Source of the DNA: a virus
Virus record (IMG/VR): IMGVR_UViG_3300044825_001594
Span: 1 to 32,459 of that record
DNA: 32,459 nt
Strand: one strand, 5' to 3'
Shown here: positions 1-32,459 of the stretch, piece after piece
How the letters are laid out: each line of letters begins with the position of its first letter
How positions within the stretch are numbered: position 1 is the first letter of the stretch
The notes under the pieces: generated by a model
Seen by the model: only the letters and a program-made list of their open reading frames with translations
Told to the model about the DNA's origin: nothing
Database searches by the model: none
Translations under genes and position numbers: made by a program

Positions 1-1496
1 CTCCATGGCCCAGACGTCGTAGAATACCACTCGAAGTTGTTAGCCGTGGTGTTGAATCGTATATCGCCGTTATCGCTCACGCCGCCTAAGTCTGTCCCCA
101 CAGGTATCCTAACCGCGTCCGTCGCGGAGATGTGGAGGGTGCGGGCAGGGGAGGTTGTGCCGATGCCTACGCGGCCTGTGGCTCCAACACCAGCGGGCAT
201 GAATGAAAAATTGGTATTGGTTAAAAATAAAGAATGCGTCGGTTCTTGAGAAAGAGCCATTACCTGTGTGCCATTGCCAATAGCTAAATCAGCCCCAGCG
301 TACCCGCTACTACCTACATCACCTATCTGAAATTTATTGTTTACCGTGGTTGTGTTCCATCCTATGTATCCGTTGGTGTCTTTTTCGTAAAGTTTACTAT
401 TCCCTGTTGCATTAGTGCCTATGTGTTTCAATAGGTAGTGCGTAGTTCCCCCTATCTGAAAATCCCGCGCAAAGACAGACGTATCCGCATTGGAGATATA
501 GCTGCTAAGCATCGTTGCCGTATCGGCAATGTTGATGTAATTAGTCAGCATGGCAGCCGTATCGGCAATGTTCACATAGTTAGTCAACATAGCCGCCGTA
601 TCCCCCGCCACTATCCCCGCCGTGGTGCTGGCCTTCCAGTACTTTAATGCTGAATCGTAGCGCAACACGCTGCCATCTACGCGCCCCGCTGTATCCACGT
701 CGTGTAAGTCGTGTAAGGATGAACCCGCGTCTATGCGCACCGCTAAGGTGCCGTTGCTCGCCGAATGCACCACAAAGGCAATGGGTAGTTTCAGATAGCC
801 GTTCCCCGGTTCTGTCTGCGTCAGCCCGCCTAACGTGTCCACGTCCGCATAGAGTACCGCGCCCTCGCTGTATGCCTGCGTGTTCACCTGTCTAATCTTG
901 CCCTGTGTCATTACATAGCCGTCCGCACCTGTGGCAATATCCTGCATGGCTATGCCTAAGACATACATAACGGGGATTGAACCGTTGGCAATCATGTGCT
1001 TGACTTTGATGCGCCCGGATGCGCCCAGCGTACCGCTTGCGCGTACTACTGTGCCTTTCGGTATCGTTACGGATGTATCGTTGCGGACGTACCATATCCC
1101 TGGGAGCAGGGGTATTTGCACGCTGTCCAGCCCGCCATATTGCAGATACCCTTTTTCAGCGCTGTATTTAAGTTCTTGTTCGGATGCGTCGCCCTCGTTG
1201 ATGTTGAAAGTAACGGAGTCGAAGGGCATGGATACGCCACCACCACCGCCTCCGGATACTAACCGCCATGCCTTGATACGGTAGGCGTATAGGTTTCCGC
1301 TGACGGTATCGAGCAGCATCCAGGCGTTGTTAAGCCCCGACGGGTCCAGGGTGGATGTGTCGGCGATCGCCCCCCGGTAAACAAGGCCATCGCCTGTGGT
1401 CTGCCAGCCGAGGCGCTGTTTTACACCGGATGCGGGGTATTGGGAGTAAGACAGGAAGGAAGCGAGCATAAGCCCGAAAAGCAGTACATGTTTCAT
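1..1496 (-). CDS. Tail fibre protein, C-terminal part beyond window
   Basis: I translated this frame from an ATG at 1496; it stays open to base 1, giving at least 498 residues with the 3' end missing. The start overlaps the stop of the preceding gene as ATGA. The first 19 residues (MKHVLLFGLMLASFLSYSQ) look like a signal peptide, which is odd for a virion protein but which I have seen in fibres of Bacteroidota phages. A glycine run follows at about residue 82, then a 13-residue repeat (genomic 489-605). Near the edge the protein has a GIGTTSPA-like motif and a stretch resembling IRFNTT..FEWY. These are typical of trimeric fibres, often with a C-terminal intramolecular chaperone, but that part would lie outside the window. 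Its likely role is host recognition at the tail tip. Family-level call is firm; receptor is unknown. Confidence 0.8.
   Translation of the reverse strand, partial: MKHVLLFGLMLASFLSYSQYPASGVKQRLGWQTTGDGLVYRGAIADTSTLDPSGLNNAWMLLDTVSGNLYAYRIKAWRLVSGGGGGGVSMPFDSVTFNINEGDASEQELKYSAEKGYLQYGGLDSVQIPLLPGIWYVRNDTSVTIPKGTVVRASGTLGASGRIKVKHMIANGSIPVMYVLGIAMQDIATGADGYVMTQGKIRQVNTQAYSEGAVLYADVDTLGGLTQTEPGNGYLKLPIAFVVHSASNGTLAVRIDAGSSLHDLHDVDTAGRVDGSVLRYDSALKYWKASTTAGIVAGDTAAMLTNYVNIADTAAMLTNYINIADTATMLSSYISNADTSVFARDFQIGGTTHYLLKHIGTNATGNSKLYEKDTNGYIGWNTTTVNNKFQIGDVGSSGYAGADLAIGNGTQVMALSQEPTHSLFLTNTNFSFMPAGVGATGRVGIGTTSPARTLHISATDAVRIPVGTDLGGVSDNGDIRFNTTANNFEWYSTTSGPW
489..605 (-). repeat. Three 39-bp (13-residue) tandem repeats in the fibre gene
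   Basis: Three consecutive in-frame units read GDTAAMLTNYVNI, ADTAAMLTNYINI and ADTATMLSSYISN, followed by a fourth partial unit starting ADTS. Each is 39 bp. The unit probably forms a repeating trimeric helical or coiled shaft segment of the fibre. Copy number change by recombination would alter fibre length. Confidence 0.85.
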
Positions 1497-2038
1497 ATTA
1501 CCAGGCCAAGATTGTTGTAGATTGAATGAGTGCTATCCTCGCAGTCCACCGGACAGCCCGCCGCGCTTGCGTCGAACGCCGGGAGGTTGGCAGCACAGGT
1601 ACACAGCCAGGACTTCATCTTTTCTTGCTGACGGTTTAGCCGTGTGCGCAGGGTATCCTGATAGAACCGCACCCCTTCCGCGCCTACGTTCGTACCGTAG
1701 TCCTGTTGGTTAAGGTAGAGGCCATTGCTACCAAGCTGCATCGCTACGAATGGCACAGCCTCGTAGATAGAGGCGTTCGCGCACAGGTTCTTTAAGTGCG
1801 CCGTCCACAGCGATTGATACGCCGATGTCGTGAACGCCGTGCTGTTGCCTTTTTCGGCCTGGAGTGCATCGTAGAACGCACTGCCCAGCACAGGTTCCAC
1901 CCATGCCCATTCGGCTGCCTGGATATGGGGGGAAAGCAGGGCATTATCGAAGCGGATGTCCGTCGGCCCGCTCCGCGCTATGCCTCCCTGGGTTATTTCA
2001 GTTGCCTGTATCAGTGCCATCGCTTGTCGTTTGTTCAA
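1493..2038 (-). CDS. Head-tail adaptor-like protein (DUF6712-like)
   Basis: This 181-residue protein follows the portal gene, overlapping its end by 41 bases, and precedes the fibre gene with an ATGA overlap. Its N-terminal half (about residues 25-70) carries the pattern DIRFDNALLSPHIQAAEWAW followed by a PVLGSAFYDAL stretch. That pattern resembles small helical head-completion or adaptor proteins of Bacteroidota phages. The C-terminal part is cysteine rich (CTC and two further Cys). The position after the portal supports a connector role. The family name is from memory of the motif, not a search, so the exact function is uncertain. Confidence 0.5.
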   Translation of the reverse strand: MNKRQAMALIQATEITQGGIARSGPTDIRFDNALLSPHIQAAEWAWVEPVLGSAFYDALQAEKGNSTAFTTSAYQSLWTAHLKNLCANASIYEAVPFVAMQLGSNGLYLNQQDYGTNVGAEGVRFYQDTLRTRLNRQQEKMKSWLCTCAANLPAFDASAAGCPVDCEDSTHSIYNNLGLVI

Positions 2039-3632
2039 GTTCTGCCGCCCGTTCCTCGGTTGACTTCAATGTGATAGGACGCCTTACGCCTTCGTCAGCC
2101 CATACCTCTTGCACCTCTGCGCCCATTTCTGGCAGGCTTGCGAGCTGTCGGAAAAATTGCTCATCTGCCATTTGCGCCGTGATTGCGCCCGCCCGGACGC
2201 CTACGCCGTATGCGTTGAACGTCTTTTCAATGTCGGTATCTGTGCCCGTTTCAGTCAGGTCCAGCGGAGCATAGCCCAATAGTTCCCGTTTTTCGTTCTG
2301 TGTGAGCGCGTTTTCCACACTAAAATCGCCATAAAAGGAGACGGGTAGGCTGTTGGATATGCCCAGGTAGATGCCCCCCCAGGGTGCGCCTGTCCATTCC
2401 GCGCTGTCACGCATGAACGGGTTAAGGAAACGGGAAAGAAACATGTTTTGGCGCTGTTTCACCACGGTGTTTTGGAGATATTCAAGTTCCCGCCTCATCT
2501 GCTCGTTGGTTCCCAATTGCCCCGTCGTAGCGAAGCCGGCCAGGCTTTTGCTCCAGCGGTTGGCCACCACGATTGCAGAAGCTGCCATTTCCTGCAAATC
2601 CACAAATTCGCCTTCTTTCCGTGCATCGAACGTTTGGATGTTCGCGGCCAGGGTAGGATCTCGGAGTATCTGCATGAATATCTTACGCTCATTCCCGTTC
2701 CCGGTGAACTTACGCTCGATGTCGGAAAGGATTTGTTCGGCCTCATCCGGTGTTGCATTACCGAAAAGTTGCATGAAAACGGAGGGCATGAACCCGTTTT
2801 CCATGCTATTGATATTGAAAGCCGCTATGCGGTATTCGATTTCAGCCCATTTCTTCGCGCCTATCCATTCAGGTAGTCCGTAGTACTGAAAGCCCGGCGC
2901 GTAGGTCTTGAGATGAATCGCGCTGCGCTGTGTGCCCATCTCGTCGGCTTCCGTCCAGTTCGGATAGATAGGCATTTCCCGGAAGCCCTTATGGTAGAAC
3001 GCGCTTCCGTCGGATGTGAGGGGCACTTCCTCCCAGCTTTCGTAGATACCCAGGGATTTTACCACCTGGTCTATGCCCGGCTTTCTGACGCCTACCATCC
3101 ACATAGGCACGTGGTAGGCATAGAAAAATGGTTCCCCGGCTGCGCGCCCGCGTACCAGTTCGATTACCGCGTTTCCGAACGCGTCGAACTCGAAGGCAGC
3201 GGATTTCAGTACATCGGATAGGCTTTGGCCGTGTAGGTTCATGTTCGAGAGGTATTCCTCCAGGGGTCCTGTGATAGTCGTGGGGATGCGGCTATCAGAT
3301 GCACGGGTAACGGTAAGTTGTACCCCTGCCTTTTCGCGGGTAGGGATGAAGCCGTCACCCACTACCATATCCGTTTTGTCGTTGATGATGCGGCGAAGGG
3401 TAGGGCTGTAATTGACAAGCCCCATAAGTTCTTTCAAGAAGTTGGAATCGCCGTCGAAAAACCGTATCCATTGCAGCCCCGCGTCAATGCGCTTTCGGAT
3501 AGGTTCGTTGTATAGGTCATCGGCTGCGATTGCCGTCTGTCCCGGCAGGATAGCAGACGATGCCAGGAAGTCATTTTGTGGTTTCGGGCTTGTTGTGGGT
3601 GCTTGTCTTTTCGCGGTCGGTTTCTGCCTCAT
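1998..3632 (-). CDS. Phage portal protein
   Basis: The 544-residue protein has the length and layout of HK97/PBSX-type portals, the dodecameric ring at the capsid vertex through which DNA is packaged and to which the tail joins. Visible features are a polar N-terminus, a segment resembling LRRIINDKTDMVVGDGF (about residues 79-95), a central YYGLPEW.GA motif typical of portals (about 251-260), and a helical C-terminal part with TNEQMRRELEYLQNTVVKQR. The start at 3632 lies 62 bases inside the end of the upstream small gene. No later ATG would keep the N-terminal domain. The gene comes after capsid and tail tube genes, an unusual order. Confidence 0.85.
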   Translation of the reverse strand: MRQKPTAKRQAPTTSPKPQNDFLASSAILPGQTAIAADDLYNEPIRKRIDAGLQWIRFFDGDSNFLKELMGLVNYSPTLRRIINDKTDMVVGDGFIPTREKAGVQLTVTRASDSRIPTTITGPLEEYLSNMNLHGQSLSDVLKSAAFEFDAFGNAVIELVRGRAAGEPFFYAYHVPMWMVGVRKPGIDQVVKSLGIYESWEEVPLTSDGSAFYHKGFREMPIYPNWTEADEMGTQRSAIHLKTYAPGFQYYGLPEWIGAKKWAEIEYRIAAFNINSMENGFMPSVFMQLFGNATPDEAEQILSDIERKFTGNGNERKIFMQILRDPTLAANIQTFDARKEGEFVDLQEMAASAIVVANRWSKSLAGFATTGQLGTNEQMRRELEYLQNTVVKQRQNMFLSRFLNPFMRDSAEWTGAPWGGIYLGISNSLPVSFYGDFSVENALTQNEKRELLGYAPLDLTETGTDTDIEKTFNAYGVGVRAGAITAQMADEQFFRQLASLPEMGAEVQEVWADEGVRRPITLKSTEERAAELEQTTSDGTDTGN

Positions 3633-3864
3633 GTGTTGGTTTTTTCGGCAGCGGTGCGCCTGGTTGGTTGTCTATTTTTTCTGCTTTCACGGGCTGCCTG
3701 ACGGCTCCCTGGATATATCGGCTTGCGGTTTCGTAGTCCATCCGAAGCCACCCGCGCAATTGTTCTTGGCTCATATCCCCCAGGGCGATGCGCAGGATAC
3801 CGCCCCGGCCTGTGGGGTCTGTGCCACAATAGCACAGCCCCTCAAAGCCTGGTTTCGCTTTCAT
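3571..3864 (-). CDS. Small protein between tail tube and portal genes
   Basis: This 97-residue protein is not one I recognise. It has CYCGTD near the N-terminus, a helical middle (SQEQLRGWLRMDYETASRYIQG) and a lysine- and proline-rich disordered tail. It starts 4 bases after the tail tube stop and overlaps the portal start by 62 bases. Co-expression with portal and tube suggests a small structural or assembly role, which is inference from position only. Confidence 0.6.
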   Translation of the reverse strand: MKAKPGFEGLCYCGTDPTGRGGILRIALGDMSQEQLRGWLRMDYETASRYIQGAVRQPVKAEKIDNQPGAPLPKKPTHEAETDREKTSTHNKPETTK

Positions 3865-3868
3865 GGCA

Positions 3869-4414
3869 CTATAGCAGTGCGTTCATTACGGTAGCGCCGT
3901 TCATCAGCTCGATAGCCTTGACGGTAGTCGAACAAGTCAGCGTGAGCGTCTCCTGGTTCGGGTCAGTGATTACCGTACCGGATTGACCCTCGAAGCCCGT
4001 CAGCGTAGCGGAAAGGGTTTTCCCGCCCACTTGTACGTGTCCCCATACCCAGTAGCGCCCGGTATTCTCGACGTGAACCGCCACCAGCCCGCAGGATGAA
4101 GTAGCAAGTTCCTCGATAATATTGCGGTCGGTTTGGTTGCGACAAGTCCAGATGCCCGTGAACGTCTGTTCCACGGATTTCGCCTTCGTGATCGGGTCAA
4201 CCGTTCCTGTCTCGGTGAACGATGCGGAGAAGTCCCGGAACTCATATTCGTAGAAGTTGGCCGCCGTGCTGGTCATTACGATAGCCGTGGCCGCCCCGGA
4301 TGCGTTCGTGGTGACGCTGGAAACTTCGTTTGCGTTGGCGAGGTATAGCGTACCCGCACCACCGGAACAAAGCCCCGTGGTGCAAGTATTCGCCCGCCCT
4401 TGTGTGATTGCCAT
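3869..4414 (-). CDS. Major tail tube protein-like
   Basis: This 181-residue protein looks like a beta-rich tail tube subunit. An N-terminal cysteine-containing segment (CTTGLCSGGAGTLYLANANE) is followed by YEYEFRDFSASFTETGT and a C-terminal region with GFEGQSGTVITDP. The N-terminal patterns resemble tube proteins of Bacteroidota siphophages, where C..G....LYLAN near the N-terminus and a YEYEF motif recur. The protein would polymerise into the tail tube around the tape measure. The gene lies directly after the major capsid gene rather than next to the tape measure gene. A decoration protein is a less likely alternative. Confidence 0.6.
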   Translation of the reverse strand: MAITQGRANTCTTGLCSGGAGTLYLANANEVSSVTTNASGAATAIVMTSTAANFYEYEFRDFSASFTETGTVDPITKAKSVEQTFTGIWTCRNQTDRNIIEELATSSCGLVAVHVENTGRYWVWGHVQVGGKTLSATLTGFEGQSGTVITDPNQETLTLTCSTTVKAIELMNGATVMNALL

Positions 4415-4426
4415 AGGTCGCGCGTT

Positions 4427-5410
4427 TTAGTACCCGACCGAGATCAGGCTGTGGTGAATGTAATTGGTGCCCATCTTCCAGCGGCCTTTCACATAGACTT
4501 TTTCGTCTTTCTGATCGTACCACATGGAAAGGTCGGTGCCGGGATCGGTAATGTCGGTAGCCAGCACACGGTTAAGCGGCGTGGTGTACTCGACATAGTG
4601 CGGCTTTGTGGTGCCCAGGCTCGTCAGGATGCTGTCCCAGCGGTGCATCGGCATTACGGGGATGCCCCGGAACGTCAGCGTCTGTACGCCGTTGATGAGC
4701 TGCAAGAGGCCATAGTCCCCGCCGCCACCGTCTTCGATGTCCACCAGGTACTGGTTGTACACCGAGAAAGTGACGTTGAACACCTTTTGATTGGCCGGCA
4801 GCGCTTTCAGTTCGTTGGGCGCCTGGTCGTACACCGCCCTCAGGATTTCGATACCGTCGCCCGCCGTCAGGTCGCTTCCGCTGCCCGTGTTGGTGCGCGG
4901 CACAAGCGTAGCGGCTACCAATGCGGGGTAGTGGACAGTCCAAAGCCCGTCCGTCGGGTCATATACCGGGTTATTCGATGCGGTGTTCCCGAAAAACGCG
5001 AGGCGCTCCAGGTCCTGACGGATAGCCTGCTGTACGCGCGTCACCAAGATACTTTCCAGGGTAGTGTTCGTCAGGTCGGGAAGGCGGGTGCCCGTATTGA
5101 ACAGTTCCTCCACTACCGTGTCCTTGAACTCGTCCCAGCACATCTCCATGTCAATCTTCATGCGGTTGACTTCGATTTCGCGCTCGTAGACGTTCATGTT
5201 GCCGACGGGTGCGAAGCCACAGCCCGTGTATTTCCGCACGATGTTTTCCAGCTTGTCCACGAACTGCATCTTACGACGGTTCGTAACATTGGGCATCACT
5301 CGGAAGGTGCTGCGAATTTCCGTATCGAAGAACACGGGTTCCAGCATGATTTCGTTGGCCAGGTCGCCCCGATATGATACGGCGAATTGCCCTAATTCAG
5401 TTGTTGCCAT
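4427..5410 (-). CDS. Major capsid protein (HK97-fold)
   Basis: The 327-residue protein lies downstream of the protease-scaffold gene and has the size of a mature-type HK97-fold capsid protein. It has an N-terminal segment (TEIRSTFRVMPNVTNRRKMQF), a long-helix region rich in charged residues (VEELFNTGTRLPDLTNTTLE, then VTRVQQAIRQDLERLAFFGN), and a C-terminal half with GIPVMPMHRWD, typical of the A-domain. Its start is preceded by an A-rich leader without Shine-Dalgarno (AACCGAAAA then AGCAATGGCA), almost the same as that of the next upstream gene. No separate delta domain is visible, which fits the scaffold being carried on the protease. Confidence 0.85.
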   Translation of the reverse strand: MATTELGQFAVSYRGDLANEIMLEPVFFDTEIRSTFRVMPNVTNRRKMQFVDKLENIVRKYTGCGFAPVGNMNVYEREIEVNRMKIDMEMCWDEFKDTVVEELFNTGTRLPDLTNTTLESILVTRVQQAIRQDLERLAFFGNTASNNPVYDPTDGLWTVHYPALVAATLVPRTNTGSGSDLTAGDGIEILRAVYDQAPNELKALPANQKVFNVTFSVYNQYLVDIEDGGGGDYGLLQLINGVQTLTFRGIPVMPMHRWDSILTSLGTTKPHYVEYTTPLNRVLATDITDPGTDLSMWYDQKDEKVYVKGRWKMGTNYIHHSLISVGY

Positions 5411-5430
5411 TGCTTATTGTCTTTTTTCGG

Positions 5431-5901
5431 TTAGAAACTGTAGGATACCGTCGCGGAGCTGTTGGCAGCGATCTGCCCTTCGCCAATGCGGAAAAGGAAT
5501 TCGACCTTGGATGCCCCGTCGTTGTTGCTCGTCTGGTATGTCACCGTCCACTCTTCGCGCGGGTCGAGGGCGCTGGTCGTTACCGCGAGTGCTGCCGTTG
5601 CGGCGCTGGACTGGAAGCCCGTACTGTACGCCTCGTTTCCATACCCGTCGGTAATGTAGAACTTAATGTAGTCCGTTGCGGTCGTTGCGCCCGTCGAGGG
5701 CGTGAACGTTACGCGCCGCCCGGCGCTGGATACCGCCCACGTGAACGCGATGCTGTGGCGGGTGCCATATACGGACATACCGTATAGCTCCATAGCCTGC
5801 GCGTCGCTGCCGTCGGCGGCATAGGGGTTGGTACGGGTAAGGCTTTCCTGCGTTACGTAGGAAGCCCCCTGTACATAGTTGTTAATGTTCGCTGTTGCCA
5901 T
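5431..5901 (-). CDS. Decoration-like or minor head protein
   Basis: This 156-residue protein is rich in Thr, Ser, Ala and aromatic beta-strand patterns. It has no Cys and no recognisable catalytic motif. The gene sits between the protease-scaffold and major capsid genes, where decoration or head-fibre proteins are usually encoded. The leader (ACAACCGAAAAGAAAAAGCA before ATG) matches that of the capsid gene, suggesting similarly high translation. A beta-sandwich capsid decoration role is inference from position and composition. Confidence 0.5.
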   Translation of the reverse strand: MATANINNYVQGASYVTQESLTRTNPYAADGSDAQAMELYGMSVYGTRHSIAFTWAVSSAGRRVTFTPSTGATTATDYIKFYITDGYGNEAYSTGFQSSAATAALAVTTSALDPREEWTVTYQTSNNDGASKVEFLFRIGEGQIAANSSATVSYSF

Positions 5902-5923
5902 TGCTTTTTCTTTTCGGTTGTGA

Positions 5924-7225
5924 TCAATTGCGGTTGTCCTTCAGCATGGCAGCCAGGGCGCCGTATGCCTTTTCGCGGTCAGGCGTCATGCGCTTCGCTT
6001 GTGCGCCTTTCGTGGGTTCAGCCCCGCCGCTGGGAGCGCCTGCGACGGATTTCAGTTGCGCCTTCGCTTCCTGCAGTTCGGCCTGCATCGCCTTGATTTT
6101 TTCGGCTGCCTGGTTCAGCACGGCCTCCATCTCAAGTTCCTGCGCCTCGGCCTCATCGGATGCCAGGACGGTGTAGCCCGCTTCTTCCAGCGCCTTGCGT
6201 GCATCGGCCAGCGGGTCAGTGGCGGGTGGGGTAGAGGTCGGTTCCGCCCCCTCGTTGAAGAGCGCGGCAAAGCGCTCGATAAAATTCTGCTTCATCTTTT
6301 TTTCAATTTCGTAATTATTCAATAGCTCCATCGGCACGGCTGCGAAGCGTCCCAGCGCCCCGAACGTGGCAATGTCGTATGCTTGTGCGGTAAGCACCTC
6401 ATCAATAAGGCCAATGTCTTTGGCTTCTTTGGCCGTGAACCACGTTTCAGCGGCCATGTATTGCAGGGATGCTGCCAGGGCGTCCTGATACCTCATCCCT
6501 TTTCTTTTCATCATGCTTTGTGCGTACACCTCGGCAATCTGCATTTCCATCTTTTCCAGGACGTCGGCGGTTTTCCGTAAGTCGGTAGCGTCGCCCTCGG
6601 CCATGCTCCAGGGGTTGTGTATCATTAGAAAGGCGTTTTCAGCCATACGTACTTTATCCCCTGCGAGTAGGATAATAGAGGCGATAGAGGCCACATAGCC
6701 CCGCCCTTCCGTCGTTACGTTGCCGGGATATGCCCTGATAGCGTCCGCAATGGCGAAGCCCTCCAGGACAGAGCCACCGGGGGAGGATACTGCGACAAGC
6801 AAGTCTTGTCCGTTCGCTTCGCTGAAGCTATAAGCAAGCGCGGAGGCGTTCACGCCCCATTCCCCTATTTCGCCGTTGATGTTGATTTCCTGCATATTTT
6901 TCGCGTTGTTTTCTGCCAGCCGCTTTGCTATCGGTTCCGCCCAACGGAGCATGGAAGCCCCGCCCCAGGCGTCATACATGATAGAGCCGCATACCTCGTT
7001 CCCGTCCTCGTCCGTATAGCTGCCTGTGTCGTACACGGCAGCGCGGGAAAGGAAGGAGTACACGCGCTTTACGGTGTCGTCCGATAGGTTTTCACGGTTG
7101 GCAATCTGATTGGCACGTACCCAGCCCACCCGTGTGCCACAAGACGAACCGTTCTCGTCCCGGTGACGGAGCGCTTTTTTGGCGTTGTTCACCGCACTTT
7201 GTGGGTAGTTGTTGTACGTTGCCAT
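5924..7225 (-). CDS. Head maturation protease (ClpP-type) with fused scaffold
   Basis: The 433-residue protein has three parts. Residues 1-110 (NYPQSAVNNAKKALRHRDE, then GTRVGWVRANQIAN) match a small N-terminal domain I associate with Bacteroidota phage head proteases. Residues about 112-280 are a ClpP/S14-type serine protease: SSPGGSV oxyanion strand at 147-153, nucleophile Ser180 in GYVASIAS, catalytic His203 in MIHNPW. Residues about 311-433 are a charged coiled coil, typical of a scaffolding or delta domain, removed during capsid maturation. The gene starts the head operon 51 bases after an intrinsic terminator. The fused design means the protease and scaffold may be made in equal amounts unless an internal start is used (see 6293). 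Confidence 0.85.
   Translation of the reverse strand: MATYNNYPQSAVNNAKKALRHRDENGSSCGTRVGWVRANQIANRENLSDDTVKRVYSFLSRAAVYDTGSYTDEDGNEVCGSIMYDAWGGASMLRWAEPIAKRLAENNAKNMQEININGEIGEWGVNASALAYSFSEANGQDLLVAVSSPGGSVLEGFAIADAIRAYPGNVTTEGRGYVASIASIILLAGDKVRMAENAFLMIHNPWSMAEGDATDLRKTADVLEKMEMQIAEVYAQSMMKRKGMRYQDALAASLQYMAAETWFTAKEAKDIGLIDEVLTAQAYDIATFGALGRFAAVPMELLNNYEIEKKMKQNFIERFAALFNEGAEPTSTPPATDPLADARKALEEAGYTVLASDEAEAQELEMEAVLNQAAEKIKAMQAELQEAKAQLKSVAGAPSGGAEPTKGAQAKRMTPDREKAYGALAAMLKDNRN
6293..6309 (-). promoter_or_regulatory. Possible internal translation start for scaffold
   Basis: Met311 of the protease-scaffold protein (ATG at 6295-6293) is preceded by an A-rich stretch, GAAATTGAAAAAAAG. This resembles the leaders used by other genes here in place of Shine-Dalgarno sites. 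Initiation would yield a 123-residue free scaffold, like Nu3 within C of phage lambda. The codons Lys-Lys-Met also explain the A-rich run, so this is suggestive only. Confidence 0.35.
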
Positions 7226-7276
7226 AGCACAAAGATGCAGGTAGGTAGGGCATGGACTTTAGAAAGGTGGGGGGAT

Positions 7277-7305
7277 AAAAAAAGCCGAACGCATCTGCGC
7301 CCGGC
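7277..7305 (-). terminator. Intrinsic terminator between tail and head operons
   Basis: On the minus strand, GCCGGGCGCA and TGCGTTCGGC form a stem of about 9-10 bp (two G-U pairs) at 7305-7284, followed by seven T at 7283-7277. It lies downstream of the HTH gene and 51 bases before the protease start. It therefore separates the tail block from the head block. Confidence 0.85.
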
Positions 7306-7341
7306 CTCTGATAAGAATCGGAAAGTATGAAAAAATGGTAC

Positions 7342-7653
7342 TTATCTCTTTTTCCTGATATACACCCCTTGTCGGTTTAATATCCCCCATATAGTCCGCT
7401 CTGATACGCCCAGGGTTACGGCGATGTCCACCACAGCGGCGGTATGGTTGCGGTTCGCGCTTAGCTTTTCGGGGTACATCTCAAAGGCCAGGTAGCGTAT
7501 AATGGTGTATCGGGGTATATGCCCCAGGGCTATGAGGTTCATCACGGCCAGCTTCCCATCTTCCCCGAACGCCTTGCAGGTACTTTCGCAGTAGCGCCCT
7601 ACGCACTCCGTCCAGTCGCTTTCGTCTATACCGTCTCTTTCTTGCTCTCCCAT
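7342..7653 (-). CDS. Small helix-turn-helix protein
   Basis: Using the ATG at 7653 gives 103 residues; the longer reading upstream is out of keeping with the overlap (28 bases) with the preceding small gene. The C-terminal part (about residues 70-97), AVVDIAVTLGVSERTIWGIL, is a good helix-turn-helix with a basic tail YIRKKR. Earlier there are two Cys (VGRYCESTCKAF). The protein could bind DNA and regulate late transcription, or be a small structural component. It is the last gene before the terminator at 7277. Regulation of the head operon just downstream is a guess from position. Confidence 0.6.
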   Translation of the reverse strand: MGEQERDGIDESDWTECVGRYCESTCKAFGEDGKLAVMNLIALGHIPRYTIIRYLAFEMYPEKLSANRNHTAAVVDIAVTLGVSERTIWGILNRQGVYIRKKR

Positions 7654-7886
7654 ATTGTCACTATACGCCTCATCTTCCCGATTACCTTGCTGCGACACCC
7701 AGCGCACTTGATGTCTTCCGGTTCGCGCGTCATGTACCTGTTCCATACCTCGAAGATATACGAAATATCCAATTGCGGCCAATGTATTGCCGTGGCGTTG
7801 CGCTTCATCACGTCGGCGACGTCCTGACGGATGCCCTGGGGGATAGCCAGCGATTGCTGGTATATCATTTCTGAATGGTCTATCAT
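7626..7886 (-). CDS. Small conserved-type phage protein with CxxC
   Basis: The 86-residue protein has a helical body and a CAGC knuckle near residues 61-64, followed by a basic amphipathic helix (RSKVIGKMRRIVTIW). I recall similar small proteins with a single C-x2-C near the C-terminus in Bacteroidota phages, of unknown function. It starts 12 bases after the tape measure stop and overlaps the next gene by 28 bases. With only one CxxC, a zinc site would need dimerisation. Confidence 0.55.
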   Translation of the reverse strand: MIDHSEMIYQQSLAIPQGIRQDVADVMKRNATAIHWPQLDISYIFEVWNRYMTREPEDIKCAGCRSKVIGKMRRIVTIWESKKETV

Positions 7887-7897
7887 AGGTTTCTGTT

Positions 7898-10789
7898 TTA
7901 CAGTGTTGCCGCCGCCCTCAATGCCCCGGCCTCTGCCAGGTCGCGGCCTACTTCTTCGCTGACTACGAACACCTTTACCCTGTCTATCCGTGCGTTTATC
8001 GCGTCCGTTTTAGCGTCCAGGGCGGCCAATGCGCTGCTAAAATCCCCCTGTGCGCCTGTCAGCGCTGGGATAGCAGGCGCGGATATGGGCGCACCGATTG
8101 CCCCACCTGTGGCGAAGCCCGGCACACCGATTGCCCGGAAGGTACGCGCACCACCCAGCGCGGATTGTTGGCGCTCGTTCAACACCACTTCCCCACGTCG
8201 TACCGTTGCCAGGACATTGTCGCCGTTGGCACGGGAACGCATGTTCTGCCTGTCCGTTACCCGTCGCCCGCTGATACCCACGATGCCACCCGTTGCGAGG
8301 GGTTGCGCTACGATGGTAGCGGTTTGTACGGCTGCGAACACACCAGCCGCAATGGCGGACAAGATACCCCCGGTAGCCAGGGCACGGGATACAGCCAATG
8401 CCCCATTAATGATGGACTGAATAATCGCGATGCGCTTTTCCTCTTTAGCCTGCTTCTTACGCGCTGCCTCTGCGTCGGCTTGCTGTTTCTTTAGCACTTC
8501 CTGCTGCTGTGCCACCTGCTTTTGTAGGAGCCTCTGACGGATGCCCGTAGCCTGGGATGCCTTCGCTTCCAGTTGTTGGATGTTAGTTTCCGTCTGCGTG
8601 ATAGCCTCCTCGAAGCGTCGGTTTTCCAATTCGTTGCGGCGTTGGCTGAAGGCGCTTAGGATGTCGAAGGCAGCCCCGGTATAGTCTTGAATCTGTGCGA
8701 TTATCGCCTCTTTTCGCCGTTGTTCTTCTTCCTGCTCCTTTTCGATGTCCTTTCTACGGATAGCCGCGCGTTGTTGTACCGCCTTGAACACCTCATCTGT
8801 TTTCGCTTTTTCGTTGGTTCTAATCTGCGCCACCTCGTCAGGAAGCCCGGTTGTTGCGAGCGTGCCACCCCCGAACAACCGCCCGAAAAGTTCCCTGTCT
8901 TGTGCGCGCCCGGCCTCGGCGCGTAGGCGGTTGATGTTTTCCACCTGTTTGTTTATTTCGGCTTCGACAGCGGCTATCTTATCCACCAGCACACGCTGCG
9001 CAGGTTCGCCGATGGTGTTTTCCAGGGCTTTCTCGTATTTGCTTTTTTCGGCCTGGAGCGCTGCAATGCTGCCCTCGGTGTATGCCTCTACGTCCTTTCG
9101 GCCTGCGGTGTTGAGGCTTTTACGGCGTTCTTCTTCGCGTTTCTTGCGTTCGGTTTCAGCGGCTTTGGCGGCTGCCTCTTGCTGTGTTTGTATGAGTTTA
9201 CGCTGCTTTTCATCCTCTTTTTTAATGTTCTTTACTTCCTCGATGTATGTTTGTCTGTATGCGTTCGATGCCTCTTTAAGGCTTCCGGTACTGAAAAACG
9301 CTTTGAATGCCTCCGTTGCACCCGCCAACGTGGCCGGGAGCTTGTTAAAAAATTCAAGCAGTTTCGTTAACGTCTCGTTTATGAGGGCTTTTCCGTTAGC
9401 GTTTGCCACCTGGAACTCGAAGGCCACATCTTTAAGCGCTTCCTCATACCCTGTTTGGCTCTCCTCTAACCGCTTATTGGCCAGGAATAGTTCTTCCTGC
9501 TGCTTTTGGTATTCGTTGGTGCTCGCCCGTATATCGTCCGTGGCGTTCAGTACCTCCCCCAATGTGAACAAGAACCGTTGCCCTACATCTTCGCCCGGCC
9601 CTCCGAACACGTCGGCAATCACCGTCTGCAGCTCGGAGCCTTGCACCCCGTTTTCTTTCAGCGCCTCGGTAACTTGTCCCAATGCCTTTACGCTGCTAAC
9701 ACTGCCGTTATTCAACCCGTCGAAAAGCGTCTGCGTGAATTGTGGCCCTAATGCGTTCGTAAGCGCGTCGCGTGTTGCCTTCGTCTGTTCCCGGATACGG
9801 AGGCCAAACTCCTTGACCGCGTCCAGCCCCTTGTCGCTATACACGCCCTCGCGGCTTGCTGCGATGGATACTGCTAAGAACTCCTCGGCGCTTGCGCCTG
9901 CATCGCGGAACTGTGCAGGGTATTCGCGCACCACATCCAGGAACTCCCCTTGCGCGTCGGCGCCTTTTCGGAAGCCCGCCTCTACGATGCCCAGGGCGTC
10001 CGTAAAGCTGATACCGAACTCCTTAGCTACGGTATTGGCTGCTACGGCTATATCGGTTGCGCTCTGCTCATACGTTGCGGCCACGGCTTTAGCCTGTGCC
10101 GTGCCTTGTTGCAGCGCTTCGCCCGTCTGTCCGGTAAGGTTGGCGATTTCCAATTGCAGCCTGCGTGTTTCCGCTATCTGCTCGTTGATGCCCTGGAATA
10201 GCGCGGATACGCCCTCAAAGGCGGTAAATCCAACAGCCAAAAGCCCGATGCCTTTCCCGGTTAGGGTGCTTTGTCCTTTCAGGAAGTCCAACGAGCCTGC
10301 CACATCGCCAATAGAGGTGCTAATACGCGGGAAGAACTGCGAGAGCGCCCCGGAATAATCCCCGACATTGCGCTGGAATTGGCCTACATCGGCGTCTATC
10401 TTCTTTAATTGGCCGTCCAGTATCTTGATTTGCAGCAGCAAGTCTTTGGCCTCGTCGGTGCTTTCCTGCTCCGCCGCTGCCAGGTCTTTGTATTTGCCCC
10501 GCAATGCGTTGAGGCGGTCGCTCAATTCCTTGTAGGTGGATGCGCTTTTATTGTTGATCGCGAGTTCCTGCTGCCTTGCTTTCACCTGTTCGCGCACCTC
10601 CTTAGTTACCTCGGCCTGCTTCGCGCGTAGGTCCACCAGTTCGGCCTGCAGCTTCTTGAACTCCTCCGGGTCGGTGGCCTTCTTGATTTCCTTTTGTACC
10701 TCGGTAATCTTACGGCGCAGTTCTTCCGCTGCCTGGACAGCGGATTGTGCGCCTAATATCTCGATAGAAAACCCTAATTTCTTTTCCAT
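7898..10789 (-). CDS. Tail tape measure protein
   Basis: The start at 10789 overlaps the upstream stop as TAATG, giving 963 residues; an upstream ATG in the same frame would add 12 residues but lies within the previous gene. The N-terminal third is heptad-rich coiled coil (EELRRKITEVQKEIKK onward) and the middle is again charged and helical. The C-terminal part has a hydrophobic stretch (IINGALAVSRALATGGILSA, then AAGVFAAVQTATIVA) typical of tape measures. Tape measure proteins set tail length at roughly 0.15 nm per residue, so a tail of about 140 nm would be expected, which is an inference. It is the largest protein in the window, consistent with a siphovirus. It comes after, not before, the two large tail proteins at 10789-14426. 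Confidence 0.85.
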   Translation of the reverse strand: MEKKLGFSIEILGAQSAVQAAEELRRKITEVQKEIKKATDPEEFKKLQAELVDLRAKQAEVTKEVREQVKARQQELAINNKSASTYKELSDRLNALRGKYKDLAAAEQESTDEAKDLLLQIKILDGQLKKIDADVGQFQRNVGDYSGALSQFFPRISTSIGDVAGSLDFLKGQSTLTGKGIGLLAVGFTAFEGVSALFQGINEQIAETRRLQLEIANLTGQTGEALQQGTAQAKAVAATYEQSATDIAVAANTVAKEFGISFTDALGIVEAGFRKGADAQGEFLDVVREYPAQFRDAGASAEEFLAVSIAASREGVYSDKGLDAVKEFGLRIREQTKATRDALTNALGPQFTQTLFDGLNNGSVSSVKALGQVTEALKENGVQGSELQTVIADVFGGPGEDVGQRFLFTLGEVLNATDDIRASTNEYQKQQEELFLANKRLEESQTGYEEALKDVAFEFQVANANGKALINETLTKLLEFFNKLPATLAGATEAFKAFFSTGSLKEASNAYRQTYIEEVKNIKKEDEKQRKLIQTQQEAAAKAAETERKKREEERRKSLNTAGRKDVEAYTEGSIAALQAEKSKYEKALENTIGEPAQRVLVDKIAAVEAEINKQVENINRLRAEAGRAQDRELFGRLFGGGTLATTGLPDEVAQIRTNEKAKTDEVFKAVQQRAAIRRKDIEKEQEEEQRRKEAIIAQIQDYTGAAFDILSAFSQRRNELENRRFEEAITQTETNIQQLEAKASQATGIRQRLLQKQVAQQQEVLKKQQADAEAARKKQAKEEKRIAIIQSIINGALAVSRALATGGILSAIAAGVFAAVQTATIVAQPLATGGIVGISGRRVTDRQNMRSRANGDNVLATVRRGEVVLNERQQSALGGARTFRAIGVPGFATGGAIGAPISAPAIPALTGAQGDFSSALAALDAKTDAINARIDRVKVFVVSEEVGRDLAEAGALRAAATL

Positions 10790-13206
10790 TACACCACGTC
10801 TTGAATAATGATTTCGTAGATGCACCCTTCGTAATGAATGGCGCTGTCAATGGTAATATCTAAGCCCGATACCGTGTACTCCAGCCCTGCGGCCTTCTTC
10901 TGCCCGTTTTGGAAAACTTTCAGCGCTACGGCAACATTGGCGACAGCCAATAGCCCGGAAGATGCGGGCAGGGTAATTACATTCGATACCCCGGCGGGGT
11001 TGATTAGTTGATGGTAGCGGATGCGCGTCATTGTCTGCCCTGCGCCTATCTGTCCCGTAATCGCACCCAATTGCGTTAGCCCATTAGGCGCTGCGCCTTC
11101 CAACAACACAGGACCTATTACATTGGAAGCATCCGCTGTCGTGGGTGCTGCATCCAGGTATAGCACAGTCTTAGCCGTTCGGCGGTTCACGAGGCTATAC
11201 CCCTCGATTGCCTGGAGCAGGTACCTGTCGCCATTGAGCGAAATAGGGTTGCGGAAGGACAGCCCGCCTATTTCCCCGTCGTTCCATAAGGCGAACGCAG
11301 TCAGCTTGCGGCCTACCTCCATGCGTTTCAGCGTCTGCAAGTGAAAGGTTTTCATTAGCCCTTTCACCGGATAGCCGAAATTCGTTACCTCATCCGAAAA
11401 CGAAAGGCTCCAGTCGCTCCCGCTTGCGTCGTTGTAGTTCACCTGAAAGGCCATTGGCGGGGCAAAGGGCGCATTGGCCGACGTATCCGGGTCATAGACG
11501 CGAACATAGCCGTCTTGTCCCCCGCGTTGCCCCCCGAAATATAGCAGTTTAGGATTGATGGTGTAGTCGGGTTTTGCATCGGGGCTTTCATAGTAATCTT
11601 CCCCATACAGCAAGGGGACTTGAACCGCCAGCCCCCCGCTGCTGATTGCCGTGTCCTGGATGTGCAAGGTTTTGGCAAAGTACGCCGTATATGCCCAATT
11701 GCTCCCCGCTGGGTAGCGCCCATCCGGGAAGCGGTAGCGCGCACTATACAAGTTCGATGCACTTTTCTTTTCCAGGTTTTCGGTCGTTACGTCGCCCGTG
11801 CCCCATGCAAGTACCTGGTCTTGTACCTGCGATGTATCGAACGCCCATTCGCCGCCCTGCGTAACGTCAACACGCCGCGTTACGTCCGTTGCGCCGGAGG
11901 TACGAAAGAAGCCCTCCCGCGTTACGTTTGTTGCGGCTCCGTCTCCGTCGTTGCGGTAGGAAAGCGTGTAACGGTCTTTTGGGTACGCATAGACGGTGCG
12001 CCCTGTTACGTCTGTCTCCCAAGCGAGGTTGAAGATACGCGTAACGTCTTGTATGAAGTCCTTGACAAACCATGTTCCAGGTATAATGTAGTCGTATTCC
12101 AGTGTCTCCCCGATGCTCCAACCCTCTTTTTCCGCTTCGATGGTAAGAAGCCAGTCCGACGTACTTACGAACGGATCCACCCCGCCATATTGTTGCGGGT
12201 ACCATTCGATTTCAACCTCATCGCCTGCTTCCAGGTCGCCCAGCCACTCGAAGGAATGAACACCGACGTACTCGAATACATACGTTTCTTTTACGGTGCC
12301 GTTCACCTTGATGTACACCTCGTTTTGTCCTGGGTTCAATGAACCAAAGTCCGCTGTCCAGGATACAATCACGCTGTATAGCGCCTTCTTAGGTGCGGTG
12401 TATTTCCCGGTGGTGGTGTCGTAGTTGTTGCCCGTGTCGTAGTTCGGTGGCGTCGTATCGTCATCAAATACAATAGTAGTGTACACAGGGCTTGTTACGG
12501 TAAGGCTTGCGAGGCTCGCCTGTGCGTTTATCGTCTGCTTAATGTAGTCGCCATCTAATGCCAGCGGTACGGGCACCACAAGGCGGCTAAAGGGTTGCTC
12601 ATCGAAGCAGGAAACGAACTTGTAGCCGATGGATTGAAAGCCTTTCAAAAATATCTGCCGTAAGGATAGGCAGGGCGTTAGTTCGGTGTATTGCACAGCA
12701 TCCTCTAACTCCCAGGCTTTCCACTTGATGAGCGAGAAACACGTTTCATCTGTGGCCGGGTTAGCATCACATAGGGCGTCGTAATTCGCTTTAGTGAGCG
12801 CCACGTCGCCCCAGGATAATGAGCGCACCAACGTACCGCCTATGGCCTGGAACCAGTCGGCATTGTTGCCCACGAAGGCAGTCCGGTATTTCGTGGCCTT
12901 TAGCCCGTGTTCCCCGAACCCCATTTCTACTTGTTGCACTTGCACTTTCCCGGATGAGACAGGAACGCCGTTCACCTCTATTACGGCGTCCAGTTGCTTC
13001 TGCTTATCCGACGTACTACGAGCTTCGTCAAGATGCTGAAATATGGCGTGGTTGCTTTTCGTGGCAGGGAGTGCGAACGTTCGCGATGAGTGCGCACCCT
13101 GTATGCTTCCTGGTTGCGTTCCCTCTATGGCGATGTTGATGCTTAAATCTTCGCCCTGTGCGACGTCGGCGCGTTGCCCGGCTATGAAAAGCGTTACTTC
13201 TTTCAT
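10789..13206 (-). CDS. Large tail structural protein (hub/baseplate-like)
   Basis: The 805-residue protein begins with a beta-rich domain, including SSRTFALPATKSNHAIFQHL at about residues 40-59. That motif recurs near the N-terminus of large tail proteins next to the tape measure gene in Bacteroidota phages. The rest is beta-rich with many aromatic and Asp/Gly patterns (for instance FEWLGDLEAGDEVEIEWYPQ, a carbohydrate-binding-like sandwich). No lysozyme or peptidase motif was found. It overlaps both neighbours by 1-4 bases. A tail-tip hub or Tal-like role is the best guess; catalytic activity is not supported. Confidence 0.6.
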   Translation of the reverse strand: MKEVTLFIAGQRADVAQGEDLSINIAIEGTQPGSIQGAHSSRTFALPATKSNHAIFQHLDEARSTSDKQKQLDAVIEVNGVPVSSGKVQVQQVEMGFGEHGLKATKYRTAFVGNNADWFQAIGGTLVRSLSWGDVALTKANYDALCDANPATDETCFSLIKWKAWELEDAVQYTELTPCLSLRQIFLKGFQSIGYKFVSCFDEQPFSRLVVPVPLALDGDYIKQTINAQASLASLTVTSPVYTTIVFDDDTTPPNYDTGNNYDTTTGKYTAPKKALYSVIVSWTADFGSLNPGQNEVYIKVNGTVKETYVFEYVGVHSFEWLGDLEAGDEVEIEWYPQQYGGVDPFVSTSDWLLTIEAEKEGWSIGETLEYDYIIPGTWFVKDFIQDVTRIFNLAWETDVTGRTVYAYPKDRYTLSYRNDGDGAATNVTREGFFRTSGATDVTRRVDVTQGGEWAFDTSQVQDQVLAWGTGDVTTENLEKKSASNLYSARYRFPDGRYPAGSNWAYTAYFAKTLHIQDTAISSGGLAVQVPLLYGEDYYESPDAKPDYTINPKLLYFGGQRGGQDGYVRVYDPDTSANAPFAPPMAFQVNYNDASGSDWSLSFSDEVTNFGYPVKGLMKTFHLQTLKRMEVGRKLTAFALWNDGEIGGLSFRNPISLNGDRYLLQAIEGYSLVNRRTAKTVLYLDAAPTTADASNVIGPVLLEGAAPNGLTQLGAITGQIGAGQTMTRIRYHQLINPAGVSNVITLPASSGLLAVANVAVALKVFQNGQKKAAGLEYTVSGLDITIDSAIHYEGCIYEIIIQDVV

Positions 13207-14426
13207 ATTTCCTGGGAGTTTTCAGCGGCTAACACAAGGGTAAACTTCGCCTCCGCTGTGCCCGTGCGCGATATGTCCACGATTGCCTCCGACGGTTCCA
13301 CGGTAACGGGTATGTAGTTGCCTGCGCTGTCCAGGATGTACACCTCCGGGGATCGGCGAAGGTATCGCAGCCACTCCGATACTTCCGGGGTGCATGGCTC
13401 GGTAACATCGAGCGTTACCTGTCCAGATACCTCCGTTTTGGCGATGCCCCGTGAATAGCTTTGCACTGGGGGGTTGGTGTCAATATCCCAGAACGGGGCG
13501 AACTGCGCTATCTGTCCGGTATCTCGTTGGCGTTGTTCGATACGTCCTTTAATGGTGTATTGCTCCGCACCTCCCAGCTTCCCGAACCAGAAAATACGGC
13601 GGTGCCAGGAACACGCCTCTACCTTGTCGAAGCGTCGTAGTTCGCTGCTTCGCGTGTATGTGCTTCCGACGTATTCGCCTACGCTTATGGTATAGTAGGC
13701 TACCGATGCCATTGACGATGGTAGCGTACCGGACAGCACGCTCCAAGAACCTGTGCCGAACATCTGCGCAGGCCCGCACTTGATGGTGCGCATACCCTCG
13801 GCGCTCGATTGGTTGCCTGCGTTCACCACGACGTTGCGGATTTCGCTCCCGGCTGCATTGTAGTAGATGAAGTTCGCCGCGTTGGTTCCCCGTTGTAGGT
13901 AGGTGAGGAAATAAGCGTCCGACGTGCTGACGTCTTGCGCAGTGGGTCCTGCGTTCAAGAAAAGAAAATCCCCCGTTGCGCTCGGTTCGTAATATTGCCG
14001 CATGAAGGGGGAAGATAGCGGCGTGACGGCGTTCACGCAATACAGCGTGTTCGATGTTTCCCCGCTGCCTGTTACCGTCTCCAGGAAGCCCGAACTGTTG
14101 CGCACTTCAAGTTCGGTGTATAGGTAGTACGGCGTATATGCGTCCGGGTTAGCGATAAACCCCTTACTGCCAGTCTCCCCGAAAAACGATGTCTTTTCCC
14201 CCAGGTATGGGGCGACACTTCGCTCGGTGAACGAACGGACGTCTATGTCGAAGTCGTACCCGACGGCTGACGTGCCCCAGGACTTACGCCATGTGCCCAC
14301 GGCTGTGCTATTCGCATACAAGGTGCATACGACGTTTTCTGCGTCCGCCGTGGTTGAGCGGTTGTTCCGAAAGTATTGTGGGCGTTGCGGGGTGCTAACT
14401 GTGTCGGGGTATATCGTGAAGCTCAT
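13203..14426 (-). CDS. Tail structural protein (distal tail-like)
   Basis: The 407-residue protein is beta-rich, with the motif RIFWFGKLGGAEQYTIKG (about 282-299) followed by a C-terminal domain containing EWLRYLRRSPEVYI and YIPVTVEPSE (about 357-385). I associate this combination with tail proteins of Bacteroidota siphophages encoded near the tape measure. It starts with an ATGA overlap and ends with another. A distal-tail or baseplate role is inferred from context; there is no enzymatic signature. Confidence 0.55.
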   Translation of the reverse strand: MSFTIYPDTVSTPQRPQYFRNNRSTTADAENVVCTLYANSTAVGTWRKSWGTSAVGYDFDIDVRSFTERSVAPYLGEKTSFFGETGSKGFIANPDAYTPYYLYTELEVRNSSGFLETVTGSGETSNTLYCVNAVTPLSSPFMRQYYEPSATGDFLFLNAGPTAQDVSTSDAYFLTYLQRGTNAANFIYYNAAGSEIRNVVVNAGNQSSAEGMRTIKCGPAQMFGTGSWSVLSGTLPSSMASVAYYTISVGEYVGSTYTRSSELRRFDKVEACSWHRRIFWFGKLGGAEQYTIKGRIEQRQRDTGQIAQFAPFWDIDTNPPVQSYSRGIAKTEVSGQVTLDVTEPCTPEVSEWLRYLRRSPEVYILDSAGNYIPVTVEPSEAIVDISRTGTAEAKFTLVLAAENSQEI

Positions 14427-14938
14427 CGGTTAAGGATTGACTTGAACATGGTTTCAATTTCGTTTTCCCATACGATAGCAAGTTCCTCGCGTATCGCTTC
14501 CTCTATCTGTGGCGTCAGCGCGTCGAGCGCTGTCTCTATGAACCCCGTGCGCTTTCCCGTCTGACTGAACCGCGCACTTGAGCGCGTGGGCATCCCTTCG
14601 CGCTTGTGCTTTGATGCGATGGCGAAGGCAATGCCGAGGGCTTCCTTATCACTTGCATTCATGCGGGCCTTCGCGTATTGTTTCAACCCTTCGATGTATT
14701 TACTATGCCTTGCACCGCTGCCAGGGGAATAGGGGATGCGGGGTCCTGGAATACCTACATTGAGATACGCCATGTAATCAGGCAGGTAGCCCTCTATGCG
14801 GATACCCAGGGAGATAGGCAGTTCTATTGCGTCCATATTGCGCACAGCCTGGCCGCTTAGTTCGTGGCCTTGCTTTCTCCATTCGATTGCAATGCCCTGC
14901 AATGCTATCTGTTTCACCCTGTCTCCTAATGCACTCAT
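14423..14938 (-). CDS. HK97 gp10-like tail completion protein
   Basis: This 171-residue protein has the general pattern of HK97 gp10-like neck or tail-completion proteins. A basic N-terminal helix is followed by a middle segment with DYMAYLNVGIPGPRIPYSPG, and a C-terminal region FSQTGKRTGFIETALD with a final helix. It overlaps the preceding putative tail terminator gene and the following gene by ATGA junctions, matching the usual pairing of these two functions. The identification is by pattern, so moderately sure. Confidence 0.55.
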   Translation of the reverse strand: MSALGDRVKQIALQGIAIEWRKQGHELSGQAVRNMDAIELPISLGIRIEGYLPDYMAYLNVGIPGPRIPYSPGSGARHSKYIEGLKQYAKARMNASDKEALGIAFAIASKHKREGMPTRSSARFSQTGKRTGFIETALDALTPQIEEAIREELAIVWENEIETMFKSILNR

Positions 14939-15399
14939 GCGCAGGTAGCTGTTACGATGATGGAAAATGTCAGGGTAACGGTTACAAGGCGTTGCGTACC
15001 GCCGAAGCTATCGAAAGCCTGCGATACGTTCCCCGTGATGGCCATACCGTCCGGTTCGCGCTCCAGTCGTCTGCCTTTCAGTTCTTGCACCCATTCCGAT
15101 GCAAGACCTTGCAGGTTCGCCCATTGCTCCAGCTGCGTATCGCCTATGTATTCCCCCTGATTGTCGTACCCTTCCAGGTCATCGAAAAATAGGGTAATAG
15201 CGTAGGTATCTTGTTGGCGTATCGTGTCCTGGGTAGCGGTGGGCACGGCGAAGAACACGCGCGGGTAGGTGGCTTCCTGTCCGGTCTGTGGGTCAGCGCC
15301 CCGTACCCTGTCGAACGGCCAACCGAACGCGAAGCTGTTAAGCCCTGGTATACTCTCCGATACGTCGCGGAATATGTCGTGAATGCCTTTAATGTCCAT
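14935..15399 (-). CDS. Tail terminator-like protein
   Basis: The 154-residue protein has an N-terminal helix, then alternating strands (TYPRVFFAVPTATQ, then DTYAITLFFDDLEGYD) and a helix with TQLEQWANLQGLASEWVQEL. The C-terminal strand pair VTVTLTFSII completes an alpha/beta layout like gpU-type tail terminators. It precedes the gp10-like gene. The chosen ATG at 15399 fits the start of the fold; a longer reading from 15419 exists only in another frame. Function is inferred from predicted fold and neighbours. Confidence 0.45.
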   Translation of the reverse strand: MDIKGIHDIFRDVSESIPGLNSFAFGWPFDRVRGADPQTGQEATYPRVFFAVPTATQDTIRQQDTYAITLFFDDLEGYDNQGEYIGDTQLEQWANLQGLASEWVQELKGRRLEREPDGMAITGNVSQAFDSFGGTQRLVTVTLTFSIIVTATCA

Positions 15400-15449
15400 G
15401 CCTGCGAATTTACGGGCATTGCTGCCCTGGTTTTTAGAAAGGGATGGTG

Positions 15450-15602
15450 TTATTTTCTATCTGCCGCCTGCGCCTTGCTTTCCGCTGCCTTCGCTGCGAG
15501 GTAGTGGAACGCTTCGTATAGGTTGGCACGTTCGGCGCTATGCAGCGGGGTATAGCCTGGGAGGTTAAATATGCCCGATTCTGCGACGGCCTTGATAGTC
15601 AT
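15450..15602 (-). CDS. Downstream (T-like) frame of chaperone, stand-alone reading
   Basis: If not made by frameshifting, the second frame could start only at the ATG at 15602, giving 50 residues (MTIKAVAESGIFNLPGYTPL...). That start falls within the conserved-looking FGWY-M-T segment and would discard it, which favours the frameshift reading. It has no A-rich leader. It is listed so the sequence is not lost between 15450 and 15622. Confidence 0.3.
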   Translation of the reverse strand: MTIKAVAESGIFNLPGYTPLHSAERANLYEAFHYLAAKAAESKAQAADRK

Positions 15603-16468
15603 ATACCAGCCGAACCGCTCGCTCAGGTATCTATCCCCGGCACTGCTTCCCCCTCCACCGTATAAGTCAGGAAAGCGAGTGCGTACCTCATGCTTAACGC
15701 GCGCAAAAAAAAAGCGACCTGGTACAAGTCGTACATGGTAAGGTGTTGCGCGAACGTTACCATGTTGCGGTTGTATTGCTCCTCGCTATACGCAACACCG
15801 AGCGGGCGTAACAACACCGCAGTAACGTTTAGCATCGCCGTTGCGTTGCCGTTACGCACTGCCTGCAGGTCCTGCTCGAACTGTGCCGCTTCCGCGAACT
15901 CTATCAGGGTGCTTTTCTTCATCAAGTCGTTCGGTAGGGAGTACACCTCCCCGGCAATATGGTAGGTGCTTTTCTGCTCATCCGGTGGGGGCTGCGTGAA
16001 CACGACGTTAACCTTCGAGGCCAGGAACTCCAACGTGCCCAGCTCTATGTCGGCAATACACACCTCGTAAGGTACGCCCGTGAAATGCGATACCACCCGT
16101 GCCAGGTAGGGAAAGTAGGTATTGGCGCGCCATAGGACGCCCGTACGGCTTTCCACGTCGGAGATAATCGCCTTGGCCTCCATGCACTGCCTGTATAGTT
16201 CCGGGAACGTCAGCGCGCACTTCTTAGGCGCTGTGCCCTCGTGTATAGCCTCCATGATACGCGCCCGCGTCATGCCCATCTTCCGCTCCCATTTTTCAAT
16301 ATCAGGCTCTACCTCTTGCAGCATCGTGTGTGCCTTGTGTAAGTCGCTGATTTCTTTCGGGTAACCCGGTTCTATGTCGCGCAGGTATTCCAGGTAACGT
16401 GTCGCGGTGATGTCATGCCAGTTATCCGGGTAGCCGTACCGTTCGCCCTTAATCTCGAATAGCGTCAT
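15450..16468 (-). CDS. Tail assembly chaperone, -1 frameshift fusion product
   Basis: The zero-frame gene (15623-16468) and a second open frame ending at 15450 overlap. At 15713-15705 nine T in a row give GCT TTT TTT TTG in the zero frame. A -1 slip there enters a frame with no stop until TAA at 15452-15450. The fusion would have 254 residues from the first frame and 85 from the second, about 339 in all. The second part contains YLSERFGWYMTIKAVAESG and LYEAFHYLAAKAAESKAQ, a pattern I associate with the small gene that follows tail chaperones in Bacteroidota phages. Many siphophages make G and G-T chaperones this way. Slippage itself is inferred. Confidence 0.65.
15623..16468 (-). CDS. Tail assembly chaperone, short (G-like) product
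   Basis: The 281-residue protein is mainly helical, with acidic and aromatic content. It has an N-terminal strand (MTLFEIKGERYGYPDNWHDI), a middle with KSTYHIAGEVYSLPNDLMKK, and the segment FAEAAQFEQDLQAVRNGNAT followed by MYDLYQVAFFLRAL near the end. This resembles the roughly 250-300 residue chaperone-like proteins of Bacteroidota siphophages. It starts 4 bases inside the previous gene. The reading frame runs through a T9 tract at codons 253-255 and stops 27 codons later. It is about 4.8 kb upstream of the tape measure gene rather than adjacent to it, which is uncommon. Confidence 0.6.
   Translation of the reverse strand: MTLFEIKGERYGYPDNWHDITATRYLEYLRDIEPGYPKEISDLHKAHTMLQEVEPDIEKWERKMGMTRARIMEAIHEGTAPKKCALTFPELYRQCMEAKAIISDVESRTGVLWRANTYFPYLARVVSHFTGVPYEVCIADIELGTLEFLASKVNVVFTQPPPDEQKSTYHIAGEVYSLPNDLMKKSTLIEFAEAAQFEQDLQAVRNGNATAMLNVTAVLLRPLGVAYSEEQYNRNMVTFAQHLTMYDLYQVAFFLRALSMRYALAFLTYTVEGEAVPGIDT
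15705..15713 (-). promoter_or_regulatory. Programmed -1 frameshift site (T9)
   Basis: The minus strand reads GTCGCTTTTTTTTTGCGCGC. The heptamer T TTT TTT in the zero frame allows both tRNAs to re-pair after a one-base slip. The new frame is open for 85 more codons. No strong downstream pseudoknot was worked out by eye. Confidence 0.6.
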
Positions 16469-16791
16469 TTACGGCGGCTTTTAGGGCGCAATACATCCTT
16501 TTCCGGGGCTTCCTCCGTCTTGCTGTTCGCGATGTAATCGCCCGCCGTGTCCTGCGTGGTGGGCGTATCCTGTGCCTGTGGTTCACCATAGCGGAACACC
16601 TGCTCCGCGCTATTAGGGCGCTTCGATATGGGCGGGGTAGGGATGCCCAATTTACGACAGGACACCTCCAGGGCACGGAAGGCTTGGTTAGCCTTCTTCC
16701 CGTTGGCTGTCCATTTTCCCTTGTGCGCCTGCATCACGTTGCGGGCTTCCTTGTATGCGGCCTCGATGATGGCCTTTAGTTCGTCTTTCAT
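16465..16791 (-). CDS. Small basic protein after terminase
   Basis: I do not recognise this 108-residue protein. The first half is basic and helical (KAIIEAAYKEARNVMQAHKG, then NGKKANQAFRALEVSCRKLG). The second half is polar, rich in Pro, Gln and Thr, and ends in RPKSRRK, so probably disordered. It starts 10 bases after the large terminase stop and overlaps the next gene by 4 bases. DNA or scaffold interaction is possible but not shown. Confidence 0.6.
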   Translation of the reverse strand: MKDELKAIIEAAYKEARNVMQAHKGKWTANGKKANQAFRALEVSCRKLGIPTPPISKRPNSAEQVFRYGEPQAQDTPTTQDTAGDYIANSKTEEAPEKDVLRPKSRRK

Positions 16792-16800
16792 GTTCGATTT

Positions 16801-18027
16801 TTACCTCCCCGCTACGAATGAACTTCCAGCGTTGAGGAAGGTGAAACAATATCTTAGCGCGTCCATCGCGTGGTTGTGCGCGTCTATCGGTATGCTGTGC
16901 TTCTTGTCGTTCCACGAGTATAGGCGCAGTTCGCGCTTGATGTCGTGGCTTTCCTGGCTGACTACTATTGTGAAGTCCTGCAGTGCGCGGATGCCATTCA
17001 GGATACTATCAGGACCCTTGTCGGCTTTCTGTGCGTTTACGCCGGCCTCTTGTAGTTCGGCAATCAGTCGCGGCTCGGATGTATCGCATATCACGGGCTT
17101 TCTACCCGTTCGCCGTGCAACATCGCCCCGTACGTTCGATGTGCTTAGGTTGGTGGCGTAGAGGTGCTGCCTGACATATACCCGTTTCAACTTCTTGTCA
17201 ATTGCCACCTCAACCAATGCGAGCGGGTCCGGGAAGAACCCGAAGTCCAGGCCATAGGCAGAGGGTAGGGATTCATCGAATGCGCCCTCTATCCAGTTCT
17301 GATACACCGCGCCCTCGCTGCGCTCAAGCCATTGGCCTAAAAAGCGGTGGGCGTACTTAGCGGGCTGCGTATCGCGTAGGTGTGTAATCTTATCCAGGTA
17401 GTCCTGCGAGAGGTGCGCTTTCGATACGTGCCAGGTAGTATGTATGTGCGTCAATTGCGGGTGGGTGCTGATCGGTACCTGGTGCCCGTCTATGTCGCGG
17501 TATTTCGTGTAGCCCTCGAACCAGCGGCGATATACCCAGTGGTCTGTGGTCTGTGGGTTCATCGCGATTAGAACGATGTTCGGGGCATCCTCCCGGCGTA
17601 TGCTTTCGTCTATCGTATCGAAGGCTGCCTCATCCACGAACTCCTCCGCTTCATCCACGATGAACACGTTTAGTTTAGGGATAGACTTTAGCCGTGCCGT
17701 CTGGTTCCCGCTGCTTGTCTTGATACCGGAAAACAGTATGTCCGTACCCGTTACCTTGTGCCGTATGTTGGTGCGCGTAATTTCCACGTCGCTATCCATA
17801 CCCAGCAGGCTTATTTTGTCCTGGAACTCCGGTATGATGGATATTTCCGCGGCTGTCATCGTATAGCGGGTGTATAGGATACGCCACCCAGGATGCCGGG
17901 AGAGTGCATCACACGCCCACAATGCCATGCTGAAAGACTTAGATGAAGCCCTCCCGCCTGTCAGTAGGATGTACCGCGTCTTGGGTAGCCAAAGCGGCTG
18001 ATATGCCTGGTTAATCTGTATCTGCAT
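16801..18027 (-). CDS. terL: Terminase large subunit
   Basis: This 408-residue packaging motor has all expected landmarks. Walker A is GGRASSKS at residues 24-31. Walker B is VFIVDEAEE at 121-129, with the catalytic Glu after Asp125. The C-terminal nuclease is of the RNase H type with Asp261 in YGLDFGFFPD, Asp315 in VICDTSEPR and Asp389 in DAHNHAMDALRY. It belongs to the Terminase_3/PBSX-like group. It pumps DNA through the portal using ATP and cuts concatemers. The start overlaps the small terminase by 17 bases. Confidence 0.95.
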   Translation of the reverse strand: MQIQINQAYQPLWLPKTRYILLTGGRASSKSFSMALWACDALSRHPGWRILYTRYTMTAAEISIIPEFQDKISLLGMDSDVEITRTNIRHKVTGTDILFSGIKTSSGNQTARLKSIPKLNVFIVDEAEEFVDEAAFDTIDESIRREDAPNIVLIAMNPQTTDHWVYRRWFEGYTKYRDIDGHQVPISTHPQLTHIHTTWHVSKAHLSQDYLDKITHLRDTQPAKYAHRFLGQWLERSEGAVYQNWIEGAFDESLPSAYGLDFGFFPDPLALVEVAIDKKLKRVYVRQHLYATNLSTSNVRGDVARRTGRKPVICDTSEPRLIAELQEAGVNAQKADKGPDSILNGIRALQDFTIVVSQESHDIKRELRLYSWNDKKHSIPIDAHNHAMDALRYCFTFLNAGSSFVAGR

Positions 18028-18331
18028 CCTTGATGAATACGATAGCGGCCGGGGCTTTAATCTCGTTGCCGCCTGTGGTGTGGTCTATCTGCTGCTTAGG
18101 GCGTCCGTAGCCGTATGCTAATAGCATATCAGCGGCCTTTAAGTTGCCGTCTATGGCCATCTGTCGTAGCCGCATGAGTACGGCCTCCAATGCGGTTTTC
18201 CCGTTCTTTTCGTCTGCGAGTAGTTCGGCCATTGCGCCTTTCAGGTCAGGCAGCTTGGGGCGTCCTGCGTTCTTGTTTACCCCGCCTGTTTTCAATTTAC
18301 CGCCATTACGGCCTGGTCTCATGTCTGACAT
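18011..18331 (-). CDS. terS: Terminase small subunit-like protein
   Basis: The 106-residue protein begins with the basic pattern RNGGKLKTGGVNKNAGRPKL, common to small terminases and DUF5681-type proteins. A helical domain (LEAVLMRLRQMAIDGNLKAA) and YGYGRPKQQ follow. It directly precedes and overlaps the large terminase. The expected role is recognition of the packaging site and loading of the large subunit. A second ATG three codons in is also possible as the start. Confidence 0.75.
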   Translation of the reverse strand: MSDMRPGRNGGKLKTGGVNKNAGRPKLPDLKGAMAELLADEKNGKTALEAVLMRLRQMAIDGNLKAADMLLAYGYGRPKQQIDHTTGGNEIKAPAAIVFIKDADTD

Positions 18332-18342
18332 ATTACGGGAAT

Positions 18343-18972
18343 TTAACGGGATTGGATTTCAATTATCCAAAAGTTCTTATCCTCTAACGCGAACGTGCGC
18401 CCGAACGTTTCCTCTACCGCCCTGGCAACACCTTCAAAGGCGGTGAAGTCGTCCCCGAACATTGTTCCGCCCGTTCTTAGTAGGGGCATGTATGCGGCAA
18501 TGTCGGCTTTCACATCGTCGTATTCGTGGCTCCCGTCTATGTATATGACGTCAGCCTGTACCTTTTCGCTACTTAGATACCGCGCTGCCATGAGCGAGGG
18601 CATGGGGATAGGCGTGATATAGCGCTCTACCCCTGCTGCCTGGACACAGCGCAGAAAATGGTAGTACACCCGTGGATAGCCGTGTTTCAGCATTAAATCG
18701 CGTTCCGGTGTGTCCTTATGCGTAGTCCAGAACTCCAGGGCACCCAACCAGGTATCTACGCAATAGATTCGCCCCATGCCGTTGGGTAGGTTGCGGGCCA
18801 TCTGAATAGCGCTTGCACCGTGCCAGGTTCCCACTTCGATAATCGTAGGCGCTACGTACTTAGATACGATGCGCTGAAATATCGGGTGTTCGCTATTCCA
18901 GCCCTGCGCCATCGGGAAAGCGTCATCGCTGTATGGTATGGGAAAGACGCCCTCTCCTATCTTGTTGCCCAT
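18343..18972 (-). CDS. Class I SAM-dependent methyltransferase
   Basis: The 209-residue protein has a Rossmann-type methyltransferase core. The SAM loop is IIEVGTWHGASAIQMARN (about 44-61), the acidic second strand RIYCVDTW (about 68-75), and the third block ADVIYIDGSHEYDDVKADI (about 139-157). This is the Methyltransf_24-like pattern often found with sugar or antibiotic tailoring genes. It lies at the end of the glycosyltransferase cassette, overlapping the GT2 gene by 16 bases, so O- or N-methylation of a sugar is the likely role. The acceptor is unknown. Confidence 0.75.
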   Translation of the reverse strand: MGNKIGEGVFPIPYSDDAFPMAQGWNSEHPIFQRIVSKYVAPTIIEVGTWHGASAIQMARNLPNGMGRIYCVDTWLGALEFWTTHKDTPERDLMLKHGYPRVYYHFLRCVQAAGVERYITPIPMPSLMAARYLSSEKVQADVIYIDGSHEYDDVKADIAAYMPLLRTGGTMFGDDFTAFEGVARAVEETFGRTFALEDKNFWIIEIQSR

Positions 18973-19844
18973 CGTTCGGGGTTTAGGTTGTCTAATCGGC
19001 TGTTTTCGCGGGTGCGTTGTGGTAGGTTCGCGAACACCTGCTCCATGTTGCGGGGCGTGACGGTGTTCTTAGTCGGGTCATCGTGGTTTTGGTGTATCAC
19101 CATTGCGGCCTCGTCGTGTGGGGTAATCGTGGGGATAGTCAACGCAGTACGGCGATGCAACAAGTCCACGTCTACCACGCCCCACACAGGCGATTCGTTT
19201 AGACCTCCCAGGGCTTCCCAGGTGGCACGGCTCCCGCCTCCCCATATCCACGAGTGCCATACCACATGCTTGTCCATTGCAGCGTGCACATAGTCGGCTG
19301 CAGGGCCTTCTATGGCCGTTCCTGGCACATCGTAGAAGTCCGGTATGTTGCGCACGTTCATTAAGTCATAGCCCATTTTAAGGCCATGCCAGTTGTCTTG
19401 CATGTATTCTTGCTGCGCAGGGGTAAGGTAGTAGCCCTTGCAGGAAATCCATAGCGGCGTATTGTACACCGCGCACGTCTGACGGGCTTGCTCCAGGGTG
19501 CGTTTCCCTGGCATTACCTCCGGGTGCGTGGCGAACACGGTTTCACAATGCAGGCTATAGAGGGCGTAGCTGATACCTTCGTTCAAGAACTGGGCGCTGT
19601 CCCGCCATTGGCCGTCGGGCTTTTCAAGTCGGAAGTAGTGAATATCCATCACATCTGCCCAATCGCGCACTACCTGCTCGGTGTGATCGGTGCTGGCATC
19701 GTCAATAATGATGAGACAGGTATCCTCTTTCATGGTTCGGTGGTACCATACCAGGGAGTTCTTTAGCAGGTGTGCGCGGTTGTAGGTGCCCATCACGACG
19801 GCGCAGCGGTATTGGAGGTCGGTGTGTTTTTCGGTGTATAGCAT
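18957..19844 (-). CDS. GT2-family glycosyltransferase
   Basis: This 295-residue GT-A fold enzyme has the N-terminal MGTYNRAHLLKNSLVWY motif and the IIIDDASTDHTEQVV motif (about 45-59) that bind the nucleotide sugar. WGGGSRATWEALGGLNES, with a VDVDLLHR motif after it, corresponds to the acceptor and metal region of GT2 enzymes. It starts one base after the GT75-like stop. It probably transfers a sugar to a phage or host glycan in series with the two upstream enzymes. Confidence 0.85.
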   Translation of the reverse strand: MLYTEKHTDLQYRCAVVMGTYNRAHLLKNSLVWYHRTMKEDTCLIIIDDASTDHTEQVVRDWADVMDIHYFRLEKPDGQWRDSAQFLNEGISYALYSLHCETVFATHPEVMPGKRTLEQARQTCAVYNTPLWISCKGYYLTPAQQEYMQDNWHGLKMGYDLMNVRNIPDFYDVPGTAIEGPAADYVHAAMDKHVVWHSWIWGGGSRATWEALGGLNESPVWGVVDVDLLHRRTALTIPTITPHDEAAMVIHQNHDDPTKNTVTPRNMEQVFANLPQRTRENSRLDNLNPERWATR

Positions 19845-19845
19845 G

Positions 19846-20781
19846 TTACTTGGTTAATGCCTGCCATTGGCGCAAGCGATTGGAATAAAGCGTTACATAG
19901 GGATGCAGCGAAGAATATGGCGGTGGCACATGCCCAAGTATTTCGGGCATATACTTATACATCGTCTCGTTGAGTTCCATCCCAGGGGCTTCTTTTCGCA
20001 GGTTCGCCCATACGTTAGACGCCCGGCGGTGTTCCACGACGGAGTAACCGGATACGGCGGCACCGTTCAGCACATTGTCAATTGCGTATTTCATTACCAA
20101 GCCCGCCCAGATGTCGGCGAAGCGGTCGAACACTTCCAGCCCGTCCTGGAGCAGCTTCCTACCCATAGGTGCTTGGTAGGCGTAGGGTAGCAGTTCTTTC
20201 CGAAAGGCGAAGTTCATGGCGCACACCGGGAAAAAGACATGGCGGGGGATGTGAAAATGGTTGAACTCCACATCTCGCAATTCGGGGTATTGGAGTTGTT
20301 GTATCGCATCCAGGTCGGGAACATTCGACCATAGCCCGTGGGATAGCAGTACGGGGTATTTGGGAAGATAGTACGGAACGCCCCGCATATTCATTTTCGT
20401 TTTCGTCGTGTTCTGCCAGTCCAGCACTACTTCCTGCCCGAGTGCATCAAGATGGGTTTGTATCGTATCGCCATTAGGCAACACATCATCATCCAGGGAG
20501 AGGTACACGTCGGGTTTCGAGTGCCGATGCGCGACAAGGAAGCCCAGGTTGCGCACGGCGTCCGTGAAATTATAGATACATGTGGGTATTTCGATTTCGA
20601 TATTACCCCATAGGAGTGCGCCTTCATAGTTGAAACGCTGTACTATGGGTATTTCCCCATCCAGGACGCGGTACACATCGCAGTTGTGCCGCTGGAACAA
20701 TTGCACCCAGGCGGGCATGAATTCGTCATCGAATAATTCCGGCCTGATTGTCGGGATAATTACCGCAATTTTCTTTTTCAT
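19846..20781 (-). CDS. Reversibly glycosylated polypeptide / UDP-arabinopyranose mutase-like (GT75)
   Basis: The start at 20781 overlaps the GT-B stop as ATGA, giving 311 residues. The sequence carries the signature blocks of the RGP/UAM family: IIPTIRP at 8-14, LSLDDDVLP at 94-102 (metal/nucleotide-sugar site), MRGVPYYLP at 132-140, SHGLWSNVPDLDA at 147-159, VCAMNFAF at 186-193, FADIWAGLV at 221-229 and HRRASNVWANLRKE at 251-264. Plant members interconvert UDP-arabinopyranose and UDP-arabinofuranose and glycosylate themselves. The plant arginine after DDD-containing regions cannot be aligned by eye with certainty. A substrate other than UDP-arabinose is possible. I consider the family call firm and the substrate open. 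Confidence 0.85.
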   Translation of the reverse strand: MKKKIAVIIPTIRPELFDDEFMPAWVQLFQRHNCDVYRVLDGEIPIVQRFNYEGALLWGNIEIEIPTCIYNFTDAVRNLGFLVAHRHSKPDVYLSLDDDVLPNGDTIQTHLDALGQEVVLDWQNTTKTKMNMRGVPYYLPKYPVLLSHGLWSNVPDLDAIQQLQYPELRDVEFNHFHIPRHVFFPVCAMNFAFRKELLPYAYQAPMGRKLLQDGLEVFDRFADIWAGLVMKYAIDNVLNGAAVSGYSVVEHRRASNVWANLRKEAPGMELNETMYKYMPEILGHVPPPYSSLHPYVTLYSNRLRQWQALTK

Positions 20782-21767
20782 AGGCTTTCCAGTATTGATT
20801 TTCGTAATTGGTTCCATGTGTCCAGGTTCCGGTGTTTTTCCATCCATGCCCGGCCTGTTTTCACAGTTTCTTGCTTATCAATCTTCCCGCTTCGTATCTC
20901 GCTCAATAGTACTTGCAAGTGCATGGGGTTCTTATAGCGCACTACGCCTGGGTGTTCCCATTCTGCCAGCCCTTCCGGCGCAAGGACGGCGCCTCCGGCG
21001 GTGAGGACCTCCATTGCAAATATGTTGGATTTCGCTTGGTTGAAGTCATCCAGGGTTAGGGGATACAAGCCCCAGTCTATACCACTATTCCGCATACCCT
21101 CAAATAGTTGGTACATCGTCTGCCAGGGGATGAAGTTGGCTTTCCCTTTGAACCAAGGCAGTAGGAACTTTTCGATACCGATGAACATGAGCGAAGTGGA
21201 CGGATCGTCTCCGAGCATACGCCACACCTTTTCAATTGTCCATAAGTCGTCCAAGTGCGTGGTGCTACCCCTCCAGAACACGCGCAATGGGTTGTGCTGT
21301 GGCACGATTTCGCCGTATGGGGTGCTTTGCATGTTCGGGCAATTAGGTACGACGTATATTGGCTTGTCGAAATATTGCGCGTAGAAGTCCGCCAGGAAGG
21401 GGGTGCTGACAATTAGCGCGTCGCCCATACTAAGGGCTGCATCCATCGTCTGTTTTACCTGTGGGTTGTTGAAGTGCTTCGATGCGGGGTTGGCATCGGT
21501 TAGCCCGTGTAGCAAGTCGTCAATATCCAGGAGTATCTTTTTCCCCATGCGCTTCGCCTCTGCTATGAAATTCAGCGTTTCATCGCCGTTGGGGCGTTGC
21601 ACCACCATCACATCTGACGTGTACATGTGGTGCCATTTGCAGTTTTGGGGGTATTGGATTTCCAGGCTGATACTTTTATCTACTTCCGCCAGGCGCCCGA
21701 ACGGGCCAATGGTGCGGTAATAGTCCGTTGCCGCGCTGGTTGGGTTGGCTAATATGAGTATCTTCAT
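20778..21767 (-). CDS. GT-B fold glycosyltransferase
   Basis: This 329-residue protein looks like a GT1/GT4-type glycosyltransferase. The N-terminal Rossmann strand is MKILILANPTSAATDYYRT. ILLDIDDLLHGLTDAN follows at about 78-93, VPNCPN at about 139-144, VFWRGSTTHLDDLW at about 163-176, and the donor-binding region KSNIFAMEVLTAGGAVLAPE at about 246-265. The N-terminal DYYR pattern is shared with phage and prophage members. It is the first gene of the sugar cassette and overlaps the 80-residue upstream gene by 4 bases and the GT75-like gene by 4 bases. Confidence 0.8.
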   Translation of the reverse strand: MKILILANPTSAATDYYRTIGPFGRLAEVDKSISLEIQYPQNCKWHHMYTSDVMVVQRPNGDETLNFIAEAKRMGKKILLDIDDLLHGLTDANPASKHFNNPQVKQTMDAALSMGDALIVSTPFLADFYAQYFDKPIYVVPNCPNMQSTPYGEIVPQHNPLRVFWRGSTTHLDDLWTIEKVWRMLGDDPSTSLMFIGIEKFLLPWFKGKANFIPWQTMYQLFEGMRNSGIDWGLYPLTLDDFNQAKSNIFAMEVLTAGGAVLAPEGLAEWEHPGVVRYKNPMHLQVLLSEIRSGKIDKQETVKTGRAWMEKHRNLDTWNQLRKSILESL

Positions 21768-22006
21768 TCGATTATCGTTGTTGCTTCCAATGGGTAATGC
21801 TTCCTAAGTTCTGTTATCTCGCTATCAGGGTCCTGGCACACCTTTTCAATCACTACCAGGACGTCGCCTGTCTTAGTATGCCGTGCGCTCCGTATGCCCC
21901 ACCCCGCTACCTTCCAGGGGGCTTCTACCCCGAACGCTTTCACCATGTGAGCAGTGCGCTCCATGCCTGGGAGGGGTAGGCGTATGGTTGCGGTGGCTAT
22001 CTTCAT
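21764..22006 (-). CDS. Small protein, unknown
   Basis: Using the ATG at 22006, which overlaps the upstream stop by 4 bases, gives 80 residues (MKIATATIRLPLPGMERTAH...). A longer reading from 22132 would run through the previous gene and is unlikely. The fold looks like a small alpha/beta domain. I do not recognise it. Translational coupling to the MazG-like gene upstream and the glycosyltransferase downstream is the only clue. Confidence 0.6.
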   Translation of the reverse strand: MKIATATIRLPLPGMERTAHMVKAFGVEAPWKVAGWGIRSARHTKTGDVLVVIEKVCQDPDSEITELRKHYPLEATTIIE

Positions 22007-22287
22007 ATCCCTTCTTGTCCTTCGATTATCGCAGCCGCCATCCTCAGCAGCGTGCGGGCAAATTCGTACTCGTTCGCTTTTAAGGCGTACTGTGCGCCGT
22101 CGAGCAATTCTTCCAGTAGGTGCTGCAGCCATTCTTCCCGTGTCAAATCATCGCGGTCTATGCTGTGCCCGTACTTTTTCTTACCCGTGCTTTGGCGGGC
22201 TTCTACCATAAATAGGAGTTTTCCGCGAACGGGTAGCTCTAACTGCATGGTGCGGGTTATGTCGTTTATGGTTTCCAGTACTGTCAT
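22003..22287 (-). CDS. MazG-like helical protein
   Basis: The 94-residue all-helical protein contains STGKKKYGHSIDRDDLTREE, then LLEELLDGAQYALKANEYEF. The acidic EEW..H-EELLD spacing is reminiscent of the all-alpha NTP pyrophosphatases (MazG/dUTPase superfamily), which use EExxE and ExxD to bind magnesium. The first motif is not complete, so activity is uncertain. Encoded two genes after dCTP deaminase, it fits nucleotide pool management. ATGA overlaps occur on both sides. Confidence 0.5.
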   Translation of the reverse strand: MTVLETINDITRTMQLELPVRGKLLFMVEARQSTGKKKYGHSIDRDDLTREEWLQHLLEELLDGAQYALKANEYEFARTLLRMAAAIIEGQEGI

Positions 22288-22478
22288 TGCGCCTCATTTT
22301 TCAGCCCTTCAATCACCTTTTGCAGCTTTGCCAGGGCTATGTCACGTTGTACGCTTTCCCGCGCCAGTTCGGAAAGTTGGCGGGCGTGTGCCAGGCGTTC
22401 TTTGTGTTGCCCAAACTTATAGCCCAAATCAGCACATAAGGCGCAAAGAAGAAGGAGCAAGAGTATTGTGATTATCAT
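22284..22478 (-). CDS. Small membrane-anchored coiled-coil protein
   Basis: This 64-residue protein has an N-terminal hydrophobic helix (MIITILLLLLLCALCADLGY) and a charged helical remainder (RLAHARQLSELARESVQRDI). It is probably a single-pass inner membrane protein with a cytoplasmic or periplasmic helix. It starts 15 bases after the U-tract of the terminator at 22493. An upstream ATG at 22485 is out of frame. It could act at lysis (spanin-like), but no lysis gene lies next to it and no lipobox is seen. Confidence 0.55.
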   Translation of the reverse strand: MIITILLLLLLCALCADLGYKFGQHKERLAHARQLSELARESVQRDIALAKLQKVIEGLKNEAQ

Positions 22479-22492
22479 ATTGCATTTTTGTT

Positions 22493-22522
22493 AAAAACCC
22501 TCCCAGCGGATAGCCGGGAGGG
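22493..22522 (-). terminator. Intrinsic terminator after dCTP deaminase
   Basis: On the minus strand CCCTCCC at 22522-22516 pairs with GGGAGGG at 22504-22498. The stem can extend by GC pairs and is followed by five T. It lies 31 bases after the dCTP deaminase stop. Confidence 0.8.
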
Positions 22523-22552
22523 AAAACCAAAAACATCTATAATCGCAAAGCC

Positions 22553-23122
22553 CTATGAAGTGATACCTGTAAGTTTTCGATATAGCCGCGACGGTTGCGG
22601 CTTTGGGTCGTGGGCATCGGTGTATGTGGATGCTTTGCGCTGCATGTACCCAACCTCAGGCATAGATTTCGGGACGTGGTAGCTTATTTGGCCAATGGGC
22701 ATCCCGGCGTAGACGCGCACCCGTTGCACCACGAAAATCTCCAATGTCCAGTACCCACGATAACCCAGGTCGCCAAAGCCTGCGGTTGCGTGAATGTTGA
22801 TACCCAACCGGCCAACACCGCTTTTGCCCTCCAATATGGGCACGTAACGGTGCGTCTCCGTGTATTCCATCGTAGAGCCAAGGTATATCTCGCCAGGCTC
22901 CAACACTATCCCGTTTTCGGGGATTTCAAAATACCGGACGTTGCACGGCTTAGCCGCGTCAATTACCTCAAGATTGCCCTCCAATTCAGGTTCATAGATA
23001 CACATGAAATTAGAAAGGCGCACATCGATACTATTAGTACCAATTGCACCCGGTGCTATGGGCTTTACGACAATGTCGCCCTGGTTGAGGGCGTCAATAA
23101 GGTCTTGTTTTGTTAGAATCAT
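22553..23122 (-). CDS. dcd: dCTP deaminase
   Basis: The ATG at 23122 gives 189 residues, close to the usual size (about 193); the longer upstream reading would start inside the tRNA-like gene. The conserved core is EGKSGVGRLGINIHATAGFG at 98-117, followed by DLGYRGYWTLEIF at 118-130. Arg105 and catalytic Glu128 (in TLE) sit where the family requires them. The enzyme deaminates dCTP to dUTP for dTTP synthesis, acting as a trimer. The leader is AAAACCAAACA before ATG. The tRNA-like gene ends about 14 bases upstream, so both may share a transcript. Bifunctional dCTP deaminase-dUTPase is possible. Confidence 0.85.
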   Translation of the reverse strand: MILTKQDLIDALNQGDIVVKPIAPGAIGTNSIDVRLSNFMCIYEPELEGNLEVIDAAKPCNVRYFEIPENGIVLEPGEIYLGSTMEYTETHRYVPILEGKSGVGRLGINIHATAGFGDLGYRGYWTLEIFVVQRVRVYAGMPIGQISYHVPKSMPEVGYMQRKASTYTDAHDPKPQPSRLYRKLTGITS

Positions 23123-23136
23123 TGTTTGGTTTTTAG

Positions 23137-23211
23137 CCGCAGGGGTGGGAGTCGAACCCACTATCTCCAGCCTGGTAATGAGCTGGCGGAATGCCGTTTT
23201 CCCACCCCACG
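23137..23211 (-). tRNA. tRNA-like gene with 10-nt anticodon loop
   Basis: Read from 23211 to 23137, the sequence folds into a cloverleaf. The acceptor CGTGGGG pairs with CCCTGCG (two G-U pairs). The D stem GGAA/TTCC has a 7-base loop containing GG. The anticodon stem is CCAGC/GCTGG, the variable loop has 5 bases, and the T arm is GTGGG-TTCGACT-CCCAC. The anticodon loop TCATTACCAG has 10 bases instead of 7, or 8 if a T-G pair closes it. CAT (Met) or TAC (Val) could therefore be presented. No CCA is encoded. Everything outside the anticodon loop is standard. Confidence 0.7.
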
Positions 23212-23216
23212 AAATT

Positions 23217-23240
23217 GCCCCGACCTCTTTTGGCCGGGGC
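23217..23240 (-). other. GC-rich hairpin next to tRNA 5' end
   Basis: On the minus strand GCCCCGGCC and GGTCGGGGC form a 9-bp stem (one G-U) with loop AAAAGA. No T-run follows. It ends 5 bases before the tRNA-like gene and could be a processing signal or a weak terminator. Confidence 0.5.
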
Positions 23241-23386
23241 GTTCAATTTCCGTAATAACAAATCCCAAAAACCCTATCAAGATTTTCAGCCCCTACCCCA
23301 TCCGCTGACACCGTGCCCGGTGCATAAAATCGCAATTTTCCCGTAACAATCCTATAACGGACGCGCCGCGGTCTGCAGGGCGGGGG

Positions 23387-23554
23387 CTATTCGTTCATTC
23401 GTCTAAGTTTATTCAATCGGACTTCTTCTTCCTTTTGTGCGTGGTAAACCGCTAATGCGAAAAACGCAACCACCATATTTTCTAAGCTCGGAAGTTTTGG
23501 TTTGATTTCAGGCTTATTCGATTGCTTTTTCTTATTCTTTTTCGCTTTCCCCAT
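23387..23554 (-). CDS. Small basic protein with hydrophobic segment
   Basis: I translated an ORF of 55 residues starting at the ATG at 23554. It begins MGKAKKNKKKQSNKPEIKPK, has a short hydrophobic stretch (MVVAFFALAVY), then a charged helix, and ends in RRMNE. The start lies inside the upstream 40-residue ORF, overlapping it by 23 bases, and no other gene uses this stretch. Possibly a peripheral membrane or nucleic-acid-binding peptide. Support comes only from the open frame and tight packing. Confidence 0.45.
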   Translation of the reverse strand: MGKAKKNKKKQSNKPEIKPKLPSLENMVVAFFALAVYHAQKEEEVRLNKLRRMNE

Positions 23555-23654
23555 CGCGTTGATTGTTTTTTGCTTGCCATGCCAGGTAGATTGCCAGCAT
23601 CCCGACGACGGCGAAGGCCAGGATAGCTCCGAAAAAGAGGGCGGCGATTATCAT
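23532..23654 (-). CDS. Tiny single-pass membrane protein
   Basis: An ORF of 40 residues (MIIAALFFGAILAFAVVGML...) starts at 23654 with an ATGA overlap with the preceding gene. It is one hydrophobic helix of about 25 residues followed by a short charged tail (NNQRDGESEKE). The ATGA coupling supports it being real. A role in the host membrane, such as exclusion or lysis control, cannot be told from sequence. Confidence 0.5.
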   Translation of the reverse strand: MIIAALFFGAILAFAVVGMLAIYLAWQAKNNQRDGESEKE

Positions 23655-23947
23655 TTGTAGGCGTTAATTTCGCGCTGGGCGGCCATTATTTTTGCCCGCT
23701 CGTCGCCATTGATGGTATTGTCCAAGTGCCACTCTAACGCCTGTTTCAAGACGTTTAGGCAGCGGGTGCGTTCATGCGTTCCGGGTTGCGTGTGCGAGGG
23801 GTGTAAGTTTTGATAAATCTTACCCCAGTAGTTGTACTGATGATATTTCGAGTCCTTATTGTATTGGCTGTCGTAGTGTTCGGCTTTGGCGTGTGCATCT
23901 CGCGCCGACAATTCGGGAAGGGGAAAAATCGTATTGGTTGCGCTCAT
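23651..23947 (-). CDS. Hypothetical protein
   Basis: The 98-residue protein is rich in His, Tyr and Asn (YDSQYNKDSKYHQYNYWGKI) with a helical C-terminal half (LNVLKQALEWHLDNTINGDE). I do not recognise it. It begins with an ATGA overlap on the secreted protein gene and ends with another on the tiny membrane ORF, so it belongs to the transcript that probably starts at the promoter near 24276. Confidence 0.6.
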   Translation of the reverse strand: MSATNTIFPLPELSARDAHAKAEHYDSQYNKDSKYHQYNYWGKIYQNLHPSHTQPGTHERTRCLNVLKQALEWHLDNTINGDERAKIMAAQREINAYK

Positions 23948-24261
23948 GGCTTCGCGGGTTTTGCGGTGGAATAATCGTAGAACCGTGCGCCCTGAATCAG
24001 CACATAGGGCAGTCCATCGTGAACGATGGTGATGCGTTGGCCGGCACGTGGTTGCGCCTCGGAAGGCAGGAGTAGTCGGTACGTGTTGCCGTTGGCGTCC
24101 TTTGCCTCGGTGCGGAAATACCCGTCGCCACCGATACCGGCCAAGCGTAAGGTGATACGTTCACTTGATTGAACCACCGCCTCGGTTGTGGGCGGCTCTG
24201 CTTTGGCCGCTAAGAGACTGGCAGCGGCTAAGAAAGCGGTTAAGAGATGTTTAGACTTCAT
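23944..24261 (-). CDS. Small secreted/periplasmic protein
   Basis: With the ATG at 24261 the protein has 105 residues and a clear signal peptide: MKSKHL, then the hydrophobic stretch LTAFLAAASLLAA, then a likely cleavage site after AKA. The mature part is beta-rich (ITLRLAGIGGDGYFRTEA) with no Cys. The longer reading from 24342 would run over the promoter and is rejected. The start has the leader AAAACCAAACAC. A phage gene with its own strong promoter and an export signal could be a host-altering or superinfection-exclusion factor; this is conjecture. Confidence 0.65.
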   Translation of the reverse strand: MKSKHLLTAFLAAASLLAAKAEPPTTEAVVQSSERITLRLAGIGGDGYFRTEAKDANGNTYRLLLPSEAQPRAGQRITIVHDGLPYVLIQGARFYDYSTAKPAKP

Positions 24262-24275
24262 GTGTTTGGTTTTGA

Positions 24276-24305
24276 CAAAGTTATGAAAATTATTTAAGAA
24301 AGCAA
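24276..24305 (-). promoter_or_regulatory. Bacteroidota-type promoter for the secreted protein
   Basis: The minus strand has TTG at 24305-24303, a 19-base spacer and TAACTTTG at 24283-24276, an exact match to the TAnnTTTG -7 box with a TTG -33 element. Transcription would begin near 24270, giving a leader of about 8-10 bases. Confidence 0.75.
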
Positions 24306-24317
24306 TACGATGGATTT

Positions 24318-24536
24318 TTATTTTGGGCGTTGCCAGAGGCATTGCTTAAAATCGGCGGGTGGGGTTGCGTACCCAAGAAAGTGTAAAGCAAAATCAACGG
24401 CCTGCCATCGGGTGTTCAAAAGAGGCTTGTTTTCGTATGCCCAAATTTCGCCATCAGAATCTACGGCAATCCATTTGTAACACAAAAGCACTTCGCGCCA
24501 ATTTACCGGGCATTCAAGCCCATGTTCGTTTTGCAT
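24318..24536 (-). CDS. Small protein, paralogue of 29763-29993
   Basis: The 72-residue protein starts MQNEHGLECPVNW and ends DFKQCLWQRPK, with WIAVDSDGEIWAYENKP in the middle. A second gene at 29763-29993 shares all these blocks. I do not recognise the family; the W-x-AVD-x-DG and WQ blocks suggest a small beta domain. The leader contains AAAACCATACACAC before ATG. The next gene downstream has its own promoter. Confidence 0.65.
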   Translation of the reverse strand: MQNEHGLECPVNWREVLLCYKWIAVDSDGEIWAYENKPLLNTRWQAVDFALHFLGYATPPADFKQCLWQRPK

Positions 24537-24554
24537 GTGTGTATGGTTTTAAAG

Positions 24555-25067
24555 TTATTTAATCCGGTGAAAAAGGTGCATGGCCACCTGAAAGGCGTCC
24601 ACCTCATCAGGTGTCGCCGCCTGCCAGCCCGTAGATTTCAGCCCCGATTGCTCGCCGACGGTGCGGGCTATTTCGCGGGCAATTGACATATTTCTTTTGC
24701 CGTTGAATATTCCCCATTTCGCGCCCTTCTGCCGGGGGCTAATCGCCGTGACGCGCTCCGCTCCGAACTTCTTAGTAAGGTAGTCGCACACTACCTGACT
24801 AATCGCCTGGTTTTTTCCCACATCGCGGCTCTTTGCCATCAGGGTACGGGTATTGCCGCCCCGGAGGTATTCGTAAGTGGTGTTATCCAGGTTGGAGTTT
24901 TCGACGCACCACAGGACCCCTCCAGGGGCTATGTCGCAGAACTCTAAGAAGTCGGCGAAGTTCTTAATGGTGCCGAATGTAACCACTCCGTTTTCGATGG
25001 TAGCAGCCCCAAAGCCCCCCTCCCGGAATGCGGGGTCGAGGCCAATAATTACCGTGTCTTTTCCCAT
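24555..25067 (-). CDS. RuvC-like Holliday junction resolvase
   Basis: This 170-residue protein looks like an RNase H-fold resolvase. The first strand is VIIGLDPAFREGGFG with Asp11. A second acidic residue is Glu56 in WCVENSN, and the C-terminal acidic motif TPDEVDAFQVAMHL has Asp154 and Asp157. SPRQKGAKWGIFNGKRN fits the basic DNA-contact region. RuvC enzymes cut four-way junctions using two metals held by such acidic residues. In phages they resolve recombination or replication intermediates before packaging. The gene overlaps the end of the 239-residue gene by 19 bases. Confidence 0.8.
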   Translation of the reverse strand: MGKDTVIIGLDPAFREGGFGAATIENGVVTFGTIKNFADFLEFCDIAPGGVLWCVENSNLDNTTYEYLRGGNTRTLMAKSRDVGKNQAISQVVCDYLTKKFGAERVTAISPRQKGAKWGIFNGKRNMSIAREIARTVGEQSGLKSTGWQAATPDEVDAFQVAMHLFHRIK

Positions 25068-25768
25068 AGGAGTATCTTTTTCGCGTAAGCTATCCTAAGC
25101 CCTTCGTAATCGTTCGCCTCGAGCTGCTTTGCAATATCGCGGGCGGTAAAAAAATTCTTTTGTTTGCGCTCAAGTTCTAAGCGGCTTTCAAGTTCGGCCT
25201 GTGCAAGTGTATCCGCACGCTGCCAGGCTTCGCGTTTCTCGTCATCGGTATATTCGAGCAGCCCCAGGCGTACAGCGGTATCGAACCAGTGTACCGGGAT
25301 TTCCGGCATACTGCCTTTGTACTCGGCAAGCATCCCCGGAAAGTCTTGCTCATATTTCGTCTGCCTTTCAATGTCCCGACGCTGCTTTTCGGCCTCCCGC
25401 TCCGCTGCCTCCCGCTCCTTTTCGATGGCTGCGCGGGCTGCATTTCGCTCCAATTGATACGCTGCGAGGATGTCCCCGAAGCCCTGCATTGCGAATTTCC
25501 CGTAGAATTTCGCACCCGTTTCAAGTTCACCGGACGCAGCCAACTGTGCAGCGGTGATTATCTCCCCCACCCCTAACCCGGCGAAGCGGTTGCGCACCAT
25601 ATCCACGGCGATCGCCAATGCACCAGGGGCGGGCTGCTCCAACCCGAACGCCTGACAGAAAAGACTAATTGCCCTGCTGATTGCTACGGTGGCTTGCTCC
25701 CTGTCCATCATGCGGATGGGTTCGGATAATCCAGTACGGGTGGCGGCTACGATTGCGGGGAGGCTCAT
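25049..25768 (-). CDS. Helical DNA-metabolism protein, unknown
   Basis: The 239-residue protein has an N-terminal domain (AIAVDMVRNRFAGLGVGEII, then TGAKFYGKFAMQGFGDILAA) followed by a long charged coiled coil (about residues 105-145) and a C-terminal helical part. The N-terminal pattern, with a helix, a G-rich turn and Y-G-K-F, resembles a domain I recall from Bacteroidota mobile elements (DUF6633-like), seen near replication genes. It lies between the coiled-coil gene and the resolvase gene. A role as a replication accessory factor or helicase loader is plausible but unproven. Confidence 0.45.
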   Translation of the reverse strand: MSLPAIVAATRTGLSEPIRMMDREQATVAISRAISLFCQAFGLEQPAPGALAIAVDMVRNRFAGLGVGEIITAAQLAASGELETGAKFYGKFAMQGFGDILAAYQLERNAARAAIEKEREAAEREAEKQRRDIERQTKYEQDFPGMLAEYKGSMPEIPVHWFDTAVRLGLLEYTDDEKREAWQRADTLAQAELESRLELERKQKNFFTARDIAKQLEANDYEGLRIAYAKKILLWEKTR

Positions 25769-26373
25769 TTCGATATTGAGTATGTGCGGAAAACATCCGG
25801 ACGTGTGGTGTAAAAAAATAACTTGCTATCCGGGGTTTCATACCAATACACGCCGTGAAAATCCACGTTGTTTCTCACTACGGGGCTTTTGCCCTTCTTA
25901 CCGTGAAACTTATATCCCCGCTGCATCAAGTCGGCAATAAATACGAACGCCTTGGCCATTGCTTTATCAGCGGCTATCTGCTCTATCTGTTCAGGGGTTT
26001 TGTCTTTGGCCTCTTCTTCGTCTAATTGGCCGTCCAGGGTAAAAGAAATTTTACCGATAGCGCCTTTCGGGTTAATGCCCCTGGGAGGCGGGCTTTTGCG
26101 TTGTTCAAGGGGTTTAGCCCCCTGAATGGTAAAGTTTACGCCCTTTTCGGCTAATTGCGCTTTAAGGGCTTTTAACTCCTCCTGCATATCCTCAATGTGG
26201 GCATTGAGAATGTCAATTTCGATGGCGTGTTTGGCCAGGTTGGCCTCTACCCTCTTTTTGTTGGGATCGCCTGGGGCGACGTGGCGGGCGTACGTCATCA
26301 AGTTTTTGCGGCGCACCAGGGCTTTGGTGAGCTGCTTTCTTAGTGTGGTGGTGTAGTCCTGTAGGTTCTCCAT
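25765..26373 (-). CDS. Coiled-coil protein, unknown
   Basis: Starting at the ATG at 26373, which shares its A with the upstream stop (TAATG), the protein has 202 residues. Residues about 40-95 are heptad-like coiled coil (EANLAKHAIEIDILNAHIED, then MQEELKALKAQLAEKG). A second domain has ADKAMAKAFVFIADLMQRGY and FHGVYWYETPDSKLFFYTT, a beta-rich end. No catalytic motif is seen. It is in the recombination-replication group; a DNA- or protein-binding role is inferred from position only. Confidence 0.55.
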   Translation of the reverse strand: MENLQDYTTTLRKQLTKALVRRKNLMTYARHVAPGDPNKKRVEANLAKHAIEIDILNAHIEDMQEELKALKAQLAEKGVNFTIQGAKPLEQRKSPPPRGINPKGAIGKISFTLDGQLDEEEAKDKTPEQIEQIAADKAMAKAFVFIADLMQRGYKFHGKKGKSPVVRNNVDFHGVYWYETPDSKLFFYTTRPDVFRTYSISK

Positions 26374-26828
26374 TAGAAATTCATTTCGGCCTGCTCCCCA
26401 GGTGCGGGGATGGCCACGTTTAAGAATTCGGCTGCGAAGGCTATGCACTTGTCTATGTACTCCCCCGTTTCCTGCTTCGATGCATCTTCGAGCGACGGCT
26501 CAACTTCATGAATTTCGCCGTTAGCATCGGCGATGCAGACAGGCTCCAGGAAGCGGCGTTTCATAAGGGTATGGACAAGCTGTATACCCTCTTTCGTATC
26601 CGGGATGTTGTTGCCCACATCCTGAAAGCCTTGGAGGATATAAGGCAACACAACCCCGAAATAGTAGCCCAGCTGCGGGTTTGTCTTTGTCCGCATTTGG
26701 GGCTTTACAGTGAGGGTAAACTCCTTGCCCCGGAACATGGTAATAACCTCAGCCTTAAAGCGCTTAGGCAGCTTAATAGTGCCGTCCTGCTCGACCCGTC
26801 CGAGGTATTGGAGTCTCTTACTGGGCAT
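26373..26828 (-). CDS. NinB/Orf-like recombination protein (tentative)
   Basis: The ATG at 26828 overlaps the previous stop by 11 bases and gives 151 residues (MPSKRLQYLG...). The segment FTLTVKPQMRTKTNPQLGYY followed by FGVVLPYILQGF resembles the LKPYKRTRSxxQNxxxW pattern of NinB-like proteins and their Bacteroidota phage counterparts (TRSxxQNRYYWGVVLP). NinB (Orf) of lambda binds ssDNA and helps recombination. The Gln-Asn pair is not kept (Pro-Gln-Leu here). The call is based on pattern and neighbours. Confidence 0.45.
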   Translation of the reverse strand: MPSKRLQYLGRVEQDGTIKLPKRFKAEVITMFRGKEFTLTVKPQMRTKTNPQLGYYFGVVLPYILQGFQDVGNNIPDTKEGIQLVHTLMKRRFLEPVCIADANGEIHEVEPSLEDASKQETGEYIDKCIAFAAEFLNVAIPAPGEQAEMNF

Positions 26829-27183
26829 CGGCGTCCTGGGTTGGGTAATACACCTTGATTTCAACCCCGACAATTTCAGCCCCGGCCAGTTCGGGGGCAA
26901 CATTGATAAAACAATGTTTGAAAATGCGCTCGATTTCGGCGGGATGCGCTGCCAGGGTGTCAGCGAAAAATTGAGAGCATATCGGCGTCAGGTGTGGGGT
27001 ACGTTCGCCTATATCTACGTGCCCCCACGCATCCACCCAATGAAATGGGCTATGCGTGTGGCACAATAGGCGTTTGAAGCGCTCTATGCGCAATTGCATA
27101 GTAAAGTCGTTACCGTCGGCATCGTAGATGCGAACCCACACGCCGTCGGTTTCAGGGAATAACGAGATAGATGGATATTTCAT
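26818..27183 (-). CDS. Hypothetical protein
   Basis: The 121-residue protein contains a His/Cys-rich middle part (LLCHTHSPFHWVDAWGHVDI) and ends with a beta strand (GAEIVGVEIKVYYPTQ). I do not recognise it. The H-T-H...H and C residues could bind a metal. The leader AAACCAACATCT precedes its start. Confidence 0.6.
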   Translation of the reverse strand: MKYPSISLFPETDGVWVRIYDADGNDFTMQLRIERFKRLLCHTHSPFHWVDAWGHVDIGERTPHLTPICSQFFADTLAAHPAEIERIFKHCFINVAPELAGAEIVGVEIKVYYPTQDADAQ

Positions 27184-27193
27184 AGATGTTGGT

Positions 27194-27415
27194 TTACGCT
27201 GCCTTAAAGGGTATCTCTATCCATGCCTTTTTTGCTTCGATTGTGCCCTTTGCGATAACCGACAAAACGCGGCCATCTTTTAGGCGTACCTGAAATTCGG
27301 GGAGGATATCCCAGCCTTCATTTGCCCACAAGTCGGGATTGTCCTGAACGAATGCGTCAACCTCTGCCTTTTGCATCGGATTAAGTACTGCGAGGGTGTC
27401 AATGCTGATTTTCAT
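27194..27415 (-). CDS. Hypothetical small protein
   Basis: The 73-residue protein is acidic and helical at the N-terminus (NPMQKAEVDAFVQDNPDLWA) and has a beta-hairpin end (FQVRLKDGRVLSVIAKGTIE). No known family. Its start has the leader AAAACCAATACATCT. It lies 19 bases downstream of the 55-residue gene and 10 bases upstream of the next. Confidence 0.6.
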   Translation of the reverse strand: MKISIDTLAVLNPMQKAEVDAFVQDNPDLWANEGWDILPEFQVRLKDGRVLSVIAKGTIEAKKAWIEIPFKAA

Positions 27416-27434
27416 AGATGTATTGGTTTTGTGA

Positions 27435-27602
27435 TTAGTAAACGTTGTAGCCTTGCTTCTCCATCGCTGCGGCGCTTTTGCGCGTGTGCAGTTCGTAGCC
27501 GTCGGCCTCTACAATCATGAGGCTTTGGTTAGCCGTTTCAAATGCGCGGTTGCGGAAGGCTTCGGCCTGGCTGCGGGTGGTGAATCTTGCTATTGCTTTC
27601 AT
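27435..27602 (-). CDS. Small basic protein with strong promoter
   Basis: The ATG at 27602 gives 55 residues (MKAIARFTTRSQAEAFRNRA...). The longer reading from 27644 would begin within the promoter and is rejected. The protein has beta-alpha-beta character, like small SPOR- or ferredoxin-like peptides. It is the first gene after the promoter at 27633 and has a leader of about 24 bases including AACCAAAACA. Confidence 0.6.
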   Translation of the reverse strand: MKAIARFTTRSQAEAFRNRAFETANQSLMIVEADGYELHTRKSAAAMEKQGYNVY

Positions 27603-27632
27603 GGTGCGTATGTTTTGGTTGCTTTGATAGTA

Positions 27633-27663
27633 CAAATATATCACAACATATAATAATTGTCAA
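27633..27663 (-). promoter_or_regulatory. Bacteroidota-type promoter for the small-gene operon
   Basis: The minus strand has TTG (within CTTGAC) at 27663-27661, a 20-base AT-rich spacer and TATATTTG at 27640-27633, an exact TAnnTTTG box. Transcription would begin near 27626. It should drive the run of genes from 27602 down to about 24318. Confidence 0.8.
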
Positions 27664-27671
27664 GCTTTTGA

Positions 27672-28634
27672 CTAAATATTTTTCAATATTTCGTCAATGC
27701 TCAATCCCACCAGGCTCATATCCGGCTCATTCTTCGCCTTGTACCGAGCGAACGCCGCCATTAGCTCCTGCCGCTTGCTATTCAGGATGCACGGCGTGAA
27801 ATTGCTTTGGTACCATTTCCCCCCATGCTCCCAGGCTGCCTGGAGGAACACCTGCCAGTCATCGAGGGAACCCGTGGCGTTCGGTAGCCCCGCGCACCAT
27901 TCGCGCCACTTCTTTATCGCGGATCCGTCCTTTGGCGCGAATTGGTAGGATGTGCCCGTTGCATTTTTTGCAACGGCTATCCCCTTCGCCTCAACGAACC
28001 GCGCCCATGCCTCATACATGAGGTAAGTCTCCGTCGGCTCCTTCGCCGCGGGGGGGGCTTCGCGCAACTTGGGGGGGGTTTCTTTTTTTTGAGCTTTTAG
28101 CGGGGATGGTTCCCCAAACTGCTCGAATTCGGCGGCCACGTCGCCGATTCTTTCAGTTGAATTTTCGCGAAAACCTTTTTCGTTAGAAAAAGAAGATTCT
28201 AATACTTCATTGACTAATACTTTACTATTGTCTAATACTTCATGGGGGTACATTTTTTGCACCCCCCCGGGGGTATCTTTTTTACCCCCACCCCCCTGCA
28301 TTTTTTGCACCCCCCCGGGTGCATTTTTTACCATATCCTGGAGTTCGTTGGCGGGCTTGTACACGCCAAAAAGGTTGGTGGTTATCCGGTATAGGTTGCT
28401 TGTTTGGCTACCATCCTCCCTTTGCCTGGGGATAGATTGCAGCATACCTTTCTCGATAAGCCCGGATATTGCCGCGTTTACCGTCTTTTCGGACTTCCAT
28501 CCGGTGTCCTTGAGCAAGGTTTTTTTACTGGGGAAAGCGGTTCTATCCGTGTTGATACGCTTAACGATATGGAGCATTAGCCACATTTCGTTAGGGTTGA
28601 GCGCTTCGAGTGCGCGGCTGTCTATGTTAATCAT
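27672..28634 (-). CDS. Winged-helix replication initiator-like protein
   Basis: I chose the ATG at 28634 (320 residues), 4 bases after a terminator-like U-tract; a start at 28667 would translate through the hairpin. Residues about 1-90 are a winged helix (MWLMLHIVKRINTDRTAFPS, then EKTVNAAISGLIEKGMLQSI). A low-complexity linker with PGGVQKM twice and homopolymer-coded Pro/Lys runs follows. The C-terminal domain (about 205-310) has KKWREWCAGLPNATGSLDDW and CILNSKRQELMAAFARYK, like the C-terminal part of phage O/DnaD-type initiators. The likely role is to open the origin and recruit the helicase. The in-gene repeats may be that origin. Confidence 0.65.
   Translation of the reverse strand: MINIDSRALEALNPNEMWLMLHIVKRINTDRTAFPSKKTLLKDTGWKSEKTVNAAISGLIEKGMLQSIPRQREDGSQTSNLYRITTNLFGVYKPANELQDMVKNAPGGVQKMQGGGGKKDTPGGVQKMYPHEVLDNSKVLVNEVLESSFSNEKGFRENSTERIGDVAAEFEQFGEPSPLKAQKKETPPKLREAPPAAKEPTETYLMYEAWARFVEAKGIAVAKNATGTSYQFAPKDGSAIKKWREWCAGLPNATGSLDDWQVFLQAAWEHGGKWYQSNFTPCILNSKRQELMAAFARYKAKNEPDMSLVGLSIDEILKNI
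28050..28090 (-). other. Cluster of homopolymer tracts in linker
   Basis: Within 41 bases of the replication gene the plus strand has G8, G8 and T8 (C8, C8 and A8 in the coding sense). These encode ETPP, EAPP and KK residues in the linker. Such tracts are prone to slippage during transcription, replication or sequencing. Confidence 0.8.
28251..28330 (-). repeat. Iteron-like repeats inside the replication gene
   Basis: A 21-bp unit containing TTTTTTGCACCCCCCC occurs at 28251-28271 and identically at 28299-28319, 48 bp apart. Related T6/C-run half-units lie between and after them, so T6 tracts recur every 23-25 bp. In protein terms this is an 8-residue period (KNAPGGVQ, KMQGGGGK, KDTPGGVQ). 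The G runs on the minus strand could form a quadruplex. Phage lambda also keeps its origin iterons within its initiator gene O. Confidence 0.7.
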
Positions 28635-28638
28635 GCTG

Positions 28639-28675
28639 AAAAAAGAAAAGGGGCAATGCTGCGACACATTACCCC
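28639..28675 (-). terminator. Terminator-like hairpin directly before initiator ATG
   Basis: Minus strand GGGGTAATG (28675-28667) pairs with CATTGCCCC (28658-28650), one T-G pair, loop TGTCGCAG, followed by TTTTCTTTTTT. Only CAGC separates the T-run from the ATG at 28634. It can act as terminator, attenuator or end of a small RNA. Confidence 0.75.
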
Positions 28676-28695
28676 ATTAAGGTGATTTACACCAT

Positions 28696-28729
28696 GCGTT
28701 TGCACCCGGTCGCAGGCGCGTGCAATCGC
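28696..28729 (-). ncRNA. 5' hairpin of the initiator leader
   Basis: Minus strand GCGATTGCAC at 28729-28720 pairs with GTGCAAACGC at 28705-28696 (one A-A mismatch) around a 14-base loop. It begins where transcription from the box at 28734 would start. With the terminator at 28639 it makes a leader or small RNA of about 90 bases. Confidence 0.45.
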
Positions 28730-28733
28730 ATCA

Positions 28734-28741
28734 CAAATATA
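28734..28741 (-). promoter_or_regulatory. -7 box upstream of initiator leader
   Basis: TATATTTG on the minus strand matches TAnnTTTG exactly. No TTG is found 17-23 bases upstream, so the promoter is either weak or dependent on an activator. Confidence 0.5.
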
Positions 28742-28768
28742 AGAAACTATCCAATACCGCGCTACTTT

Positions 28769-29464
28769 TCAGAAAAGTTTTTGCTGGGCGACATGAGCCT
28801 CTACCCTTTTCATGGCAGCGGCGAAGTACTCCGGGTCAAGTTCGCAGCCTGTCAAATCGAAATTGTAATCGTGGCAGGCAATGGCGATGGATGCGCTGCC
28901 TAAGTGCGTGTCCAGGATGCGGTCGCCTGGTTTGGCGTAATTGTGGAGCAGCCACTTGTATAGGGCGACGGGCTTTTGGGTTGGGTGAAATTTTTTCTCC
29001 CATAGCTTGTTGTTGCCTTGTGCTATCCTGCCTTCTTTAACGCTTTTACCCTGAGCAATACACCACATGTATTCAATTTGCCTAACAGCGGTATTAAATG
29101 AAGTCCATGCAAGTTCGCAGTCCGCTTGGTCTGAATTGCCGTTAACCTTATCCCACACAATCCAACAGCTTTTTGCTGGCAACAAGTCCGCAAAATAATT
29201 CCCGCCCCATATTATTTGATTTTTCGATACCCTTCTTAACTCTGAAAAATAATCTAAATCAGGTCGTTTATCATCCCAATACCCAACCTTTTTTGGCTTG
29301 GTTATTATCAAGCGTCCGTTTCTTGGGTCTCTCGCTGGGGTTTTTCTTACAAAAGCCCTATCTGCTTTTATCCCATACGGCGGGTCAACAATAGCTAACT
29401 GAAAATACCCATCAGGATACCGCGCCATAAGCTGCATACAATCCTCGTTCGTTAGTGTGAGCAT
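28769..29464 (-). CDS. DNA methyltransferase (beta-class, N6A/N4C)
   Basis: This 231-residue enzyme has motif IV DPPYGI at 27-32, then the HPTQKPVALYKW block at 160-171, and the SAM-binding motif I (ILDTHLGSASIAIACHDYNF) at 183-202, followed by GCELDPEYF. The order IV...I is that of beta-class amino-methyltransferases. Small phage enzymes of this type protect DNA from host restriction or mark it for packaging. It starts 3 bases after the stop of the previous gene. The motif DTHLGSAS instead of DPFxGSG is a known variant. The recognition sequence cannot be inferred. Confidence 0.85.
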   Translation of the reverse strand: MLTLTNEDCMQLMARYPDGYFQLAIVDPPYGIKADRAFVRKTPARDPRNGRLIITKPKKVGYWDDKRPDLDYFSELRRVSKNQIIWGGNYFADLLPAKSCWIVWDKVNGNSDQADCELAWTSFNTAVRQIEYMWCIAQGKSVKEGRIAQGNNKLWEKKFHPTQKPVALYKWLLHNYAKPGDRILDTHLGSASIAIACHDYNFDLTGCELDPEYFAAAMKRVEAHVAQQKLF

Positions 29465-29466
29465 AG

Positions 29467-29766
29467 TTAGTCTTTTATCACCTTCCCGGCGTCGGGATGG
29501 TGTTCTTTCAGGATAGCGGCTAAGCGGCCACGGTTGTACATCGCCTGGGTTTCGTGGTATTCGATAGCGCTTTCCAAGTCCTTGATTTTCGCGGCTTTCA
29601 GTTCAGCGACTTTGGCCTGGGCTTCCTGGAGGCTTTCGGCGTAGTAGGTGTATTGGGTATCCCTGCCCAGCTTCCGTTTGCGCTGCATCACAAAGTGCGG
29701 GGAATGCGGGTACACGTCCAGCCTTTCCTCGATGGATAGGCTGTATTTGTTGACTTCGTACATCAT
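29467..29766 (-). CDS. Small coiled-coil protein
   Basis: The start at 29766 overlaps the previous stop by 4 bases; the ATG immediately following it (29763) is an alternative. This gives 99 residues. A beta-like N-terminal part (HFVMQRKRKLGRDTQYTYYA) is followed by a helix with heptads (LQEAQAKVAELKAAKIKDLE). No known family. The leader AAAACCAACATTCA precedes the start. Confidence 0.6.
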   Translation of the reverse strand: MMYEVNKYSLSIEERLDVYPHSPHFVMQRKRKLGRDTQYTYYAESLQEAQAKVAELKAAKIKDLESAIEYHETQAMYNRGRLAAILKEHHPDAGKVIKD

Positions 29767-29993
29767 TGAATGTTGGTTTTTGGCCTCTCCCAGAGGCATT
29801 TCTTAAAATCTTTTGGCGGCTTCCTTTTCCCCCACTCCATACACCATGCGGGGTTCTGCGATTGCCAGCCGTCAGCCGTACAGGTTGGCTTGTCTTTGAA
29901 CGTGTAAATGTTTCCATCGGCGTCAACAGCCTGCCAGTTCCAGGCTGTTTCGTTCCAGGTGATGGGTGGCGTTAGCCCGTGTTCGTTTTGCAT
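29763..29993 (-). CDS. Small protein, paralogue of 24318-24536
   Basis: The 76-residue protein begins MQNEHGLTPPITW, has WQAVDADGNIYTFKDKP and WQSQNP in the middle and ends DFKKCLWERPK plus a short tail. The matching gene lies 5.2 kb away. Function unknown. The conserved Trp and Asp-Gly pattern suggests a compact fold. Confidence 0.65.
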   Translation of the reverse strand: MQNEHGLTPPITWNETAWNWQAVDADGNIYTFKDKPTCTADGWQSQNPAWCMEWGKRKPPKDFKKCLWERPKTNIQ

Positions 29994-30059
29994 ACGTCTA
30001 ATTTACGTTTAATGAAATTGGGCGGGGTTAAGAAGAAGCATTTTGGTGGGGTCAACGGG

Positions 30060-30081
30060 GTGGCTCCAGGGTGGCTCCAGG
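30060..30081. repeat. 11-bp tandem duplication
   Basis: GTGGCTCCAGG occurs twice head to tail in the intergenic region between the terminator at 30087 and the 76-residue gene. It has no visible partner elsewhere in the window that I noticed. Confidence 0.8.
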
Positions 30082-30086
30082 ATGGT

Positions 30087-30113
30087 AAAAGCCCCCGGCG
30101 CAGGTGCCGGGGG
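30087..30113 (-). terminator. Intrinsic terminator after methyltransferase-linked genes
   Basis: Minus strand CCCCCGGC and GCCGGGGG form an 8-bp stem with loop ACCTGC, followed by CTTTTACC. It lies 16 bases after the stop of the 179-residue gene. Confidence 0.8.
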
Positions 30114-30129
30114 ATGAACCAATGTAAGA

Positions 30130-30669
30130 CTAAACCTGAAATATATCTAATTGCCCTTGTTGTGATCGCCACACTTTTACAAGCCCTGGGAGTTCTTTCC
30201 ATTCAATGAACAAAAATTTATTATCGCTCTTCTTGTCTTTAAATTTATGTTTTTCGTTCTTGTAAACCTCATACAAGTCTATTGTTCGGATAGCCCCTAT
30301 TGATAGACAGTTGTTCGTATCAGTTTTGTCAAAGTACGCTTGTACCGTGAAAACGGGATAGAAATATGCTTTTTCAATCGCCTCAATACGTTTTTCAAGC
30401 TCCGTCTTTGCGCCTGTATGCCTTTCAAGTCGTATCGTAAAACTGTCGTATGCGTGTCCCCATTGTGCCCTCCATGCTATACCCTGAAGCCCGTGCGCGT
30501 CTTTTCGCAGTAGGTCTATACCGCTGTGTTTGTCAAGCCAGCCTAATACTTCGTTGTCTGTGGTCTCTATGCTTACTATTGTGCCCGATATGATTTTGGG
30601 CATTACGGTATGTTTGATAGCCTCAAAAGCCTGTGCGCTCTTTTTCAAGTCTTTTACCCAATCTTGCAT
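30130..30669 (-). CDS. Unknown protein overlapping the ParB-methyltransferase
   Basis: The 179-residue protein starts 16 bases inside the methyltransferase gene. It has WLDKHSGIDLLRKDAHGLQG followed by IAWRAQWGHAYDSFTIR, then FYPVFTVQAYFDK and a C-terminal KFLFIEWKELP. The GID...GIAWRAQ arrangement is reminiscent of PD-(D/E)XK-type nucleases (GID...IxxKxQ), but the catalytic Glu-X-Lys is not clear: Q replaces it. I recall uncharacterised homologues in Bacteroidota. It could be the nuclease of a restriction-modification pair, or a degenerate or accessory form. Confidence 0.55.
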   Translation of the reverse strand: MQDWVKDLKKSAQAFEAIKHTVMPKIISGTIVSIETTDNEVLGWLDKHSGIDLLRKDAHGLQGIAWRAQWGHAYDSFTIRLERHTGAKTELEKRIEAIEKAYFYPVFTVQAYFDKTDTNNCLSIGAIRTIDLYEVYKNEKHKFKDKKSDNKFLFIEWKELPGLVKVWRSQQGQLDIFQV

Positions 30670-32024
30670 CCGCGTTGTTTTGCTATTTCAATATTGTCCT
30701 GGTCAAGTTCGCAGCCTATCCCTACCCTACCCAGGCGAGAGGCTGCCAGTAAGAATGTGCCCGTACACGCGAATATGTCCAGGACGGTATCCCCCGGCCT
30801 GGATGCGTGGCGTATGAGCCTATTTGCAAGTTCATCGGGCTTTTGCCAGGTATGGTATCGGTTGCCCTGCCTTCCATCGGGTGCGTTAATGTCCTGGACA
30901 GAAAACATTTCATTCGTTACCGACGTGTCAAGTTCGCGGCTGCTATCCCGGTACAAATGCCAAATAAGCTGATAGTTCAAGTTGTACCGCGTCCTGGGTG
31001 TTTGGCCTAACGTATTGCGGTATGTCCATACCAGGGGGGCATCCACTATGAAGCCCGTTTGTTTGAAGGCTGTCAGATAGGCCAGCATTTCATCAGGATA
31101 AGCCCCGGTGCAAATATATGCCCTGCCTTCGGGCTTTAATTTAGCCAACAACATGCCCAGCCAGGAGGATATGAACCCGTCGAAGTCCGCGTTTTGAAAT
31201 TCGGTAAGGTACGGGGGATCGGTCAAGATTAGGTCTATACTGCTATCCGCAATGTCATTCAGGTATTCGCGGCAATCCATCAGGTGGACAGTGGGCATCC
31301 TCTTTTGTTCTTCTTCTGCCTGTCTTAGTTCTGCGAGTTGCCTTTTCTCCAACACTATTTGAAGCCTGGCAATCTTTACAGATATGCCTTTCTGCATAGC
31401 CCGCTCAAGCGCCTCGCTTGCTATTGCAGTACTGCCTCCTTTTTTCGGGTCAAGCAGTTTAACAAGTTCGTCAAGGTCGGTACCACTATCCTCGAAGCGG
31501 GTGCCTTTTATCAGGTGGGCAATAGGCTGCAGGGCTTTGCCGCGCAATGTGTCGCGCCTAACGTTTCTTTCAGATACACCTTGTGCTTTGGCTGCATTCT
31601 CGGTATAGGTTTCGGGATTTCGTTCGTTCAAGTGGCCAACTTGGCCACTTGATTTCGCTTCATGGCTTTTTCTATCACCTCCATGTTTTACTTCTGGATG
31701 CAATGTTTCATAAATCTCCTTACGCCTATTCTGCCAGGTAGCCCGCTCCAGCATCGTCAATTCATTGCGGATTAAGTTCTCGTCTATCTCCGCAAGTTCG
31801 GCCTGTAGCCCGTCCAGTTCTACGATAATAGCCGGGATAGTATCCCAGCCCAATTCTTTGCAGGCAGTCAGGCGGTGAAAGCCTGCAATCAGTACCAGGT
31901 CAGCGGTAACGGTAATAGGCTGCATTAGCCCAATTTCGCGTATGCTGTCCTTTAGGCTGTCCAGGTTGCCAACCTGTCGTTTTCGGTCGCGCACTATTAC
32001 GCGGTCAATCTCTATTTGGTTCAT
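30654..32024 (-). CDS. ParB-like domain fused to DNA methyltransferase
   Basis: This 456-residue fusion has an N-terminal ParB/Spo0J-like domain (about 1-110: SIREIGLMQPITV, then LIAGFHRLTACKELGW) with the box that is usually GERR changed to GFHR. A helix-turn-helix-like stretch (ENAAKAQGVSERNVRRDTLR, about 142-161) follows. The C-terminal amino-methyltransferase (about 240-456) has motif IV DPPY at 269-272 and motif I DIFACTGTFLLAA at 416-428, then GCELD. ParB-methyltransferase fusions are common in phages and may methylate specific sites for protection or gene control. A terminator-like hairpin ends 4 bases before its ATG. Confidence 0.85.
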   Translation of the reverse strand: MNQIEIDRVIVRDRKRQVGNLDSLKDSIREIGLMQPITVTADLVLIAGFHRLTACKELGWDTIPAIIVELDGLQAELAEIDENLIRNELTMLERATWQNRRKEIYETLHPEVKHGGDRKSHEAKSSGQVGHLNERNPETYTENAAKAQGVSERNVRRDTLRGKALQPIAHLIKGTRFEDSGTDLDELVKLLDPKKGGSTAIASEALERAMQKGISVKIARLQIVLEKRQLAELRQAEEEQKRMPTVHLMDCREYLNDIADSSIDLILTDPPYLTEFQNADFDGFISSWLGMLLAKLKPEGRAYICTGAYPDEMLAYLTAFKQTGFIVDAPLVWTYRNTLGQTPRTRYNLNYQLIWHLYRDSSRELDTSVTNEMFSVQDINAPDGRQGNRYHTWQKPDELANRLIRHASRPGDTVLDIFACTGTFLLAASRLGRVGIGCELDQDNIEIAKQRGCKIG

Positions 32025-32028
32025 CGTG

Positions 32029-32068
32029 AAAAAAATAAGCCCCCAACGTGTAACGGAACGTCGGGGGC
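32029..32068 (-). terminator. Terminator-like hairpin directly before ParB-MTase ATG
   Basis: Minus strand GCCCCCGACGT at 32068-32058 pairs with ACGTTGGGGGC at 32049-32039 (one G-T), loop TCCGTTAC, followed by TTATTTTTTT. CACG, 4 bases, separates this from the ATG at 32024, the same spacing as at the replication gene. Confidence 0.8.
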
Positions 32069-32084
32069 ATCCAGGTAACTTTTT

Positions 32085-32124
32085 ACCTGCATTTCAGAGG
32101 CTCCTACCCCTTTGAAATGCAGGT
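32085..32124 (-). ncRNA. 16-bp 5' hairpin of the ParB-MTase leader
   Basis: ACCTGCATTTCAAAGG (32124-32109) and CCTCTGAAATGCAGGT (32100-32085) pair over 16 bp with one G-T, loop GGTAGGAG. It starts about where the promoter at 32126 would begin transcription. Together with the terminator at 32029 it outlines a two-hairpin leader or small RNA of roughly 95 bases. Confidence 0.55.
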
Positions 32125-32125
32125 A

Positions 32126-32156
32126 CAAGATACGTATTTATTCGCAGATATACAAA
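32126..32156 (-). promoter_or_regulatory. Bacteroidota-like promoter upstream of two-hairpin leader
   Basis: TTTG at 32156-32153, a 20-base spacer and TATCTTG at 32132-32126 on the minus strand. The -7 box lacks one T of TAnnTTTG. Position directly before the hairpin supports it. Confidence 0.5.
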
Positions 32157-32158
32157 CA

Positions 32159-32195
32159 GGTAACCCCAGGTAACCGGGTAACTTTAGGGGGTAAC
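32159..32195. promoter_or_regulatory. Cluster of GGTAAC repeats, possible operator
   Basis: GGTAAC occurs at 32159, 32169, 32177 and 32190 immediately upstream of the promoter, and once more at 32074 between the two hairpins. The spacing is 10, 8 and 13 bases. A repressor or the ParB-like protein might bind here. Confidence 0.5.
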
Positions 32196-32203
32196 TTTCT
32201 CCC

Positions 32204-32392
32204 CTACCTTTTCTCTAATTGCCCCCCGTTGTAGATATGCAGCATCCCGGCCACCTCCGGCACGGTGCACTCCACGACATACCGCCATTGGCCTGCCATG
32301 TTTTGAAACGCGGCCACGACAATACCGGGATACCGGTAGCCGGATACCTTTACAACGTGGTCGCCTGGGTTGAATTTTTGCTCTTCGCTCAT
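32204..32392 (-). CDS. Small protein, unknown
   Basis: The 62-residue protein (MSEEQKFNPGDHVVKVSGYR...) has the beta pattern of a small SH3-like barrel: FNPGDHVVKVSGYRYPGIVV, then WRYVVECTVPEVAGMLHIYN. The start overlaps the preceding stop as ATGA. I recall such small PGDxV proteins in many phages, of unknown function. It is read in the opposite frame of a longer but implausible reading. Confidence 0.65.
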   Translation of the reverse strand: MSEEQKFNPGDHVVKVSGYRYPGIVVAAFQNMAGQWRYVVECTVPEVAGMLHIYNGGQLEKR

Positions 32393-32459
32393 ATCGCCCT
32401 CTCTTCTTTGAGTTGAAGTAATGTGTCATCCATTTCAATCACCCCTCCGGTACCGTTCG
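32389..32459 (-). CDS. C-terminal end of a gene entering the window
   Basis: An open frame runs from the edge and ends with the stop TGA at 32391-32389, overlapping the next start by 4 bases. The visible end is NGTGGVIEMDDTLLQLKEER plus AI. It may be a longer protein, or a 14-residue peptide starting at an internal ATG. No identification is possible. Confidence 0.5.
   Translation of the reverse strand, partial: NGTGGVIEMDDTLLQLKEERAI

Follow-up and report, generated by a model that had tools for sequence, protein, structure and literature searches.

A conserved glycosyltransferase–methyltransferase cassette beside the phage terminase genes as a probable pathway for a furanose-containing, O-methylated glycan

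Four consecutive genes just before the terminase genes of a virus putatively of Bacteroidota-type bacteria, from an uncultured phage group, probably encode the enzymes that make a short O-methylated glycan containing a furanose. Our leading reading, which we hold tentatively, is that this glycan is attached to virion proteins. To our knowledge, phage-encoded glycan pathways have been proved experimentally in few phages. The present one is compact, contains a sugar-ring mutase and is kept beside two unrelated packaging modules, which makes it testable enzyme by enzyme. All coordinates refer to the whole stretch of DNA analysed, here called the window (32,459 nucleotides).

The four genes occupy 21767-18343 on the minus strand, as a preliminary description had proposed. 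They encode a GT-B (GT4-type) glycosyltransferase of 329 aa (20778..21767), a GT75 or reversibly glycosylated polypeptide (RGP)-type NDP-pyranose mutase of 311 aa (19846..20781), a GT2 glycosyltransferase of 295 aa (18957..19844) and a SAM methyltransferase (Methyltransf_24) of 209 aa (18343..18972). That these genes overlap or abut is borne out by our re-measured junctions: a 4-base ATGA overlap between GT-B and GT75 (with the GT75 start taken at 20781), a 1-base gap between GT75 and GT2 and a 16-base overlap between GT2 and the methyltransferase. After an 11-base gap follows the small terminase subunit candidate terS (18011..18331, minus strand), assigned from a DUF5681-like match (2.8e-4) and its position, and then the large subunit of the Terminase_3 class (16801..18027, minus strand; PF04466, 3.8e-27; PF17288). 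The tight run begins before GT-B, with two small minus-strand ORFs that also show ATGA overlaps. One (21764..22006, 80 aa) overlaps GT-B and is 92-95% identical in a near-twin phage; the other, close to where the run starts (22003..22287, 94 aa), matches phrog_28498 (3.3e-13), a family of unknown function. Further upstream lies a minus-strand dCTP deaminase gene (22553..23121; PF22769, 8.5e-37), a neighbour kept alongside the cassette and 51% identical in the phage G001. Between it and the run, the top match of our scan is an intrinsic terminator (22498..22522, minus strand), whose 25-nt stem-loop has an identical copy in the near-twin. The cassette, terS and terL form one run downstream of this terminator, confirming that the cassette runs into the terminase genes, and they are probably co-expressed.

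Tight packing alone is not special for the cassette, because 54% of the 39 curated junctions in the window show an overlap or a gap of at most 1 base. What sets the cassette beyond chance is the gene order kept in other phages. The order GTB-GT75-GT2-MT recurs just before terminase both in the near-twin, with identities of 95, 72, 94 and 99%, and in G001, with 28, 48, 40 and 60%, so that the four genes constitute a real module and not a chance cluster. The G001 terminase and portal are of the HK97 type and unrelated to those of the window. The proposal of a linked sugar module travelling as a unit is thus supported, since the gene order does not change from one terminase class to another, unrelated one. 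In addition, contig L024 carries GT75 and GT2 followed by a different PF13578 enzyme and then an HK97-type TerL. A nucleotide search of 50,697 phage records with the cassette region gave no match. Purifying selection acts on all four genes, with dN/dS against the near-twin of 0.06, 0.22, 0.07 and 0.03 in the order of the cassette. Their GC content of 0.52-0.56 lies around the gene mean of 0.53 and gives no base-composition sign of recent insertion. A scan for sigma-70-like promoters returned fewer matches than in shuffles.

The GT75 assignment is strong (PF03214, E 6.6e-26; 91.7 bits against a curated cut-off of 23.8). The longest ORF opens at 20847, while homologues favour the ATG at 20781. 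Its AF2 model (pLDDT 90.2) superposes on MtdL with a VIA Z of 27.2 (3.4 Å, 283 residues) and on OsUAM2 with 25.8, the next unrelated fold reaching 14.4. Residues D97-99, R133, D156, R220, D223 and H251 are invariant across 18 sequences, and R133 across 21. R133 corresponds to MtdL Arg159 (by MtdL numbering), the GT75 nucleophile, which is essential according to mutation (PMC9937993). Fold, DDD motif, metal His, nucleophile Arg and general-base Asp are thus common to the phage enzyme, MtdL and the plant UAM/RGP proteins. Unlike MtdL, the phage enzyme has Ala/Met in place of Ser228/Gln229; unlike both, it is phage-borne and adjoins a GT2 gene, and its mutase activity is predicted from sequence and model. 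Since all catalytic residues of an NDP-pyranose mutase are kept, a furanose-containing, O-methylated short glycan is the likely product; this step is weakened by the fact that some plant GT75 members are without mutase activity (PMC9937993). We also considered the Arg of the plant 'SLREG' motif as the nucleophile, which the phage enzyme would then have lost. This candidate was dropped, as MtdL and AtRGP2 numbering places the nucleophile in 'RG(Y/F)P', whose Arg the phage enzyme retains. Among named phages a single jumbo phage matched GT75, and a genome-contig scan for a cellular source of the cassette, with the GT75 alignment as query, gave archaeal matches only.

The GT2 gene (PF00535, E 1.7e-7) adjoins GT75 in every cassette phage and has no match in named phages; its product shows a weak NCBIfam likeness to exopolysaccharide glycosyltransferases. 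The fourth product (PF13578, E 1.7e-19) resembles sugar O-methyltransferases, with a weak match to PF04989 (CmcI/rhamnosyl O-MT). The PHROG label 'DNA methyltransferase' for this gene was rejected, given the Methyltransf_24 assignment in Pfam and a sequence with neither the DPPY nor the PC motif of DNA methylases. For GT-B there is no Pfam match, and it was assigned as a glycosyltransferase through phrog_7162 (E 4.9e-22). Its AlphaFold (AF2) model (pLDDT 86.9) has a GT4-type GT-B fold along the whole length and matches BshA best (VIA Z 24.0, 301-305 residues), ahead of T4 AGT (VIA Z 21).

For the pathway we infer the following scheme. GT75 would isomerise a host NDP-pyranose to the NDP-furanose via a sugar adduct on Arg133, and the neighbouring GT2 most likely transfers this furanose. 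The GT-B enzyme may add another residue, perhaps the first one, and the Methyltransf_24 enzyme would O-methylate the glycan; the methyl cap suggested in the preliminary description is plausible. The most likely carriers of the glycan are proteins of the virion, whether tail fibre, tail or capsid; Corndog-type mycobacteriophages set the example. In these cluster O phages (Corndog/Catdawg), four contiguous overlapping genes among the packaging and head genes likewise encode three glycosyltransferases and an O-methyltransferase that also matches PF13578. According to PMC11600133, their products modify capsid and tail tube; the virion glycosylation result is that of Freeman 2023, as relayed there and in PMC11256854. 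The two cassettes differ in that the glycosyltransferases of Corndog/Catdawg are of other families, without GT75, and that Catdawg gp33-36 lies between portal and protease while the present cassette lies before terS.

We favour virion proteins as the target because the order is kept in the near-twin, in G001 and partly in L024, dN/dS is low, GT75 retains fold and residues, the four proteins are without membrane spans, and Catdawg provides a precedent. Sugar-type genes around other phage GT75 and GTB genes argue in the same direction. Elsewhere in phages, as read from the sequence, GT75 lies in clusters with epimerase-like, RmlC-like, glycosyltransferase and methyltransferase ORFs, some of them adjoining capsid-like or terminase ORFs, and GTB in relatives is flanked by GT, DegT or Methyltransf_24 genes in 23/76 loci. 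The reading is weakened by the lack of significant similarity between the glycosyltransferases here and the Corndog-type ones (BLASTP gave nothing below E 0.1). Almost no head proteins are common to the cassette phages, so each would need a capsid target of its own. The only virion protein strongly common to the window and G001 is a tail-fibre-like protein cut by the contig end (3..1496, minus strand; 66% over 194 aa), which matches annotated tail fibres. As a target it is weakened by its presence (42%) in G003, which is without GT75, GT2 and MT.

The locus before terminase has its own architecture. The terminase lies at most 4.3 kb downstream of GT-B in 76/76 testable loci, and the stretch separating the two genes serves as a swap slot, filled by GT75-GT2-MT in the window. 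In 30/76 related loci it carries DNA-modification genes, which weakens the virion-target reading; the contents include Mom, TAGT, Tet_JBP, QueC/QueD/QueE/FolE, a C5 DNA methylase and PAPS-reductase with ParB, and they swap even among phages linked by GT-B identity of at least 98%. Thus a single four-gene insert, as the preliminary description had it, stands for the linkage but not as stated: GTB alone is the anchor, and the other three genes sit in the slot. Scattering of the genes in relatives had been named as evidence against the cassette, and our locus comparison is divided on this: members of the wider family have GTB but not its three partners, and GT75 sits in other sugar clusters, yet the order is kept in the near-twin and G001. 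Framed by a fixed glycosyltransferase and terminase, the slot, at which otherwise similar phages trade Mom, TET/JBP, TAGT, 7-deazaguanine and methylase systems for one another, is a genome site in which to look for new anti-restriction chemistry.

These occupants also argue for a different target. GT75-GT2-MT could be one of several exchangeable slot systems, placing a furanose and then a methyl on a phage base and hiding the genome from host nucleases. Phage cytosine does bear sugars, pentoses included (PMC12838424, PMC13390438), and the GT-B model matches T4 AGT, although AGT is not its top structural match. However, unlike the hypermodification loci of other phages, from T4 hmC glucosylation to the TET/JBP-TAGT, Mom and 7-deazaguanine systems of the slot, the cassette phages lack both a base hydroxylase and any known DNA glycosyltransferase. 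Neither thymidylate-synthase-type hydroxymethylase (PF00303) nor Tet_JBP (PF12851) was found in the window, the near-twin or G001, records that may be incomplete, and TAGT (PF20691) was likewise missing from all three, with positive controls throughout (G014 for TAGT). The methyltransferase is of the sugar type, and GT-B stays constant whichever chemistry occupies the slot. We consider a DNA target a serious competitor of the virion reading, though rather unlikely, and its fuller form, an O-methylated furanose on phage DNA made in a slot dedicated to swapping genome-disguise systems, slightly more so.

Remodelling of LPS or capsule polysaccharide on the host surface by the infecting phage, so as to block superinfection or re-adsorption to debris, is less likely than a virion or DNA target, and improbable overall. 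GT2 and GT-B enzymes commonly make surface glycans, GT2 has the exopolysaccharide likeness noted above, and the common tail fibre would suit a common receptor. Phage-borne glycosyltransferases also recall GtrABC serotype conversion, but the GtrA flippase (PF04138) is missing in four records with a positive control, membrane spans are lacking, no polymerase or lipid-carrier enzyme is seen, and expression alongside packaging genes would come late for exclusion. Finally, GT-B could act alone as a decoration enzyme on a target of its own, leaving GT75-GT2-MT as the only pathway genes. This is likewise improbable: GT75 lies near GT-B in only 2/84 loci examined, and the three other genes of G001 are at 40-60% against 28% for GT-B, but GT-B directly adjoins GT75 in both full-cassette lineages, and a GT-B homologue accompanies GT75 in L039 and L040 as well.

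The four genes previously described as a sugar cassette (GT-B, GT75, GT2 and methyltransferase; minus strand, 21767–18343) are confirmed in the window, which is one entire virus record from IMG/VR (32,459 bp). The last three match PF03214 (RGP, GT75), PF00535 and PF13578 (Methyltransf_24), respectively, while the GT-B gene has a PHROG glycosyltransferase match and none in Pfam. With its best start at 20781, the GT75 ORF overlaps the GT-B stop in an ATGA; the following junctions measure +1 and −16 bases, with +11 between the methyltransferase gene and terS; terS and terL overlap by 17 bases. Such spacing alone is weak evidence, because more than half of all curated gene junctions in this genome are equally tight. 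The run also takes in small ORFs upstream of GT-B. A strong terminator, its 25-nt stem-loop identical in the near-twin 3300045999_007115, separates the run from the dCTP deaminase gene, and a terminator-like site is found at the equivalent position in 3300034073_001895 (G001), a phage with the same four genes. The layout fits a single transcription unit that begins near 22,480 and includes terS–terL.

The near-twin keeps all four genes in order with 95, 72, 94 and 99% identity, and dN/dS values of 0.06, 0.22, 0.07 and 0.03 (GT-B, GT75, GT2 and methyltransferase, window versus near-twin) indicate purifying selection on each. The two GT75 genes (window 19846–20781 and L017:8067–9062) form a mosaic: codons 201–275 are identical in protein, and codons 26–150 and the C-terminus are far more diverged, which suggests recombination in the nucleotide-binding half. 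G001 provides the decisive comparison. It carries the set in the same order (28, 48, 40 and 60%), directly before terminase genes, while its HK97-type terminase (PF03354/PF20441) and PF04860 portal are unrelated to those of the window. Besides the cassette, the two have in common only a dCTP deaminase, a small signal-peptide protein, a weak ClpP match and a tail-fibre-like protein (window 3–1496; 66% over 194 aa). The latter has a signal-peptide-like N-terminal stretch and is cut by the contig end. On a third contig, L024, the PF13578 enzyme after GT75–GT2 is a different one, and this set too precedes an HK97-type terminase. The cassette enzymes therefore travel together, with the methyltransferase open to exchange, and the four-gene set is a real module.

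More surprising than the cassette itself is a swap slot, framed by the terminase on one side and an invariably present glycosyltransferase on the other. Our scan of viral contigs with a GT-B alignment gave at least 371 stretches encoding relatives. The best 80 were fetched. The comparison covered 84 loci on 83 contigs, which form 18 clusters at 95% identity; this sample is skewed towards sequences close to the query. In all 76 loci with enough sequence, a terminase (Terminase_3 in 69, HK97 in 7) lies within 4.3 kb downstream of GT-B on the same strand, which makes GT-B a constant companion of the terminase. Most relatives have a ParB-like gene in the interval, then variable content: Mom; TAGT; Tet_JBP with an FkbM methyltransferase; QueC-QueD-QueE-FolE; a C5 cytosine methylase; PAPS reductase with a second ParB; or ABC/GNAT proteins. 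A recognised DNA-modification gene occupies the slot in 30 of the 76. Content varies even within clusters linked at ≥98% GT-B identity (L068–L146), one of which has 8 configurations among 19 loci, so the slot is exchanged rapidly. Sugar-type genes (TOD1_MUCI70 GT, DegT aminotransferase, Methyltransf_24, a 234-aa protein) lie upstream of GT-B in 23 of 76 loci. At the locus L069 (5783–8999), a different, overlapping GT2-GT-MT-GTB set immediately before terL is an independent analogue of the cassette. At L009:10001–12133 and L010:3052–5184 the 710-aa TerL ORFs contain an intein-like insertion of about 300 aa near the C-terminal nuclease motif (CFVGDT...VHN).

The GT75 AlphaFold model (pLDDT 90.2) matches MtdL with Z 27 and rice UAM2 with Z 25.8; the next fold scores 14. 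Residues were mapped to MtdL by number with three check points (DDD 109–111, Asp195, and Arg159 in 'PRGFPF'). Asp74, Arg77, Asp97–99, Arg133, Asp156, Arg220, Asp223, His251 and Arg253 are retained; the DDD motif, Arg133, Asp156, Arg220, Asp223 and His251 are invariant across 18 phage GT75 sequences, and Arg133 also in archaeal ones. MtdL mutase activity requires Arg159, Asp195, Arg257 and Asp260 (PMC9937993). With the catalytic residues kept, the prediction for GT75 is a functional NDP-pyranose mutase. Phage GT75 was earlier mentioned as an auxiliary metabolic gene (PMC12016548), and our literature search turned up no publication on what it does there. Relatives of GT75, located on 19 viral contigs in a scan for this enzyme, are often clustered with GT-, sugar epimerase-, RmlC- and methyltransferase-like ORFs (read from sequence, profile-tested in part), and some clusters adjoin capsid-like or terminase ORFs, likewise as read. 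In the 595-kb phage LR756511 (L020), sulfotransferase-like and methyltransferase-like ORFs adjoin the GT75 gene. A GT4-like fold extends over the whole length of the GT-B model (pLDDT 86.9), which matches both BshA (Z 24) and T4 AGT (21), so protein, lipid and DNA acceptors are not separable by fold. GT2 is soluble, and hydropathy gives no membrane span in any of the four proteins. The methyltransferase (METHYLTRANSFERASE) shows weak CmcI/rhamnosyl O-methyltransferase similarity besides its Methyltransf_24 match; DPPY and PC motifs are absent from its sequence.

The genes present point to a short glycan with a furanose and a methyl group, and the cassette is one of the known phage glycan-decoration gene sets, in a new form. 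The preliminary description, which proposed a short glycan capped by methylation with virion proteins, DNA or host surface polymers as possible targets, holds in part: the genes are a linked module in other phages, but GT75-GT2-MT sits in an exchange slot beside a fixed GT-B. Virion proteins are tentatively the leading target. The cassette shares its run with the packaging genes, its enzymes are soluble, and other phages have sugar genes clustered near GT-B and near GT75. Corndog/Catdawg provides a precedent: three GTs and an O-methyltransferase encoded among its head genes are reported to modify capsid and tail tube (PMC11600133; PMC4351075). DNA as the target is less likely but a serious rival: GT75-GT2-MT does occupy the slot where relatives keep DNA-modification systems, but PF00303, PF12851 and PF20691 proteins are absent from the window, the twin and G001, with positive controls. 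A host-surface glycan is improbable, with little in its favour and no GtrA found in the four records searched.

The window's large terminase is of the Terminase_3 class. Its closest named relatives, at about 41%, are phages of Flavobacteriia (Riemerella, Nonlabens), and no nucleotide relative is found among 50,697 phage records. The window also encodes an N6/N4 DNA methylase fused to a ParB domain (30654–32024) and a second N6/N4 methylase (28769–29464). Just before the dCTP deaminase gene, a tRNA-like gene (23136–23211) receives a four-base anticodon call (catt), where the twin has an ordinary tRNA-Met.

What the first reader, a model, noticed from the sequence alone, without database searches (positions are those of the whole stretch)
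19846..20781. Plant-like UDP-arabinopyranose mutase / RGP (GT75) homologue in a phage
The protein carries multiple signature blocks of reversibly glycosylated polypeptides (LSLDDDVLP, SHGLWSNVPDLDA, FADIWAGLV, HRRASNVWANL). This family is best known from plants, where it makes UDP-arabinofuranose. In a phage it suggests supply of an unusual furanose sugar, or self-glycosylation as a primer, for decorating virion, DNA or host glycans. Some T-even-like phages (RB69 type) arabinosylate their DNA, so an arabinose link is worth testing.
Basis: partly seen in the sequence, partly recalled or inferred. Interest (0 to 1): 0.85.

Follow-up and report, generated by a model that had tools for sequence, protein, structure and literature searches.

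The report
Phage enzyme making furanose sugar donors
This phage gene really does belong to the plant "reversibly glycosylated polypeptide" enzyme family, with an intact active site, and it sits in a tight four-gene sugar-handling operon beside the packaging genes, so it most likely makes a five-membered-ring sugar donor for decorating phage proteins, though nothing ties that sugar to arabinose or to DNA.

Summary
Its AlphaFold2 model (pLDDT 92.8) matches the two solved GT75 enzymes best, MtdL (1.3e-15) and rice UAM2 (9e-15), far ahead of other GT-A folds. The metal-binding and catalytic residues known from MtdL are kept: DDD97-99, R133 (the reactive arginine), D156, R220, D223, H251. It is gene 2 of a translationally coupled operon: glycosyltransferase, RGP, GT2 transferase, methyltransferase. 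The operon recurs in a distant phage with an unrelated terminase and lies beside packaging genes. Best reading: a metal-dependent NDP-pyranose/furanose mutase feeding a soluble, probably virion-directed, methylated-glycan cassette. The arabinose/DNA link is not supported: no dCMP-hydroxymethylase-type gene in the window or relatives, no NDP-arabinose genes, and the sugar-pocket residue is Asp as in the GDP-fucose mutase MtdL, not Ser as in plant UAMs. GT75 genes are widespread in phage contigs and already annotated there, so this is a new member of a known kind. Substrate and target are unproven.

The parts
19846..20781 (-). GT75/RGP-family putative NDP-pyranose mutase, 311 aa
   Evidence: PF03214 E=5.9e-26; AF2 model vs MtdL 1.3e-15 and rice UAM2 9.3e-15; catalytic residues conserved
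20485..20493 (-). codons of the DDD metal/NDP-sugar motif (residues 97-99)
   Evidence: MtdL D109-D111 equivalents, residue mapping; roles from PMC9937993
20383..20385 (-). codon of R133, equivalent of the reversibly glycosylated arginine (OsUAM1 R158, MtdL R159)
   Evidence: mapping; invariant in all 20 and all 34 members of A2/A3
20778..21767 (-). glycosyltransferase, PHROG 7162 (GT-B/GT4-like by inspection), first gene of the cassette; its stop overlaps the RGP start (ATGA)
   Evidence: phrog_7162 E=4.9e-22; junction; relatives near RGP in L005, L012, L014, L021
18957..19844 (-). family 2 glycosyltransferase, candidate furanosyltransferase; starts 1 nt after the RGP stop
   Evidence: PF00535 E=1.7e-7; the three viral relatives found all sit next to an RGP gene; junction
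18343..18972 (-). SAM-dependent methyltransferase (Methyltransf_24; weak match to the rhamnosyl O-methyltransferase family RMNT_CmcI); overlaps GT2 by 16 bp
   Evidence: PF13578 E=1.7e-19, PF04989 E=6.5e-5 at its cut-off
16801..18027 (-). terminase large subunit, downstream of the cassette after the terminase-small-like gene 18011-18331 (context)
   Evidence: PF04466 E=3.8e-27, phrog_2

Best explanation
The protein is a GT75 enzyme: a metal-dependent, FAD-free mutase that interconverts the pyranose and furanose forms of a nucleotide sugar drawn from the host's pool. Its conserved arginine (R133) transiently takes the sugar while the ring is opened and re-closed through O4 (mechanism inferred from MtdL and plant UAMs). 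The two glycosyltransferases encoded on either side use the furanosyl donor (and perhaps a second host sugar) to build a short glycan, and the fourth gene caps it by O-methylation. All four proteins are soluble and lie beside the packaging genes, so the acceptor is most likely a cytoplasmic phage protein such as a capsid or tail protein. Shown by computation: family, fold, intact active site, operon, recurrence of the operon. Inferred: mutase activity (about 0.8 likely), that the product feeds the neighbouring transferases (about 0.7), methylation of the sugar and a virion target (about 0.5). The sugar is not known; Asp at the MtdL-87 position hints at a hexose such as L-fucose, L-galactose or D-galactose rather than arabinose.
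For: PF03214 E=5.9e-26; profile to rice UAM 7e-47 and MtdL 1.2e-35; AF2 pLDDT 92.8 with MtdL/UAM2 as the seven top PDB hits, TM 0.68-0.72, next GT-A at 5e-6. D41, R77, DDD97-99, R133, D156, R220, D223, H251 match MtdL residues shown essential or ligand-binding in PMC9937993. Translational coupling of the four genes: ATGA overlap, 1-nt gap, 16-bp overlap. Same order GT-RGP-GT2-MT in L005 at 28/50/40/60% identity, next to a different (phrog_9) terminase; RGP-GT2-methyltransferase-like next to terminase in L006; RGP after a terminase-like gene and before a GT in L007. Separate phages show a parallel kit of PHROG-7162-like GT, GT2, RGP, NDP-sugar dehydratase-like SDR (L012, L014, L020-L022). Within 3 genes of phage RGPs, GT2 11/117 and GDP-mannose-dehydratase-like SDR 7/117, against 3/104 and 0/104 for genes 6-8 away (Fisher p=0.056 and 0.015; loci not phylogenetically independent). 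No transmembrane segment in any of the four (max 19-aa hydropathy 1.35). Precedent for virion glycosylation by phage glycosyltransferases: Che8/Corndog as cited in PMC11256854 and PMC12363180.
Against: No activity data. Some plant GT75 paralogues are inactive (PMC9937993). Q229 of MtdL, essential there, is Met here (as in nearly all UAM-side members), so MtdL cannot be copied literally. The acceptor is unknown; adjacency to packaging genes is only suggestive. The GT2 model failed (pLDDT 46), so its furanosyltransferase role is untested. No NDP-sugar biosynthesis gene lies in the window, so supply from the host is assumed.
Confidence: 0.6

Rival explanations
1. The enzyme is a true UDP-arabinopyranose mutase and the phage uses UDP-L-arabinofuranose to arabinosylate its hydroxymethylated DNA, as the first reader suggested by analogy with RB69.
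For: Same family as plant UAMs; P10 and acidic E43 resemble the UDP-type residues of plant enzymes (PMC9937993).
Against: No thymidylate-synthase/dCMP-hydroxymethylase family gene in the window or relatives, no Tet/JBP or other hypermodification family among ORFs scanned; sugar-pocket D74 instead of plant Ser; no NDP-pentose genes; RB69's published candidate genes are others. The record may be incomplete, so absence is not absolute.
Confidence: 0.05
2. The cassette remodels the host surface: the furanose and methyl group go to host LPS or capsule to block superinfection or change the receptor.
For: Phage serotype-conversion genes commonly encode glycosyltransferases (general knowledge); weak PHROG match of the GT2 gene to GtrB-like O-antigen conversion (E=0.019).
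Against: No flippase (GtrA-like) family among window Pfam hits, no transmembrane segments in any cassette protein, and location among packaging genes.
Confidence: 0.2
3. The protein works as a glycosyltransferase rather than a mutase: it glycosylates its own arginine, or an arginine of another phage protein, as a primer for the neighbouring transferases.
For: GT75 enzymes autoglycosylate the arginine that is conserved here as R133; it is flanked by two transferases that could extend a primer.
Against: The arginine adduct is proposed as a mutase intermediate in this family, and arginine mutants lose mutase activity (PMC9937993); I know of no GT75 protein shown to be elongated as a primer.
Confidence: 0.08
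4. A catalytically dead or moonlighting GT75 relative, like AtRGP5 or OsUAM2.
For: Inactive plant paralogues exist; the N-terminal half differs markedly between window and L002 (47-68% DNA identity against about 90% in the flanks).
Against: R220 and H251, whose loss was linked to AtRGP5 inactivity, are both intact, and DDD is intact whereas rice UAM2 has DDN; all catalytic positions are conserved in the clade despite strong divergence.
Confidence: 0.07

Closest known systems
MtdL (Marinactinospora GDP-L-Fuc/L-Gal pyranose mutase; PDB 7xps, 7yua)
   Same: Fold, DDD, reactive Arg, D195/R257/D260/H287 equivalents, and Asp at position 87 in the sugar pocket
   Different: About 20% identity; T13, N42, Q229 are P, E, M here; on the tree it falls with the cyanophage-type branch, not with the window clade
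Plant UDP-arabinopyranose mutases/RGPs (rice UAM2, PDB 8cid; OsUAM1, AtRGP1-3)
   Same: PF03214, same fold, RG-x-P arginine motif, P at MtdL position 13
   Different: T-D instead of D-S at MtdL positions 86/87; about 19% identity to UAM2; no evidence for arabinose
Phage GT75/RGP proteins already in databases (BFVD A0A6J5N5Z7 'Reversibly glycosylated polypeptide', uncultured Caudovirales phage; soil-phage GT75 mentioned in PMC12016548)
   Same: Same family in phages; closest BFVD structure match, E=5e-21, 36% identity
   Different: Window clade has its own site signature (T-D, DDDV, A-M) and its own operon
Mycobacteriophage Che8/Corndog virion glycosylation
   Same: Phage-encoded glycosyltransferases decorate virion proteins (as cited in the papers)
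   Different: No GT75 mutase mentioned in the passages read; target not tested here
RB69 arabinosyl-hmC DNA modification
   Same: Phage glycosylation with a pentose
   Different: Needs a hydroxymethylase and other genes; none found here

Membership tests
GT75 / PF03214 (RGP) | Significant match to the curated profile over its cut-off | tested here: met
   91.9 bits vs 23.8, E=5.9e-26
GT75 / PF03214 (RGP) | GT-A fold most similar to solved GT75 members | tested here: met
   Top 7 PDB hits are all MtdL or rice UAM2
GT75 / PF03214 (RGP) | DDD motif | tested here: met
   D97-D99
GT75 / PF03214 (RGP) | Reversibly glycosylated arginine (OsUAM1 R158, MtdL R159) | tested here: met
   R133, invariant in A2 and A3
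GT75 / PF03214 (RGP) | Other catalytic/metal residues D195, R257, D260, H287 of MtdL | tested here: met
   D156, R220, D223, H251
GT75 / PF03214 (RGP) | Metal-dependent NDP-pyranose mutase and autoglycosylation activity | not testable with these tools
   needs purified protein
UDP-arabinopyranose mutase (plant UAM) | Plant-type pair D-S at MtdL positions 86/87 | tested here: not met
   T73-D74; plant residues from PMC9937993
UDP-arabinopyranose mutase (plant UAM) | UDP-type residues at MtdL positions 13 and 42 (P, D) | tested here: inconclusive
   P10 identical, E43 only similar in charge
MtdL/Hyg20-type GDP-sugar mutase | T13, N42, S86, D87, Q229 | tested here: not met
   P, E, T, D, M: only D87 is identical, S86 is replaced by the similar Thr
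RB69-type arabinosyl-hmC DNA modification | dCMP hydroxymethylase (thymidylate-synthase family) | tested here: not met
   PF00303: 0 of 1 window, 0 of 3 relatives; control genomes rang; records may be incomplete
Phage virion glycosylation cassette (Che8-like) | Glycan on capsid/tail proteins dependent on the phage transferases | not testable with these tools
   only gene order available

The most novel reading that the evidence does not exclude
A phage, probably of Bacteroidota, brings a mutase activity its host phylum lacks (no PF03214 protein over cut-off in 395 sampled genomes of the presumed host phylum) to make a non-arabinose hexofuranose donor, for example GDP-L-fucofuranose or a galactofuranose, and coats its virion with an O-methylated furanose glycan that the host cannot itself make.
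Probability: 0.3. Interest if true: 0.65.

Novelty: new member of a known kind. Interest (0 to 1): 0.42.

Why it matters
GT75 is described as the only glycosyltransferase family that also works as a sugar-ring mutase, with two bacterial members characterised at the time (PMC9937993). Phage contigs hold over a hundred homologues, often in compact sugar cassettes, so the phage branch offers small, testable enzymes with natural variation at the very positions thought to set nucleotide and sugar choice. If the cassette decorates virions, it would be a furanose virion glycan made by enzymes absent from the host group.

Tried and rejected
RB69/DNA arabinosylation: looked for hydroxymethylase-family genes in window and relatives, none. 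Plant origin: the tree puts the gene in a phage-only clade on the RGP/UAM side with deeper placement unresolved (quick tree, several long branches). Structure of the GT2 partner: pLDDT 46 with only four sequences, unusable, so not searched. Looking for NDP-sugar genes to name the substrate: none in the window; the dehydratase-like proteins beside RGP in L012, L014, L020-L022 are nearest to dTDP-glucose 4,6-dehydratase but far below that family's cut-off, so they do not fix the sugar. Literature search for GT75 in phages found only a passing mention. NCBIfam gives no name to the RGP, the PHROG-7162 GT or the methyltransferase. Portal protein gave no hit in named phages, so it did not help with the host.

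Full report
What is there. The finding's interval holds an open frame on the minus strand only: ATG at 20781, TAA at 19846, 311 aa. Pfam names it RGP (PF03214) at E=5.9e-26, almost four times the curated cut-off in bits. PHROGs and NCBIfam have no family for it. phmmer against PDB finds MtdL (E about 1e-10) and a rice UDP-arabinopyranose mutase (5e-8); a profile of 20 relatives finds the rice protein at 7e-47 and MtdL at 1.2e-35. An AlphaFold2 model from 34 sequences has pLDDT 92.8, pTM 0.91, and its seven best PDB matches are all MtdL or rice UAM2, with the next GT-A enzyme more than eight orders of magnitude worse.

Active site. PMC9937993 lists the MtdL residues that bind Mn2+, nucleotide and sugar and tests most by mutation. 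The MtdL chain was rebuilt from the printed alignment, its numbering checked against 20 named residues, and aligned with the window protein and about 70 relatives. D40, R90, D109-111, R159, D195, R257, D260, H287 and R289 correspond to D41, R77, D97-99, R133, D156, R220, D223, H251 and R253 and are kept. Rice UAM2, reported inactive, has DDN and lacks the R257 and H287 equivalents. Two regions set specificity in MtdL. For the base, T13/N42/S86 are P10/E43/T73 here: the first two look like the UDP-type plant enzymes, the third is a small residue as in MtdL rather than the plant Asp that blocked GDP binding. For the sugar, D87, which touches O4 of L-fucose or O6 of glucose and whose change to the plant Ser abolished MtdL activity, is D74 here. 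Of the RGP/UAM-side members aligned, only the window clade (window, L002, L005, L006, L007) has Asp there. This argues mildly for a hexose and against arabinose; it does not identify the substrate.

Neighbourhood. The gene is the second of four tightly coupled genes: a PHROG-7162 glycosyltransferase (20778-21767), the RGP, a GT2-family transferase (18957-19844) and a Methyltransf_24 protein (18343-18972), with junctions ATGA, 1 nt, and 16-bp overlap. None has a membrane segment. Terminase small-like and large genes follow. The same four genes in the same order occur in L002 (near relative, 41.7-kb contig) and in L005, where identities are only 28, 50, 40 and 60% and the terminase belongs to another PHROG family. 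L006 has RGP, GT2 and a different methyltransferase-like gene just before terminase and portal; L007 has RGP after a terminase-like gene, followed by a GT. Scans for the GT2 protein found only loci where it sits beside an RGP gene (three of three). Other phages carry a parallel kit with a PHROG-7162-like GT, a GT2, the RGP and an NDP-sugar dehydratase-like protein (L012, L014, L020-L022). Over 24 dereplicated phage loci, GT2 and NDP-sugar dehydratase/epimerase families are commoner within three genes of the RGP than six to eight genes away (11 vs 3 of 117 and 104; 7 vs 0); the p values (0.056, 0.015) are modest and the loci are related. So phage RGPs tend to belong to glycan-making cassettes.

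Distribution. One profile scan gave 127 viral contigs encoding relatives (80 kept) and another 26 cellular loci, mainly CPR/Patescibacteria. Named phage records include a 595-kb uncultured phage and cyanophages such as S-T4. The tree puts window, L002, L005 and L007 in one starred phage clade on the RGP/UAM side; MtdL groups with the cyanophage-type branch. Terminase matches point to phages of Flavobacteriia and other Bacteroidota (about 41% identity) and the capsid weakly to a Bacteroides phage, so a Bacteroidota host is likely but not proven. In 395 sampled genomes of the phylum of a MAG titled 'Bacteroidetes' none has PF03214 over cut-off, which suggests that the phage adds an activity the host group lacks.

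What it is not. DNA arabinosylation needs hydroxymethylated bases; no thymidylate-synthase-family protein is found in the window or in three relatives while the control genomes ring, and no other base-hypermodification family appears among the scanned ORFs. The RB69 paper names other genes and no mutase. A surface-conversion role is possible, but the absence of membrane proteins and the place among packaging genes make a cytoplasmic acceptor, hence a virion protein, more likely; phage virion glycosylation has precedent.

Status of claims. Shown: family, fold, intact site, operon, recurrence. Inferred from homologues: metal-dependent pyranose-furanose interconversion through R133. Inferred from context: donor supply to the flanking transferases, methyl capping, virion target. 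Unknown: nucleotide and sugar. Phage GT75 proteins are already annotated as RGP in public databases and mentioned as soil-phage genes, so the kind is known; the window adds a distinct clade and a clear operon.

Noticed in passing
window 20331-20690 vs L002 8001-8993: Between two phages about 90% identical in the flanking genes, the N-terminal half of the RGP gene drops to 47-68% DNA identity with indels while the C-terminal half is nearly identical in protein: a mosaic or fast-evolving segment covering the nucleotide/sugar-binding half.
   Followed up: partly
window 23136-23211, minus: ARAGORN calls a tRNA with a four-base anticodon (CATT) where the relative L002 has an ordinary tRNA-Met (CAT): degenerate gene, one-base change, or a frameshifting tRNA.
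   Followed up: partly
L004 7785-8693 (cyanophage S-T4) and relatives such as L045, L047, L049, L057: A protein annotated 'hypothetical' or 'putative membrane protein' in cyanophages is an MtdL-like GT75 with intact DDD, Arg and Asp residues (Gln replaces the metal His), next to phosphoheptose isomerase and heptose-kinase-like genes; possibly a heptofuranose route.
   Followed up: partly
L090-L103, L105, L106: GT75/RGP genes recur in CPR/Patescibacteria genomes, some with two copies in one locus (L093, L099).
   Followed up: no
window 30654-32024, minus: ParB N-terminal domain fused to an N6/N4 DNA methyltransferase; a second DNA methyltransferase lies at 28769-29464.
   Followed up: no
L003 9219-9851 and 12183-12986: In a 595-kb uncultured phage the RGP gene is followed directly by a likely structural protein gene and flanked by two sulfotransferase-like genes.
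   Followed up: no
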